A stretch of DNA of 58,700 nucleotides from Planctomycetota bacterium (GTDB lineage: Bacteria > Planctomycetota > Phycisphaerae > UBA1845), in assembly GCA_024276605.1 (NCBI GenBank), contig JAJRWX010000052.1:1-58700 (forward strand). Reading direction: 5' to 3'. This document shows, in pieces, positions 1-58,700 of this stretch (position 1 is the first letter of the stretch; every line of letters starts with the position of its first letter). Under the pieces are notes generated by a model that was not told the origin of the DNA, searched no databases, and saw nothing but the letters and a program-made list of their open reading frames with translations. The translations under genes and the position numbers were made by a program.

Positions 1-2
1 TG

Positions 3-749
3 GGGACCGAGCCTTCATGGCGCGGCGGGCGCAATCGAATGCCTTGGCGCAATCGTGTTTCATTTTTGACGCGCAGGCCAACAACGCGCATGGGTGTAGC
101 CTGGATATTTCGCAAGGCATTCTATGATTCCCAACGACATGAAGCCGGTATAGCGATAAGTGGTGCAGATACCCCGCAGCCGGCCTCGTTGGCTGCACTA
201 CACGGCATTCTAGCAGGTGACATACCCTTGCGTATTCAGGCGCGGCAGCAGCACGATATTTTAACTGCCTGCCGGCTCACCAAGGAATTTGGTCTGTCGT
301 TTGTTCTTGAAGAGGGCACTGAATCATACAAGTGTTTGGACGAAATCAAAGCACAACAGGTTCCTGTGATTTTTGGGCCATTGTATATCGATGCGCCGGG
401 TGCACGTGCGTATAGCTCTGAAGTAAAAGGTTCACGCTTGCATACCTTTCAGCGATTGCTTGCGCATGGTGTGCAGACAGCGCTTACGGCGCATGAATTA
501 CGGGATGAAGACGGTTTGGCTCGGCAAGCGATGTATGCCTTGCGGATGGGTGTACCGTTTGATGATGTGTTGCGTGCCGTGACACAGACTCCGGCGCAGT
601 TGCTTCGTATTAGTGATGATGTTGGCACATTGGAAGTCGGCAAACGCGGTGATTTGATTGTTTGGCAAGGACGTCCTTTTGGAGCTAATGCACAGCCGGT
701 TGTGGTGATGAGTGGCGGACGGATGGTTGTCGATCGGCGACCGTCATAG
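3..749 (+). CDS. amidohydrolase-like protein, 5' end outside window
   Basis: The reading frame is open from the first bases of the window, so the start lies upstream. What is visible is the C-terminal part of an amidohydrolase-fold (imidazolonepropionase-like) protein. It ends in the typical family close: a TPAQLLRISDDVGTLEVGKRGDLIVWQG stretch (about residues 185-215 of the visible part), which forms the last part of the barrel and the C-terminal beta-sandwich. The strand-5 and strand-6 positions, where active relatives have metal-binding histidines, read RIQARQQHD and FVLEEGTES, and no strand-8 Asp is evident. The metal site therefore looks degenerate. It is the first of six related genes reading in the same direction with short gaps. 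The fold call is safe; whether it has enzymatic activity is doubtful. Confidence 0.75.
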   Translation, partial: GTEPSWRGGRNRMPWRNRVSFLTRRPTTRMGVAWIFRKAFYDSQRHEAGIAISGADTPQPASLAALHGILAGDIPLRIQARQQHDILTACRLTKEFGLSFVLEEGTESYKCLDEIKAQQVPVIFGPLYIDAPGARAYSSEVKGSRLHTFQRLLAHGVQTALTAHELRDEDGLARQAMYALRMGVPFDDVLRAVTQTPAQLLRISDDVGTLEVGKRGDLIVWQGRPFGANAQPVVVMSGGRMVVDRRPS

Positions 750-806
750 CTTAAGGTTGGGATTGCCGGGCATTTAGGCGTAGTTACAGGTTTTGTGGGA
801 GGCGCA

Positions 807-2240
807 ATGACGGCCATGAAAAGAGTTACATGGGCTGGATTGATGGCATGGACGATCGGGAGCAGTCTCGTCTTGGCATCACCACCGGCTAAACTGGCGC
901 TACAGGGCGGGCGTATTATACCGGTCGTGGGCAAAGAGATTGCGTCCGGCACGATTTTGATCGAGCATGGTAAAATAGCCGCGGTCGGCCAAGACGTTGA
1001 GATTCCATATGATGCGATGGTGATTGATGTTAAGGGTAAGGTTCTTTTTCCCGGCATGGTTGATGCGCATTCATCTCGCGGATTGGACATACCGAACGAG
1101 CATTTACCGGTTACACCGTTCTTGGATGTGTACGATGCGCTTGATCCTTCCAGGTTGTATTTTGAAGATGCGTTGCGTGACGGTATTACATCGATTCATG
1201 TAATTGTGGCGAACAATTGTGTCATCGGTGGGGTGAGTCGTGTGGTGCATCCGATTGGGCGTACACCGCGTGAAATGACGCAAGGTGTACAGACGGCGTT
1301 GAAGCTTAGCGTTGCGCCCAAGCGTCGGTCTGATCGCATGGTGCAAATGGCCACGCTGCGTGAGACCTTTCTTGAGTTGTCCGATTATCTGGATGAATTA
1401 GCAGAAACGAAATACGAACAGTCTCTCGAAGATAAAGATGAAAAGATTGATGTCGGTCCGGATGAGGCGCGTGAGCGAGGTCGTAAACTGATTCGCAGCG
1501 ATGATTATGATGACAAGCACGCCAACTTGGTGAAACTTACGCGCGGTCAACTTGGTGCGTTCGTGTATTGTGAAACGGGTGGCGATGTCGGGCGGGCGAT
1601 TAAGCTGGCTAAGGATAACGGTTTTTTCGATCGTATGACGCTCGTACTAGGTTCTTCCTGTTATAAGGCTGTGGATGAAATCAAAGCGTCGAAGCGACCA
1701 GTGATACTCGGGCCGGAGCTGATTCATCGACAGCGAAATGCGGTGACGGGGGAAATTACCGAGACGTTTGTTCCAAAAGTTTTCGCCGATGCCCGCATAA
1801 AATTTTCACTGCTTCCTCATCCCAACGGCTCGTTAGGTGAGCGATACTTAAACTATCAGGCCGCTCGTTGTATTCGCAACGGGGTCACGCGAAAAAAAGC
1901 ATTGGCCGCTATTACGATCAATCCTGCACGGGCTATAGGGATGAAAGATCGTATTGGATCGCTCGAAGTTGGAAAACTGGCCAACATCGTCGTGTTTTCC
2001 GGTGATCCGCTGGACTTCAACAGTTGGGTCGATCAGGTGTACATCAACGGCATCCGTGCATATTCGCGGGATACGGATGTGCGGCTGAAGCGTTTATTTA
2101 GTGATGATGCTTCTGAAGTGCAACCGGTCGATGGTAAAGAGAAGCAAGACAAGGACGTTGTGGGTGAGCAGGTCAAGCCTGCCGGCCACGAGTCAGATGT
2201 GGACCCGAATGGTAGTGATGAGTCGAAACAGGGATCATAG
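807..2240 (+). CDS. exported amidohydrolase-fold protein, metal ligands missing
   Basis: About 477 aa. The ATG at 807 is preferred over an upstream in-frame GTG because GGGAGG lies just ahead of it. An N-terminal signal peptide ends near VLAS. The family's first landmark reads PGMVDAHSS (about residues 82-90), so the second His of the HxH metal motif is gone. The strand-5 and strand-6 positions read VYCETGGD and VLGSSCY without His, and the strand-8 region reads SLLPHPNG without the usual Asp. The C-terminal NPARAIGMKDRIGSLEVGK stretch is strongly conserved. By fold it belongs to the same family as its neighbours (established knowledge). Loss of the whole ligand set suggests a binding or scaffold role (inference). 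A charged tail of about 40 residues follows the domain. Confidence 0.8.
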   Translation: MTAMKRVTWAGLMAWTIGSSLVLASPPAKLALQGGRIIPVVGKEIASGTILIEHGKIAAVGQDVEIPYDAMVIDVKGKVLFPGMVDAHSSRGLDIPNEHLPVTPFLDVYDALDPSRLYFEDALRDGITSIHVIVANNCVIGGVSRVVHPIGRTPREMTQGVQTALKLSVAPKRRSDRMVQMATLRETFLELSDYLDELAETKYEQSLEDKDEKIDVGPDEARERGRKLIRSDDYDDKHANLVKLTRGQLGAFVYCETGGDVGRAIKLAKDNGFFDRMTLVLGSSCYKAVDEIKASKRPVILGPELIHRQRNAVTGEITETFVPKVFADARIKFSLLPHPNGSLGERYLNYQAARCIRNGVTRKKALAAITINPARAIGMKDRIGSLEVGKLANIVVFSGDPLDFNSWVDQVYINGIRAYSRDTDVRLKRLFSDDASEVQPVDGKEKQDKDVVGEQVKPAGHESDVDPNGSDESKQGS

Positions 2241-2244
2241 ATTG

Positions 2245-5061
2245 ATGAATCGGATTGACTCACGCTATTCGTGCTTTGTATCTGCCGATTTTCGCGCGAA
2301 CATCATATCGCATGTACGTGTTTCTTGCATGATAATGGTGATGACAGTCATGTTGCTACCTGTCACCGTTTATGCGGAAGATCATGCGTCATTTACGCTT
2401 ACAGCCAAGCGTGTGATCACTGCAGATGCGCGTGGCGTATGGTCTTATGAACCTGGTATGGTGATCGTTCGGCAGGGGAAAATTGTTGCCGTGGGCGATG
2501 CCTTGAAGCTACAACCACCGGACGATCTACGACTCATTGAATTTCCAGATGCTACGATCATGCCGGGGCTTGTGTGTGCTGCCGGTAAAATGATCCCCTC
2601 GCATACGGGGGATGAATCGGTGGCCGGGGGGTATGAGGCGATAGATAGTTTTGATCCTTACGGCTCTTATGAATCATCGCTGGCTGGTGGTGTGACGACG
2701 GTTCATCTTAGTCCCGGGCTTCATCGTTTGCTGTCGGGACAAGGTGCGGTAGTTAAACTCGGCGGTCCGCGAGATGATATGATATTACTGCGTCAGGCTG
2801 ACTTGACCGTTAGTTTTTTACAAGACGCGACCAACCCGCCACTTGATGTGAATTATCAGACACCATCTTCTTCTGATGTTGCTATCGTGCCGGGGGTACG
2901 ACAGCGTCCAAGCTCCAGAATGGGTATGTCGCTTGGATTGGACGAAGCGATCGAACGAATGACGGAAAAGGGGACCGGCTTTCATGGTATGTCACTTGGC
3001 CAAGCGTGGCATGCGAAAACGCCGTTGCGGATTTATGCTGAGCGAGCCGTCGATCTAAAAGCAGCGAGCAGCTATCTCAAACAACATGGTCGCAGTGGTT
3101 ATCTTGTCGGTGGTCGTGAAGCAGGTATGGTCGCTGAGTTGTTGGGCGATAACGGCGTGCCGGTAGTTTATCAGCTGGGTTCTGCTTTGCGCGGCCTGAT
3201 CGATGACATCGGGTTTGATCCCGAGGCGATTGATGCCGACCTTACGGCATTACGTAGGCTATCATCGACGCCCATAACCTTGGCCGTGTCGCCGGGGCTT
3301 CCGGTTGGTGATTTGCGTGTAGCTTCCGGACTGGCGCAGCGGGCCGGCTTTTCAGAGCAGCAGGTGATTCAGGCTATTACCTCTCGGCCTGCCGAAGTGC
3401 TTGGTGTGCAGGATCGTGTAGGTGCGATTGCGGTGGGGCGAGATGCTGATCTAGTTGTTTTGTCGGGTGGTGCATTGTCTACATCGAGTCATGTGCGGCG
3501 TGTTTATATTGGTGGTGAGCTAGCCTATGAAGCGCCTCAAGCGAAGGCTATTGTGGTGCATGCCGACGTGGTTTGGGTAAGTCCTGATGAACAGTTTGAA
3601 CATGGCGCTGTGCTGATTGAGGATGGGAAAATATCCGCGGTTGGGAAAACCGTACCACATCCACCTTTTGCCAAAGTGATTGAAGGTGGACCGGGTTCTT
3701 ACGTGACGCCTGGCTTTATTGATGCGCGCGGACATCTTGGTTTGGATGGCGATGAGAGTGCACCCGGCCCTGAGATTTCTCTATCGCGTATTATTGGTGT
3801 AGCGGGAGAGCCTGATTTGCGCGTAGCTGCATCCGGCGTAACGTCGGTGATGTTATCTCCGTATGCAGCCTCATCGCAGGGATCACAAGTTTCTCTTATT
3901 AAAACCGCCGGCCAACTGCGAAAGCATCGCACGGTACGTGATACTGCGGGTGTGTTCTTTGACATGGTAGGTCAAGATCCAAGCAAGATTGTGGAGTCGT
4001 TAAATAAGCGATTAGAAGCCGGGAAGAAGTACCTGGAAAAATGGAAGAAATATGAAAAAGAATTAGCTGAGTGGAAAGAGAAGCGGGCCAAAGGTGAGGC
4101 TGTCAATGGTAAGCCCGCAAGCGAGGAGACTGCGGAAACTCCCTCCGAAGCTGATCCAATAACGGGAACATGGTCGGTCACCATCAGTGGAGGTCCACTG
4201 CCGGAGCCTCAGACGGCCAACTTAAGACTGAAGTTGGACGGCACTGATGTAGAAGGTCGTATATCCGTACCCGGTGCGCCGGAAGAGTTGAAAGTGTCGG
4301 GTACATTTGAGGACAATCATCTTTCCATAGAAATCTTGCTGGATATAGAAGAAATTGGAAATCCATCGATCGAAGCTGACCTTGTTGAAGAAGACCATCT
4401 GGTTGGCAAAGTACTCGTTGAGGGGATGGAAATTGATTTTGATGCTACACGTACTGACAAGAATGATGTGCAGTTTAAGGTAGTCAAACGCAAAACACGC
4501 GGTAAAGATGGTCGTCCACTACCGCCAAAGGTTGAAGCATCGCTAGAACCATTGCGCCAGGTATTGGAAAAGAAGATTCCTATCGTTACGTCGGTGAGTA
4601 CGGCGGCTGAAATCGCTTCGGTGCTGAAGGTGGCGAAAGATTTTGAACTTCATGTCGTGCTTGTTGGGGCTGAGCATGCGGCGGTTCATACTTCGAAACT
4701 CATCGAAAAAAATGTTGGCGTGATCTTACCCAAGCAGGTGGTGCGGTGGCGCAACAATCAGCGATATCATCAGGCAGACGATTTGAGTCGACAAGGCGTG
4801 ATGATTGCTTTTCAGAGCGATGGCGAGGATAGCGCTGGATCGCTGCCCTTGGTTGGTTTGCATGCCGTGGAGCGCGGGATGTCAGCTGATGCTGCGCTAG
4901 CGGCTTTTACAACGAATCCCGCAAAAATGTTTCATGTACAAGACCGGGTAGGGGCGTTACAGGTTGGGCTTGATGCCGATCTGGTTATCTTTAGCGGTCA
5001 TCCATTCGAACTACGGAGCCGAGTGATTCGTGTGATGATCAATGGAGAAGAAGTGAAATGA
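2245..5061 (+). CDS. exported tandem amidohydrolase-fold fusion with inserted beta domain
   Basis: About 938 aa from the ATG at 2245, four bases after the previous stop; an ATG at 2329 directly before a hydrophobic signal segment is the alternative. Two amidohydrolase-like units lie in one chain. Unit 1 has the landmark IMPGLVCAAGK and ends with a VQDRVGAIAVGRDADLVV-type close. Unit 2 has TPGFIDARGHLG and a VQDRVGALQVGLDADLVI-type close. Neither keeps HxH, the later histidines or the strand-8 Asp in a recognisable place. Between strands of unit 2 sits a Lys/Glu-rich likely coiled coil (about residues 585-640), then a region of about 110 residues starting GTWSVTISGG that looks like a small beta-barrel domain. 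It overlaps the next gene by four bases (ATGA). Confidence 0.78.
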   Translation: MNRIDSRYSCFVSADFRANIISHVRVSCMIMVMTVMLLPVTVYAEDHASFTLTAKRVITADARGVWSYEPGMVIVRQGKIVAVGDALKLQPPDDLRLIEFPDATIMPGLVCAAGKMIPSHTGDESVAGGYEAIDSFDPYGSYESSLAGGVTTVHLSPGLHRLLSGQGAVVKLGGPRDDMILLRQADLTVSFLQDATNPPLDVNYQTPSSSDVAIVPGVRQRPSSRMGMSLGLDEAIERMTEKGTGFHGMSLGQAWHAKTPLRIYAERAVDLKAASSYLKQHGRSGYLVGGREAGMVAELLGDNGVPVVYQLGSALRGLIDDIGFDPEAIDADLTALRRLSSTPITLAVSPGLPVGDLRVASGLAQRAGFSEQQVIQAITSRPAEVLGVQDRVGAIAVGRDADLVVLSGGALSTSSHVRRVYIGGELAYEAPQAKAIVVHADVVWVSPDEQFEHGAVLIEDGKISAVGKTVPHPPFAKVIEGGPGSYVTPGFIDARGHLGLDGDESAPGPEISLSRIIGVAGEPDLRVAASGVTSVMLSPYAASSQGSQVSLIKTAGQLRKHRTVRDTAGVFFDMVGQDPSKIVESLNKRLEAGKKYLEKWKKYEKELAEWKEKRAKGEAVNGKPASEETAETPSEADPITGTWSVTISGGPLPEPQTANLRLKLDGTDVEGRISVPGAPEELKVSGTFEDNHLSIEILLDIEEIGNPSIEADLVEEDHLVGKVLVEGMEIDFDATRTDKNDVQFKVVKRKTRGKDGRPLPPKVEASLEPLRQVLEKKIPIVTSVSTAAEIASVLKVAKDFELHVVLVGAEHAAVHTSKLIEKNVGVILPKQVVRWRNNQRYHQADDLSRQGVMIAFQSDGEDSAGSLPLVGLHAVERGMSADAALAAFTTNPAKMFHVQDRVGALQVGLDADLVIFSGHPFELRSRVIRVMINGEEVK

Positions 5062-6329
5062 ACGCAGATCATGCAGGTTTAGGAAAGGCGTGGGTGATTG
5101 CGCTGGTGATTGCGATTCACTTAGGTGGTGCTCTACGGGTAACGGCGGGAGAAACGCAGGGGCAAAGTAAGCGCTTTGCTGTGCGTGCTGGAAAAGTTAT
5201 CACCATGGACGACACCGATTCTGTCGTGAACAATGCGGTGATTCTCATTCGTGATGGCAAAATCGAACGAGTTGGTGAAGCCTCGAAGATCAGAATCCCC
5301 CACGGATATCGTGTGATCGATGCCCTGGACCGATGGGTTGTTCCGGGTTTGATTGATTGCCATAACCATACCGCCGGTTCGTTGATGGACCTTAACGATA
5401 TGATCTATCTGACCAATCCCGGGTTGCGAACACTTGAAACCGTGATGCCGGAAAGTGAAAATATCAAGCAGGGCCGTGCCGGGGGTGTGACATCCGTACT
5501 GCTTATCCCCGGTAGTGGTACCAACATGAGTGGATTCGGTACGGTAACGAAAATGGGCGGCGATTCGGTAGACGACATGGTTATGCGTTCTCCCGGTTCG
5601 CTGAAAATCGCCCAGGCCGGCAATCCGGAATGGTATTGGTTTGGTGTCGGTCGCAGTTACATGAACTATAACACACGACAAACACTGACGAAGGCTAAAG
5701 CGTACCATGAGGCATGGCAAACGTATGAATCCGGAAAAAGTAGTCATGAACCGGCATACGACCCGATTTACGAGGGCTTTCGAGGTTTATTTTCTCGAAC
5801 ATACCCGGTGTCCGTGCATACACAGATTTATCAGGTCGTGATGACCACCGTCGATATGCTGACCAACAAGTTTAGTCTTCGCACGGTGTTGGATCATTGC
5901 ACATTTGATGGGTTCAAAGTGGCACCGCAAGTGACCAAAACGGATGCTTATACGATCAATGGGCCAAGGCAATATTGGTTTGATCGCAGTCAGCGCAAGA
6001 TGCACGGCAATGCCGCTCGTTGGTGGCAGGGCGGTGTGCATAAGTTAGGGATTAACACGGACGCGCCGGTCGTTCCGCAAGAGGAGCTTCCTTATCAAGC
6101 GGCGATGGCTTGTTGGTATGGGTGGCAATCGTATCCGGCGCTACGTGGTCTGACGCGCATACCTGCGGAAGCCTTGTTGGTAGATCAGCGTATTGGTTCG
6201 ATTGAAGTTGGTAAGGACGCGGACTTGGGCATTTGGACGGGCGATCCGATCGATCCTCGTTCTTCCTGTGAACTGACGATGATCAATGGCCGAATTGTCT
6301 ATGATGCTTCAGTAAGGAGGCGATTCTAG
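5058..6329 (+). CDS. exported metal-dependent amidohydrolase, active site intact
   Basis: 423 aa with an N-terminal signal peptide (hydrophobic residues about 11-30). This is the only member of the cluster that keeps the metal-binding residues of amidohydrolases: HxH at H102/H104 in PGLIDCHNH, His254 in SVHTQ, His280 in LDHCTF, and Asp335 in INTDAP. The C-terminal close (RIGSIEVGKDADLGIWTGDP) matches imidazolonepropionase-like and prolidase-like family members. It probably hydrolyses an amide or cyclic amide bond in the periplasm; the substrate cannot be read from sequence. Its ATG overlaps the previous stop, and the next gene starts directly after its TAG, so translation is likely coupled along the operon. 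Confidence 0.85.
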   Translation: MNADHAGLGKAWVIALVIAIHLGGALRVTAGETQGQSKRFAVRAGKVITMDDTDSVVNNAVILIRDGKIERVGEASKIRIPHGYRVIDALDRWVVPGLIDCHNHTAGSLMDLNDMIYLTNPGLRTLETVMPESENIKQGRAGGVTSVLLIPGSGTNMSGFGTVTKMGGDSVDDMVMRSPGSLKIAQAGNPEWYWFGVGRSYMNYNTRQTLTKAKAYHEAWQTYESGKSSHEPAYDPIYEGFRGLFSRTYPVSVHTQIYQVVMTTVDMLTNKFSLRTVLDHCTFDGFKVAPQVTKTDAYTINGPRQYWFDRSQRKMHGNAARWWQGGVHKLGINTDAPVVPQEELPYQAAMACWYGWQSYPALRGLTRIPAEALLVDQRIGSIEVGKDADLGIWTGDPIDPRSSCELTMINGRIVYDASVRRRF

Positions 6330-7790
6330 ATGGCACGAATGGCCAAACAGACTGAGAGTGTCATGACTAAGGCATCCCCGAGGCGACGGTCTTGCAGGAT
6401 GCCGTGTTGGTCGGCGATTATGATATGGGTTGCGTACTATGCATCGACGCAAGTTACGCTTGCCTCTGAAGACGGCAAGCCTGTGTACGTCGTTGTGAAA
6501 GCGGCTCGCGTGATTACAGTTTCCGGTGAGGAATTTTCTCCCGGTGTAATTGTCATTGAGGATGGGCAAATACAAGCTGTAGGGTCCGGCCTGGAATATC
6601 CCGCTTCTGCTAAAGTGATTAAAGCACCGCGTGAAACGGTGACGCCGGGGCTGGTTCATCCTCGATCTCGCTATGGCCTGTCGTCTTATCGGCGAACAGG
6701 TGTTCATGGCGATCAATCCGCTGAGTCTGAGATTTATCTTGTCGAACAGGATTTTGAAGAATTTTTGCGTGCCGGGTTTACCTCGGTCGGTTTTGTGCCT
6801 GATGGAGAAGGGATTGTGGGTGTCGCGTCGGCATACAGGACAGCCGGGGATGACGATGTCCGCCTACTCAAGGCAGATGCTTATGTTTATGCGGTACCGA
6901 ATTGGCGTGCCCAGGGTAAAAAAAGCTTACGCGGCGCGTTCAAGAAAGCGCAAGAGGAAATCGACAAAGTAGAGAATGCACGTAAGGAGTGGGAAGAGAA
7001 AAAGAAGCAAGCGGAGGAAGCCAAGAAGAAACAAGAAGAAGATGCGCCGGAAGATAAGCCTGAGGAAGGTGATGGCGATGATGATGATACGCGCTACAAC
7101 GTTATTCCCAACCAACGATCGTTGAACGGTGAGGAAGAACAGGAGAGGGAGACGGCGGATGGGGAGGGTGAAAGCGAAAAAAAGAAAGAAGAGGCCTTTG
7201 TTCCTCCTAAGATTGATCCGAAATATCAGCCGCTCGTGGATATGATTCAGCAAAAAGAGGGCGCTCGCATGTTGATCAAGTTGGATAGGGCTGCGGATCT
7301 GTTGCATATGTTCGATGCGCTGGAAGTATATGATGATCTGGTGGTTGATGTCGAATACATCAGCCGCCGACGTACATCAGATTTACATCAGGTTATTGAC
7401 AAAATCGGTGACAAGAAACTTCGTATCTTACTTTCACCAAACATGAATTATTTACCTTATACCACGTTCAGATATAACGCTGCAGCTGAGCTAGTACGGG
7501 CAGGGGCAACCATAGCCATCGCGCCTGCCCGCGATATACGTATAGAGTTACGGCGCTTCAACCAACATATAGCTGGTCTGGTTCGTGCCGGGCTGGATGA
7601 CACTGATGCCTTGCGGGCAGTAACGCTTGAGCCGGCTACTTTGATGGGGATAGACAAAGAGGTTGGTTCCATTGAGAAAGGCAAGGCTGCGGACCTTGTT
7701 TTTTGGGATGGTGATCCATTGGACCCTCATGGGAAAGTAAACCGCGTGATGATCTTGGGTGATATAGTGTGGCAGGCGGATAAATCGTGA
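6330..7790 (+). CDS. exported amidohydrolase-fold protein with acidic coiled-coil insertion
   Basis: 486 aa. The ATG at 6330 directly follows the upstream stop and has a strong AAGGAGG nine bases before it, lying inside the end of the previous gene. An N-terminal hydrophobic segment (about residues 24-46) ends near LASE. The HxH landmark is replaced by PGLVHPRSRYG. A long charged insertion (about residues 195-290), rich in Lys/Glu and then Asp/Glu, probably forms a coiled coil plus a disordered acidic loop. The later half keeps the family close (EPATLMGIDKEVGSIEKGKAADLVFWDG). No metal ligand set can be found, so this is a probable pseudoenzyme. Low-complexity insertions of this kind are also seen in two neighbours. 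Confidence 0.78.
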   Translation: MARMAKQTESVMTKASPRRRSCRMPCWSAIMIWVAYYASTQVTLASEDGKPVYVVVKAARVITVSGEEFSPGVIVIEDGQIQAVGSGLEYPASAKVIKAPRETVTPGLVHPRSRYGLSSYRRTGVHGDQSAESEIYLVEQDFEEFLRAGFTSVGFVPDGEGIVGVASAYRTAGDDDVRLLKADAYVYAVPNWRAQGKKSLRGAFKKAQEEIDKVENARKEWEEKKKQAEEAKKKQEEDAPEDKPEEGDGDDDDTRYNVIPNQRSLNGEEEQERETADGEGESEKKKEEAFVPPKIDPKYQPLVDMIQQKEGARMLIKLDRAADLLHMFDALEVYDDLVVDVEYISRRRTSDLHQVIDKIGDKKLRILLSPNMNYLPYTTFRYNAAAELVRAGATIAIAPARDIRIELRRFNQHIAGLVRAGLDDTDALRAVTLEPATLMGIDKEVGSIEKGKAADLVFWDGDPLDPHGKVNRVMILGDIVWQADKS

Positions 7791-9145
7791 TGAGCAGAGT
7801 AGCCATGAAAATCAGTAACTTATGTCGACTGCTCGTTATGATGTCACTCATGGCTGTGCCTACTTGGGGATTCAGCGGCGAGGGCGATAAGGAAGCTGTT
7901 AAAGCGAAGACCTCACAAGACGCTCCTGATAACGAAGAGAAAGAAAAGAAACCCAAAAAGGAAGATCGATATTTTCTACTCAGCGGCGGCACCTTGCATA
8001 CGGTGACGGATGGGGTACTTCGTGATGTCTCTATTCTCTGTAAAAACGGAAAAATTATTGAGATTGGTCGAGGTATAAATCCTCCGGAAGATACACAGAC
8101 TCTTGATGCATCCGGGTATCATATTTATCCCGGTTTGGTCGCTGTAGATAGTGGCGGTATTTTCGGCACTTCGCCGGAAAATTCCACTAACGTTTTCTCT
8201 TTACAGATGACTTTAGCTTTAGCGGGGGGGATTACCACAGCAGCGACTGGCAATCATGCAGCTAAGCTTACCTTTGGTTCGACGGAAGGTTTGCTTATTA
8301 AGCGAGACCTATTCAAACCTTTGCGATACTCAACTTTAGAACCAAATGCCAAATATGAACTGCGCGCAAAATTTGAAAAGGTCAGGCAGTACATTCGCGA
8401 TTACGAAACCTATCTAGAAGAAAAGAAGAAAGATGATGATGCTGAGGAGCCGGATAAGGAGTGGCTCAAGGGTCAGTACGAAACTTGTTTCACACTGCTA
8501 AAACGTGACGCGGTGGCTAAGTTTACAGCCAATACTGCCCATGAACTGCTGGACATTTGTGATCTGGTGTCAACGTATGGTTTTGATGCGGTTATCTTTG
8601 GGGCTGTTGAAGGGTGGACGGTTGCCCCACAAATTGCACGGGCGAATGTATCCGTCGTGGTGACACCGCGTCGACGTGTAAACCGAGATGAACGACTCAA
8701 TCGTGCGAATGGTTCAAGTATCGAAAACGCTGCGATACTTCATGGCTATGGTGTGCCGATAGCGATTATTCCAGGTAATACCTCGGTGACGTTATGGGGG
8801 TTAGCCGGGCGTGATTTGTTTCATCTAAACATGGAAGCTGCGTTCGCCGTGCGTGGCGGACTATCTGATAGTGATGCCTTGAGAGCGATTACAATCGATG
8901 CAGCGCGACTTCTGGGCATTGATCATCGTGTGGGGTCTATCGAAATAGGCAAGGACGCGGATTTTGCGATTACAGACGGCGACATATTACATTACATGTC
9001 GCTTGTTCGTTGGACGGTGGTCAATGGTGAAATCGTGTATGATAAGACCAAAGATACGCTATTTGATCACATTCGCCCTGACGGAAAGTTAGACTCACCA
9101 CCTCCCGATGACTATTGGCCTAGAAGTTTAGGTGACGATCAATAG
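7790..9145 (+). CDS. exported amidohydrolase-fold protein, last gene of the cluster
   Basis: About 451 aa. The ATG at 7790 overlaps the previous TGA (TGATG); an ATG at 7805 is also possible. A signal peptide ending near TWGFS is followed by a short Lys/Glu-rich linker. The HxH landmark is changed to YPGLVAVDSGG. A small charged helix lies around residues 205-225 (EEKKKDDDAEE). The C-terminal close is well kept (DAARLLGIDHRVGSIEIGKDADFAI). As in most of this cluster, metal ligands are not recognisable. The next gene is on the opposite strand, so the operon ends here. Confidence 0.78.
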   Translation: MSRVAMKISNLCRLLVMMSLMAVPTWGFSGEGDKEAVKAKTSQDAPDNEEKEKKPKKEDRYFLLSGGTLHTVTDGVLRDVSILCKNGKIIEIGRGINPPEDTQTLDASGYHIYPGLVAVDSGGIFGTSPENSTNVFSLQMTLALAGGITTAATGNHAAKLTFGSTEGLLIKRDLFKPLRYSTLEPNAKYELRAKFEKVRQYIRDYETYLEEKKKDDDAEEPDKEWLKGQYETCFTLLKRDAVAKFTANTAHELLDICDLVSTYGFDAVIFGAVEGWTVAPQIARANVSVVVTPRRRVNRDERLNRANGSSIENAAILHGYGVPIAIIPGNTSVTLWGLAGRDLFHLNMEAAFAVRGGLSDSDALRAITIDAARLLGIDHRVGSIEIGKDADFAITDGDILHYMSLVRWTVVNGEIVYDKTKDTLFDHIRPDGKLDSPPPDDYWPRSLGDDQ

Positions 9146-9250
9146 CACTTACTTCAATCTTGCCCAAACGCTATGAAGACGTTTTCTGATGACTGGCCGT
9201 TGTGATGATCGTATATGCGTCTTTGTGTGATGACTCGGCACGCTGACGAT

Positions 9251-10813
9251 CTACCGGCCACAATTCGGTATGGCAGAAACGCCTACCCCGCTATAGCAAG
9301 TGATCAAATGCGAGAAATCTGCGAGGTCAACATCTTCATCGCCATCGGCGTCGACGTGCATACATTCCGGACTTGCTTTTTGTATGCCTGAATCCGTCAT
9401 GCATGCGACGAAGGTGCCGACATCAGAACCGTCTACATCGAAATCCAAGTCAAAGTCGGCATAGGCGAAGGGAATCGGTGCGGAGACATGAAAAAATCCG
9501 CTTCCACCAAGGTTTGGTTCGAATATGACGTTTCGATTCCAAAAGAAGTTCATACCGAGGATGCCATCGAGTGTGGTTCCGTCCCCGAGCGTTAGATCGA
9601 GCACGATGACAGGTGCTTGAGAGAATCGTAATGCACCGCCTCGGGCATCCATCTTGACGTTGTCAATGTAGAAACCTTCAATGTCCGTAACCAAGCCTCC
9701 AACACCGCACACGTCAACCGTAAAGTCCGGGGCGAAGGGTAAACTCAGGCTAGCTGCCACGCCAAAGCTAATGACCGAACCCTGAGCACCTGTGTCTACC
9801 AACATCAAGGCCGTATCTGTGTTGGCACCAAACTCGTCGAATTCAGAAAGCTCAACCTCCGCGAAGAATAGCCCTCCGGTAGGAATAGAACCGGGAAACA
9901 ATGCCAAGGCTGTTGGCGAAATGAGTTCTGAACTCAGATCGAATGGATCAAGGAACGCGAAATAACTAGCTGTGGTGGCAGGCGTATCGCGTAACATTTG
10001 AATTTGATGAGCAAAAGTCGGTAGAGATTGAAACTCGTCTTGTATCGTAACATCAGGACTAACGAATGTTTTCCCTGAAATGTTCACCGTACGAGGGGAA
10101 TCCATTCTAATGATACTGTTAAAAAAACTGAGGATAGGTAATCCGACGACAGCTGTCACACTCTCTCCATTGGCGCAGGCGATCGATGGGGACGACAGAA
10201 TGGAGGCATTTGATTGGCCTACCATTTTTGTCAGGTCAAGAATCCCTGCCGGACTGACTGCGCTTAAGCCTGCGGCGAATAAACCGATGGGTTCTGTCAT
10301 GTTAGCGAAAATGACTGCATCGCCGACTCCACCGATAGGGAAAGTTTCACCGCGTATGACTTGATCCAGCCCAATTACCGAACTACTGGCACCGGCTACG
10401 AGACTTACTTCTGCGCCGCTGTCCAGAATGCCAACCACGAAATTTTGATTGGCAGGGCCGTTCAGAGGCGCGCCGATATAGGTGTTTTCAAGTTTGTGTT
10501 CACCGGACAATATGTCGACGGGTAGTCCTTCATTGGAAGCTGCGATAGCTATGAGTGGTGAAAACCCGATGAGGCGAGGTCGCGGAAATGGCGTCGGCTC
10601 AGCGTTATGCAAGAGTAGCGATCCACGAGGCGAAGGTGGTGTTCTAACATTAATGATCGTACCGGCTTTGCCTACCTGGAAAATTGTTGGTCCTGATTCG
10701 ATTGTGTTATTGTATTTAGTGACTGGTGTGGGATCATCGCCTAAGGCTATATTGATGCCTGACCAAGTACTCAGGCATAGGACTAACGTTAATGCTATGT
10801 ATCGTTTGTTCAT
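9251..10813 (-). CDS. secreted two-lobed aspartic protease with dockerin-like tail
   Basis: 520 aa with a signal peptide (about residues 1-25). Two aspartic protease signatures lie in one chain, DSGAEVSLV at about 131 and DTGAQGSVIS at about 340. This gives the duplicated two-lobe layout of pepsin-like enzymes rather than a single retropepsin domain. A conserved GILGMNFF segment follows the second Asp. The last 70 residues contain two Asp-rich loops (DLDFDVDGSDV and DADGDEDVDLADF) typical of the dockerin or EF-hand-like calcium-binding tails that are common on exported planctomycete proteins. It probably cleaves proteins outside the cytoplasm. It is convergent with the amidohydrolase operon and monocistronic. 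Confidence 0.72.
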   Translation of the reverse strand: MNKRYIALTLVLCLSTWSGINIALGDDPTPVTKYNNTIESGPTIFQVGKAGTIINVRTPPSPRGSLLLHNAEPTPFPRPRLIGFSPLIAIAASNEGLPVDILSGEHKLENTYIGAPLNGPANQNFVVGILDSGAEVSLVAGASSSVIGLDQVIRGETFPIGGVGDAVIFANMTEPIGLFAAGLSAVSPAGILDLTKMVGQSNASILSSPSIACANGESVTAVVGLPILSFFNSIIRMDSPRTVNISGKTFVSPDVTIQDEFQSLPTFAHQIQMLRDTPATTASYFAFLDPFDLSSELISPTALALFPGSIPTGGLFFAEVELSEFDEFGANTDTALMLVDTGAQGSVISFGVAASLSLPFAPDFTVDVCGVGGLVTDIEGFYIDNVKMDARGGALRFSQAPVIVLDLTLGDGTTLDGILGMNFFWNRNVIFEPNLGGSGFFHVSAPIPFAYADFDLDFDVDGSDVGTFVACMTDSGIQKASPECMHVDADGDEDVDLADFSHLITCYSGVGVSAIPNCGR

Positions 10814-11705
10814 CTTTTCTGTTTCCGCTGAGACGGCTCCAAGTATTGGATGGCATTATCCCCCAGCGCGTACGCGCTACTACACATCATTGACCGATAT
10901 AGAGTGGGATATCAAGTGATAATCCATGATTTTCTACACGCGGGCTTGTTGAGGAGCCAATTTTGCGTTCTGAAGAGCACGCGTGCAAGTGGTTTGGGCA
11001 CGCTTGAACCGATTATGTTGGATTTGTCACGGGGCATCACAACGACTACTCGCATGCTCGATCTAAAAGCATAAGAATTTTAATTCGGGAGCGCGCTACT
11101 TCACCATTGATCGTCCGATCTTACTGTACTCCCCATGCCGTATTTATCGATAGGGGGGTGGAGGATTCCGTCTTTCTTCATTACCGGACGCACATATCTT
11201 TCCATGTCGGCATTTGAACTGTACAGATTCTTGTCCTTTTACGTTGACCTCTTTCTTTAATGCCGTACAATGATTAATTGCTCCATGGATGGATGGCTGC
11301 TTGCTTGGTTATATGGGGAATGTTGTTAAGCACTCTAAGTAATTTCTGCTTTTAGTGCGGCAAGCTATCAACCACTTGGCTGCAGTCAAAAAAGCTGGAA
11401 TCGGTCGAGCACACATCAAAGCACCCGATCCGGCTATTTACTTCGTACGGATACGAAAAATTAGTGTTATGAAAGAGCCTGCTTAAGCAAGCTCTATTTT
11501 GTGTAGCAAATGGGATACAACTTGCCCCGGCGTTTTTTTGAATACGGCGTTACACAAAACACGCAAGTTGCATCTGCATGAGCCTCTCCATTGGGGAGGT
11601 GAGCGGGTTTATTGGTTGTGGATCATTACTGCTGAAGATGGTGCGATTACGTATAGGCGTGAGCGCAATGTGGCACACATGTAAGTATGAGAAGGTGATG
11701 GTGAT
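10814..11705. other. intergenic region, 890 bp
   Basis: Divergent gap between the aspartic protease and the first collagen-like gene. It must hold both promoters, but I could not pick a convincing -35/-10 pair. A near-perfect palindrome lies at 11473-11494 (arms around CTTAAG). Short open frames here (for example 11499-11684) have no recognisable features. Nothing else is seen. Confidence 0.5.
11473..11494. repeat. near-perfect 22-bp palindrome
   Basis: AGAGCCTGCTT is followed directly by its near reverse complement AAGCAAGCTCT, with a single mismatched pair. A short ATTTT follows. It lies about 210 bp before the collagen-like gene and could be a weak terminator or an operator; the sequence does not decide. 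Confidence 0.35.
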
Positions 11706-13703
11706 ATGAATCGACGGCTAAGAGCTTCGGGCATCATGTGTTTGTTGGTGTTTTCGATTTCAATCTGCCTGTTCAAAACGGGTTGTGGTGGTGGTTTTTT
11801 TGGATTGGAAGATTACCAGCGTGACCTATTGTTTGGAGGTGCGACTGCGGCGTTGTTGCTTAATCAACCTGCTACCGATGGTGAAGCTGGTGCAGGCGCT
11901 CCGGTGCCCGGCCCTACCGGTGAACAAGGTATTCCGGGTGAAGATGGTACACCCGGCGCGACCGGTCCTGCAGGTCCACAAGGCCCAGCCGGTCCACAAG
12001 GGCCAGAGGGACCAGCCGGTCCTACCGGACCTCCCGGAGTTGATGGTTCTTCCGGTTCATCAGGTCCACTAGGGCCAGCCGGACCAACGCTTTTCGATAT
12101 TTTTATTGATGATTTTTTTACGACTGCGAATAATGCACCAGGTAAATTGTCTGTTGATTTAGTGAATATTCAAGAGCCAACATTGGGTGGCGGCGTATTC
12201 TTTCAAAACGAGATTGATGATGACGAGGAAGATGCGGGTGGTAGTGACAGCGGCGATTTAGGTGTCATCGCATATCGAGTCGCGATTCCGGAAGGATATG
12301 GCGGTAGTAACGATGTCACCATGCGTGTATTACTTAATCGAACTGGGATAACGGAGGATTGTTTTATCTTTTCAGTTACGGGTAAACGTTTACGCGTTGG
12401 GGAAGGCGTCAGTGATTATGGCAATCCGATCTGGTTGGTCCTAGAAAATAAAGAACAGCCACCTCCTACTAAGTTGTTGGAGGGCGTACTTGGTGGCACA
12501 TCAAGCCAACTGATTGTGGTAGATATTCCTATTAACTCACCGGCAGGATTGGATGGTCCTGCACTCGCGTCGAAAGAACTACTAGCCTTCGAATTGCAGA
12601 CAAAGAAATTTGACGGTGGCACGTATCAAATTCTTGGTGTCGAGTTTTTCGAGACCGAGTCATCGGCATCGCTATCCGGAGCTGATAAGGTAAGCCCATG
12701 CGATGTTGGTGATAACGTGATGGTCGCTTTATGTCCGATTGGAGATTGCAATAACAATACCCAGGATGACGCGTGCGATCTGTTCAACAACACAAGTAAC
12801 GACTGTAACGGCAATGCCATTCCCGACGATTGTGAAGACTGCAACAACAATCAAATACCGGATGAATGCGACATTGCATGTAATGAATCAAAACAGTGCT
12901 TCGATTGCTTCATTGCTCGTAGCGGTATTGGCCAGATTTGTTCGGAAGACTGTAACGAGAATGGTACGCCCGACGAATGTGAATCGCTTAGCACGGTTTG
13001 TCCCAGCATCGATATGGTGTTCCTGCTGGATACCTCTGGATCGATGGTAGATGAGATCGATTCATTGTGTGCTACGATTGGTACGATCGTTTCAGATCTA
13101 GCCAATCAAGGTGTAGTACTTAACGCTGAAATTTTGGCCATTGATTTTGTGGATCACTTCCCATCTGATGCCAGCAATTCTGCGGACAACTCTGAATTCT
13201 TCGATTGGTCTTGCCTGGTTGTTGGAGATACCGTGGGTAACCAAAGTTGGACGAATGGAACGGGTTCAGGCGTGACAGGTGATGACGACGGTTGCGAAGG
13301 GGATTTGGACGGAAATAATAACTCAGAACGTGATGAAAATTGGGGACCGGCTACGGCTATTGTAGCGGGTCAGTATCCGTGGGGTCAGGATTCGGTTCGG
13401 CTTGTTATTCCCATAAGTGACGAAGGTGCGTGTCTTGGTGGAAGCGGATGCAGGTCGGATGATGATAGTGCTGTGGCTAATGCCATTGTGCAGGCATTGG
13501 CTCAAATACCCCCAGTGGTGGTTTCGCCCATCGTGGGTGATGGTCCGGATGAGTGCGTGGTTGCGCAAGCTCAGACCATTGCCAATGGAACCGGTGGCAT
13601 CGCTGTAGTTGCTGAAGGTGCAGACCGTGTTGCTGAATTAGCTAATGCCATCAACGCAATCATTGACTCGCGCTGTAGTCCGTGTGCATTGATAGAGAAA
13701 TAA
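11706..13703 (+). CDS. collagen-like surface protein with VWA domain
   Basis: 665 aa. It has a signal segment followed by a cysteine (KTGC, about residue 27), suggesting a lipoprotein, although position -3 is not canonical. A conserved segment with [10 protein letters not shown] and LLLNQP precedes exactly 20 uninterrupted Gly-X-Y triplets (about residues 69-128). Next is a family-specific domain (about 130-325) starting with FIDDFF and containing [12 protein letters not shown]. Four DCNxNxxPDDC-type calcium-binding repeats follow (about 345-425), then a von Willebrand factor A domain with an intact MIDAS motif DTSGSM. The module order suggests a stalked, surface-anchored adhesin or binding protein (inference). 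It shares the N-terminal half with the next two genes. RBS AGAAGG precedes the ATG. Confidence 0.8.
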
Positions 13704-13799
13704 CATGGTGAGATCATAACTGTTAACTTTTTAGGATACTATGAACCATTAATCGAACGGATATGAAGTCAATAAGAATGACGCCGGAGCAATAATCTG

Positions 13800-15692
13800 A
13801 TGAAGTTGAAAATAAAATATGTGGGTGTATTCACGGCACTGGGCCTTTGCGTGAGTATGGTAGCCGGCACTTCTTGTGGTGGCGGTTTTTTGGGGTTGCA
13901 GGATTTCCAGCGTGATCTGTTGTTTGGCGGATTGTTGGGTGCTGTGTTGTTGAACCAGCCACCTGCTGGCGATGCCGTTGCGGGTACGCCTATTCCCGGA
14001 CCAGTCGGAGAGCAGGGTGTTCCCGGCGCAGATGGTGCTGAAGGACCGCAAGGTCCAGTTGGCCCACCAGGGCCGCAGGGACCGGAGGGTGAAGAGGGAC
14101 CGGCGGGTCCAGCCGGTGCGGACGGCACCTCGGGCGGTGCCGGTTCTCAAGGACCACGCGGACCGGCGGGTCCGGAGTTTTTTAGTACCTTTATTGATGA
14201 CTTTTTCACGACCGTTGACGGGCAATTGAGGAGCTTCACTCCTGTAGAAGTGGTAAGCATTGTAGAGCCTGCTCTGGGTGGCGGAGGAGTGCCACGTGGT
14301 GAAGTGGAAAATGCTATTGCTTATCGTGTGGCTATTCCTAATTCATATCACCCTGGTCATGATGTGACCATGCGGATGACATTTTTACGTTCTGGTGCTA
14401 TCGAGGAAGAATGTTTCATCCTTTCCATTAAAGCTGCCCGATTGCGTGCCGGCGAATCGATCACTGAATATGGTGAACCACTGTTGTTATCGATTCCAAG
14501 CCCCGTGGAAGAAATGCCTGATCAGCTCGAAGGAGTTCCACCTCCTGCTGACACAGGTACGTTGGTCATTGTCGATATTCCCATCAATGCGACGCCCGGA
14601 TTTCAGGATGATGAGTCCTTGTCGATAAGTGATTTATTGGCCTTTGAGCTATCAACCGCACTTGCTAACGGCGCCACCTATCAGATCCTTGGCGTGGAAT
14701 TCTTTGAGTCTAATGGTGCAACTTTAGAAGGCGCCACTGTGGTTGATGAGCTTTGTTGCTTCACGACACTTCAGCCGACTGGTGGCCCATTGGTTCCAGA
14801 TGATCATCTTTTCGTGTGGGATGAGGATACGATTTATGTGTCTGACGTTTCTACCATGGCCATGATTAGCAATATATCGGGTAGTGCTACAACTTGTGGG
14901 GGTAGCAGTAATTCATGCGGGGGATATGACGATGGTCGTCACATGATCTTCGACACTGCCGGTCAGCGCTTTTTTGTTTCGAACCACGACCGTGACTTTG
15001 ATGTGTACGACACAACGGGTGCTGAACAGACAGTTACTTGGGGGATATCACTGATTGAACCACTTGGTATGGCGCCGCTGCCCAACGGGCAACTACTGAT
15101 TACCGACGAGGAAGATTCTGTAGCGATATTCCGCATCAATCAGGATCTGACGGAAGATGCCCGCGGTGATGGTGTAGCCTCTTTCGATGGCGCAGAGGGT
15201 GTAGCCTATAACGCCGTTCACGATCTGATTTACGTAGCTGACGAAGATGACGACGATATTGAGGTATTCGATGGAACGACACTCGAGTACTTGGGTGGTA
15301 CGTTTACGAACTGCTCAAGTGATGCTGCCTATTGGCTCGGTGTGGATGGTAGTAGCAATCGCCTCTTCATGTTGGCGGATAGTAAATGTCCCGGCAACTT
15401 CCAGACTGGAAACTATGGCGTCCACGTATTCAAGATGGGATGCCAGCCAGGTGACCTCGTGTTCGAACAAACATTACTCGGTTCCAATGGCGGTAGTGGT
15501 GATTGCTATGGTACGCTTACAGTCAGTGAAAGTACCAATCGTCTTTTTGCCATCGATTATTGTAGCGACACGGTGGATATATATGACACAATGACTTTAC
15601 AGAAATTAGGGTCGGTACCGGTCGAACGCGCCGGGACGGCTCCACTGATGGTTACCGTGGGGCATCTAAACGAAGTGAATGGACCTCAATAG
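13800..15692 (+). CDS. collagen-like surface protein with C-terminal propeller
   Basis: 630 aa and the second paralogue. The signal segment ends GTSC (about residue 23) and is a possible lipoprotein signal. The conserved segment ([15 protein letters not shown]) precedes 20 Gly-X-Y triplets and the shared domain of about 190 residues with [12 protein letters not shown]. The C-terminal part (about 320-630) has repeated strands such as [24 protein letters not shown] and [17 protein letters not shown], consistent with a YncE/NHL-like beta-propeller. There are no calcium repeats here. It lies 96 bp after its paralogue and probably arose by tandem duplication with exchange of the C-terminal module. 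Confidence 0.78.
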
Positions 15693-15798
15693 TCGTGTAC
15701 GTTAGTTGTGACAAAAGTTATGAGAAGAGATTGGTTCCAGCGACTTGGCAATATATTCCTCCAGGTGTGACGCACCTCGGAGCGGGAGCAGGATCGTC

Positions 15799-18228
15799 AT
15801 GAAACATAAACGCAGATTACTTGAAAGCGTAGTAGCAGTTAGCCTCACCGCTTGTTTGTTGATGAAGGTAGGGTGCAGCGGTGGATTTCTTAGGCTTCAA
15901 GACTATCAGCGCGATCTGATCTTTGGCGGCTTGGCTACGGCGCTACTGCTTAACCAGCCGGCACCTGCCGGTGATGGTGGGGCCGGTAATCCCATTCCCG
16001 GACCAACTGGTGAGCAGGGTATCCCGGGTGCAGTTGGTGAGGATGGGGCGCAAGGGCCGGTGGGTCCACAAGGACCACAAGGCCCCGAAGGACCGACAGG
16101 GCCGGAGGGACCGGCAGGAATAGACGGTACGTCCGGTGGTTCAGGTTCACAAGGGCCATCTGGACCGACAGGGCCGGCGGTATTCAATACTTTCATCGAT
16201 GATTTCTTTGCCTTTGATGGAACATCCGGCAATTTACAACCGGGTGTCGTGATTATTTCTGAACCGGCTCTCGGCGGTTCACCTTTAGCACGTACATCTA
16301 ATTCAGCTATTGCTTACCGAGTTTCTGTTCCGCAAACGTACACCGTAGGTCAACCAGTTACGATGCGCATGTTCTTCCATCGCACCGGAGACATTTTAGA
16401 TTCATGTTTTGTCTTTTCGGTTACGGGTGTACGTCTGCGCGATGGAGAAGGCGTCAGTAGTTATGGCGAAACAATTTGGTTATCTATTGACAACTCAGGA
16501 AAGGTCATGCCAACGCGACAAGTTGCGGAAGCCCTGCTAGGGGAGAACGGCATCGCCGGTGAATTGGTTGTTGTCGATTTGCCGATCAATGCTGCGCCTG
16601 GCATCGTAGACCCCATCGCGCTGGCTCGGGCGGATTTTTTAGCCTTTGAACTAGCTACAGCCAAGCTAGACGGGTCGTTATATCAAATATTGGGTGTAGA
16701 GTTTTTCGCCTCGGATGCAGCAGCCTCACTTTTTGGTGCGACGATAGCCGGTCCGTTCGGTGTTGAGGATCCGATAGTTTGTCCATGCGATGGGTCCAGC
16801 CAAGATTGCAACAACAACGGTCGTCCCGATGACTGTGAAATCAAGGAAGATCCCGGTTTAGATTGTAACAACAACGGTGTGTTGGATGAGTGTGAAGACT
16901 GTGACGGAAATGGCATTCCGGATGATTGTGACATCAACTGCGACAGTACAGCATGTATGGCATGTACTGATTATTCAATTGCAGCAGGTGAGTTGATTTG
17001 TGCTAATGATTGCAATCAAAATGGCATTCCGGATAGTTGCGATATCGGCAATATCTCTAATGATTGCGACGAGAATCAAATCCCCGACGAATGTGAACTT
17101 GATGGAAATGACTGTGATGGTAACGGCATTCTGGACACTTGCGATATTGCCACTGACCCGCTATTGGACTGCGACGGTGATAGTGTGCTTAACGAGTGTG
17201 AGTTGGATCCCGCTGAGCAAGACTGCAACCTCAACGGTATTTGCGACGGCATCGAAATTACCAGTTCTGTTTTTGTGTCTACGCTAGACTCAACAACTGG
17301 GGCAACCATCAATACATTTTCGGTAGGGCTTGCCTTCGACCAATTCGTACCGTTCATCGAGGTGGACGCGTCGGCGAACATCTGGGTTGGAAGAAATGAC
17401 ACTGGTCACGGCACGAATCAGTTCAACCCCAACGACAACGTGGCGAAATTCTCGCCGACCGGAACAGAACTTTTGACCTTGAAAGGTCCGATGCGGAATC
17501 CAACTGCACTAGCAGTTGACTCGATAGGTAATATATACGTGGGTGGAACGCCGGATGGTGGAAGTCTTTCAGTGAACAAAATCTACAAGTATGACTCAAA
17601 CGGAGTTTTCTTGACAAGTTTCGGTGAGCTTACCGGTGCGGCATTAGGTGCTACGTACTTTGTATTTGAATTTGCGCCTGGCGATCGTCTTTTTGCGACG
17701 ACTAGTAATCCGCACAGAGTTTTTGAATATACCACTGCAGGTGTTCAAGTAAATGTTGTCAACGCAAATCTCCGCTTTGGACGCGGTTTGGCTATCAGCC
17801 CTGATGGAACGACCCTGTGGAACTATCAACCCAGGAACGGCCCAGGAGAAGATATTATTGTTGCCTATGACCTCGATCTTACCGTACTCTCTTCTTTTGG
17901 CTTAAATCCGATTGGGAATCCACAACTTTGGGGGATGGATACCCTACAGAACGATAATCTCGTAGCACGAGCAGGTAGCAGGATTATCGAGATATCTCCG
18001 ACGGGTACATTGATTTCGGAGCTTGACTTTTCATCAATCGATACAGGCAATAGTCATCGGAGAGGATTTACAGTTGATAATAGCGGTAATTTTCTGGTAA
18101 GCCATGCCGGCACGCCGGTAGCTGATTGCAATAGCAACGGGCTACCTGATGACTGCGATATCGCAGCAGATCCGGGCTTGGATCTCAATGGGAATGGAAT
18201 CATAGATGCGTGCGAGGATTTAGATTAA
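15799..18228 (+). CDS. collagen-like surface protein with calcium repeats and propeller
   Basis: 809 aa from the ATG at 15799 (AGGA upstream); a TTG 54 bases earlier is in frame but less likely. This is the third paralogue. The signal segment ends KVGC, followed by the [10 protein letters not shown] segment, 20 Gly-X-Y triplets, and the shared domain with [12 protein letters not shown]. About eight DCxxNxxPDxC-type calcium-binding repeats come next (about residues 340-490), then a propeller-like region with NHL-type strands ([18 protein letters not shown]). Two more calcium-type repeats close the protein ([23 protein letters not shown]). This is the longest member and combines modules from the other two. 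The function is unknown; cell-surface binding is an inference. Confidence 0.78.
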
Positions 18229-18526
18229 TCGCACTTCTAATATGGGTTCTTTTATTGGCGGAAGCTTTTCTGAATATAAGCGTAGATGGAGAACCATCGT
18301 GCATGATTCTCCATTAAGCGGGTTGATCGAACGAACATGGCTCGGACTACAGGTGTATAAGACGGTCTTATTCGTCATCTGAGCCAATAACCATTTCAAT
18401 GAATGCTTAATGGGCGAGGCGTAATGCTTCGTCCTTATTTTTGCGCATCGCCATGCAAGAGGTCTTCTGGCTGAAAACGTCAATCGCTGTACACTCCTTA
18501 CGTGTTCTTAGCATGATTGATGAAGT
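18229..18526. other. intergenic region with two palindromes
   Basis: 298 bp. An 8-bp stem hairpin lies at 18286-18314 (ATGGAGAA / TTCTCCAT) without a T-run, a weak terminator candidate after the collagen-like genes. A compact palindrome at 18357-18371 has arms ATAAGAC / GTCTTAT around one base and could be an operator for the transporter gene. No promoter hexamers are convincing. Confidence 0.4.
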
Positions 18527-19459
18527 ATGTCTGAGCGCTTGGATAAAAAATATCTTACCGGTACGATTTTGTTGCTTGTTGCGGGGGGGATGTGGAGTCT
18601 TAACGGTGCGCTGATCAAGCTGATAAATAATGATGGACAAGGGCCTGGAGGCGTGGTGATTGCTTTCTACCGCTCTTTGTTTGCCGGGCTTGTGTTGTTG
18701 CCTTTAGCCTGGGGAAAGCTACACACGTTAAGTCGTGATAACCAAGACCAATATCACACACGGGCCGATCAGTACAAGACTTTGTTACGACTCCGACCGG
18801 CTGCCGTTTGGTGCGTCGTTTTCTTTACGTTGATGACGGTGGCGTTTGTCATAGCCAACACGAAAACCGAAGCGGCTAACGCTATTTTACTTCAATACAC
18901 CTCCACATTCTGGATATTTGGATTGTCTCCTTGGGTGCTCAAAGAGAAGCCGCAAGGTCGTGCGGTGTCCATCATGATTTTTGCATTGGTGGGGATTGGG
19001 GTGATTTTCGCGGGGAATGCATCAACCGATCTGGCTGGTTTACTCATCGCGTTATGTGCGGGTCTATTTTTTGCACTGCTGTCTTTGATGATACGCCGTA
19101 TGCAGGATTGCAATTCCGCGGCTATTACCGTGTTGAACAATCTAGGTTCCGCCCTATTGATTTTTCCGATTGTGCTGGTGCTTGATGACTTATGGGTATC
19201 GCAGCGTTCGCTTCTATTGTTGATCCTGATGGGGGTGGTCCAGTTTGGAATTCCCTATTACCTTTATACGCTTGGTCTAGCCAGGGTACCGGCCTATTCT
19301 GCGGCGCTGTTGATTATGGTTGAACCCGTTCTCGTCCCTCTTTGGGCCTATTTGGCTGTCGGGGAAACGGTACCCACGACAACCATGGTTGGAGGTAGTA
19401 TCATTCTGTTTGCACTTGTGATGTTTGTGCTGTCGTCACGAACAGTTTCACCAAAGTGA
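18527..19459 (+). CDS. DMT-superfamily (EamA) transporter
   Basis: 310 aa with about ten predicted membrane segments in two similar halves, the usual EamA/RhaT drug-metabolite transporter layout. Half one begins GTILLLVAGGMWSLNGALIK and half two covers about residues 155-300, including GIPYYLYTLGLARVPAYSAA and a PVLVPLWAYL motif that is very common in EamA proteins. It is an inner-membrane exporter or importer of small metabolites, and the substrate cannot be read. The next gene lies 47 bp downstream on the same strand, so the dehydrogenase-like gene may be cotranscribed, which would hint at an amino-acid-related substrate (weak inference). Confidence 0.85.
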   Translation: MSERLDKKYLTGTILLLVAGGMWSLNGALIKLINNDGQGPGGVVIAFYRSLFAGLVLLPLAWGKLHTLSRDNQDQYHTRADQYKTLLRLRPAAVWCVVFFTLMTVAFVIANTKTEAANAILLQYTSTFWIFGLSPWVLKEKPQGRAVSIMIFALVGIGVIFAGNASTDLAGLLIALCAGLFFALLSLMIRRMQDCNSAAITVLNNLGSALLIFPIVLVLDDLWVSQRSLLLLILMGVVQFGIPYYLYTLGLARVPAYSAALLIMVEPVLVPLWAYLAVGETVPTTTMVGGSIILFALVMFVLSSRTVSPK

Positions 19460-19506
19460 TAGATGATGGTGGATGTTAGTGAAGTTAATATTGAATCGAG
19501 CATAGT

Positions 19507-20652
19507 ATGAAAAAATATAAAGCTATTGTTCTAGGTTGCGGTATGATCGGGCAAACAATTGCGCGAGACCTTGCCGGCGATGATGATTTTGAGGTGGCCG
19601 TAGCTGATATCAACCCATCCAATCTGCATCGTTTGGCAGACATACCTTCCATCACGACGCACGAGGTTAACCTGGGAGAAACCAAGGCGTTACAAGATGC
19701 GATCGAGCCAATGGATATCGTACTGGGTGCTATGCCGAGTGTGATCGGCTTTGCTTCGTTGCGAACCATTATCGAAGCAGGAAAACCCTTTTGCGATATT
19801 ACCTTTATGCCGGAAGATGCCATCGATTTGGATAGTCTAGCCAAAGAAAAGGGGGTAACAGCCGTGGTGGATTGCGGCGTTTCACCTGGGTTGTCGAATC
19901 TGTGCGTGGGTTATGCCTGTCATGAATTGGACCGCGTGGATAACGCGGTGATTTATGTGGGTGGGTTGCCTAAACAACCACGTCCCCCATTTTTCTATAC
20001 GGCTCCCTTCGCACCTTCGGATGTCATTGAGGAATACACGCGCCCCGCGAGGCTGGTAGAAAACGGGAAAATCGTCACGTATGAGGCGCTAACTGAACCG
20101 GAGTTAATCGATTTTCCGCAAGCGGGCCAACTGGAAGCTTTCAATACGGATGGGCTACGTAGTTTGCTCACGACGGTTAACATTCCACACATGAAAGAGA
20201 AGACGCTACGACATCCGGGGCATATAGACTTGATGCGCATTTTCCGGGAAACGGGTTTATTCAGCAAAGAATCAATAGACGTTGATGGTGGCTGTGTTCG
20301 TCCGCTCGATGTCACGTCCAAACTACTATTTCCGATGTGGAAGCGTCAAGAAGATGACATTGAGTTTACGGTGATGCGCGTCGTCGCTGAAGGGGAAAGG
20401 GGCGGCAAGCTTGTGCGTATGACGATGGACCTCTACGACGAAGATCAGCCCGGTCATGCTTCATCTATGGCACGGACAACCGCATTCCCTTGTGCGATTG
20501 TGGCACGCATGATCGCTCGTAAAGAGATAGCTACCGCTGGTGTACTCCCGTTGGAGTTGCTTGCCGGCGATCCGGGATTCTATGACTTGGTGGTTCAAGC
20601 ATTGAGCCGTCGCGGCGTTAATTTGACCTGTGAAATTACGGAAGTATCGTAG
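19507..20652 (+). CDS. saccharopine dehydrogenase / lysine 6-dehydrogenase-like oxidoreductase
   Basis: 381 aa. An N-terminal Rossmann fold carries the nucleotide-binding motif GCGMIG (residues 10-15), followed by ADINPSNLHRL, with the acidic Asp typical of NAD preference. The central region (CGVSPGLSN, GGLPKQPRPPF) and the C-terminal domain match the saccharopine dehydrogenase and lysine-6-dehydrogenase family. Family members oxidise or reduce amino acids at the epsilon or related position using NAD(P). Length fits stand-alone lysine-6-dehydrogenase-like enzymes. The exact substrate is uncertain. It may be cotranscribed with the transporter upstream. Confidence 0.8.
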   Translation: MKKYKAIVLGCGMIGQTIARDLAGDDDFEVAVADINPSNLHRLADIPSITTHEVNLGETKALQDAIEPMDIVLGAMPSVIGFASLRTIIEAGKPFCDITFMPEDAIDLDSLAKEKGVTAVVDCGVSPGLSNLCVGYACHELDRVDNAVIYVGGLPKQPRPPFFYTAPFAPSDVIEEYTRPARLVENGKIVTYEALTEPELIDFPQAGQLEAFNTDGLRSLLTTVNIPHMKEKTLRHPGHIDLMRIFRETGLFSKESIDVDGGCVRPLDVTSKLLFPMWKRQEDDIEFTVMRVVAEGERGGKLVRMTMDLYDEDQPGHASSMARTTAFPCAIVARMIARKEIATAGVLPLELLAGDPGFYDLVVQALSRRGVNLTCEITEVS

Positions 20653-20675
20653 AATAAAAGACTTACGCCTATATT

Positions 20676-20694
20676 TTATGGCGCTGTGCCATAA
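20676..20694 (+). other. small hairpin after oxidoreductase gene
   Basis: TTATGGC / GCCATAA arms with a 5-nt loop lie 23 bp after the stop codon. No T-run follows, so it is at best a weak terminator or an mRNA 3'-end stabiliser. Confidence 0.35.
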
Positions 20695-20722
20695 GTTTCG
20701 CAGTACAATTAGAAACTTTTTC

Positions 20723-20751
20723 TTGACGCATCTAGGCGAAGCGGTTATTGG
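20723..20751 (+). promoter_or_regulatory. candidate sigma-70 promoter for riboswitch operon
   Basis: TTGACG at 20723-20728 and TATTGG at 20746-20751 are 17 bases apart. The -35 is good and the -10 weak. The site lies about 50 bp upstream of the cobalamin riboswitch P1 stem, the expected place for its promoter. Confidence 0.3.
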
Positions 20752-20802
20752 TGATGTTTATGCAGTCGCACGGACTGCTGTCCTTTGACAAGTGTATATG
20801 TC

Positions 20803-21005
20803 GCGATTGACGGTTTCCATGTTAACGTGGAATAAAAGGGAAGGTGGTGAAAAGCCACCGTGGACCCGCCGCTGTGATCGGGGACGAACGCCGCAAAGAG
20901 CCATTGACGTATCTTGTTTTCAGGCCATTAAGCTTGAAAGCAATACCGTCGAGAAGGCGTGGTTAGTAGGATGATCCGTAAGCCAGAAGACCTGCCGACA
21001 ATCGC
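20803..21005 (+). ncRNA. cobalamin (adenosylcobalamin) riboswitch
   Basis: The conserved core elements appear in order: AAAGGGAA at about 20835, a GGTGGTGAAAAGCCACC hairpin, GGACCCGCCGCTGTGA, GGGGACGAACGCCGC, an AGCCATTG segment, and near the 3' end GATGATCCGTAAGCCAGAAG followed by ACCTGCC. These match the consensus of the B12 riboswitch. A closing P1 stem can be drawn from GCGATTG (20803-20809) with CAATCGC (20999-21005). An intrinsic terminator about 100 nt downstream suggests transcriptional control, with expression turned off when cobalamin is plentiful. It sits ahead of three genes for exported proteins. Confidence 0.92.
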
Positions 21006-21048
21006 AGTTTAATGATGTGGTACCTTCGTAGGATTGAGGTGCTGCGAT
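21001..21048 (+). promoter_or_regulatory. candidate alternative pairing (riboswitch expression platform)
   Basis: ATCGCAG at 21001-21007, which contains most of the 3' strand of the riboswitch P1 stem, is perfectly complementary to CTGCGAT at 21042-21048. The two pairings exclude each other, as expected for a switch element. How this connects to the terminator stem further down is not resolved by eye. Confidence 0.4.
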
Positions 21049-21105
21049 CGACGATCCATGGCGAAGTCGGTTTTATTTCGACTTATATTCTATGCGACAA
21101 ATTTG

Positions 21106-21147
21106 ATCCCGGCATCTTCAATTATGAAGGTGCCGGGATTTTTTTTC
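21106..21147 (+). terminator. intrinsic terminator of the B12 riboswitch leader
   Basis: A 15-bp stem (ATCCCGGCATCTTCA at 21106-21120 with its complement at 21125-21139, one G-U pair) has a 4-nt loop and is followed by a run of eight T. It lies between the riboswitch and the first structural gene, the usual place for a ligand-controlled terminator. Confidence 0.88.
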
Positions 21148-21196
21148 GGTCGATGATGGCTGCGAGGATCAGCGAGGCCGAGGAAGGATGCGTTTG

Positions 21197-22303
21197 ATGC
21201 GCATAGGTTATTGGTTTTCTACTCTTATGTTTTTGGGTTCTTTGGGTTCGGTAAAGGTATTGGCTGATGCTTTTGATCTTTATGCATTGGAAGGATCGAT
21301 TGCATTGCCTGCCGGTGCCGGTCCGTTCGATACGCTAGCTGATGGTCGTATCATGACGATCGTAGCTGCGGATATTTTTGTTGAAGATGTTGCCGGTGCG
21401 GGTACGTATAGCCTGTTGGGTGCTTTACCGAATGCAGATATAGCTGGGTTTGGTGCTAGTTTCTTACGTTTGTCACCAAACGGTAGGCAATTGGCTATCG
21501 GAAACAATGGTGGTGCTTCCGGCAGTGATTTTGAGGTGGGTATTTTCGAGGTGGCCACACTAACCGGTCGATGGTTACAGGCTAATTCATTCGATGCCGC
21601 TTGGCTCGATGAAGTGACTTTAGCCATATCTGCTGGTGGTTTTACGACTGGTATTGTGACGATGCTGGACACGACATCATCCGATATAGCCAATCCAATC
21701 AACCCTACAGTGATTTCAAATATCGGCGGTGCTTCCGGAGGGGTAGCGTTTGATGAGGTGGGAAACTTATACACGGGTAACGGGTTTGCAGCGGCAGGCC
21801 CTAGTGGCACGGGGGTAGTGAAGGCCTTTTCGATGTCGGATTGGTCCAACGCATTGAGTACGGCTACCCCGCTTGATTTTGAGGCGGACGGTATGGAAAT
21901 TGTAGACATTTTGTCTGCCAGTTCGCTTGGTTTCGATATGGAAGGAAATCTCCATGTGGCAGGTGGTGACTTTGATTTACCCGAAGTCGATTTTGTGGCA
22001 CTAGTAAGATCAAGCGTAGTGGTATCAGCGCTGGCAGGATTCGGTCCTGCTGACATTAACGACTCTTCCCAGGTCCGGCGGTTGGACCCGGACGTTGTAG
22101 ACAATTTCAACTTTTACTCCGCAGGCTATAGTGCGTCGCTTAGACGCCTTCACCTTCGCAGCTCCGGTTCAACAACGGTTTTTGCCTATGTCGATCCATC
22201 GCAGCCGATTCCCACCGTTTCGACGTGGGGACTTAGTGTCATGTTGTTGACTTTATTTACTGTGGCTACGTTGGTGATGAGAAAACGTGAAGTTGCGTGC
22301 TGA
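21197..22303 (+). CDS. B12-riboswitch-controlled beta-propeller protein with IPTL-CTERM anchor
   Basis: About 368 aa. The ATG at 21197 is chosen because AGGAAGG lies nine bases upstream; the in-frame ATG at 21188 directly abuts that RBS. The N-terminal signal peptide ends VLADA. The body is rich in short strands (SFLRLSPNGRQLAIGNN, GVAFDEVGNLYTGNGF, GFDMEGNLHVAGGD) that resemble a beta-propeller. The C-terminus is an IPTL-CTERM-type sorting signal: IPTVSTWGLS, a hydrophobic helix, then RKRE. Such tails are processed by exosortase-like enzymes (established knowledge); none is in the window. As the first gene behind the B12 riboswitch, it is a candidate cobalamin-binding or scavenging surface protein, by functional analogy to the Bacteroides propeller protein BtuG. 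That role is inference. Confidence 0.75.
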   Translation: MRIGYWFSTLMFLGSLGSVKVLADAFDLYALEGSIALPAGAGPFDTLADGRIMTIVAADIFVEDVAGAGTYSLLGALPNADIAGFGASFLRLSPNGRQLAIGNNGGASGSDFEVGIFEVATLTGRWLQANSFDAAWLDEVTLAISAGGFTTGIVTMLDTTSSDIANPINPTVISNIGGASGGVAFDEVGNLYTGNGFAAAGPSGTGVVKAFSMSDWSNALSTATPLDFEADGMEIVDILSASSLGFDMEGNLHVAGGDFDLPEVDFVALVRSSVVVSALAGFGPADINDSSQVRRLDPDVVDNFNFYSAGYSASLRRLHLRSSGSTTVFAYVDPSQPIPTVSTWGLSVMLLTLFTVATLVMRKREVAC

Positions 22304-22365
22304 TCGTTGGTATGAGGTTAGGTCATGCTCAGCAAAGGTATTAAAGTGACGTCAGATTGTTTGTT

Positions 22366-23508
22366 ATGAATATGTACATCATGTGGACAGTCGTTGCTTT
22401 GGTTCAAGTGCTTTCCGGAGAGGAGCCTTTTGCTGTGCGTGTGATCGACTATTCACCTGCACCGGGGCAGTTTGTCAATGAGTTGTCGGACGACGGATTT
22501 GTAATCAATGATCGTTTGGCTGCGCTTGGTGCCCCTGTTGGCGGTGGGACGTTCGATGGTGCGGTGGATGTCGTCACGCTCGGCGGATTTGGCGGATCGA
22601 TTACGTTGGCTTTCGACCACATGGTGGAGGATCATCCGCTGAATCCGTTTGGCATGGATGCGATTGTGTTTGGTAATGCATGGTGGGTTGTTGGGGATAT
22701 CAACCGACATTGGGCAGAGTGCGGTACGATAGAAATTTCCCTCGACGTTAACCAAAACGACGTGGCTGACGATCCCTGGTACCTGATACCCGGGTCGCAT
22801 ATAGATCAACCGACTTCGCAGTTCATGGGGCAAACATGGGACAGTGATACGTTAGATACAACATATCCGCCCGATGATGCGTCATGGATACCGCCGGATT
22901 TTTTTGTTTCCGGTGCATCGTGGGTGACGACTTTTGCCCATGTCTTGCCGGTGGATGTTTTCGGCAATCCATCCGTTGTGAACCCCTTGTTTGGGACGGG
23001 CCGAGAAGGGATTTTTGGATATGCTGATTATATGCCGACCCTATTTCTCGGCGACTTGGATGGTGATGATTTTGTGGATGACTTCACCGTGACCCCCGAG
23101 GCGTTCTACACCGTACCGGACAATCCATTTTTTACTGGTATCTCGTTGGGGTCAGGAGGTGGTGATGCTTTTGATATTTCGTGGGCGGTTCATCTTGACA
23201 GTGGTTTGCCAGCTGAGCTTCCTGGATTTCATTTCATTCGTATTACGACCGCGGTTAATGCCGTGCTTGGTCCGTTTGGAGAAAAATCAGTTGAAATTGA
23301 TGCGGTTTCTGATGTGTTGCCGGATGTAACAGGTGATGCAGATGGAGATGTGGATATCGATTTGCATGACATTTCTTATGTGCTGACGTGTACGTCCCGT
23401 ATAGAATTCAACAGTTCGTCTTGTGCGCCGGTAGAACAAAACTTGATAAGCATTGAAGACGCGATAGATGTGATTGACGTGATGAGCAGAATAACAGGGC
23501 CTCGATGA
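22366..23508 (+). CDS. exported protein of a B12-locus-associated surface family, dockerin-like tail
   Basis: 380 aa from the ATG at 22366 (a TTG at 22357 is also in frame). A short signal peptide ends near QVLSGEE. The main domain (about residues 20-310) contains blocks such as GGFGGSITLAFDH, NPFGMDAIVFGNA, HWAECGTIEISLDVN and DDPWYLIPGSH. I recognise these from a family of bacterial cell-surface proteins usually annotated only as such. The tail carries an Asp-rich calcium-type loop (DADGDVDIDLHDI) and a second degenerate repeat. It is the second gene after the riboswitch and overlaps the third by four bases. A role in corrinoid capture is suggested only by context. Confidence 0.7.
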   Translation: MNMYIMWTVVALVQVLSGEEPFAVRVIDYSPAPGQFVNELSDDGFVINDRLAALGAPVGGGTFDGAVDVVTLGGFGGSITLAFDHMVEDHPLNPFGMDAIVFGNAWWVVGDINRHWAECGTIEISLDVNQNDVADDPWYLIPGSHIDQPTSQFMGQTWDSDTLDTTYPPDDASWIPPDFFVSGASWVTTFAHVLPVDVFGNPSVVNPLFGTGREGIFGYADYMPTLFLGDLDGDDFVDDFTVTPEAFYTVPDNPFFTGISLGSGGGDAFDISWAVHLDSGLPAELPGFHFIRITTAVNAVLGPFGEKSVEIDAVSDVLPDVTGDADGDVDIDLHDISYVLTCTSRIEFNSSSCAPVEQNLISIEDAIDVIDVMSRITGPR

Positions 23509-24320
23509 TGCTAAGCTGTTCAACTTCGACACGACATCGTCAACATGCTTTTACACTACTTGAAATTCTTGTCGTGATTGGCGTGGTGTCAGCGTTGACA
23601 GCCTTGATGGTTCCTGCACTATCAAAAGCCCGAGAGCAGGCAAATGCCGTTGTGTGTCGATCCAATCTCAATCAAATCATGTTGGCGAATCGGTATTACG
23701 CCGAAGCGAATAACAGTAGATATTGCCCGGGTGCGTCGGATTTTCGGCGTAATCTGAATCGTTGGCACGGCTCGCGTCAGCGCCGGGGTATGTCATTCGA
23801 CTCGTCCGTGGGACCGTTAGCCCAGTACTTAGGCGATACCCAAGGCATAAGAACCTGTCCCAGTTTTCCCGCGGAGCAAATCGCGCAGGAGAGTGGAGGG
23901 TTCGAGCAGGGTAATGGCGGATACGGTTATAACAATGCTTACATCGGTGTCATGGGAGGTAAACAGGCTAGTGGTGCATTTACCATCAAGACGGATCGGT
24001 CCGGTGTGGTTGTAGATTGGGTCGCTAAGCCGGCCAAGACGATCATGTTCACGGATGCAGCCTTTGCCTCCAGGGCACTCATTGAATATAGCTTTACCGA
24101 GCCTAGGTTTCATCCTCGTTATCTGACGTATCGCGCGGACCCTTCCATCCATTTTCGCCACGCGGAAAAAACAGCCAACATTGGCTGGGTGGATGGCCAT
24201 GTGGATACGCAGCGGTTGACATACAGTCATGCTAGTGGGTATTACCCTCTTAATCCCGCTTCCGTCGATATAGGGTGGTTCGGTAAAGCGGATGACAATT
24301 CGGTGTTTGACTTATATTAG
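23505..24320 (+). CDS. type II secretion pseudopilin-like protein (H-X9-DG type)
   Basis: 271 aa. Near the N-terminus is the prepilin cleavage and methylation signature FTLLEILVV followed by a hydrophobic helix (about residues 17-40). A region ending in an H...DG element follows (HAEKTANIGWVDGHV, about residues 220-234), the processing-associated motif common in planctomycete pseudopilin-like proteins (DUF1559 relatives). The start ATG overlaps the stop of the upstream gene (ATGATG/TGA), so it belongs to the riboswitch operon and is probably B12-regulated. It may assemble in a type II secretion-like pseudopilus; a specific link to B12 uptake is not established. Confidence 0.8.
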   Translation: MMLSCSTSTRHRQHAFTLLEILVVIGVVSALTALMVPALSKAREQANAVVCRSNLNQIMLANRYYAEANNSRYCPGASDFRRNLNRWHGSRQRRGMSFDSSVGPLAQYLGDTQGIRTCPSFPAEQIAQESGGFEQGNGGYGYNNAYIGVMGGKQASGAFTIKTDRSGVVVDWVAKPAKTIMFTDAAFASRALIEYSFTEPRFHPRYLTYRADPSIHFRHAEKTANIGWVDGHVDTQRLTYSHASGYYPLNPASVDIGWFGKADDNSVFDLY

Positions 24321-24527
24321 CACAATTTCCGATAACCGCATCGGAGTATTCTCATTTCAAGTGAAGCGTTGAATCGTTCACCAGCGCCGAAATTCATGTA
24401 CTCACGATCCCTTTCACTGAGTGTGGTTTGCATAGACAAGGAGTTTGCGATTTTATGTCGACTCGTCATAATGGGGATTATGCTATGGTATGGTTGTAGG
24501 GTGCATGGGGCAATGCTAGTGGTGCAG

Positions 24528-24541
24528 CCCCCCCCCCCCCC
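24528..24541 (+). repeat. homopolymeric C14 tract
   Basis: Fourteen consecutive C residues end 21 bases before the ATG of the lipoprotein gene. Tracts this long are prone to slipped-strand length change and could alter promoter spacing or the leader. They are also prone to sequencing error. Confidence 0.9.
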
Positions 24542-24562
24542 GAAGATATGTAGTGAGGCAAC

Positions 24563-25279
24563 ATGTGTAAGAGAAGTATTACTTGCGTGATAGTGGCGTT
24601 GTTGGGCTTGAACTATGTGGCATGTAAGCCGTCGCCCGAAACGACTGATCAGCAAAGCTCAACATCAGCGTCTACACCGTCGACTACGGTTGCAACGCCA
24701 ACAACTCAAAACGATCCCGCGTCGTCTGAAGTGTGGTTAAACGCCTGGCACCGGGCAACGCCAACCATACGCGATAGTATGGCAGAAAAGATCGTGTCTG
24801 AGGGGAGTTTATTGGGTAAAACCGAGGACGAAGTCGTGGCATTGCTTGGTAAACCCGATTTTCGGTCTGAAAGACTAGTTTATAGTTTTGTCGTTAGTGA
24901 AAGTGGTGAAAATACCCCTGCGCCATCGCTCACATTGAATCTGGATTGTGATGGACAAGTGGTCACAGCTGGACCGACATCTTTCCCGAGTGATATCACT
25001 CCTGATCCTTTTGATGAGCAGCGATGGCAAAATGGCACCGATCACGATCGTTTTCTTATGACGCCGGCTTTGGCAAAGAGCCATCGATTAAAAGGTATGT
25101 CGCGTGATGCAGCGATTCGACTTCTCGGCGAACCGACACAACGAACATTGCCAAGGATTGCATACTACAGTCGACGCCGAATAGAAGGCAAGCCTGTACC
25201 TACCGGACCAAATCGTAAGTTACTCATCATTTTTAATGAGTCGTTTCAGGTAAATAAAGTGGTCTATACGAAAAAGTAA
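24563..25279 (+). CDS. lipoprotein with two BamE/SmpA-like repeats
   Basis: 238 aa. A lipoprotein signal peptide has its lipobox at YVAC (about residue 21). A Thr/Ser/Pro-rich linker follows (about 25-55). Two copies of the short BamE/OmlA-type helix motif are visible: LLGKTEDEVVALLGKPDF at about 83-100 and LKGMSRDAAIRLLGEPTQ at about 176-193, each followed by strand segments. It is probably anchored in a membrane facing the periplasm. BamE relatives help outer-membrane protein assembly, but two-repeat forms have no assigned role. RBS GTGAGG precedes the ATG. The poly-C tract just upstream may affect expression. Confidence 0.7.
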   Translation: MCKRSITCVIVALLGLNYVACKPSPETTDQQSSTSASTPSTTVATPTTQNDPASSEVWLNAWHRATPTIRDSMAEKIVSEGSLLGKTEDEVVALLGKPDFRSERLVYSFVVSESGENTPAPSLTLNLDCDGQVVTAGPTSFPSDITPDPFDEQRWQNGTDHDRFLMTPALAKSHRLKGMSRDAAIRLLGEPTQRTLPRIAYYSRRRIEGKPVPTGPNRKLLIIFNESFQVNKVVYTKK

Positions 25280-25293
25280 AATGAACACGATAT

Positions 25294-25316
25294 ATGAGCC
25301 TTGTGTCCAGGCTCAT
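25294..25316. terminator. hairpin between convergent genes
   Basis: ATGAGCC / GGCTCAT stem with a 9-nt loop, placed between two converging genes. No clear T-run is present on either side, so terminator function is a positional inference. Confidence 0.45.
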
Positions 25317-25339
25317 GTTGGTTTGAGTTCAGATGCTTC

Positions 25340-26743
25340 TCATGGCGTTGTTCGTATGGTAGGTATAGCCAATCCGTAACGTTTCATTTTCTTGTATAAC
25401 GTGGTTCGATTTATTTCGAGTTGCTCGGCTGTGACTTGACGATTCCATCCGTTGGCACGAAGTGCAGTTTCAAGAATTCGTTTTTCAGGAACTTCCAGTG
25501 CTTGCTTTAGGGGCATCGGTGAATAGGCACCTGCGGTGTGATCCGTATCTTGTGAGGATAGTATTTTTTCAGGTAGATGTTCAATGCGTAACTGCGAGCC
25601 TTGGCAAAGAACAACCGCACGAGCGATAACATTTTCAAGCTCTCGCACGTTTCCCGGCCAACTGTAACGCTGCAGTGCTTGCATCACTTCGTCATCTATG
25701 CCTGTTATACGGCGATTCATTTCAGCTGCACTGCCTATAAGAAATTGATCTGCGAGTAGGGGGATGTCAATGATTCGATCACATAGTTTCGGTATATCGA
25801 TAGATACCACGTTAATGCGGTAATAGAGGTCTTGACGAAATCGCTTGGCTTCAACCTCGTGTTCCAGATCAACGTTACTGGCGACAATCAACCTGACATC
25901 CACCGTTTCCGTTTTGTTACTGCCAACCGGTTCAAACTGATGTGATTGCAGTACGCGTAACAGTTTCACTTGTAACGCCGGAGATGCTGATGATATTTCG
26001 TCGAGAAATAGTGTGCCACCGTCTGCCACTTTGAACTTCCCAGGTTTGTTGGAAACCGCCCCGGTGAACGCGCCACGCACATGACCAAACAATTCACTTT
26101 CGAGCAGTGTGTCCGGCAACGCCCCACAGCTTACTTCAATGAACGGTTTATCTCGTCGAGCACTTTGTTGGTGAATCACACCGGCTATAAGTGACTTTCC
26201 TGTTCCCGATGGTCCTTGCACAAGTATGCTAACTTTCGAGTCGGCCACGGTTTCCACGAGATCAAATATACGGAGCATCCTGTGATCGTGACCTATGACA
26301 GCATCCAATCCATACCGTTGGTCGAGCCGTTGTTTCAGTTGTTGATTTTCGGCGACAATGGAGTGTTGCGCCACAGCCCGTTTGACGCACAGTGTCAATT
26401 CGTCGTCGTGGATGGGCTTTGTAAGATAGTCGTGGGCGCCTAGTTTGATGGCTTCGACCGCGCTTTCGATCGTACCATATCCTGTCATCATAATGACACC
26501 GATATTCGGGCATTTTTTCTTTAGGGTGGCCAATAGCTCAAACCCGTTGCCACCGGGCAAATTGATGTCACTAAGGACAATATCGATGGACTTGGACTCC
26601 AGTATGTTCATCGCTGTGGAAAAAGAGTGGGCCGATTCAACAACGTAACCTTCCAGAGATAGAAATTCCACCAGTGAATCGAGTATGATCTGATCGTCAT
26701 CGACAACCAGTATGTTGATAAGTGCGGGCGGCTGTTGTTTCAT
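25340..26743 (-). CDS. NtrC-family sigma-54-dependent response regulator
   Basis: 467 aa from the ATG at 26743 (AGGAA upstream); an in-frame codon at 26797 would add 18 residues. It has a receiver domain with acidic pocket DDD at 15-17 and phospho-acceptor Asp59 (VLSDINLPGG). An AAA+ domain follows with Walker A GPSGTGKS (177-184), the sigma-54-contacting GAFTGA (224-229) and Walker B TLFLDEI. A Fis-type helix-turn-helix lies at the C-terminus (RQVTAEQLEINRTTLYKKMK). It activates transcription from sigma-54 promoters on phosphorylation. The histidine kinase gene 69 bp upstream on the same strand is its likely partner. Target genes are unknown. Confidence 0.93.
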   Translation of the reverse strand: MKQQPPALINILVVDDDQIILDSLVEFLSLEGYVVESAHSFSTAMNILESKSIDIVLSDINLPGGNGFELLATLKKKCPNIGVIMMTGYGTIESAVEAIKLGAHDYLTKPIHDDELTLCVKRAVAQHSIVAENQQLKQRLDQRYGLDAVIGHDHRMLRIFDLVETVADSKVSILVQGPSGTGKSLIAGVIHQQSARRDKPFIEVSCGALPDTLLESELFGHVRGAFTGAVSNKPGKFKVADGGTLFLDEISSASPALQVKLLRVLQSHQFEPVGSNKTETVDVRLIVASNVDLEHEVEAKRFRQDLYYRINVVSIDIPKLCDRIIDIPLLADQFLIGSAAEMNRRITGIDDEVMQALQRYSWPGNVRELENVIARAVVLCQGSQLRIEHLPEKILSSQDTDHTAGAYSPMPLKQALEVPEKRILETALRANGWNRQVTAEQLEINRTTLYKKMKRYGLAIPTIRTTP

Positions 26744-26812
26744 AGTAACCGTTCCTACTTTTTGCGTGTTGGCTCGATGGTGGACATCCTGAATCACTTT
26801 TTAAGTATGCCG

Positions 26813-27919
26813 TTACGTCTCGCAATTCATCACGGGGATCTTGGTTGTAAAGATCGCCCCTTGCGGATGGTTCGATTCTGCGGTGATAGATCCATTCATG
26901 TCTTCGATAAAATCTTTACAAATAGAAAGGCCCAATCCAGTACCTTTCCCCGGCGCTTTGGTAGTGACGAACGGCTGAAAAATATCTTGCCCATCCTGCG
27001 GCAATCCCATGCCTGTATCCGCTATACAAATGACAACGTGGTCTTCGGTGATGCCGGTGGTTACCGTCAACTGCCCGCCATCGGGCATGGCATCCACCGC
27101 GTTTTTAATCAAGTTGCAACACACCTGGTATAGTCTGCTACCGCGCACATAGGGCATGTTCTCGTGATGTAAATCTAGGGAAATGTTCAATCGAGTCGTG
27201 TCTACGCCTTCGGTGACGGATTTTAGCGCTTGCTCAACGATTTCGTTGATGTCACTCTCATCAAAGTCTTTCCCCGCTGATCGCGAATATTCGAGTAGAT
27301 CAGAAATAATATGGACCATACGTTTGATGCCCGTACGCGATTCTTGCAGATACATGGAAAGTCGTTTGTCTGTGTTAGCATCAGCTAAACGCAACGCCAG
27401 ATTTGTGTATCGAAGAATACCGTCCAGTGGATTGTTGAGTTCGTGCGCAACGTGCGATGTTAATTTTCCAAGTGAAGCTAACCTTCGCATAAGATCTTGC
27501 TGGTCCGTGGGATTGTCATCGCGGGTTTGTCTTTCCCATATGACGATAACGGATTCCGTTGCTTCCCCGTTAGGATGACGGAGGAGTTTGCACTTTGCTT
27601 TGAAGATTGTTGGGGGCGGTTGATCGTTGTGGGGTGATGTGCAGTCCACCGGCTGCGCTATAGATGATTCGAGGACAGCTTGGAGGATGGATTTCCACGT
27701 GGTTGCCGGGTCTAACGGGCAAAGATAATCGCCAAGATTATGCGCATGGCATATATGTGGAATATCTTTTCGTGCACGGGCATTGGTCAGCATGATATTG
27801 GCGTTGCGATCCAGCACGATAATGCCGACATCAAGCGAATCAAGAGCCATATCTACCATCCGATGATCGTTGATGGCTTCAACCGCAGTGGGTTTGAATG
27901 TGTGAATATCTGTGTTCAT
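26813..27919 (-). CDS. cytoplasmic PAS-type sensor histidine kinase
   Basis: 368 aa with no membrane segment. It has an N-terminal PAS-like region (about 20-130, with LDSLDVGIIVLDRNANIMLTN) and a dimerisation/phosphoacceptor domain with His159 in SHVAHELNNPLDGI. A HATPase_c domain follows with N-box NLIKNAVDAM, G1 box ADTGMGLP and G2 box GKGTGLGLSI. This is the NtrB-like arrangement. It is the first gene of a two-gene unit with the NtrC-like regulator. The signal it senses is probably internal, since there is no periplasmic domain. Cysteines and histidines at about 55-67 (HICHAH, YLC) inside the PAS region could hint at a bound cofactor or metal, which is speculative. Confidence 0.9.
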   Translation of the reverse strand: MNTDIHTFKPTAVEAINDHRMVDMALDSLDVGIIVLDRNANIMLTNARARKDIPHICHAHNLGDYLCPLDPATTWKSILQAVLESSIAQPVDCTSPHNDQPPPTIFKAKCKLLRHPNGEATESVIVIWERQTRDDNPTDQQDLMRRLASLGKLTSHVAHELNNPLDGILRYTNLALRLADANTDKRLSMYLQESRTGIKRMVHIISDLLEYSRSAGKDFDESDINEIVEQALKSVTEGVDTTRLNISLDLHHENMPYVRGSRLYQVCCNLIKNAVDAMPDGGQLTVTTGITEDHVVICIADTGMGLPQDGQDIFQPFVTTKAPGKGTGLGLSICKDFIEDMNGSITAESNHPQGAIFTTKIPVMNCET

Positions 27920-28391
27920 GGCCAGTCAGCTTTGGTTATAGCATTTTCGCATTTTTGGGTACTGTCGTAGTTGCGTTCCCTGTCAGATAAACACGATGCT
28001 TAACGCCGTCACAAAACAGCAAGCTCTCGTGCAACAAGATGGTTAACAGCTTCTGTCATGTTGCAACATGGCAACGCACTTGTGCGAATTCGTCATCATC
28101 GACCTACCCAAAGTGTTGATTTCAAAACCATCTCGGGCAAGCCGGATCGATGAACTGTTACACCGTTTCTATCTGCAGACTGTATCCCGCGCAGGCTTAC
28201 CGGACGGAGACGTGATTGGTGACTCGACTTCCGTTGTGCCATGGTTATGGAGGATAGGTTTGAAGCGGGAGTGCACGAATGGCCGGTTCGTGTATGTCTG
28301 ATTCGTCCCTTAATCTTAACTGTGGTGCTATATCAGAGTGAAAATGAACTCTGTTGGTTTTCAAACGCAGCTATGTTATCGGAGGTGGATG
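27920..28391. other. intergenic region upstream of histidine kinase
   Basis: 472 bp between the end of gpmI and the start of the kinase gene. A perfect 14-bp palindrome at 28057-28070 is the only clear signal. I searched by eye for a sigma-54 -24/-12 element on the minus strand and found none. Open frames here show no protein features. Confidence 0.45.
28057..28070. promoter_or_regulatory. perfect palindrome, candidate regulator binding site
   Basis: CATGTTGCAACATG is perfectly self-complementary and lies about 140 bp upstream of the histidine kinase start. NtrC-type activators usually bind palindromes 100-200 bp upstream of their targets, so an autoregulatory site is possible. An overlapping GTTGC...GCAAC inverted repeat extends to 28075. 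Confidence 0.4.
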
Positions 28392-30002
28392 TTACTGAAT
28401 TAAACATTGACCGGTCATGGTCGGCGGTTGTTTGAGACCAAGCATGTGCAATGCAGTCGGTGCAATATCCGCTAATCTACCGTCTGTTTTTAGGGATGAA
28501 GAAGCGTATCGTGGGTCAGCGACGATTAGTTCCACGTCATAGGTCGTATGTGCAGTATGCGGATTACCGGTAGCGGGATCGATCATCTGTTCACAGTTTC
28601 CATGATCCGCAGTGACGATAACACCGCCTCCTTTAGCCAGAACGGCATCAACAATGCTACCCACGCATTCGTCCACGACCTCCACGGCTTCTATCGCCGC
28701 TGGCAGGTTTCCGGTATGACCAACCATATCGCCGTTGGCAAAATTGACGACGATCAAATCATCATCTTCACCGGAGATGCGTTGTAACATTTCGCGTGTA
28801 ATATCTCTTGCAGACATTTGCGGCTTCTGGTCGTACGTGGAAACCTCACGTGGCGATGGGGCCATGGCTCGCGTTTCGTCGTGAAACGGTTCGTCACGGT
28901 AGTCATTGAAAAAGAAGGTGACATGGGGGTACTTTTCCGTTTCTGCACAGCGAAACTGCTTTAACCCATGATCGGCGATATACGATCCAAGAATATCGAC
29001 CATCTTCGGTGGTTTGGTGAAGGCGACTTGGGTGTTAAGGCCTTGTTCGTATGCTGTCATGGATACAAAATGCAGATCGAGTTTAGGATCTCGATCAAAA
29101 CCTAGTAGCTTACTAGATTTTTCATCTTTGTATGGGAACTGCTCGTTGACAAAGGCCTTCGTGATTTCCCGTGGTCGATCGCCGCGATAGTTGAAGAAGA
29201 TGACACTATCACCGTTTCGTATTACTGCCGGTACCTGGTTATCTAACGCAACAATACTAGGTAACACAAACTCATCACCTTGCTTCGAGGGCTCACTGGG
29301 ATTGTCGTAATAATGTTGTAGGGCATTCAAGGCGGAAGGAAAACGAGCACCTTCACCATGCACCAGCATCTGGTAAGCCATCCGGACTCGGTCCCAGCGG
29401 TTGTCTCGATCCATAGCATAAAACCGACCAATGACACTGGCTATAAGATTAGTGCCACAATTCTTGCACTTATGTTCAATCTGTCGTAAGAAATCGATGC
29501 CCGCGTGAGGCGGTGTATCTCGACCGTCCATAAACGCATGCGTATGAACACGATTACCGGGGAAGCTGAGCTTGACGCTCATGTCGTATAGCGCGTACAG
29601 ATGTTCTAGGTCACTATGAACCCGACCGTCGCTGCATAAACCCATAAAATGTACGCATCCACCTGTTTTCTCGGCATGCTCAAAAGCGCCGACCAGCGCG
29701 GGGTTCGTGAAAAAACTACCGTCGTGGATGCGTCCCGTGATGCGCATAATCTCTTGTTCGACAATTCGACCGGCCCCTATATTTTGGTGACCGACTTCGC
29801 TATTGCCCATCACGCCGTCTGGTAGGCCCACGTCGACACCGCTGGTGTGGATGAGCACGTGCGGGTAATTGGCCATCAGGCGATCATCAACCGGCGTACG
29901 TGCCAAGTGTACGGCATTGGCGTGATTCCACTCAGGGTGAGGATTTTTTCCCCATCCATCACGGACGAGTATGACGATTGGTTTGTGGGTTATCTCAGCC
30001 AT
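28392..30002 (-). CDS. gpmI: 2,3-bisphosphoglycerate-independent phosphoglycerate mutase
   Basis: 536 aa, close to the usual length of about 510-550. It interconverts 3- and 2-phosphoglycerate in glycolysis and gluconeogenesis in the cytosol, using two metal ions and a phosphoserine. Visible residues are Asp15 in RDGWG, the phosphorylated Ser68 in VMGNSEVGHQNIGAGR, the substrate-binding GFMDGRD-type stretch (AFMDGRDTPP), FNYRGDRPREI, and the C-terminal metal motifs NFANGDMVGHTG and TADHGNCEQM. All key elements are intact. Neighbours are not functionally related; it appears monocistronic. Confidence 0.96.
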   Translation of the reverse strand: MAEITHKPIVILVRDGWGKNPHPEWNHANAVHLARTPVDDRLMANYPHVLIHTSGVDVGLPDGVMGNSEVGHQNIGAGRIVEQEIMRITGRIHDGSFFTNPALVGAFEHAEKTGGCVHFMGLCSDGRVHSDLEHLYALYDMSVKLSFPGNRVHTHAFMDGRDTPPHAGIDFLRQIEHKCKNCGTNLIASVIGRFYAMDRDNRWDRVRMAYQMLVHGEGARFPSALNALQHYYDNPSEPSKQGDEFVLPSIVALDNQVPAVIRNGDSVIFFNYRGDRPREITKAFVNEQFPYKDEKSSKLLGFDRDPKLDLHFVSMTAYEQGLNTQVAFTKPPKMVDILGSYIADHGLKQFRCAETEKYPHVTFFFNDYRDEPFHDETRAMAPSPREVSTYDQKPQMSARDITREMLQRISGEDDDLIVVNFANGDMVGHTGNLPAAIEAVEVVDECVGSIVDAVLAKGGGVIVTADHGNCEQMIDPATGNPHTAHTTYDVELIVADPRYASSSLKTDGRLADIAPTALHMLGLKQPPTMTGQCLIQ

Positions 30003-30101
30003 GTATCGTTAATCCTGATGAAAATGCGCTCCACCTGTCCTCATGGGTAAATCTCGTAGTTCATACAGTCCATCTGCTACTCACTTATACAGGAGATAGT
30101 G

Positions 30102-31133
30102 CTATGAAATGAGGTCAGCGTAAAGGGCTAATTCGTTCTCGAATGATCGTAGTTGCATGTCGAAGGCTTTTTCTACCACGGAGTGATCGCAAGTGCTGTC
30201 CTCCTGCGACATTTGTACCTGACCCCGATCAAAGCGATATAGACCCAAGCGGGGCACCATCATCTCTGCGATAGCCATCGCCGGAGCGCTGAGTGTAGCT
30301 AGCATATTGGCGATAGGAACCGGTTGTGAGATCATTGGTTTCCAGCGTTTAGCTGCGGGCATAAGCCTTCGACACGCACGATAAAACGAGAGCCAATTAT
30401 ACGTCGTCGGACCACCTAATTCAAATACCTGGCTAACCATATCAGGTCGAAAGAGTGATTCCACAAGGCAATGAGCCACATCTTTTACGGAGACCGGCTG
30501 CATTTTAGCTAGACCGTCACCAAAATAGGGGATAATCGGTGGTAAAAAGGAGCACATGAAGTGGTTCATCAATTGCATGAACTCACCGTTCGGGCCGTGA
30601 ATGAGGCTGGGGCGTAGAATCGTCCAGTCTATATCCGATTGGCGAACGTATTCCTCAGCTTGCCATTTGGTCTGGTGGTACATCGAGATGGCATTAGCTC
30701 GCGTACCTAATGCCGACATGTGAATGTAACGCTTAACTCCTTCATCCTGTAATGCATTCAGGATGTTCTTCGTGCCTTCGATATGCACTCGACCAAACCG
30801 CTGCCCCTTCAATCGCCGTTCGATAATGATGCCCACAAGATGGATTGCAGCATCCGATTGCTTAGCCGCGTTATGAAGCGCATCGATATCATGAAGAGAT
30901 CCTTTGATAGCCGTATAGCGGGACTGATCTATACCTGAGAGTTGAGAATTCAACTTATCCACTGACCGCACCAGGCAAACCGGATGCAATCCGCGATTCA
31001 GCAGCGTTTTCATAACATTACGCCCCACAAAACCTGTCGCTCCGGTAATCATCACGCGTGATAGGCTGGAAGTATCTTGGTCGCCGTCGGTGTTCAACTC
31101 ACTTTTTTTCACAGGGTTAGATTCATCTGTCAT
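30102..31133 (-). CDS. NAD-dependent epimerase/dehydratase, complex I NDUFA9-like
   Basis: About 343 aa from the ATG at 31133; an ATG at 31160 and a TTG at 31169 are also in frame, and no RBS decides. It is an atypical short-chain dehydrogenase fold with the nucleotide-binding motif TGATGFVGRNV about 25 residues in. YHQTKWQAEEYVR supplies the Tyr-x-x-x-Lys pair of extended SDR enzymes. Sequence blocks (HLVGII, GTKNIL, RPSLIHGPNGEF, VKDVA) match the group annotated as complex I NDUFA9 subunit family or NAD(P)H-binding proteins in bacteria. The reaction is unknown. Confidence 0.8.
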   Translation of the reverse strand: MTDESNPVKKSELNTDGDQDTSSLSRVMITGATGFVGRNVMKTLLNRGLHPVCLVRSVDKLNSQLSGIDQSRYTAIKGSLHDIDALHNAAKQSDAAIHLVGIIIERRLKGQRFGRVHIEGTKNILNALQDEGVKRYIHMSALGTRANAISMYHQTKWQAEEYVRQSDIDWTILRPSLIHGPNGEFMQLMNHFMCSFLPPIIPYFGDGLAKMQPVSVKDVAHCLVESLFRPDMVSQVFELGGPTTYNWLSFYRACRRLMPAAKRWKPMISQPVPIANMLATLSAPAMAIAEMMVPRLGLYRFDRGQVQMSQEDSTCDHSVVEKAFDMQLRSFENELALYADLIS

Positions 31134-31553
31134 TGGTTTTTTCCGTAGTCTTTGGAGCATAGGAAACAATGGAATCCTAGGTCGTGGTTAAAAGTAGGTA
31201 AAGGTTGACAAGTTCTACTCACGGTTAGGAGTAAATGTATAAGCTTTCACAGGACGCAAACTCGCCATTGTGATATTCTTGTCCTACGGGTTGCGAAAAG
31301 CCAGTCGTGGTTAAGGGAGTAGGGTTTCAAAGAGCTTGAATATGAATGCACAGACTGATGTAGGCTTACGTAGCTGACCATCCATGTGTTACGATCAGGT
31401 AATCAAAGTAGGTCGACTCTGATCGATGTGTGGTTTACAAATGCTAATTGGAAAAGTATAAGTTTGGCCAGAAAATATCTTTACGTGTCGCATGAGTCGG
31501 TGTAGGGTTATCCCTCGCTCTTGAGGGATTTGGTTAGGTTGGCCGGATGTAAA
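31134..31553. other. intergenic region upstream of cbb3 operon
   Basis: About 420 bp between divergent genes, so promoters for both should be here. A hairpin at 31510-31529 (ATCCCTC / GAGGGAT, 6-nt loop) lies 24 bp before the first operon gene. TTGACA at 31205-31210 has no good -10 partner. I looked for an FNR box (TTGAT-N4-ATCAA), expected for many cbb3 operons, and did not find one. Confidence 0.45.
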
Positions 31554-32171
31554 ATGAATTCAGAGTCGAAACAGGCAGAACTCCAGCAACTTCGTGACCG
31601 CGTAACCGCACTCGAATCGGAGATTGCTTCGTTGCCGGAATCACCAACAAGTTGGCAGCCAGACACGTATTATACAACGTACCATATTCTAGCCGGTTTG
31701 GTGCTTGGTCTTATCGCCGCAGCTTCGAGTCTGTTGTTTAACGTCGTCGGTTCCGCGATGGTTGGTAAACATCCACTGCAGCTGATCAAAATTTATTTAA
31801 CATTTCCATTGGGAGAAAAAGCGCTTGAGCTGGAAAGCGGCTTCGCCCTGGCTGCAGGCTGTTGTTTATACTTAGGTACCGGCATGTTCGGCGGTATTCC
31901 CTTTCACCTGATTCTCAGTCGATACTTTGCACACGCTTCCATTGGTATAAGGTTTCTCGTGACATCGGTGCTGGCGATTGGAGTATGGCTGATTAACTAC
32001 TATGGCCTAATTGCTTGGTTACAGCCTGCACTTATCGGTGGGAACTGGATCATTGATCAAGTTCCTATTTTGATCGCCGTCATAACTCACCTTGTGTTTG
32101 GTTGGACGATTCTGTTATTTGATCATTGGGGAAGCTTCGTACCATCTACTCAGACCAGGCGGAATCCGTAA
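31554..32171 (+). CDS. four-helix membrane protein heading the cbb3 oxidase operon
   Basis: 205 aa from the ATG at 31554. A short coiled coil (about residues 5-32, heptad-like leucines in QLRDRVTALESEI) is followed by about four membrane segments (about 47-70, 96-120, 133-155, 172-192). I do not recognise the family. Its stop overlaps the ATG of the diheme cytochrome (TAATG), so it is part of the oxidase operon and probably an accessory or assembly membrane protein. There are no heme-binding CxxCH or obvious metal motifs. It is not a standard cbb3 subunit. Confidence 0.65.
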   Translation: MNSESKQAELQQLRDRVTALESEIASLPESPTSWQPDTYYTTYHILAGLVLGLIAAASSLLFNVVGSAMVGKHPLQLIKIYLTFPLGEKALELESGFALAAGCCLYLGTGMFGGIPFHLILSRYFAHASIGIRFLVTSVLAIGVWLINYYGLIAWLQPALIGGNWIIDQVPILIAVITHLVFGWTILLFDHWGSFVPSTQTRRNP

Positions 32172-33226
32172 TGCAAATATGTCGAATTAAGCCGGCAACT
32201 GCCGTATTCACAGCGCTATTGATAACCTGCAGCGCCGGGCAGCTAGGTTGTAGCGACTCTCAGGGTACGCCTGATATTGATACTTCCCGCGCATCTGAAT
32301 TCGGTTTCCAGCAAAGTGTACGTACTTCGCAGATCGAAGAGGGCAAAGTTGCCTATCAGACTTTTTGTATAGGGTGTCATGGCGTGGATGGGGATGGTAA
32401 TGGTGTATCTGCCAGGTTTTACCACCCGCGTCCCCGAAATTTCATCATCGCGCGCTTTAAGCTCAGCTCAACGCGTGCTGGGCAACTTCCTACAAACGAG
32501 GATATACGTCGTACTATTATTGGAGGCCTAAAGGGTAGTGCCATGCCCGGTTGGGATATGCTACCTGCGCGTACCGTGACGGCGTTGGTAGCCTACATCA
32601 AGACCTTTTCACCGAAGTGGCAAGAAAAATCACCTGCTTCAGCAATTCCTTTTGTCGATGATCCGTATCGCAGTCTTGAGGATAAATCAACTGCTATCGC
32701 GCGTGGTGAGGCGGTATTCCATGGATACGCGACCTGTTGGACGTGCCATCCAGCGTATGTATCCAAGCAGAAGATCAATGAATATCTGGTTGCTATGGAG
32801 AATCCAGCGCGCGATACCTTCAGAGATAATCTGTATCGATCGGTGGGCAAACCCGATGCTGGAGGCGAGATGATCTACCCCACCGATTTTAAGCGTGATT
32901 TTGTTCGTGCCGGTGCACAGGTGGAGGTACTCTATCGATCGATTTCTACCGGTATCACTGGTACTGCGATGCCTACTTGGGTTGATTCGATGGATGTAGC
33001 CAGCATTCATGATTCAAATGTCCAGTTGACCAGTTCCGCAGACCTTTGGGCGATGGCCTATTATGTCCAAAGTTTGGTACTCACGCGTCCGGCGCGTCTT
33101 GATCCTAATAACTTGGACATTCGACCGAGACCGCAAATAATATTACAGCCGGGAGAAGCGTTTGTACCGATCCTAGAAGATATTGATACTGGCGCGACTG
33201 ATGAAGAATTCTCTGAGGATGACTAG
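32171..33226 (+). CDS. diheme c-type cytochrome, probable lipoprotein, of the cbb3 operon
   Basis: 351 aa. An N-terminal export signal has a lipobox-like LITC (17-20), with a second possible Cys at 27. There are two heme c sites: CIGCH at 66-70 with likely Met ligand in SAMPGW, and CWTCH at 189-193 with likely Met ligand in TAMPTW. Two cytochrome c domains joined this way resemble the CcoP subunit's heme part but without its membrane helices. It probably passes electrons to the CcoO/CcoN core in place of CcoP (inference). Its start overlaps the previous stop, and ccoN begins directly after its TAG. Confidence 0.85.
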   Translation: MQICRIKPATAVFTALLITCSAGQLGCSDSQGTPDIDTSRASEFGFQQSVRTSQIEEGKVAYQTFCIGCHGVDGDGNGVSARFYHPRPRNFIIARFKLSSTRAGQLPTNEDIRRTIIGGLKGSAMPGWDMLPARTVTALVAYIKTFSPKWQEKSPASAIPFVDDPYRSLEDKSTAIARGEAVFHGYATCWTCHPAYVSKQKINEYLVAMENPARDTFRDNLYRSVGKPDAGGEMIYPTDFKRDFVRAGAQVEVLYRSISTGITGTAMPTWVDSMDVASIHDSNVQLTSSADLWAMAYYVQSLVLTRPARLDPNNLDIRPRPQIILQPGEAFVPILEDIDTGATDEEFSEDD

Positions 33227-34672
33227 ATGACAACAGTTTCCCCAGCCATAGGCGAGGGTGTTTCCGGCATTTCGTCGGTACGCGATTTGGTAAATGAGAA
33301 GCTCGTGCTTTGGCATTTCATGGCATCGCTCACCTACGTAATGATAGCCATGCTAGCCGGATTTCTTTACGCGCTTCAATTACAGCAACTCTATCCATTT
33401 CCGGGGATAGAATTATTTTCGCCGGGTCGCTGGCGTATGGTACACACCAACGGTGTGGCATACGGCTTTATTGCAAACGCCTTTCTTGGTGCGCTGCATT
33501 GGGCGGTCCCGCGCCTTACGCTGCGTCGTGTACTGAGCGTGAAGTTGTCCTGGTTTATCTTTGCAGCTTGGCAGGTCGTTGTATTATCAACGGTCGTCGG
33601 ATTATTGACTGGTTATGCCCAAGCAGTGGAGTGGGGCGAAACCCCGATTTTTATCGACCCCTTAGCCGTGGTGGGTCTGATTCTTGTCGCCATTAATTTT
33701 TTGACGCCAATTTTGAAATCCGAAGGGCCAATGTATGTGACGCTGTGGTATTTCATCGCTGCGTTTGTTTGGACCGTTCTTGTGTATGCCATGGGCAACT
33801 ATATTCCGCAGTTTTTTGTTGGTGGCGTAGCCTCCGGTGCGATCGCTGGTTTGTTCATCCACGATCTAGTCGGTTTATTCGTGACACCTCTTGGTTGGGG
33901 GCTGATGTATTATTTCGTGCCTATTATACTAAAAAAACCAATTTGGAGTCACGGTCTTTCGCTGGTGGGTTTTTGGGGGTTAGCCTTTTTCTACCCACTC
34001 AATGGCATTCACCACTTCTTGTATAGCCCGATCCCTATGTTCCTTCAATACGGCGCTGTGATAGCGACCATCGCAGTTGAGTTGGTGGTGACTACGGTCG
34101 TTGTGAACTTTTTCATGACTTTACGCCATCGCGGCGACGCCCTGCGCACCAATTTGGCTATTCGCTGGTTCTATATTGGCATGGTGTTTTATTTTATGAC
34201 TTGTTTGCAGTGCGCTTTTCAGGTTTCGCTTACATTCCAGAAGATCATTCACTTTACCGACTGGGTAGTCGGCCATTCGCATCTGGTGATGTTTGGCGTA
34301 TTTGGATTTTGGATTTTGGGCATGATGGTACACCTTTTACCCCGCCTTCTTGGTGCTACGGGTTGGTATCGTTCGTCGTGGAACGAGTGGCATTTTTGGC
34401 TGACGGGTATCAGTATGTTGGTCATGTTTTTTGATCTTATGATCGCCGGTTTGGTACAAGGTTTTATGTGGAAAGATTTAGCCGTATGGGAAGCAACGCT
34501 TACCGCTTCCGCACCGTTTTGGTTAATTCGTACATTTAGTGGGGTAGCCATTATCGTAGGGCAGTTTTTCTTTATCTCTAATATCTTGATGACCGCCGTG
34601 TATAAGCGCCCGGCAGAACCGTCAACGGAACCGGTTGATACGAGCGCCATCGACCCAGTTGTAGCCACATGA
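33227..34672 (+). CDS. ccoN: cbb3-type cytochrome c oxidase catalytic subunit I
   Basis: 481 aa with about 12 membrane helices; the normal CcoN size. It reduces O2 to water at a heme b3-CuB centre and pumps protons. Ligands can be placed: His73 (low-spin heme, MVHTNG), His212 (CuB, FIHDLVG), Tyr256 (the helix VII tyrosine that cross-links in C-family oxidases) with CuB His262/His263 (FYPLNGIHH), and His350/His352 for the hemes (VVGHSHLVMFG). The set is complete, so the enzyme should be functional. GAGGAT before the start serves as RBS. A high-affinity terminal oxidase suits life at low oxygen. Confidence 0.95.
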   Translation: MTTVSPAIGEGVSGISSVRDLVNEKLVLWHFMASLTYVMIAMLAGFLYALQLQQLYPFPGIELFSPGRWRMVHTNGVAYGFIANAFLGALHWAVPRLTLRRVLSVKLSWFIFAAWQVVVLSTVVGLLTGYAQAVEWGETPIFIDPLAVVGLILVAINFLTPILKSEGPMYVTLWYFIAAFVWTVLVYAMGNYIPQFFVGGVASGAIAGLFIHDLVGLFVTPLGWGLMYYFVPIILKKPIWSHGLSLVGFWGLAFFYPLNGIHHFLYSPIPMFLQYGAVIATIAVELVVTTVVVNFFMTLRHRGDALRTNLAIRWFYIGMVFYFMTCLQCAFQVSLTFQKIIHFTDWVVGHSHLVMFGVFGFWILGMMVHLLPRLLGATGWYRSSWNEWHFWLTGISMLVMFFDLMIAGLVQGFMWKDLAVWEATLTASAPFWLIRTFSGVAIIVGQFFFISNILMTAVYKRPAEPSTEPVDTSAIDPVVAT

Positions 34673-34729
34673 TGATTGATAAGCATGGCGTGACAGAATT
34701 GGACTGTTCTAAAGAGGCATGTAGCATCA

Positions 34730-35410
34730 ATGTTTGAATCGAAATCCGGTATATTCTTAATTGCGGGACTCTTTTTCTTTGCCCTCTCTTTTGTGGTGAT
34801 GGGTTTACTACCGTGGCTGATGTATATCGATGAACCCGAGCAGACGATGGAGGATCTGGTAGCTGACGGTGTTATTCACGAATTCGTTGATCTTGCCGAG
34901 CGTTTCCCCGATCGCTTCGCAAAATATTTTCCAGATGGTGTAACACGTACATCATTCGCAGCAGCGTTGAAACGCGGGCATGAGATTTATGTAGCGGAGG
35001 CCTGTTGGCACTGTCATACTCAGCAAATTAGGCCTGTCTCGGGTGAGGATTTGCGATGGGGACCGGTATCACACGCCCGCGAGTATCAAAATGTGCTTCA
35101 GCGTCCCGTTCTTTTTGGGACGCGACGCGTTGGACCGGATCTGATTCGTGAAGGTGCTCGTCATGGCAACGACTGGCATATTGCACATTTTCACACCCCG
35201 GTCAGTGTTGTGCCAACGTCGGTCATGCCGAGATACTCGTGGTTTTACGACGAGGATGATTATCCCAACCGAGATGGGATGTCTATCATAACTTATGTAC
35301 AGTGGCTAGGCAGTTGGCTGGCGGAGTATCCGTATTACCGTGGTGAAGGTCCGGCTGGTGTCGAACTTGGTGCCACAGATATAATAACCGACGCTATGGT
35401 GACACCATGA
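34730..35410 (+). CDS. ccoO: cbb3-type oxidase monoheme cytochrome c subunit
   Basis: 226 aa. One N-terminal membrane anchor (about residues 8-32) is followed by a periplasmic heme c domain with CWHCH at 92-96 in the CcoO-typical context CWHCHTQQIRPV. The axial Met166 lies in SVMPRYSW. The segment RVGPDLIREG is also typical. It feeds electrons to CcoN. AAAGAGG is the RBS. Its stop overlaps the start of the next gene by four bases (ATGA), so the downstream small membrane protein is translationally coupled. Confidence 0.94.
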   Translation: MFESKSGIFLIAGLFFFALSFVVMGLLPWLMYIDEPEQTMEDLVADGVIHEFVDLAERFPDRFAKYFPDGVTRTSFAAALKRGHEIYVAEACWHCHTQQIRPVSGEDLRWGPVSHAREYQNVLQRPVLFGTRRVGPDLIREGARHGNDWHIAHFHTPVSVVPTSVMPRYSWFYDEDDYPNRDGMSIITYVQWLGSWLAEYPYYRGEGPAGVELGATDIITDAMVTP

Positions 35411-35775
35411 AAGAGTCTAATCAACAAAGCGAACATATTTCATCGCAAACCGACCAAACTAACGCGGCGCCGTCACGCACTAAGCATTGGATTATCTTGT
35501 TGATGACCGTGGGGATCCTCGTTCCGGGTGGCTATGGGTTTATCAATAAGCTGGTTGAGTTTTTCAAAACACTTCAAATGGAAACAGGGGGTAAGTTCAC
35601 GATCATACCTATCCTCAATTACTTAATCGTCGCTTGCGGGATGACTTGTTTGCTCATCTGGGCCATTGCACACGGCATGTTTCGAGATATTGAAGGTCCC
35701 AAATACACCATGCTAAACAGAGAAATGGAACTGGAGCGATTAGACGAAGCAACCGGAGTCGACCATCATGGCTGA
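35407..35775 (+). CDS. small two-helix membrane protein of the cbb3 operon, CcoS-like motif
   Basis: 122 aa with two membrane segments (about residues 28-48 and 66-88), separated by a short periplasmic or cytoplasmic loop. After helix two comes FRDIEGPKYTML, which resembles the conserved (F/Y)DDLEGPA..ML segment of the oxidase assembly factor CcoS/FixS. It is longer than CcoS (about 50-60 aa). Position directly after ccoO is where ccoQ sits in classical operons, so it could act as either (inference). It overlaps the next small gene. Confidence 0.6.
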   Translation: MKESNQQSEHISSQTDQTNAAPSRTKHWIILLMTVGILVPGGYGFINKLVEFFKTLQMETGGKFTIIPILNYLIVACGMTCLLIWAIAHGMFRDIEGPKYTMLNREMELERLDEATGVDHHG

Positions 35776-35932
35776 TTCACCAAATACGGAGCCTAAGCAA
35801 GATCGTCGCTATCACACCTATACCACGCATCGCATTCCCTGGTATATTCGCGTGATGTGGTTGTGCTTTTGGATTGGTATGATTTGGTACATCGTTACGT
35901 ATGCCATACCTATGGCTAAAAACTATTTTTAG
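35768..35932 (+). CDS. 54-aa single-helix membrane microprotein of the cbb3 operon
   Basis: The ATG at 35768 overlaps the end of the previous gene by eight bases, and the TAG is at 35930-35932. The first half is basic and hydrophilic (QDRRYHTYTTHRIPWY). The second half is a single Trp-rich membrane helix (about residues 26-48) ending in KNYF. No family is recognised. Overlap, position and size suggest a small oxidase subunit comparable in role to CcoQ or a CcoH-like helix (inference). Confidence 0.6.
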   Translation: MADSPNTEPKQDRRYHTYTTHRIPWYIRVMWLCFWIGMIWYIVTYAIPMAKNYF

Positions 35933-36001
35933 TTTTTGACTTTCCCCATCGAACAAGGGGCTTTTGCCCGCACGAACTTCCGGAGTGCAACGCGTGACGA
36001 T

Positions 36002-36721
36002 ATGTCAGAGCTTGTGGCTGTTTTTATTTTGGGCTTATTGAGTTCCGCTCACTGCGTAGGCATGTGCGGGGGCTTTGCCGCAGCGATCTCCGCTACCGGG
36101 CAGCCTATCTGGCCAATGCTTGCTCGACAGTTAATCTACAGTGCCGGGCGCCTTTCGACCTATGCGTTCCTCGGGGCAGTTGGAGGAGCCGCTGGTCTAT
36201 ACGTGGCGCAATTCAACACCTCATTAGTTAATGTGCAACGTACCTTTTCTATCTTGGCTGGCGTGATGATGATCTTGATTGGTGCATCCGTGCTCGGTTT
36301 ACTGCGGCTATCATTTTTATCCAAACTCGGTCTCGAAACGCTATTTGCTCCCATGTTTCGTCAGTTTCTTAACGCTCGAAGCGTGGGTGGGTTTTTCCTC
36401 GCAGGTTTAGCCAATGGCTTTCTTCCATGCGGATTGGTCTACGCTTTCCTGGCAAAAGCGGTTGCCGGTGCTAGCGTGGGTTACGGTGCGGCCATTATGT
36501 TGGCATTTGGCTTGGGTACGGTTCCAGCTATGGTAGCTATCGGATGTGGTAGCGCGCTGCTGAGTCGTACCGTGCGTCACCGAGTCTATCAATTTGCGGC
36601 ATGTATGGTGATTGTTGTGGGTGTCGTGACGATTAGCCGAGCTATACCCCACAGTGGTGAAGAAGATTGTTGCGATGACATAGCGGCTTCGATGGCAGAC
36701 GTAGAACCGCCGTCGAGATAG
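36002..36721 (+). CDS. SafE/UreH-like membrane protein linked to cbb3 oxidase
   Basis: 239 aa from the ATG at 36002; an upstream TTG at 35936 is unlikely. Six membrane segments with the two signatures of the DsbD_2 / sulfite exporter TauE/SafE group: HCVGMCGG near residue 18 and GFLPCGLVYAFLAKA in the second half. Each carries cysteines inside the membrane. These proteins are often encoded beside cbb3 oxidase genes and are thought to help copper or cytochrome maturation. The C-terminus has an acidic Cys-Cys tail (EEDCCDD) that could bind metal. It is the last gene of the operon, 69 bp after the microprotein. Confidence 0.8.
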   Translation: MSELVAVFILGLLSSAHCVGMCGGFAAAISATGQPIWPMLARQLIYSAGRLSTYAFLGAVGGAAGLYVAQFNTSLVNVQRTFSILAGVMMILIGASVLGLLRLSFLSKLGLETLFAPMFRQFLNARSVGGFFLAGLANGFLPCGLVYAFLAKAVAGASVGYGAAIMLAFGLGTVPAMVAIGCGSALLSRTVRHRVYQFAACMVIVVGVVTISRAIPHSGEEDCCDDIAASMADVEPPSR

Positions 36722-36739
36722 TATACCCCCGCTTACTTA

Positions 36740-38218
36740 TTATTTCGTGGAGACCGGTGCATGGATAGATGTGGACATTCGTTTGTCAGTACGATTTCTG
36801 CGTACAAGGGGGGCTGACGCATGCTGAAGTACCTGACGATGCGTAGACTTGTTTTCTGTAATGAGTTGATTGAACAAGTCAGCTAATTCTTTTGCGCGAT
36901 GCTTTCGATCGTAAAAGGACACGGTATGTGCAGTATCATTGGATTGGTCAGACGTGGTAATCATCAGGCTATGCAATGCCGATGCGATGCCTTCTACGTC
37001 ATCAACACGACAAGATGTAAACGAAACCTTTGCCCGACGCAGAATGTCGATCGAAGGGTGACGATTCGATACGTTGGCTAGGATAGGCTTTTGCATGGCT
37101 AGATATTCATAGAGTTTGTTGGGGATTTGCAAATCCGAACCGTCGCCGACGGAACCAATCATAGCTAGCGCATCACTTCCGGCCATATATCCAAGCGATT
37201 CAGCATGGCTCTTTGTGCCGACGACCTCAACTAGGGAATCGACACCGATCTCCTTTGCGATGGCCATGAGAGATTTACCGTTGTAGCACGCATGGCCGAC
37301 TAGCGTCAATTTGAATTTTTGGGCAAGATGCGGGGTGCGACGAATCAGGGCATGGATTGCTTTAAGTAGGGCATGTGGTGATCGTGGACCATAAAATTGC
37401 CCACTATGAACGAGTGAAAATATCTCAGGGGCTACAGTATGGATGGGGGTAACGCGTTTCACGATGTCCGCATCAAATCCGTTGAGAATCGTTACACATT
37501 TATCTTGTATGGCTGGATAGCGACGACACAAATTTTCTCGGGCTGTCGGTGTGTTGACGACAATACGATCTGCATAATGTAGAACGGCTCTTTCCATGCG
37601 CGCTTCAATGTGACGGTGGAGAAGAAAATTACGACGTAGGTATGGATTGCCACACCACGGATCTCGGAAATCAGCTACCCACGGAAGATGCGTTCGATGT
37701 TTGAGTTTAAGCGCGATAAGATGCGCACTAGCATAAGGTGATGTCGAATAAATCAGATCGATAGGGCAGTCCGTGATAACCTGTTTACTTGCGTGCAGTG
37801 CCGGTCGAATCCAACCACTACGCGAGTCCGGAAGATGCAGTAACCCCGTAACCCAATCCTTCGTGCTGCGAAATTTTGATTGAGCAGAGGCCGCAATATT
37901 ATCCTGACTTGTTGAAAGCTTACGCGAACGATCCGCGCGTATTTTCAACGCATGTTTGAGCGTAACCACTCGATCTTCCCACGCGACACGCTGTATATCG
38001 ATACCGGTGGGAACTTCATGAATAAGGCTTTCGTCAACAGGTTCATGGATGGGATCCGAGGTGATGACACTAGCTGACCATCCTAGTTGTGCTAGATGCC
38101 TGACGAAACCAACCGTGCGATGGGTGCCGCTACGATTGATGGGTGGAAAAGCATAAGCGATACACAAAAAACGCCGCGTGGGTGTCGGGTATGGATGTGA
38201 AGTGGGTGGTGACATCAC
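36740..38218 (-). CDS. glycosyltransferase family 4-like protein
   Basis: 492 aa. It has a two-domain GT-B layout. The N-terminal part begins FLCIAYAFPPINRSGTHR, typical of GT4 acceptor-binding domains. The C-terminal part has NGFDAD, FSLVHSGQFYGPRS, LVGHA, and an IPNKLYEYLAMQKPILA segment that holds the nucleotide-sugar-binding Glu. It transfers a sugar from an activated donor, probably at the cytoplasmic face for a surface glycan. It starts three bases after the GT2 gene's stop, so the two are one unit. The acceptor is unknown. Confidence 0.88.
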   Translation of the reverse strand: MMSPPTSHPYPTPTRRFLCIAYAFPPINRSGTHRTVGFVRHLAQLGWSASVITSDPIHEPVDESLIHEVPTGIDIQRVAWEDRVVTLKHALKIRADRSRKLSTSQDNIAASAQSKFRSTKDWVTGLLHLPDSRSGWIRPALHASKQVITDCPIDLIYSTSPYASAHLIALKLKHRTHLPWVADFRDPWCGNPYLRRNFLLHRHIEARMERAVLHYADRIVVNTPTARENLCRRYPAIQDKCVTILNGFDADIVKRVTPIHTVAPEIFSLVHSGQFYGPRSPHALLKAIHALIRRTPHLAQKFKLTLVGHACYNGKSLMAIAKEIGVDSLVEVVGTKSHAESLGYMAGSDALAMIGSVGDGSDLQIPNKLYEYLAMQKPILANVSNRHPSIDILRRAKVSFTSCRVDDVEGIASALHSLMITTSDQSNDTAHTVSFYDRKHRAKELADLFNQLITENKSTHRQVLQHASAPLVRRNRTDKRMSTSIHAPVSTK

Positions 38219-38221
38219 CTG

Positions 38222-39301
38222 TTACGCATTGGCCCGCGTTGCACGAATCGTGTCTCTGCCTGATAAATACGTTTCCATTCTCAGCTTATATCGTTCCTGA
38301 TCTTTCCATCGTTGCCAGGAACCGACGACATAGCCTGCACAGTTACCCAGCGTGATGATCCACATGATGAGCATAGTTAACAAGTAAGCTTCCAGACGAT
38401 GGGTGTCCATGGCAATAGCCCACGCTTTTCGATGATGGGCATAGATAAAGAAATACGTAAAGCATGCGGCCAAGACAACTATGGCCCAGATTGTCCATAT
38501 AGAAGCAACGGCCAACAGGGCCATACCGACTACGTTACGGATACTGTATAGATACCCGGCAGCATCGATTTGTGTGTGTCCACGTCCCGTCCCGTAATTG
38601 TAGAATTGACGAGCAACCGCACGTAAGCTTGTTCGTGGCCGCCAATCCACAATGGCATCGCTCGCGAATTCAAAATGCCCACCCAAAGCGCGAATCTTAT
38701 GATCGAACAGTGTGTCTTCGGAATAACCAATCCACTCCGGCCAGCCTCCACTGCGATGCCACAATGATTTCGTAAACGCCATCGATCGAGCGGAAGGATT
38801 AAATGTTACTGGATCGATCGGTTCCAGTGCGCCGCGCATCGTCGCCAGGCCGACAACACGTTCCAACAGTGTTTGTGAATGTACTTTATAATGCCCTGCC
38901 ACAGCCTCGACATTGTCATCTTCTTCGAATGGTTGTATTAAGTTTGCGAGCCATTGAGGGCGTGCTTTACATCCGGCATCTATCGATGCAATCACGGTCG
39001 AGCGCGCTGCACGAGCGCCGATGTTTCGTCCACCGGCAATGTTAACACCACCGGTTGTCATCATGCGCATTTGAGGCAATGAGGTGAGAAACTGGCGGAT
39101 AACCGGTATCGTGGCGTCGATGGATCCGCCGTCAACAATGATGATTTCGTCAGGTTGGCGCGTCTGAGACGCTAGCGAACTTAATACCGTAGCACAGCCT
39201 TGGGGGTCGTTACGTACCGTAAGTACGACACTGACGGTAACACGCCGGCAGTTCTTGCCTACGTGGGATTTCGATGTTTTACTTGAGGTGTGATGCAACA
39301 T
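38222..39301 (-). CDS. glycosyltransferase family 2 with C-terminal membrane helices
   Basis: 359 aa. It has a GT-A fold with VSVVLTVRNDPQGCATVLSSL, VDGGSIDAT, and the metal/nucleotide region GARAARSTVIASIDAG. The acceptor-side motif GYSEDTLFDHKI supplies an ED(T) catalytic acid-base pair. Two or three hydrophobic helices follow (about residues 250-320), so it is probably an inner-membrane enzyme. Together with the GT4 gene it suggests synthesis of an exported glycan. Both are downstream of the PqqD/HprK-related genes on the same strand, with a gap of 215 bp that could hold a separate promoter. Confidence 0.88.
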   Translation of the reverse strand: MLHHTSSKTSKSHVGKNCRRVTVSVVLTVRNDPQGCATVLSSLASQTRQPDEIIIVDGGSIDATIPVIRQFLTSLPQMRMMTTGGVNIAGGRNIGARAARSTVIASIDAGCKARPQWLANLIQPFEEDDNVEAVAGHYKVHSQTLLERVVGLATMRGALEPIDPVTFNPSARSMAFTKSLWHRSGGWPEWIGYSEDTLFDHKIRALGGHFEFASDAIVDWRPRTSLRAVARQFYNYGTGRGHTQIDAAGYLYSIRNVVGMALLAVASIWTIWAIVVLAACFTYFFIYAHHRKAWAIAMDTHRLEAYLLTMLIMWIITLGNCAGYVVGSWQRWKDQERYKLRMETYLSGRDTIRATRANA

Positions 39302-39516
39302 GTTTGGATAATCTCTACGTTGAGTGACCGACGCTGCCGGGACGAATAGCTACGATACGTGCCATATCGGAAAGTATTCGACGTAGAATAAGCAGATTAT
39401 CGGGCGATCTGTAGCGTCTAACATGAGGGAGTAACATAGAATCGGCATTTCTCTCCGGAAGAAAGCACTAACGGATGCTATTGTCGAGAAAGCTCGCACC
39501 GTTGATGTTGAGTATT

Positions 39517-40710
39517 TTATGTGCTTGCGTGAATTTGGTGCGTTGTAGCTACCTTGAGTCGCTGCATGTTGCGAAGAAGTGATCGCCATACCAGACGTCC
39601 GCCACGCCATAGGTGAGCGACGCTCCGCCACCCTATGTGTCGATATGGGTAGATTTTCGCTAAATGCCTTCCTGTTGGAAGGAGGAAATTGCGGGCATAG
39701 CCGAGTCGAAATCGTATCCCCGGCGTAGTTAATAAATCTACCGTCAGGTGTCCGATAGGGTGGTTGGCATCACGTGGGGCTTGCCAAAGCACCAGGCGAT
39801 CTTTCCAACTCGTGTTCATTCCAGCTAAGCTATCTCGAAAAGATGTCGGCACGAACGGGCCCCAAGTAGACTCGGCCACACTGATTGCCCACCGTACCGG
39901 TGCGACAAGATGCCAGCTCTTGGCACGGCTCAACACGAGTGACCAATCCATCTGCCGGCCAAAGACCTCGCACCATCGTTTCACATCATATAGCCACATA
40001 AGCCTGGAACAATCATGAAACGCGGCATGGGCCGCCAGGTGAATCAGCATCGTCTCTGCACAGGGGATGACAGCTTTAGCTTGACCAATCTCAACACGGC
40101 GTGCGTCTTCCCAGAATTGATCTTCGTGTAGTAATGGGGCATATCGAGTGGGCCGAAAAGGTCTCACATGAACATCAAGCCGGATAGGATTCGGTCCAGC
40201 AGAGATAAATTCCAACTCATAGTAATACGTAGGGAAGTGGTCTTCGCGCACGAGGTCCATACCTTTTATGCATCCTAGTTGCTTAAGCAGCGAGGTAGCG
40301 GCTTCAACATCTCGCGCTTTCAGTAGTAGGTCCACATCGCTCATGGGGCGAAGGTCCGGTCGATCATATACCTGTCCCAGCAACGCCGCTCCTTTGAGCA
40401 ACATCACGTCGATACCCGCTTGGTTGAACCCTGTAAGAATCGTCTCAAGTTTGCTATGTAGATTCAGATTATGCGTGGCTACGCGAAGGGATGATTGTTT
40501 CAATAAATGATCACAGCCTGGCGGGATGTTACGTTTCGATCGTTTGGCATGATCCAGCACCAAACCTGCAAACTTCGTAGCCAATGCCTCTTGCGTAAGC
40601 TGTTGCCACTGCACATCGGTGGTTGATTGGTGGACGGCATCAATCCCCGTTAGCCATCGCTTCATGAGCGTATATTGGTGCATTGTCAATAAATGGCCTT
40701 TCAAGGACAT
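39517..40710 (-). CDS. nucleotidyltransferase family protein (NTP_transf_5 type)
   Basis: About 397 aa from the ATG at 40710, with GGGGG upstream; a TTG 18 bases earlier is in frame. The core LLKGAALLGQVYDRP...RPMSDVDLLL contains the catalytic D-x-D (DVD) of the nucleotidyltransferase superfamily. The rest is mostly helical, including LIHLAAHAAFHDCSRLMWLYDV. The family is annotated only as uncharacterised nucleotidyltransferase. In many genomes it travels with HprK-related kinases and PqqD-like proteins in exopolysaccharide or exosortase-linked loci (established association). Here it directly follows those genes and is probably cotranscribed. Confidence 0.85.
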   Translation of the reverse strand: MSLKGHLLTMHQYTLMKRWLTGIDAVHQSTTDVQWQQLTQEALATKFAGLVLDHAKRSKRNIPPGCDHLLKQSSLRVATHNLNLHSKLETILTGFNQAGIDVMLLKGAALLGQVYDRPDLRPMSDVDLLLKARDVEAATSLLKQLGCIKGMDLVREDHFPTYYYELEFISAGPNPIRLDVHVRPFRPTRYAPLLHEDQFWEDARRVEIGQAKAVIPCAETMLIHLAAHAAFHDCSRLMWLYDVKRWCEVFGRQMDWSLVLSRAKSWHLVAPVRWAISVAESTWGPFVPTSFRDSLAGMNTSWKDRLVLWQAPRDANHPIGHLTVDLLTTPGIRFRLGYARNFLLPTGRHLAKIYPYRHIGWRSVAHLWRGGRLVWRSLLRNMQRLKVATTHQIHAST

Positions 40711-40737
40711 GAATACATCCCCCGTCAACCGTATCCA

Positions 40738-41634
40738 TTAAGCGCTTTTTGCTTGCCTCATTTGCCTGCGTAGAACCAGATCATCAATAAGATCGCAACT
40801 CTGATGAATATCGCCGGTTACTAATCTGTGGCACGTTACATCACGGATCATTCCGGACAATACATCAAGTGGTATCGACGCACAGCCAAGCAGGTTAAAA
40901 CACACTTTATGAAGTTCAAACACCGCTTCCGCGCGATGCATAGGGATCAATTGTGGTGGAGCGTTCTCGATGTATCGTGGGAAAATCACGTGACGAATAG
41001 GGCAAGTTGTCCCCAGCGCATCACTACGAAGATCGAGTGGACGTACGTAACGGACGTACCCTTTCGCACCTTTGAGATAGTGTCCCCTCCCGTGAAACGG
41101 TACACCGAGAGATTCGATAACTTCGTAACCCGGTTTTTTGATACAAATCGCGCGGGGATAAGGATGTAGTACACACGAATGTATATCGATCAAGGCGAAT
41201 TCGTCACTCAAATACTTCCAGCCGCGAGAAAGCAAAGCTGTGGATAATGTTGATTTTCCGCTTCCTGAATGAGCGGCAAAAATCACACCTTGGTTTTCCA
41301 TTTGCATCGTTGCGGCATGTAGTTGTAGGAGGTTTGGTATCAGTCGAGGTAGTTGCCAATTGACGCACCACTCCACACACGGAAACAATTCTCCCTTGCG
41401 CGCAGGTTCAAACTGTAGTCGGCCATTGACGGATACATCATATCTTGGACGGTGTCGCAAGGTAAATGGCTTGGGCTTGACTTCGATTTCGATTGTCGGG
41501 TTGGGACGCTTATCTATACATGCATATCCATAGAGAGAATCATACATGTCCGCGATGTTACGCACGGTGGTGCGCAGCGTTACAGGCACGACGCCGATTT
41601 GATAATGGCTTTCGATAGTCTTACGCGATAACAT
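40738..41634 (-). CDS. HprK-related kinase
   Basis: 298 aa. The C-terminal half resembles HPr kinase/phosphorylase: LHAATM, the Walker A loop AAHSGSGKST (about 120-129), and YLSDEFALID, where the Asp is the likely catalytic or phosphate-contacting residue. The first 100 residues are unlike HprK and are typical of the HprK-related kinase A group. No HPr or PTS genes are nearby. Such kinases occur with PqqD-family proteins in a conserved but poorly understood system. The phosphorylated substrate is unknown; the adjacent peptide or the nucleotidyltransferase pathway are possibilities (inference). Confidence 0.85.
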   Translation of the reverse strand: MLSRKTIESHYQIGVVPVTLRTTVRNIADMYDSLYGYACIDKRPNPTIEIEVKPKPFTLRHRPRYDVSVNGRLQFEPARKGELFPCVEWCVNWQLPRLIPNLLQLHAATMQMENQGVIFAAHSGSGKSTLSTALLSRGWKYLSDEFALIDIHSCVLHPYPRAICIKKPGYEVIESLGVPFHGRGHYLKGAKGYVRYVRPLDLRSDALGTTCPIRHVIFPRYIENAPPQLIPMHRAEAVFELHKVCFNLLGCASIPLDVLSGMIRDVTCHRLVTGDIHQSCDLIDDLVLRRQMRQAKSA

Positions 41635-41656
41635 ACACTTAAACCCGTTATTATAT

Positions 41657-41962
41657 TTATTCTTCGATGACGAGTTGTAAGTCCTTCAAGTCCTTAACAA
41701 CTCTTTCCACATGGGCAAGCGCCTCGTCGTAGTCTACACAAAAAGAATCGTACATTCGATGGGCTACTTCGTAGACCTGCCGATGAGGTTCGCATGCTTC
41801 CCAAATCGCTAGCGCTGTTTCATTGAAGTGATGCGTGTTAGCTGTGACCGCATCATATACCAACGCCTCACCATCTATATAACGAATGGTTAGATCATCA
41901 CGTTTGCGCGGCATCCTTACGGTCGGCTGATTGCGCTGAAACGTATGATGTTCTTGCAGCAT
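41657..41962 (-). CDS. PqqD-family protein (peptide-binding RRE-like)
   Basis: 101 aa, the usual PqqD size. Blocks typical of the family: LTIRYIDGEALVYDAVTANTHHFNETALAIWEAC, then a helical part ending DLKDLQLVIEE. PqqD-like domains bind leader peptides of ribosomally made peptides and present them to modifying enzymes (established for RiPP systems). No radical-SAM enzyme is adjacent. It lies between a VKOR-like redox protein and an HprK-related kinase, downstream of a small exported cysteine-rich protein, which is the natural candidate for its ligand. Confidence 0.87.
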   Translation of the reverse strand: MLQEHHTFQRNQPTVRMPRKRDDLTIRYIDGEALVYDAVTANTHHFNETALAIWEACEPHRQVYEVAHRMYDSFCVDYDEALAHVERVVKDLKDLQLVIEE

Positions 41963-41984
41963 ATGAAAGCATCCCTGCTACGAT

Positions 41985-43385
41985 CTAAGGTAGATGATCC
42001 ATCGTGACATTGGCCTGGGCGGTCATCTCTTGTGCGATGGTCTTCCAAAAAACTTCACTATTTAGACATAAGGTAGGCACACGCCGACCGTTAAGATAAG
42101 CTACTGGAGCATCTTCAATACCGAGTTGTTTAGCCAGTGCCATATCTGATTCAATCTTGCCGACAACCTCCGGGGCATTCATACGAGTAAGCAGGGCTTG
42201 TTGATTTAGCCCAATTGATTTGGCCATTTGTGCAATATCCGCGCGAGTGTGATGGCGTTGATTTACCAGTAGTTCCTGACGTAAGGCAGAAAATGCTCGA
42301 AATCCTCCCTCCTCGTAGGCTGCCACAGCCGCCAAGCAAGATAAGCTTTCATCGGTAGTATCTGATTGAGTTAGAGTTGTCGTAGATACGGCCCCTTGTG
42401 GTATATGAACGGGCAGATGTCTGAAATCTACGTTGATGCGATGACCGAAAGCTTCTCGGATGTGACCGCCGAGTGTCGCTTCAAAGCATCGTGATGCCCG
42501 ATTGTCATAGTTCGTAAAAACGGTGAGTTGCGGCTTGTTGTCGTTGGTTACAGAAGCCGAGATCCGATCTTTAGTGGCTTCTTTAATGACGGGGTTTACT
42601 GGTTGGGCATAGAATTCTCGAAGTACATACGAGGGGTCTTCCTTAAATGCGTTCGTTAGCTTTTCAAGCACGGCATGCCTACGCCAAAAATCTCGGGCGA
42701 TGATCGTGGTATCGTAGTATAACCAACAGCCGAAACCGACAAAAGCAATCGAAACACCAGCCATCAATGGCGACAAACCGTACGTTGCCATCTGGCGATT
42801 GGGCGAAGCACTTCGACCGAATCCTGATGAGCGAATCAGACTATGTCGTAGCCATACGGTTGAAGTTAGTATGATAGCATTCAGGAAATGTACAATGATG
42901 CAATCCATGCACCATCCCGACCTATGCTTAGCCATGATGATGATCCAAAAAATCGAAGCGAGTATGGCACACGATTGTACAATGAACGTGATCTTCCATT
43001 GATACCCTGTCCAATGTGCAGCGGAAGGTTGTAACATAAACCAAAGAATAATCGCCATGAAATAAAGAAAGCCTATAAGCGAAGTAGGAATCAGTATGCG
43101 ACGGTTGCCTAGGAGTAAATCAAACGACCCCCAACGGCTTGCGGTTGTAGCGCCGCATGGTGATGCAGAGGTAGGTGCTGTCACGCAGGGCATGGCCAGT
43201 AGTGTGTCGTTGCTCGTGTCAACCTGCCAACCACCGTCATGAACTTTTACAAGTGAGCCACATATCCAAACGCCAATACCTGCCGAGATGAAGATGATGA
43301 GTGATATATATTTGGCCTTGCGAAGCTGATTGGAAAAAGAAAAATCGCTTTTCCAAGTTTGTAATTCAGTATTGTTTCCGTTCAT
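41985..43385 (-). CDS. VKOR-family disulfide-generating membrane protein fused to DsbA-like domain
   Basis: 466 aa. The N-terminal VKOR domain (about residues 25-182) has four helices, loop cysteines Cys67 and Cys77, the conserved SRWGSF...IPTSLIGFLYF segment, and the active-site pair Cys159-x-x-Cys162 (WCMDC) at the start of helix four. A further helix (about 205-226) leads to a periplasmic thioredoxin-like domain (about 285-455) with a cis-Pro-type segment DAPVAYLNGRRVPTL. That domain lacks the usual CxxC: the place reads FTNYDNRASRC with one Cys (Cys300). VKOR-Trx fusions oxidise cysteines of exported proteins. The cysteine-rich mini-protein encoded just upstream is a plausible substrate. 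Confidence 0.8.
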   Translation of the reverse strand: MNGNNTELQTWKSDFSFSNQLRKAKYISLIIFISAGIGVWICGSLVKVHDGGWQVDTSNDTLLAMPCVTAPTSASPCGATTASRWGSFDLLLGNRRILIPTSLIGFLYFMAIILWFMLQPSAAHWTGYQWKITFIVQSCAILASIFWIIIMAKHRSGWCMDCIIVHFLNAIILTSTVWLRHSLIRSSGFGRSASPNRQMATYGLSPLMAGVSIAFVGFGCWLYYDTTIIARDFWRRHAVLEKLTNAFKEDPSYVLREFYAQPVNPVIKEATKDRISASVTNDNKPQLTVFTNYDNRASRCFEATLGGHIREAFGHRINVDFRHLPVHIPQGAVSTTTLTQSDTTDESLSCLAAVAAYEEGGFRAFSALRQELLVNQRHHTRADIAQMAKSIGLNQQALLTRMNAPEVVGKIESDMALAKQLGIEDAPVAYLNGRRVPTLCLNSEVFWKTIAQEMTAQANVTMDHLP

Positions 43386-43507
43386 GACCTGTTCACTGAA
43401 ACAGTCACGCTAATGCGTCGTAATGTATTGACAAACATTGTCTGGTTAATCCGAGTGTCAAATGCTACATATCTTGGCAATGCTGAATATACTGATTATG
43501 CCTAAAC

Positions 43508-43789
43508 CTAAGTGCATACATTACCCACACAATTTAATCCGTTACAGCATGGTTCAAGCGTTGCACCACCGCATGCTTGCCCGGCGGGATAGCAACTCTG
43601 CACATAGGCCATTGCATCTTGAGCGAAAAATGTTGAGATTACCGGCGCGATAAAAGCGAGTTTGATGCCTGCGCGTACTACATCCCGGCGGCTGTGAGGT
43701 TGGGCAGATGCTGAGCTTGTTGCCGGCAGCATGTTGTCCGGTAGACCTTGAAGGTCGATATCTCTCATCATAGAGGCACCATCTTTCAT
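43508..43789 (-). CDS. Tat-signal, cysteine-rich mini-protein with cystine-knot spacing
   Basis: 93 aa. An N-terminal leader of about 30 residues (RDIDLQGLPDNMLP) precedes a twin-arginine signal: SRRDVV at 33-38, a hydrophobic stretch (about 42-57), and a likely cleavage site after DAMA (61). The mature part of about 32 residues has six cysteines at 66, 73, 81, 82, 87 and 92, giving C-x6-C-x7-CC-x4-C-x4-C with PCCNGLNC in the middle. This is the spacing of inhibitor-cystine-knot peptides. It is the first gene of the VKOR / PqqD / HprK-related cluster. Function unknown; a secreted stable mini-protein, toxin, inhibitor or signal are all possible. Starts at the ATGs at 43768 or 43771 would also keep the Tat signal. 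Confidence 0.75.
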   Translation of the reverse strand: MKDGASMMRDIDLQGLPDNMLPATSSASAQPHSRRDVVRAGIKLAFIAPVISTFFAQDAMAYVQSCYPAGQACGGATLEPCCNGLNCVGNVCT

Positions 43790-44226
43790 ACACCCAAGAC
43801 CGTAGTACTATCGGAGCGTCCTTGGGGATAGTGAAGTTATCGGGGGTATACATCCAACAGAAAACCAGACAGGAAATGCATCCCAAAGCCACCACTCTGG
43901 CCGGGGCTAGTGCTTCGTCACAGCTAAGAATTCGGGTGGCATGGGTAAGTCCCGATGTATCCCGACTATACGTCGGGATACATCGGGGCTTACCCGTGTA
44001 GCTTCGGTGGCCACCACGGGCAAAAAAAGCCTTGCCCATGCCACCCTCGATGAACCCGAAAAATAAGCTGTGACACAGTACTAGTGGTTGTTTAGGCTAT
44101 TGGCCATGGCGGTCAACCGCTACAGACCACACGGTGAATTAGCGGACGTTTGAAAAGCCTCTCGTAAACGTAGGCCAAAATACTAATCAGGCTACCATGG
44201 TGAACGTTTGTCCCATAGTCACCAAA
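43790..44226. other. intergenic region with palindromic element
   Basis: 437 bp upstream of the mini-protein gene and downstream of a choice-of-anchor B gene. It contains the repeat element at 43934-44046. Open frames here are created by the repeat and are not credible genes. The promoter for the mini-protein cluster should lie between about 43790 and 43930, but no clear hexamers are seen. Confidence 0.5.
43934..44046. repeat. 113-bp palindromic (MITE-like) element
   Basis: The ends are inverted copies of GGGTGGCATGGG(T/C)AAG: left 43934-43949, right 44031-44046, with one mismatch. Nested inside is a second inverted repeat with 24-base arms (43943-43966 and 43972-43995) and one G-U-type mismatch. 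The right half (43993-44046) recurs at 55431-55484. There is no transposase inside. Structure and recurrence suggest a small non-autonomous repeat. Confidence 0.7.
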
Positions 44227-46107
44227 CTAGGGACATCCATCCGGGAGTGAGAATGGGTAAGGTGAAAACTGAAAGGACAGTACGGCGGATAAAATATCCG
44301 AACTATTAGTTATAGCATTGGTGGTCTGAGGATCTATATCCACTACAGGAACCCCAGGAGCGGCAGGGTCAAGTTGAAATGCTTTGATAATCGCGAGGAT
44401 GTCGTTGGTTGTTACCAATGAATCCGAGGGAGACCATTCTTGGATAACTGGGTCAAACGAGCCAACCACGTCGCCGTATAACCGCCCATCGGAGGGGATA
44501 GAAGTTGTGGTTAAGATTAGACCGTCTGAGTAGACAAACCCGTCCAACGATGATTGCACGGTGTAGGAATTGCCAGGAGACAAAATGCAATCAGACACGA
44601 AACATACAGGGTCCGTCCATACACGAAAATCCGGACTATCCTGTAATAGAAAAATATTTTCATCGATTTGTGTTTGGCTTCGTCCAATAGCCGTAACGTA
44701 TTTGGGTGAGGCGAGACCGCCCGGACCTTGGTGTGTCACCCGCAAGGCGGAAGGTGAAGTTCCATTAGTCGTTGGGTCGAAAGCCAAGTATCTATTATAT
44801 TGCAGTTGACCTGTGATAGGTAAAGCGGGGGTTGCGGGTGTGACACCACCAATAGCCGCTGAGACGTCCAAGACGAAAAGACCTCCCGTGCCGTCTCCCA
44901 CGAGTACCCTTCCGCTGGGTAGCATCGGATAAACGCCCCAAGCACCGGAAAAACCGGGGTTGTCATTAAAAGGATAGGTGTCAAAGAAGCCAACCTCAGT
45001 CACATTATTGACATCGGATATGTCAAAAATACGTAGACCTGATGAGTAATTTGCTTCATAGAGAAAATCACCACGCACCATCATGTTGTGATCTATCGAC
45101 GGTAGTCCACTCGTAAAAGAAGTGACAAACTGAGGATTATTTAGATCCTGTACGTCAACGACATAGGTTGTCGTAGTCGTCACATCAGGGTCATTATTTT
45201 CATCAGCTTCATCCCCAATGAAAACGTAACGACGATCCTCACTTAGCCATCCTTGGTGACAGTACGTTGTATTAGGATAAATGATCGATCCCATGGTGAA
45301 CATATTGCTTTTATTCGTGACGTCGGCAATCACCAAGCCATCGTTTTCAGCAAAACAAAAGGCAATTTCACGACCTGCGTAAGTACCCGTTGTGTAGGTG
45401 ACTATTTCGGCATCGTGGCAACGTACGCCGGGAGGCCCCGACCAACTTCCCGCGATGACCGGATTGATGGGATCGCTTGTGTCAAGCGCCACCAATCCTC
45501 TACCGCCGTTGATGTTAGGTAGCGTCAAGTATAAAAAACCACTAGCAGGGTTATAAGCAATGTTATGAGACGTTTGCATGTTCACACCGAGATTGGTTCT
45601 TTTCACGAACTGAACCACGCCGTTGTCTATGTTCGTCAAATCGAAAATTTCCAATCCCTGTCCGGTCGACTCAATCACGTTGTAACAGTATTCGCCGTGC
45701 ACTTTCATATCACGCCACACCGAATTAGGCCCTCTGATGGCGCCGATAATGACCGGATTGACCGGATTGGTGATCTCGACAAAACCGACTGCATTTGTGA
45801 GACCGATGATACCGTACTCTCGACCGGATGGCGATACATATCCCCATGCCTCATTCGCGGATGTGGCACCTTGACCAAAGGCGTCGGGCGTAATCTGGCT
45901 TAACAAAACAACACCCGAAGAAGAAAACCCATTGCTAGAGCGAGACAATGCCGCATGGCTGTCGCTGGCTAATGGCTTGTTATCAACTTGAATGTTGAGG
46001 GTGCGTAGTGTATCAGGTGGGGGAACTGCTTTAGCGGGATTCGTAGCAGAACATAAAACCACAACGCCAACTACAACTCTCGCACCGATAAGCTTGTAAC
46101 CGTTCAT
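44227..46107 (-). CDS. choice-of-anchor B family surface protein (LVIVD repeats)
   Basis: 626 aa with a signal peptide ending PAKA. Beta-propeller-like LVIVD-type repeats (GFVEITNPVNPVIIGAIRG, GLVALDTSDPINPVIAGSW, GLRIFDISDVNNVTEVGFF) span about residues 90-415. Conserved His-containing blocks include RCHDAEIV, YCHQGWLSEDRRYVF and SIDHNMMV. These blocks define the choice-of-anchor B family, whose C-terminal anchor differs between species. Here the tail (about 540-626) is a degenerate dockerin-like pair (TTNDILAIIKAF, SSDILSAVLSF). It is secreted with unknown function and is a paralogue of the gene at 46537-48426. Confidence 0.85.
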   Translation of the reverse strand: MNGYKLIGARVVVGVVVLCSATNPAKAVPPPDTLRTLNIQVDNKPLASDSHAALSRSSNGFSSSGVVLLSQITPDAFGQGATSANEAWGYVSPSGREYGIIGLTNAVGFVEITNPVNPVIIGAIRGPNSVWRDMKVHGEYCYNVIESTGQGLEIFDLTNIDNGVVQFVKRTNLGVNMQTSHNIAYNPASGFLYLTLPNINGGRGLVALDTSDPINPVIAGSWSGPPGVRCHDAEIVTYTTGTYAGREIAFCFAENDGLVIADVTNKSNMFTMGSIIYPNTTYCHQGWLSEDRRYVFIGDEADENNDPDVTTTTTYVVDVQDLNNPQFVTSFTSGLPSIDHNMMVRGDFLYEANYSSGLRIFDISDVNNVTEVGFFDTYPFNDNPGFSGAWGVYPMLPSGRVLVGDGTGGLFVLDVSAAIGGVTPATPALPITGQLQYNRYLAFDPTTNGTSPSALRVTHQGPGGLASPKYVTAIGRSQTQIDENIFLLQDSPDFRVWTDPVCFVSDCILSPGNSYTVQSSLDGFVYSDGLILTTTSIPSDGRLYGDVVGSFDPVIQEWSPSDSLVTTNDILAIIKAFQLDPAAPGVPVVDIDPQTTNAITNSSDILSAVLSFQFSPYPFSLPDGCP

Positions 46108-46536
46108 ACCTAATGTTTCCTTGATTGGGCCCCGGGAAGATGCTCATAGTCTGAGGCCATTCCGGCTAAACCCAGATGACCATGGCACCATTATTCCCTC
46201 TGCATTTATGATTGTACCAAAAAAGTGTATTTTTCCCAGTATAATCCATCCCGCAACGTCACCCTCGTTGATTAGTGTATAACTGGCATATCATGCAATA
46301 AGCCCGAAATAAAGCGATTTCTTGCCAATCTGTATCGCTAAAGGCCTATAAGATGCGGCAACTATTTACAAAATACCTCATCGAACGTTGGGCAAATACA
46401 GGACTTTTCACCGATTTTTTACAGGGGCACTCTACGTGTATTGTTTTATGAAGGGAGCATCCGCTGGAGATAAAATCAATGAACAGCGAGAAAGACAAAG
46501 TAGAAGCGGGAATATTTGATGATTCAATGCCACCAT
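46108..46536. other. intergenic region between two choice-of-anchor B genes
   Basis: 429 bp, AT-richer than its flanks. It separates two paralogues, so each probably has its own promoter. No convincing promoter, hairpin or gene is seen. Confidence 0.4.
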
Positions 46537-48426
46537 TCATGGTGAGACACACGAAGCGGCATCGGCGAAGGGATAAGGCTGTGATGTAAAAGCGTCTACC
46601 ACCGATTGGAGGTCAAGACTATCGATGACGCCGTCAGGCACCTCCGGCGCTAAATCAAGACGATCCGCTCCGGCTGACAATGGATTCATGGTGACACCAT
46701 GAAGAACAGCCAGGATGTCCCAAACATCTACCTTATCATCTGCTGGCAACCAAATGGGTAAGTCAACAAGCAGTTTACCCGTAACATCACCCCACGTTTG
46801 TATGCCATCAGCCACCCCCGAAGTTGGAATAGTCAGTGGGTCCGCGAAAAAATAGTTGTCGCTAGTGGCGAACACCTGATAGGTGGTCGCCGGAATGATC
46901 TCACAGTCTCCTGCTTCTACGATGAAATTGGGCCATGCAATGGGTGGATCAGGGGGAGCCTGCACTATTTCTGAAATGCCTCGCTCATCAGGTGGACCAA
47001 CCCACCCAACAACTTCCGGTGGGCCGTCGTTGATGAATCTGCGTACCTGATAGTTGCCGGCTGCTGCGCCGAAATTGTTGATAAAACTGATGTATCGATT
47101 TTTTTTGGTGCCGCTAGGAAACAAAGGTTGAGTCGGTGGAGCAGGCAGGTTCAGTAGGGGGGAGATGTCCAAGACGAAAAATCCATTTTGCATATCTGAA
47201 ACCAGGACCATGCCATCCCCGAAACCGGCATATACGCCCCAGGCTCCCCTAAAGAGGGTGCCATCGCTAGCAGCGAAAGTGTCATAGAAGCCAGCTTCGA
47301 AAATTGAAACTACATTACTGACATCCAACACACGCATGCCGCTAGTGTAATTGGCTTGAAAAAGATATCGCCCAACGGCCATCATGTTGTGATCGATAGC
47401 ATTATTAGACAGGATGGCATTGTAGGAACTAGTGAGAAAGGGTTGGTGTAAGTTCTGGATATTCACCACGTAGGTACGCGTAGACTGAAGGCCCAGGTTT
47501 GGATCTGATTCGTCCATTTCGTCCCCCACAAAGAGATGACGCCGGTCGCTGCTGATCCACCCTTGATGTGTATAACGCCAGGAGAAATTTGTGAGCGTAC
47601 TCATCGTGAACATATTGTTCTTATCAGTGACATCGCCAATAATGAGTCCATCATCTTCGGCGAAGCAAAACGCAATTTCACGTCCTGCATATATCCCCTC
47701 GTCATAGTTGACGATAAGTGCATCGTGACATCGCACACCCGTGCCCGTGTTCCAAAATCCCGCAATCACCGGGTTGGCCGGGTCACTCGTAGGGTCTACC
47801 ACGACTAACCCAATACCACTGTTGATGTTTGGAATACATAGATAGAAGAACCCGCTGTCCGGATTGTAGGCGATATTGGGAGCGCTAAAAAAAAAGCCGC
47901 CCAGTGTCGTTTCATTCGCTAATTGGACAACACCATTGTCTATGTCAGACATATCAACGATCTGAATTCCTAAGCCGTTTTGTTGTCTGACGATATAACA
48001 AAAGTGTCCGTGCACTTTCATGTCACGCCATATGGACGCGCCGCCCCGAATCCTGCCAATGATGACAGGGTTATCAGGATCTGTAACCTCGACGAAAACA
48101 ACGCGATTGAACAACGCGACGATGGCGTACCGACGACCACTTGGTGACACGTAGGCCCAGAGGTCATTCGGGTCTGTGTTGCCGTCCGCCCCAAACGCAC
48201 AGCGCGGGAGTTGAGCACGCAACAAAACATTATTGGAAGTGTAAGTGCCTGGTACGCATTCCGCTGACGAATTGAATGCTTCGTTAGAATTATTAGCCAT
48301 GTCGGGGTTTATCATCTCAGAGTAAAAATCCGGGGCTGGTAGTGCCAGACTCATAGGCGAAAAAGAAAAGACGACGATATACGCAGCCAATATTAGGCTG
48401 GAGACATTTGTTTGAATTGTCTGCAT
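46537..48426 (-). CDS. choice-of-anchor B family surface protein, second copy
   Basis: 629 aa from the ATG at 48426 with AAGGGG six bases ahead; the frame is open 105 bases further upstream but without signal-peptide character. A signal peptide ends near SLALP. The same conserved blocks as its neighbour are present (VFVEVTDPDNPVIIGRIRG, GVRCHDALIV, YTHQGWISSDRRHLF, AIDHNMMAV, GMRVLDVSNV). The C-terminal tail has dockerin-like repeats (VDVWDILAVLHGV, IDSLDLQSVVDAF). It is a tandem duplicate that has diverged. The ligand is unknown. Confidence 0.85.
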   Translation of the reverse strand: MQTIQTNVSSLILAAYIVVFSFSPMSLALPAPDFYSEMINPDMANNSNEAFNSSAECVPGTYTSNNVLLRAQLPRCAFGADGNTDPNDLWAYVSPSGRRYAIVALFNRVVFVEVTDPDNPVIIGRIRGGASIWRDMKVHGHFCYIVRQQNGLGIQIVDMSDIDNGVVQLANETTLGGFFFSAPNIAYNPDSGFFYLCIPNINSGIGLVVVDPTSDPANPVIAGFWNTGTGVRCHDALIVNYDEGIYAGREIAFCFAEDDGLIIGDVTDKNNMFTMSTLTNFSWRYTHQGWISSDRRHLFVGDEMDESDPNLGLQSTRTYVVNIQNLHQPFLTSSYNAILSNNAIDHNMMAVGRYLFQANYTSGMRVLDVSNVVSIFEAGFYDTFAASDGTLFRGAWGVYAGFGDGMVLVSDMQNGFFVLDISPLLNLPAPPTQPLFPSGTKKNRYISFINNFGAAAGNYQVRRFINDGPPEVVGWVGPPDERGISEIVQAPPDPPIAWPNFIVEAGDCEIIPATTYQVFATSDNYFFADPLTIPTSGVADGIQTWGDVTGKLLVDLPIWLPADDKVDVWDILAVLHGVTMNPLSAGADRLDLAPEVPDGVIDSLDLQSVVDAFTSQPYPFADAASCVSP

Positions 48427-48949
48427 AGTAACCCCTTGTAATGACCACAGCTTGGCTGGACTAGGTGTTACATCGATTAGCCAATCAACTCCGGAGTAAA
48501 TATTCTCCCAAATTGTGCGGGATGAGAACAACTAACTCTGCTCATCCTCTTTGGCCCCCTCTAGATCGACTCCACCCAAGAGCCATCCTACACTTTCAAT
48601 CTCCCAGGTAAAACGAATTATTTCATTTTTTTGTATAAAAAACGACTATCTTGTACAGCCGACACACATTGCCAACTAATCAATACCGATGATCGGGTCA
48701 TGACGTAGGAGTATAGGAGAGTGTGGATAAGCCCATTTAACCTTACTTTTATCGGTCATGTTTTTCTTTCTTAATTACCTATTTTGCGGTAGGCTAACTC
48801 GGGATGATGTGGTGGGTGAGGTGCACCATTACGCGATTTGTCGTTGCCGACATCAGGCATCTATAAGTTCGTCGGGTGGTTACGGTGCTGAAGTTGGTAT
48901 GCCTATAGGTGTGAGACAACTTTTTTAGGGATATTGAAAGAGTTAAAAC
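48427..48949. other. intergenic region, 520 bp
   Basis: Divergent gap between the choice-of-anchor B gene and the YceI gene. It contains AT-rich runs around 48620-48640 and 48760-48780 that could be promoter regions. No palindromes or genes that I can support. Confidence 0.4.
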
Positions 48950-49543
48950 ATGGATACACAAAAACGTACATTTAAGCTGGCCATCTTGATAGCAGTAACC
49001 TCATGGACATCCGTTAGTCTGGCTACGGAATTCAAGATCGATCCGGCTCATTCTGCAGTCATCTTCAAGATCAGGCATAGTGATGTAAACTATATCTGGG
49101 GACGCTTTAATAAGGTGTCAGGAAGAATAATCACTGATCAATCACGGGATCCGAAAGAGTTTGATTTTCAAATCGAAGTCGCGGTAAGAAGCATCGACAC
49201 AAACAATAAAAAACGAAATAAACATCTAAAAAGTAGTGAGTTTTTCAAAGCTACCAAACACAAGATCATTTCGTTCAAAACCAATAAAGTAAAAAAGCTT
49301 GAAAACGGGCAGCTTGAATTGTATGGCACGCTTAACATGCTGAACGTTAAAAAAGATATAGTAGTGTTATTTAATATTAGTCCGACCAAAGTAGAAGGGC
49401 TGGTGTTCCGACTTGGTGGCGATGCCACGTTTACTGTTAAACGGAGCGACTTCGGCCTGGGGAGTAATGCGAAAGGTATTGCGGATGAAGTCACGATCAT
49501 GGTCAGCTTGGAAGCGAAATACAAAATGATCCCTATGGGTTAG
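48950..49543 (+). CDS. YceI-family periplasmic protein
   Basis: 197 aa with a signal peptide ending SLATE. It has the full YceI lipocalin-like pattern: FKIDPAHSAVIFKIRHSDVNYIWGRF at the start of the mature protein, then VAVRSIDTNNKKRNKHLKSSEFF, KIISFKT, a central YGTLNMLNVKKDI strand pair, and RSDFGLG near the C-terminus. YceI proteins bind long isoprenoid-type molecules in the periplasm (known for homologues). The next gene begins soon after on the same strand, so the two may share a transcript. Confidence 0.92.
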   Translation: MDTQKRTFKLAILIAVTSWTSVSLATEFKIDPAHSAVIFKIRHSDVNYIWGRFNKVSGRIITDQSRDPKEFDFQIEVAVRSIDTNNKKRNKHLKSSEFFKATKHKIISFKTNKVKKLENGQLELYGTLNMLNVKKDIVVLFNISPTKVEGLVFRLGGDATFTVKRSDFGLGSNAKGIADEVTIMVSLEAKYKMIPMG

Positions 49544-49579
49544 TTGGTCCACTCTTGTCACCGTTTGGATGGTTGGTTT

Positions 49580-51109
49580 GTGAAGCAACGAAAAGTATTT
49601 CTTGAAACAATGGGTTGTCAAATGAACGTGCTCGATAGCGAGCTTGTCCTGGGACAACTGCGCAAAATAGGTTACGCGCCTACCTCGGAAATTAATTCAG
49701 CAGAGGTTGTTCTATTTAACACCTGTAGCGTTCGTGATCACGCAGAGCAGAAAGTATTATCTCGACTCGGCGCATTAAGAAAACGCAAGCAAGCAGATCA
49801 TCGCATGGTGGTTGGTGTGATTGGCTGTATGGCCGAGAGAGACCCCGATGGCATCTTTTCAAAAATGCCCCATGTAGACCTGATATGTGGTCCCGGCGAG
49901 CTTAACAAAATTCCAGCGCTGATTCAGGATGTACAAGCAGGGCGACATCGTGTCATGGCCTTGGCTCAGTCACAATCTCGTAAAAGTACGCCCATCGATC
50001 GGGCGTTGGAATTTGATACGGTTGAAGCATTGGACTTATCTCGTAGCCCCCAGGCAGGTGATGATATCCTCCAATCTTATATTCGCGTGCAGCGAGGCTG
50101 TGATAAATTCTGCACTTTTTGCGTCGTACCGTTCACACGCGGTCCCGAGCGAAGCCGGCCTGCTGGGCAAATCGTCGACGAAGCCAAGATGTTAGCCGAT
50201 CGCGGCGCGAAGGAGATTACGCTTCTAGGTCAAACGGTGAATAGTTACATCAATCAGGATGATAGCCATCCGGTACGCTTTGCATCGCTCTTGGAACGAG
50301 TAGCCGCCGTGGACGGTATTGAACGCGTGCGTTTTGTCACCAGTTACCCCGGTGATTTTACGGATGATATTCTCCAGGCTATGCGTGATATTCCTCAAGT
50401 GTGCGAGTATCTGCATCTTCCGGTGCAGAGTGGGAGCGATGCCGTACTAAAACGTATGCGTCGGCAATATACGGTGAACCAATATGTGGACCTGATTGAT
50501 CGCGCGCGCGAGATAGTTCCGGGATTGACTATCGCCAGCGATTTTATCGTCGGGTTTTGCGGCGAGACCGAGCAGGAGCATGAAGCTTCGTTAGCTTTAC
50601 TTGATCGTTGTCGTTTCAAAAATGTGTTCGTTTTTAAGTACTCCCCACGCCCCGATACCGTAGCTGAAAAGCGCAACCAAGATGACGTGGATGATCTAAC
50701 CAAACGCCGTCGGAACCAGGAGATGCTGCATCGTCAAGATGCCATTGCTACGACAGCCAATGCCGGTTTTGTAGGTCGTGAAGTCGATGTGTTTGTCGTG
50801 GGATATAGCAAGGCTGCCTTGAAAGCCCAGGAGGCGGAACAATCACGGGGTGAGGAAGTCTCTTGGCGACAGTCCGATCAATTAGTAGGTAGAACGCGCG
50901 GCGATCATATTGTGGTATTCAAAGGGACGGGCGACTGCATAGGAAAGTTCGCGCGCATTAAAATTGGCGCAGCAACGGGACTGACCTTACATGGGGATGT
51001 ACAATCCCTAGCCCCATCGCCTGCCACAAAATCTGAAGATCATTTCCCACTTCTAGCTGAAATAGATTCGCGTATATCGAAATCAGAAATATCGCTTACA
51101 GTGCTATAA
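49580..51109 (+). CDS. miaB: tRNA-2-methylthio-N6-dimethylallyladenosine synthase
   Basis: 509 aa. The GTG at 49580 is the likely start, giving the family-typical N-terminus MKQRKVFLETMGCQMN; a TTG at 49544 is less likely. It adds the methylthio group to i6A37 of tRNAs in two radical-SAM steps. The auxiliary iron-sulfur cluster uses Cys13, Cys49 (NTCSVR) and Cys83 (IGCMAERDP). The radical-SAM cluster motif CDKFCTFC lies at about 174-181. A TRAM domain lies at the C-terminus (about 375-470), with a tail of about 40 residues beyond it. All landmarks are intact. Confidence 0.94.
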   Translation: MKQRKVFLETMGCQMNVLDSELVLGQLRKIGYAPTSEINSAEVVLFNTCSVRDHAEQKVLSRLGALRKRKQADHRMVVGVIGCMAERDPDGIFSKMPHVDLICGPGELNKIPALIQDVQAGRHRVMALAQSQSRKSTPIDRALEFDTVEALDLSRSPQAGDDILQSYIRVQRGCDKFCTFCVVPFTRGPERSRPAGQIVDEAKMLADRGAKEITLLGQTVNSYINQDDSHPVRFASLLERVAAVDGIERVRFVTSYPGDFTDDILQAMRDIPQVCEYLHLPVQSGSDAVLKRMRRQYTVNQYVDLIDRAREIVPGLTIASDFIVGFCGETEQEHEASLALLDRCRFKNVFVFKYSPRPDTVAEKRNQDDVDDLTKRRRNQEMLHRQDAIATTANAGFVGREVDVFVVGYSKAALKAQEAEQSRGEEVSWRQSDQLVGRTRGDHIVVFKGTGDCIGKFARIKIGAATGLTLHGDVQSLAPSPATKSEDHFPLLAEIDSRISKSEISLTVL

Positions 51110-51587
51110 CCCAGTAGGTAGAACGATTCCGGCGAAGGTAATAATCGTAATGGGAAACTCAGCACGTTGGTTCCAGTTAGGCAATCCGTTACGTCAAAGC
51201 CGAAATCGTCACTGCCATGGAACCAACTTGTCTGAAATAAACAAATGATCGCACATGCCATTTTTTCGCTACATCGATGCATCAGCTACCTTTCTTCATG
51301 TTCTAGGTGAAGAGTGCTACACATGGCGGCCAAAATTTTGGGCTTTAACTTGCGTGGTGCCGGAATTCGTTGCTAAGGCGTCAACCAGCTCAGCCTTATT
51401 TATCAAACCATACAAATCAGCGTTGGTCCTGGGGTTGTTACCGCAATATGATGTGACGTAGCACTAAGAAAATTCCTCATCTTCAAGGTTAGTTAATGCA
51501 TTGGACAGGGTGATATTTTGGGATATATTCAGTATGCTAATGTGTAGTGACATGATTATTTTGGCCGGATGCGTAAGGTAGGGTGGT
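51110..51587. other. intergenic region, 480 bp
   Basis: Between miaB and clpS. No gene, palindrome or clear promoter is seen. Short open frames (51255-51461 and others) show no protein features. Confidence 0.4.
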
Positions 51588-51932
51588 ATGACTTCAACTT
51601 TGGATACGACAGTGCTCGATCAGGCGCCGGTAGCCGTCATTGAGAAAACAAAGCCACGCCGGCAACCTCCATATCACGTGATCCTGTTGGATGATGATGA
51701 CCACACCTACGTTTATGTTATTAGCATGCTACGCAAACTGTTTGGCTGTTCTGAGGAGAAGGCGTTTCAGTTAGCCTATGAAGTAGACCACGCCGGCCAG
51801 GTTGTTGTTGACACAACTACCTTAGAGCGAGCCGAATTCAAACGTGACCAGGTGCACGCTTTTGGGCGAGATTGGCGTATTGATCGATGTCAGGGAAGCA
51901 TGTCCGCCACCATTCGCCCGGCATTGGACTAA
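51588..51932 (+). CDS. clpS: ATP-dependent Clp protease adaptor ClpS
   Basis: 114 aa. After a flexible N-terminus of about 25 residues comes the ClpS core: PPYHVILLDDDDHTYVYVISML, with the N-degron-pocket Asp cluster, then LFGCSEEKAFQLAYEVDHAGQVVV and LERAEFKRDQVHAFG. It recruits N-end-rule substrates to ClpA/ClpC-ClpP. RBS-like AAGG/GGGTGG lies ahead of the ATG. It stands alone; no clp protease gene is adjacent. Confidence 0.9.
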   Translation: MTSTLDTTVLDQAPVAVIEKTKPRRQPPYHVILLDDDDHTYVYVISMLRKLFGCSEEKAFQLAYEVDHAGQVVVDTTTLERAEFKRDQVHAFGRDWRIDRCQGSMSATIRPALD

Positions 51933-52501
51933 TGTTTGCGGATAGTAGTTGGTGCGTATCCGCTGTGCACCATAGGGCGTATACCGTCGTTCCCAAGTAG
52001 ATCATCGTTCTCGCGTATGCGTGAACCCAGTTTCATATTGTACGCACGTTGGACCACAGTTGGATTCCCACCTTCGTGGGGATGACAGAGTACGCGGGAC
52101 TGCCCGATTGCGGGAATGATAAAGTAAACTGGAACGCCTGAGTGCGCGAGAATGACAGGATGGCACTACTGGAGGGGTAGCTCCTACACCGAGTGAATCA
52201 GGTGAAAAGGATCGCGGTTTGTATATCCAAATCCGAGCCGAAAGCGCAAGCACCCGGTGTCTTCGGATGGTTACACACGCCTCGGTATGTCTTTGGGTTG
52301 CGCTGTCTGATCGTGCGACGGACATGGTCAGAGCACCACGGCGCAAGCCTGGTGACACGGCGTGTGGCATGCCCAAGCTGAAAGTGCGGGCATGTCGGCG
52401 GCGGGTAGCCCACCTCGTTTTCGGCGGGTGGCCCATCTCGTTTTCGAGGTGGGGGAGTCGATGATGGCGGGTGAATCACATCATGAAAGAAAGAGAATTG
52501 C

Positions 52502-52550
52502 TATCATCGACTCCCCCATGTCCAAAAAGAAGGACCTGGGACACACAGTC
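52502..52550 (+). repeat. 49-bp direct repeat, copy 1
   Basis: 49 bases matching 52727-52775 with two differences. Each contains a stem GTCC-AAAAAGAA-GGAC. Confidence 0.8.
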
Positions 52551-52726
52551 ATGCGTTTGTCCGCAGGCTGGCGCGGGTGCCCCATCCTTTGCCTACTGGC
52601 AAAGGGTGGGGGAAGGATGTTGCGTGCAATGATCGTGACACTTGTGATGCCTTACGACACAAGATCCGTCCCCCACCCTGCGGGAGTACCCGAAGAATGG
52701 GGCACCCAGCCATGCCACACGCTGCA

Positions 52727-52775
52727 TATCATCGACTCCCCCAGGTCCAAAAAGAAGGACCTGGGACACCCAGTC
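52727..52775 (+). repeat. 49-bp direct repeat, copy 2
   Basis: Second copy of the 52502-52550 repeat. In this copy the hairpin arms extend to CAGGTCC / GGACCTG. It directly abuts the right arm of the larger inverted-repeat element. Confidence 0.8.
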
Positions 52776-52916
52776 GAAGACACGGGTCGCTGGCGCTTGC
52801 CGCTCGGATTGGCACAGATCGTCATTCCCGCGAAGGCTGGCGCGGTTCGGTTAAGGAGAACTCATCTATAAAAAGAACTTGTTCTTGGCTTGTGGTCAAT
52901 CATCTACCATCGGACA

Positions 52917-54926
52917 ATGCAAAGCATGGAAGCTGAATCAACACATCCTGTTGCGACCGCGTGCGCGGTGTTGGATGCCGATGGGCCTATCGCCCGCAGT
53001 TTATCCAATTATGAGCAACGTCCTCAGCAAATTCAGATGGCTGGTGCTGTCGAGGCGGCTTTTCAGCAGGAGCATCATATGCTCATCGAAGCCGGTACGG
53101 GGGTTGGTAAGAGTTTCGCCTATCTGATCCCGGCTATTCAATGTGCGCTTCGCACCGGGCGTCGTGTGGTGGTTAGTACGCACACCATTGCCCTACAAGA
53201 ACAATTGATCGACAAGGACATTCCATTTCTCAAACGCATTATGCCCCGCGACTTCACAGCAGAATTAGTCAAAGGCCGGGCCAACTATTTAGGTCTGCGC
53301 AGGCTCGCACGGGCCAGCACACGACATGAAACACTGTTTCCGACCAAAAGTCATCTAGCTTCGCTGTGGGAGATAGAAGACTGGGCGTATAAAACAAAGG
53401 ACGGTTCTCTTTCGGATCTTGAGCAAGAGCCGAATTTCGCCGTATGGGATCGGGTTCGTAGTGACTCCGACGATTGCCTGGGGCGAAAGTGTGAGACGTA
53501 TGACACCTGCTTTTACCAACGCATGCGCCGGCGGGCGATCAAAGCGAATCTGCTGGTAGTTAATCACGCGATGTTATTCTCTGATATTGCACTGCGGAAA
53601 CAAGGGGCCTCTATTCTACCCGACTATGACTATGTTGTTCTGGATGAAGGGCATACCGTAGAAAGTGTAGCCGCTGATCATTTGGGAAGCTCCGTCTCAA
53701 CCGCTCAGATCAACTATTTACTCAATGCACTGTGTCACGAGAAGACCGGGAAGGGGACTCTCTTTGGCCCGGATGCGGTACCGGTGATCGAAGAGGTTGA
53801 GCGATGTCGCCACCTGTTGGATGAATACCATGACCTGATTCTCTCCTGGGTCGATGCTCAGCCGTCCTTTTCAGGTCGCGTACGTAAAGCGATCCTTGTA
53901 GATCAACCCTTAACGGGTGGTTTGATGAGAGTTTATTCGGCGCTGCGTAAGTGGCGTGAGGGTATGGATGACGAAGAAAAGAAAATGGAAATCATGTCGA
54001 TGATGAATCGCTGTACGACCTTAGCCGAGTCGATTGACAATTGGCATAAGCACGAATCACCCTCCTGGGTCTATTGGATTGACGTGCGCAGAGACCGCCG
54101 CATCCGTATCACTTTAGCTGCTCGGCCAATCGACATCGGACCCGAACTCCGCGTAGGATTGTTCGACGCCATGCGTAGCGTAGTGCTCACGTCAGCGACC
54201 ATGACCACTTCCAACAGTACACCTTTCGCCTATATATCCCATCGATTGGGCCTGGAGGATACACCATCCGTTCAGCTTGGTAGCCCGTTTAATTATCGCG
54301 AGCAGGTAGTCGCTTACGTTGAATCCAACATGCCCGACCCGGGCAATGCGCCATTATTTCTACCGGCTGTGTGTGAAAAACTGGAGCAGTATCTATCGCA
54401 CAGTGCGGGTCGGGCGTTCGTGTTATTTACCAGCTATGCCATGCTCAATGAATGTGCTGAAAAGATGCAGCGCTACTGCCTATTGCAGCAGATGACCCTT
54501 TTGGTGCAGGGGCAAGGATTATCGCGCTCGACTATGCTTGATCGATTTCGTCAAGAGGATCGTAGCGTGCTGTTTGGAACGGATACCTTTTGGGCCGGGG
54601 TGGATGTGCCGGGCGAATCGCTGAGTAATGTGATGATTGTGAAGCTGCCATTTGCCTCACCGTCTCAGCCAACCGTTGAAGCGCGGATCGAACGCATCCG
54701 CGAGCAGGGTGGTAATCCGTTTATGGATTATCAAGTGCCTGAAGCCGTCCTGAAGTTTAAGCAGGGTATCGGCCGTCTGATTCGATCCCGCACGGATCGC
54801 GGCATTGTGGTAATCCTTGACCCACGAATTAGCCGCAAGCCCTACGGCAAACAGTTCCTAGCCGCACTACCTGATTGCGAAGTTGTGGTGGTGAAAAATG
54901 CTGACGATAGGCCTTTCTCAAAGTAA
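52917..54926 (+). CDS. DinG/XPD-type ATP-dependent DNA helicase
   Basis: About 669 aa from the ATG at 52917; an ATG at 52926 is equally possible. It is a superfamily 2 helicase with Walker A EAGTGVGKS (about 59-67), DEGH box (VVLDEGH), SATM motif III (LTSATM), and motif VI QGIGRLIRSRTDRG near the C-terminus. Three cysteines, Cys187-x4-Cys192-x5-Cys198, match the iron-sulfur cluster of DinG. The usual first cluster Cys is Gly here (NYLGLRRL, about residue 126). DinG unwinds 5'-to-3' and resolves R-loops and G-quadruplexes during repair and replication. It has no functional operon partner. Confidence 0.88.
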   Translation: MQSMEAESTHPVATACAVLDADGPIARSLSNYEQRPQQIQMAGAVEAAFQQEHHMLIEAGTGVGKSFAYLIPAIQCALRTGRRVVVSTHTIALQEQLIDKDIPFLKRIMPRDFTAELVKGRANYLGLRRLARASTRHETLFPTKSHLASLWEIEDWAYKTKDGSLSDLEQEPNFAVWDRVRSDSDDCLGRKCETYDTCFYQRMRRRAIKANLLVVNHAMLFSDIALRKQGASILPDYDYVVLDEGHTVESVAADHLGSSVSTAQINYLLNALCHEKTGKGTLFGPDAVPVIEEVERCRHLLDEYHDLILSWVDAQPSFSGRVRKAILVDQPLTGGLMRVYSALRKWREGMDDEEKKMEIMSMMNRCTTLAESIDNWHKHESPSWVYWIDVRRDRRIRITLAARPIDIGPELRVGLFDAMRSVVLTSATMTTSNSTPFAYISHRLGLEDTPSVQLGSPFNYREQVVAYVESNMPDPGNAPLFLPAVCEKLEQYLSHSAGRAFVLFTSYAMLNECAEKMQRYCLLQQMTLLVQGQGLSRSTMLDRFRQEDRSVLFGTDTFWAGVDVPGESLSNVMIVKLPFASPSQPTVEARIERIREQGGNPFMDYQVPEAVLKFKQGIGRLIRSRTDRGIVVILDPRISRKPYGKQFLAALPDCEVVVVKNADDRPFSK

Positions 54927-55327
54927 TGCGTCATAATGCCACGAATGATGGGTGGTCTGTGTTCCGATGTACGTACCTGTTGAGCGGTTTCGCATTGGAA
55001 TCAGAGCCGGTAGCGCCAGCGCCCGGTGTCTTCGGATCCACACACACGCCGCGAAAGGTCTACGTGATTGCGGCGCGAGTGGCGTCCAAAAAGACACGGG
55101 TCGCTGGCGCTCGCCGCTCGGATTTTACTGACAAAACGGGCAGGCCCTACGTTCCGGGTCTTGACCGCTACACAATCATAGAGCTTGCTCCACCGGCTTT
55201 TTTTCAGCATTTGATCGATCCATCATTTCACGTATATAAGTTTAGTTGATATCACCAGCTGGAAGAATTTGGACAGTACGGTACACTCGCCCCATCGTCC
55301 CTCCAACGATGGGTGGTGGGTGATATA
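54927..55327. other. intergenic region with short inverted-repeat element
   Basis: 400 bp between the helicase and tRNA-Arg. It contains the compact repeat at 54999-55125. A frame of 107 codons (54926-55249) runs through the repeat and has no protein character. The tRNA promoter should be in the last 100 bp but is not obvious. Confidence 0.5.
54999..55125. repeat. 127-bp inverted-repeat (MITE-like) element, short copy
   Basis: The left arm at 54999-55037 and right arm at 55090-55125 are imperfect inverted copies sharing AGCGCCAGCG and GTGTCTT cores. The same arm pair bounds 52230-52810. A solo arm-like segment occurs at about 58447-58479. Confidence 0.65.
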
Positions 55328-55401
<74 letters not shown>

Positions 55402-55430
55402 GTTTATCACGTGAATTTGGGAGTCGTTTG

Positions 55431-55484
55431 CCCGTGTTGTTCCGGTGGTTACCACGGGCAAAAAAAACCTTGCCCATGCCACCC
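55431..55484. repeat. 54-bp dispersed repeat beside tRNA-Arg
   Basis: Matches 43993-44046, the right half of the palindromic element, at 48 of 54 positions, including ACCACGGGCAAAAAAA and CTTGCCCATGCCACCC. It lies 30 bp downstream of the tRNA and runs up to the kinase stop codon. Its GGGCAAGG-T8-GCCC layout on the minus strand could serve as a terminator-like hairpin for the kinase gene. Confidence 0.7.
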
Positions 55485-55488
55485 GTGG

Positions 55489-57732
55489 CTATTGCGGATT
55501 CACAATTGGTGGGAGGGTGCCCAGGTAGAAGGATTCGATGGGGGGGATTTTGCCTTCTTGAAGCAGGTATCTGTCGTCCTTTATGAAATCATCTCCAGCG
55601 CGATGGCCGAATTGGTCAATGATCCATCCTGCACTTGCGGGTTGGTTGCTGATGATTGTGGTGTATTCGAGATTCAAAGACACATGACCACCATCATCCA
55701 TGTGTGGTGGTGGTAGATACAATTGTATATGCCCAATATTGGTTGTATCTTTCACAGGTAACAAGCATTTATACCAGGCAGGCTCAACGCATTGTGTCTC
55801 GCTGTCCGTGCATAAGTACATGCGGTTCCAGTCACCCAATGTCGGCTGAAACGCGAATACGACAAGCGGCTTTCCAAGATGTGCTCCCCCCGATATATCA
55901 GGATGCCCACGTTCCCGCCAGGGGTGGGTATCGTGAAGGGCAGCTAGCACAAGCAGGTTAGGTTGTTGGAGGAAGTAAGCTGTTCGTATGGCACCATCAT
56001 GCCAGGTTTGGTGCAACCTGTCTCCCGCCGCGGAATAAACACGAATAGCCCGGCGCGAATAGTCGTGGGCGAACTGTACGAGGATTTCCTTCCCCTCGAA
56101 TTCAGGATAAATGTCCATAGGCCAGACATTACTAGGGTGGAACTCAATTTCTCTGAGCGTACGAGTCGGATCATCTGGAAGATCGTCCTCGTACATACGA
56201 TCGCACCAAAGTGGCGCATCATATTCTCGTTGTCCAATGTCGTAAGCGCAAAGCTCGCCGCTATGTGGTCCGCCATCATCTCTGTTATATAGAATCATCG
56301 CGAGTTTGGTTGCTTTTCCATCCAAGACAGCGTCCATGCTTTCCCCACCAATCCCGATCGCCGGTGCAACTGGTTTCCAAGTATGTAGTATGGCCCCGTT
56401 CAGCGCTATGAGTTGCACTTCCTTGTTCTCATGGCCTACTTCCACGCGCCAAGGGGTACGTCTGGTGTATTCGACGGCGGCGATCGATCCGCCGACGATC
56501 CCGAGGGCAATAAGCACTGCGAACAGGCTTGTTGTGGCGATCGGGTGACGAAGAAACCATCCCGTCATACGCGTCCACACAGTTGGTGGTTTCGCTTCGA
56601 TGGGTTCGCGTGAAAGGAAGCGATGTAAGTCTCGGCTAAGGTCTGCGACCGATTGATACCGATGTTCGCGATCTTTTTCCAGTGCCTTGAGCAAGATCAA
56701 ATCGATATCGCCGCGTAGCGAGCGTCGATAACCGCTAGGACGGGCCGGAAGTTCCTCGCAGATCACCCGCGCGGCGTGCGCGATCGTTGTTTTTGAAACA
56801 TCGTAGGGCATCTGCTCGCACAGCAGTTCATAGAGCACGATGCCGAGTGAGTAGACGTCGCTTCGTACGTCCAGCCCGAGCGGGTCAGCCTGACACTGTT
56901 CGGGACTCATATATTGCAGTGTGCCGATCAGTTGACCGACATCCGTCCGCATGGTGGTAACCGCGACATCCGAGTCCGTGGACCTTGCGACGCCGAAGTC
57001 GATGACTTTCACGTGCCCTTCGCCGTCCACGAGAATGTTACCCGGTTTGAGGTCGCGGTGGATGATGCCTTTCTGGTGGCCATGTTGTACCGCGCCGCAG
57101 ACATGAATCATCAATTCGAGTCGCTGTTTGATCGAAAGTTTCTTGTGTTCGGCGTAACGCGAGATCGGTAGTGCGTCGGCGATGTACTCCATGACGAAGT
57201 AGGGCATTTTGTCGTGCGTGCCGGATTCGTAGATTTGGGCGATGTGCGGGTGACTTAAGCGGGCGAGAATCTGCGTCTCGAAGACGAAGCGCCGCTTGGC
57301 TGACTGCGACCAACTCCACGCGGCGAGTACCTTGACAGCTACGGTTCGATCGGGATTTTTCTGGCGGGCCTGGTACACTGTGCCCATCCCGCCCGAGGCG
57401 ATTACGCCGGTGATCTCAAATCTTCCCACGGACTTACCGACCAGAGGATCAGGGTCATGGGAGGAAACCGGTAGGATTGAGCCTACTGGTAGGTTTGAGC
57501 CTACAGGTAGGTTTTCTTCTACATGTAGATTTACACCTACGTGTCGAGTGGGTTCGATAAAATCCTCTGCAGCTAAGCTGTGATGTTTGAGGAGTTCCGT
57601 AACCTCGCGTTGCAACTCCGCGTTTCCTTTGCATGCCTGTTCTACATAGTCGTCTCGCTCTTGCGGGGGGCGCGAAAGCGCCTCGTTGAAGATGGTGTGA
57701 ATACGATCAAGGTCTAGCGCATTCATCGTCAT
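55489..57732 (-). CDS. membrane Ser/Thr protein kinase with extracytoplasmic domain
   Basis: About 747 aa from the ATG at 57732 (57726 also possible). It has an N-terminal helical segment (about 1-55), five hexapeptide repeats (PVGSNL-like, about 63-92), and an Hanks-type kinase domain (about 103-375). The kinase has glycine loop ASGGMGTVY, Lys134 (VAVKVLA), HRDLKPGN at about 225-232, DFG at 245-247, and SPEQ. One membrane helix lies at about 397-419, followed by an unrecognised C-terminal region of about 325 residues, probably outside. It overlaps the sigma factor gene, a pairing common in planctomycetes. It is likely to phosphorylate or control that sigma factor in response to an external cue (inference). 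Confidence 0.9.
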   Translation of the reverse strand: MTMNALDLDRIHTIFNEALSRPPQERDDYVEQACKGNAELQREVTELLKHHSLAAEDFIEPTRHVGVNLHVEENLPVGSNLPVGSILPVSSHDPDPLVGKSVGRFEITGVIASGGMGTVYQARQKNPDRTVAVKVLAAWSWSQSAKRRFVFETQILARLSHPHIAQIYESGTHDKMPYFVMEYIADALPISRYAEHKKLSIKQRLELMIHVCGAVQHGHQKGIIHRDLKPGNILVDGEGHVKVIDFGVARSTDSDVAVTTMRTDVGQLIGTLQYMSPEQCQADPLGLDVRSDVYSLGIVLYELLCEQMPYDVSKTTIAHAARVICEELPARPSGYRRSLRGDIDLILLKALEKDREHRYQSVADLSRDLHRFLSREPIEAKPPTVWTRMTGWFLRHPIATTSLFAVLIALGIVGGSIAAVEYTRRTPWRVEVGHENKEVQLIALNGAILHTWKPVAPAIGIGGESMDAVLDGKATKLAMILYNRDDGGPHSGELCAYDIGQREYDAPLWCDRMYEDDLPDDPTRTLREIEFHPSNVWPMDIYPEFEGKEILVQFAHDYSRRAIRVYSAAGDRLHQTWHDGAIRTAYFLQQPNLLVLAALHDTHPWRERGHPDISGGAHLGKPLVVFAFQPTLGDWNRMYLCTDSETQCVEPAWYKCLLPVKDTTNIGHIQLYLPPPHMDDGGHVSLNLEYTTIISNQPASAGWIIDQFGHRAGDDFIKDDRYLLQEGKIPPIESFYLGTLPPIVNPQ
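57467..57556 (-). repeat. 18-bp tandem repeat (about five copies) in kinase gene
   Basis: Units such as ACTGGTAGGTTTGAGCCT repeat every 18 bases on the + strand and encode a hexapeptide repeat in frame. Inner copies are close to identical, outer ones diverged. It lies in the linker ahead of the kinase domain. Confidence 0.8.
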
Positions 57733-58303
57733 TATCGCTTGTGTCGACGTCGGATAGCGTACGGTGTAGCCATGCTTTGGCAAACTGCCAGTCCTTGTTG
57801 ATGGTGCGTGGTGATACCTCGAGGGCTGCGGCACATTCCACGATGGTCATGCAAGCGAAGTATCGAAACATGACGACCTCTGCTATTCGCTTGTTATGTT
57901 GTTCAAGTTCTATCAGCGCTTCGTGTACGGCGAGTACCTCCGTTGGATCCTGGTCGAACACCGGCGGATCTTTCAACTGCTCATGCGGCTGATCGTTGCC
58001 ACGCTTCATCCGTCTTCTCTTACGTGCGTCATCCGTGCGTATATCGCGCATTGTTTTTGCGGCGGCGGAGAAAAAATGACGTCGATTCTCGAAAGTCGCG
58101 GCCCCAGAACCAAAGAGTCGGCAATAAGCCTCATTCACCAGAGCTGTCGGCTGTAATAACTGCCCAGGTGCCTCACGATTCATTTGTGCGCGAGCGATGG
58201 CGTGAAGTTCGTGATAAACCAGTTTCAGCAGCGTCTCACGAGCGGGGAGATCGTTCTCGTTAACCAAATGCAACAGCTTGGTGACCGTTTTTGGTTCAAT
58301 CAT
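57707..58303 (-). CDS. ECF-type RNA polymerase sigma factor
   Basis: About 198 aa from the ATG at 58303, which gives the family-typical start MIEPKTVTKLLHLV. Region 2 contains LLQPTALVNEAYCRLFGSG and NRRHFFSAAAKTMRDI. Region 4 contains ALIELEQHNKRIAEVVMFRYF and the helix-turn-helix MTIVECAAALEVSPRTINKDWQFAKAWL. This matches the planctomycete-rich ECF subfamily (Sig-70_X6 type) usually paired with Ser/Thr kinases. Its 3' end overlaps the kinase start by about 20-26 bases, so the two are translationally coupled. No anti-sigma gene is present. Confidence 0.9.
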   Translation of the reverse strand: MIEPKTVTKLLHLVNENDLPARETLLKLVYHELHAIARAQMNREAPGQLLQPTALVNEAYCRLFGSGAATFENRRHFFSAAAKTMRDIRTDDARKRRRMKRGNDQPHEQLKDPPVFDQDPTEVLAVHEALIELEQHNKRIAEVVMFRYFACMTIVECAAALEVSPRTINKDWQFAKAWLHRTLSDVDTSDNDDECARP

Positions 58304-58661
58304 GATAGGTGCTCGGACTTTAAGATGGGAAAACTTCGTATCCCTCCGTGTCCTTAGCATATCAAAATGGCTGATGTAATTCAAATAAATCTTTAACGCC
58401 TAAGTCTTGGCATCCCAGCGAGTTAGTGACACTTCCGGCAGGCTGAAAATCAGAGCCGCACGGCGCAAGCCTGCGGTCCCCCCACGTAATATGCCATTAG
58501 TGCTTTGTCATAACTGATGTGATGGATTAGTCATAACCGAGCCGCGCCCGTCACAGGCTGTCGAAATACTTGGCGCGCTTCTTGCTGGTTGATTTTTGTA
58601 TACTATCGATCGGTGGTTTGTTAGCCATGGATGGTGTCTTATAGGGAAAGGAACCCAGGAC
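58304..58661. other. intergenic region with solo repeat arm
   Basis: Upstream of the sigma factor gene and of the partial CDS at the window end (divergent). It holds a segment at about 58447-58479 (AATCAGAGCCG...GCGCAAGC) resembling one arm of the inverted-repeat elements at 52.2 and 55.0 kb. TATACT at about 58600 may be a -10 for the downstream gene, without a clear -35. Confidence 0.4.
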
Positions 58662-58700
58662 ATGAGTGGATTTCGCACGCCTGAGCAACCCCGTGGACAA
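58662..58700 (+). CDS. start of an unidentified gene, cut by window end
   Basis: An ATG with AGGA/CAGGA upstream opens a frame of 13 codons (MSGFRTPEQPRGQ) that runs off the window. Too short to assign. The well-formed start region makes a real gene likely. A transposase is conceivable given the repeats nearby but cannot be shown. Confidence 0.45.
   Translation, partial: MSGFRTPEQPRGQ

Follow-up and report, generated by a model that had tools for sequence, protein, structure and literature searches.

The window, the whole stretch of 58,700 nt analysed here, carries a cobalamin riboswitch and an intrinsic terminator 5' of three genes for exported proteins (ORF1, ORF2 and ORF3). The locus is very likely a B12-repressed operon for corrinoid acquisition, encoding capture proteins together with a pilin. 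Its role in acquisition we regard as highly probable; direct involvement of the pilin in passage through the outer membrane is doubtful. The novelty lies in the dedicated pilin within a B12 operon, which may possibly replace BtuB/TonB in an outer-membrane transport step. The open-access literature on B12 riboswitches with pilins, on planctomycete BtuH or BtuB and on pilin families yielded nothing on point, and no report of such an arrangement was found there. The findings suggest an unrecognised form of vitamin B12 collection in a whole class, in some members of which the customary importer of the outer membrane was not detected: most of the Phycisphaerae B12-riboswitch loci examined (46/61) combine a BtuH domain with a dedicated pilin, and the BtuH domain is present also in genomes without sign of TonB-dependent transporters. 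For the question of how large or scarce nutrients pass the planctomycete outer membrane, there is now a specific and testable gene set. The same genes suggest a possible function for one subfamily among the numerous planctomycete pilins, and offer a starting point for the B12 ecology of waters and sediments.

Riboswitch and leader of the operon

The features of the locus are as follows.

20794-21013, forward strand: cobalamin riboswitch aptamer (RF00174, 116.1 bits against a cut-off of 31.5, E 1.9e-28)
21001-21048, forward strand: possible switching stem, read directly from the sequence
21105-21148, forward strand: intrinsic terminator, a stem at 21105-21140 followed by a T run (terminator scan and RNA folds)
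21197-22303, forward strand: ORF1, exported beta-propeller, with an in-frame alternative ATG at 21188
22202-22300, forward strand: IPTL-CTERM-like tail of ORF1 (IPTVSTWG, a hydrophobic stretch and RKR), read directly
22366-23508, forward strand: ORF2, exported BtuH-domain protein, with an alternative TTG start at 22357
23332-23505, forward strand: dockerin-like acidic tail of ORF2, beginning GDADGDVDIDLHD, read directly
23505-24320, forward strand: ORF3, prepilin-type protein (PF07963, 23.7 bits against a cut-off of 21.2)

The B12 riboswitch claimed in an earlier note on this DNA is borne out by the Rfam covariance search: the aptamer is complete, aligns with all 189 positions of the RF00174 model (1-189) and exceeds the gathering score. 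It is the single cobalamin riboswitch recovered by an RF00174 search of the draft genome (110 contigs, 96% complete). The RNA of positions 20794-21150 folds much better than shuffled sequences (z -6.21). The sequence AUCGCAG at 21001-21007, which lies within the 3' strand of the aptamer's P1 helix, has an alternative pairing with CUGCGAU at 21042-21048, and by this complementarity the two segments are a possible switching stem. A terminator and three closely spaced or overlapping genes had been described as well, and both are found: the terminator stem has 16 pairs, 8 of them G-C, with a loop of 4 nt, and the start of ORF3 overlaps the end of ORF2 by 4 nt. Shuffled sequences average 4.3 terminator-like sites in the scan and the region itself has 9, which is weak by count alone, so the weight rests on the length of the 16-bp stem. 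ORF calls and Pfam reveal no transporter gene and no TonB receptor or BtuB within the three-gene operon, and Pfam gives no match to PF14717 (the DUF4465/BtuJ domain) in ORF1-ORF3.

Proteins encoded by the operon

ORF2 had been placed in an unassigned surface family, a placement that profile, Foldseek and Z score all overturn in favour of a BtuH-domain protein. Against the PDB, its family profile matches 8blw_B (2.2e-16) and 7biz_A (4.6e-12), and nothing else at E up to 10; these are the BtuH half of BtuG1 (8BLW) and BtuH2 (7BIZ). Foldseek relates the ORF2 model to BtuH entries at 1.6e-15 and 4.5e-14, with the first other entry at 0.68, and comparison of the AlphaFold model with 7BIZ and 8BLW gives Z scores of 21.5 and 21.3 over 234 and 233 residues (rmsd 3.5). 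NCBIfam also suggested the lipoprotein family of Leptospira LIC_13355 (27.3 bits against a cut-off of 120); because the BtuH match is far stronger, this and the unassigned-family reading were dropped. A search of viral contigs with ORF2 gave nothing useful. PMC8941943 describes BtuH as a B12-binding family from gut Bacteroidetes, accessory to BtuB, and mentions three Firmicutes homologues. Profile and fold together make ORF2 the probable corrinoid-binding component. As for its acidic tail, a relative carries Dockerin_1 PF00404 at 4.8e-12.

ORF1 had been described as a propeller with an IPTL-CTERM anchor and the locus as a possible counterpart of BtuG for corrinoid capture, with a different anchoring and secretion route; each description holds in part. 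The AlphaFold model (pLDDT 84.3) is a beta-propeller, whose structural matches reach Z 20-22 and lie nearest to Pizza6, NHL and SMP-30-like propellers. The tail stays under both cut-offs (Pfam IPTL-CTERM, 13.4 bits against 20.8; NF033207, 21.2 bits against 45). BtuG appears neither in the ORF1 sequence hits nor among the structural matches listed, and ORF1 was not classed as a BtuG, although it may be one; the likeness observed is a shared propeller fold only. The capture role stands by way of ORF2: corrinoid capture by a different anchoring route is well supported through the profile and model comparisons of the BtuH-domain protein and the B12 riboswitches that precede its homologues, and not through likeness of the propeller to BtuG. 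ORF1 matches occur in 20 of 198 class genomes, including G065 through the tail alone, and ORF1 and ORF2 are fused in G083, G181, G119, L094 and L128.

The claim that the third gene encodes a pseudopilin is sustained by two models above their cut-offs, PF07963 and TIGR02532 (the prepilin N-methylation motif, 18 bits against 16.3). The gene is a conserved part of the operon. ORF3 carries the C-terminal motif H-x10-DG, many relatives having H-x9-DG. With the A3 profile it is the best match of its own genome at 1.4e-95, the runner-up reaching 8.0e-26, and the operon pilin is the top pilin match in 8/8 genomes (6.1e-76 to 1.0e-99; best other, 4.2e-42). At 19-65 A3 matches per 3-5 Mb genome, simple arithmetic puts the chance number of such pilins within 6.5 kb of one strand at about 0.01-0.05. 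The N-methylation motif is present in 34 of 35 operon-pilin members, and the main branch of the subfamily is marked by the motifs RWHG, GGYGYN and IGWFG. At E up to 0.01, TIGR04294 matches 11/35 and DUF1559 17/35 members, ORF3 not being among them. On these sequence grounds, ORF3 is predicted to belong to a separate pilin subfamily, one that goes with the B12 operon.

Co-occurrence of the riboswitch with the BtuH domain and the pilin in relatives

In a hand-picked, non-random set of 61 Phycisphaerae riboswitch loci (32 with an ORF2 match, the window included, and 29 without one there), scored with HMMs built from many of those same loci, the operon pilin is encoded at 53, a BtuH domain at 49 and both at 46; a pilin without a BtuH match occurs at 7 loci, and a BtuH domain without a pilin at 3. 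The 29 loci picked without an ORF2 match contribute a pilin in 23 cases, a BtuH domain in 17 and both in 16. A pilin is likewise found at 72/80 named-record loci, the best 80 of 413 relatives, some of which come from the same genomes as those given G handles here. A riboswitch search covered 40 of the 80, its hits being paired with loci by coordinates: 37/40 have a riboswitch 1.2-1.8 kb upstream, two of the 37 scoring below the Rfam cut-off. Gene starts in relatives were assigned mechanically. Homologues of ORF2 unlinked to B12 riboswitches, which the earlier note had named as counting against its proposal, are few, G177 and G183 among them, where an ORF2 match is present yet no riboswitch is among the matches listed. 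Across the class, at least 41 of 62 ORF2 matches (from 65, three second fragments being dropped) have a riboswitch upstream on the same strand among the matches listed, which cover riboswitches only in genomes of interest; of the remaining 21, 18 come from genomes without a riboswitch position among the matches listed.

Linkage extends to other planctomycete classes: of 31 out-of-class genomes, 15 were followed up and 13 of these scanned for riboswitches, and ORF2 homologues are linked to one at 13/13 scanned loci. The pilin was not found at 14/15 loci of other classes within the stretches examined, so the function of BtuH does not need a pilin everywhere. One sister operon, L075, encodes in order a DUF4465 protein, a BtuH-domain protein, a pilin, Peripla_BP_2, ABC_tran and FecCD, and the last three would by their domains be of the BtuF, BtuD and BtuC types. 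DUF4465 is also present in 4/10 other operon proteins tested; it is a B12-binding family, and PMC13398666 counts a protein of Mucisphaera calidilacus ('Pan') from this family among its B12-binders.

Proposed uptake route and comparison with known systems

All 24 selected genomes encode B12-binding enzyme domains and CbiC was found in none of them (0/24); FecCD permease is present in 192 of 198 class genomes. We infer B12 binding by ORF2, a surface location and a role of the pilin. At low cellular B12, the riboswitch would let the terminator remain unformed and the three exported proteins would be made. ORF2 would capture corrinoids through its BtuH domain, either extracellularly or at the outer membrane, and ORF1, whose propeller bears a sorting-type tail, would be its anchored partner. 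ORF3 would join a pilus or pseudopilus built by general machinery, and this pilus may display the capture proteins or help the bound vitamin cross the outer membrane. Import would be completed by a BtuFCD-type ABC importer whose genes lie elsewhere, the FecCD-type permease elsewhere in the genome presumably being the B12 one.

The strongest competitor, with nearly even chances, limits the pilin to secretion or assembly: a type II-like pseudopilus would export or position the propeller and the BtuH protein, while the vitamin itself would come in by a TonB receptor, a porin or some channel not yet recognised. It accords with the matches of GspG and ComGC models to 34/35 operon-pilin members (E up to 0.01) and with the wealth of pilins in the class (19-65 A3-profile matches per 3-5 Mb genome, in eight genomes). 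Two TonB-dependent receptors are also encoded in the genome of the window; haem-type and TOL_0244-type models come closest to them, though these cut-offs are not reached either, so a conventional uptake route is possible in this organism. As candidates for BtuB these receptors were rejected, their TIGR01779 scores of 90.0 and 113.7 being far short of its cut-off (599.7), and no riboswitch is present in the stretches examined around them. A TonB barrel accompanies the ORF2 match in 32/60 genomes. Against a pilin for secretion only stands the tie of one subfamily to the B12 operon, rather than a shared pilin, and the lack of detectable TonB barrel and plug in 19/24 selected genomes, a set picked mostly for the absence of PF00593 (19/24); two of the genomes with a BtuH domain and no detectable receptor are single-contig assemblies, searched with both barrel and plug models. 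Cobalamin has a mass of about 1,355 Da. Entry through porins is disfavoured by the limit of about 600 Da for generic porins given in PMC5394234.

A TonB-independent pilus route for cobamide import in Phycisphaerae, replacing BtuB, is unlikely: the B12-regulated prepilin would form or tip a retractable fibre bearing BtuH-type and BtuJ-type capture proteins, and the fibre would pull the bound vitamin into the periplasm by way of a crateriform pore or a secretin.

It is improbable that ORF2 has the BtuH fold for another ligand, whether some other corrinoid, a precursor or a molecule outside the corrinoids. The contact residues of BtuH2 were taken from PMC8941943. Its corrin-ring contacts H476, Y510, W511 and W577 appear unconserved in a sequence alignment of 15 proteins, in loops that are hard to align, so affinity or ligand may differ from BtuH2; assignment to the domain does not depend on these contacts. 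The next structural neighbours, which are a PAPP-A domain at Z 10.1 followed by carbohydrate-binding modules at Z 7-9, also leave room for another ligand. Its phosphate and ribose residues are retained (Q333 in 14/15 and N399 in 15/15 aligned proteins, ORF2 included), and B12-riboswitch control throughout the class and beyond it, in further classes of planctomycetes, argues likewise for a corrinoid. Very improbable is a surface or adhesion structure that responds to B12 and serves, for instance, attachment to B12-producing partners or particles, with no uptake itself: the prepilin, sorting-tail and dockerin-like parts and the lack of a transporter gene in the operon would suit it too, but BtuH and DUF4465 are B12-binding families (PMC8941943 and PMC13398666), L075 runs on into BtuF, BtuD and BtuC types, and the 24 genomes tested lack CbiC but have B12-binding enzyme domains.

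The preferred reading, an acquisition operon, invites comparison with several known systems. The nearest to ORF2 is BtuH2 of Bacteroides (BT_1956, 7BIZ), which has the same domain by profile and fold and shares a signal peptide (read directly) and B12-riboswitch control. Unlike BtuH2, ORF2 has no lipobox cysteine near its start (read directly) and no PKD domains; it bears a dockerin-like tail, some of its relatives bear PEP-CTERM tails, and its locus has a pilin downstream and no BtuB in the operon. BtuG1/BtuGH (8BLW) fuses a propeller to a BtuH domain, an arrangement echoed here by the adjacency of ORF1 and ORF2 and by their fusion in some relatives. BtuG itself is not among the sequence hits of ORF1, and its partner BtuB is missing from the operon of the window; the BtuG2 propeller has seven blades, according to PMC10404256. 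BtuJ/DUF4465 proteins (IPR027828), mostly with PEP-CTERM-type tails, are encoded in several sister operons, whereas the operon of the window has none. DNA-uptake pseudopili are comparable in principle to the proposed vitamin-uptake pilus. Crateriform pores with pili-like dextran-binding fibres in Planctopirus and Gemmata (PMC5394234) are likewise a planctomycete fibre system proposed for outer-membrane uptake; the passages of that source consulted here assign them no pilin gene, and a tie to the B12 operon would be conjectural. The planctomycete H-X9-DG/DUF1559 prepilins share the N-methylation and C-terminal H-x(9-10)-DG motifs with the operon pilins, which differ from them in forming a separate subfamily of B12 operons.

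Operon layout and identity of the gene products

The cobalamin riboswitch, the terminator and the three closely spaced or overlapping genes behind them, as read in the earlier note, are all confirmed:

20794-21013, + strand: complete cobalamin riboswitch (Rfam model RF00174, 116.1 bits)
21105-21140, + strand: strong terminator, 3' of the riboswitch
21197-22303, + strand: ORF1, co-directional gene with an in-frame upstream ATG at 21188
22366-23508, + strand: ORF2, second co-directional gene
23505-24320, + strand: ORF3, third co-directional gene

The riboswitch is the sole RF00174 match in a genome-wide search of the draft assembly, and the leader folds far better than shuffled sequence (z -6.21). 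Low B12 would lead to terminator read-through, with alternative pairing of 21001-21007 and 21042-21048 as a candidate switch. The next gene on the same strand (24563-25279) begins 243 nt after ORF3 and encodes a small exported protein with a weak BamE match; just 5' of it lies a run of 14 C (24528-24541), a possible slippage site. Elsewhere in the window, the exported proteins encoded side by side at 13800-15692 and 15745-18228 look related; they carry collagen-like repeats and match propeller-type models weakly.

ORF2, previously placed in an unassigned surface family, is instead filed here as a BtuH-domain protein on profile and model comparison. Pfam gives no match to ORF2 at E up to 1. Run against the PDB with E values of up to 10 allowed, a profile of 36 ORF2 homologues finds only two sequences: residues 392-658 of 8blw_B (E 2.2e-16) and 7biz_A (E 4.6e-12). 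The first entry is titled as BtuB1 with lipoprotein BtuG1, whose C-terminal extension is homologous to BtuH2 (PMC10404256); the second is BtuH2 with cyanocobalamin (deposited by PMC8941943). For the AlphaFold model of ORF2 (pLDDT 82.5), Foldseek returns three matches below 0.001, all to 8BLW or 7BIZ, the following match standing at 0.68, and VIA-align scores these entries at Z 21.5 and 21.3, with the next at 10.1. The BtuH2 domain is reported as lacking known structural homologues when described (PMC8941943). Among the BtuH2 contact residues listed in that paper, N399 is conserved in all of 15 aligned proteins and Q333 in 14 of them; H476, Y510, W511 and W577 are not conserved. A DxNxNGxxDDxW-type stretch aligns as well; conservation in the BtuH pocket is reported near the phosphate (PMC8941943).

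The pseudopilin assignment of ORF3 stands: its prepilin motif scores over the cut-off, and we file it as a prepilin-type protein. Each of eight genomes searched with a profile of 35 operon pilins contains 19-65 matches; the top match is the operon's own pilin in all eight (6.1e-76 to 1.0e-99), and the best match other than an operon pilin is 4.2e-42. At E up to 0.01, all but one of the 35 profile members are hit by GspG and ComGC models, the window's member scoring under both cut-offs.

As for ORF1, the propeller reading holds, and its likeness to BtuG is limited to the shared fold. The model is a propeller (pLDDT 84.3) whose closest folds are of the Pizza6, NHL, PQQ and SMP-30 types (Z about 20-22), and PDB sequences give no convincing match (best E 0.31). 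BtuG2 is described as seven-bladed (PMC10404256). From sequence and model, ORF1 is filed only as a propeller and not as BtuG. A different kind of propeller, matched by a profile seeded from locus L065 at E below 1e-100, occupies the operon at nine loci (L052, L061, L062, L065, L066, L067, L078, L089 and L091); the one tested, from L052, is BamB/PQQ-like.

Linkage to B12 riboswitches

Homologues of ORF2 were tested for position behind B12 riboswitches, and most occur there. Among 198 Phycisphaerae genomes, RF00174 is found in 180, ORF2 in 60 and ORF1 in 20 (one by its tail only). Counting only the riboswitch matches listed, at least 41 of 62 ORF2 matches are preceded on their own strand by a riboswitch, at a distance of 145-2,369 nt. 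Three of the other 21 are in genomes with a listed riboswitch elsewhere: the G154 match spans the ORF2 tail only, and for G012 and G069 the list gives no position for a further riboswitch present in each. The remaining 18 belong to genomes without a riboswitch position among those listed; in short loci for eight of them, the riboswitch adjoins the gene in five (L020, L025, L027, L028, L030) and is not seen beside the homologue in L021, L022 and L026. Two of the genomes behind these 18 matches, G177 and G183, gave zero RF00174 matches in the genome search.

With profiles replacing the single-sequence query, 61 hand-picked riboswitch loci (the window's own and 60 others) contain the operon pilin in 53 cases, the BtuH domain in 49 and both in 46; seven have the pilin only, three BtuH only and five neither. 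In the subset picked without an ORF2 match (n=29), the pilin occurs in 23, BtuH in 17 and both in 16. The five loci with neither are L076, L082, L083, L084 and L086. L076 encodes a TonB receptor, proteins of the ExbB and TonB types and a FecCD permease, and further ORFs there look, by reading, like late corrinoid-synthesis genes. L082, L083 and L084 open with one ~700-aa family that, from sequence starts, looks like ribonucleotide reductase, followed further downstream in L083 by what we read as a MetE-like protein. The contents of these four loci would be ordinary B12-riboswitch targets.

A search of named records gave 413 relatives; among the best 80 of the 413, most of them titled Phycisphaerae, Phycisphaerales or Planctomycetota, the BtuH profile matches 80 and the pilin 72. 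A riboswitch search in 40 of those 80 genomes found a match in 39, over the cut-off in 37. The riboswitch lies 1.2-1.8 kb upstream of the BtuH-domain gene in 37 of the 40, including two under the cut-off (L096, L123); the three exceptions are near contig ends (L097, L103) or on a 3-kb contig (L128). The family also appears in records titled Armatimonadota and Deltaproteobacteria (L162 and L171), which may reflect transfer or mislabelled bins.

Across the phylum, the BtuH domain occurs in 65 of 392 genomes, 34/41 within the class versus 31/351 outside. From these 31 genomes 15 loci were fetched: a riboswitch is on the right strand at 13 of 13 scanned, but the pilin is present at only one of 15 (L204). 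Therefore, BtuH and the B12 riboswitch extend past the class, and the pilin looks like a trait mainly of Phycisphaerae. Gene order at L204 (3877-5969) is reversed, with the riboswitch followed by the pilin and then the BtuH-domain protein.

Sister operons with DUF4465

At L075 the order is DUF4465 protein (with a PEP-CTERM-like tail scoring under the cut-off), BtuH-domain protein, pilin, Peripla_BP_2, ABC_tran and FecCD. DUF4465 was detected in four of ten further operon proteins tested (L073, L074, L077, L079). A single 595-aa protein at L073 (1060-2844), directly 5' of the pilin, combines BtuH and DUF4465 domains. DUF4465 is described as BtuJ, a B12-binding family (PMC12751083); eight distantly related members bind B12, one from Mucisphaera calidilacus (PMC13398666), a Phycisphaerae species (title of PMC8882080). 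Co-location of DUF4465 with TonB barrels, plugs and propellers is reported in PMC13398666, and its text has no occurrence of pilin, PEP-CTERM or Planctomycet. At L051, L053, L078 and L079 the gene after the pilin belongs to a ~252-aa family that by inspection resembles ComF.

Probable corrinoid acquisition and known systems

In 24 genomes selected mostly for absence of the TonB barrel PF00593, CbiC is found in none and B12-binding domains in all; therefore these genomes probably depend on external B12, CbiC being one marker of the pathway and not all of it. FecCD permease is present in 192 of 198 class genomes; the family imports iron complexes too. PF00593 is found in 80/198 class genomes, in 32/60 with ORF2 and in 23/46 whose riboswitch locus has both BtuH and pilin, i.e. 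half of the operon-bearing genomes have some receptor. The plug domain occurs in five of the 24 selected genomes, exactly those with the barrel, and both are missing in 19, among them single-contig G002 and G038; divergent receptors could escape these models. The window's own genome has two TonB-dependent receptors, neither close to BtuB in score. They are the sole ones found there (L192 and L193, on C98 and C99): one is nearest haem-type models with a TonB gene alongside, the other is nearest TOL_0244 and adjoins an ABC_sub_bind protein.

The corrinoid-capture role proposed in the earlier note is well supported, through the BtuH domain of ORF2 and the riboswitch linkage. The BtuH-type catcher would be exported together with its propeller partner, the dedicated prepilin protein would be built into a pilus-like structure, and the caught corrinoid would pass to the periplasm and an ABC importer. 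This pilus-based route is a bolder reading than corrinoid acquisition. Our searches of open-access papers found no description of the operon. Pili-like fibres of crateriform structures are reported to bind dextran in two other planctomycetes, with a speculated role in uptake (PMC5394234); a B12 version would fit the operon by analogy. The pairing of ORF1 with ORF2 is telling: their homologues share a single open frame in G083, G181, G119, L094 and L128, an arrangement like the BtuG-BtuH fusion of B. thetaiotaomicron.
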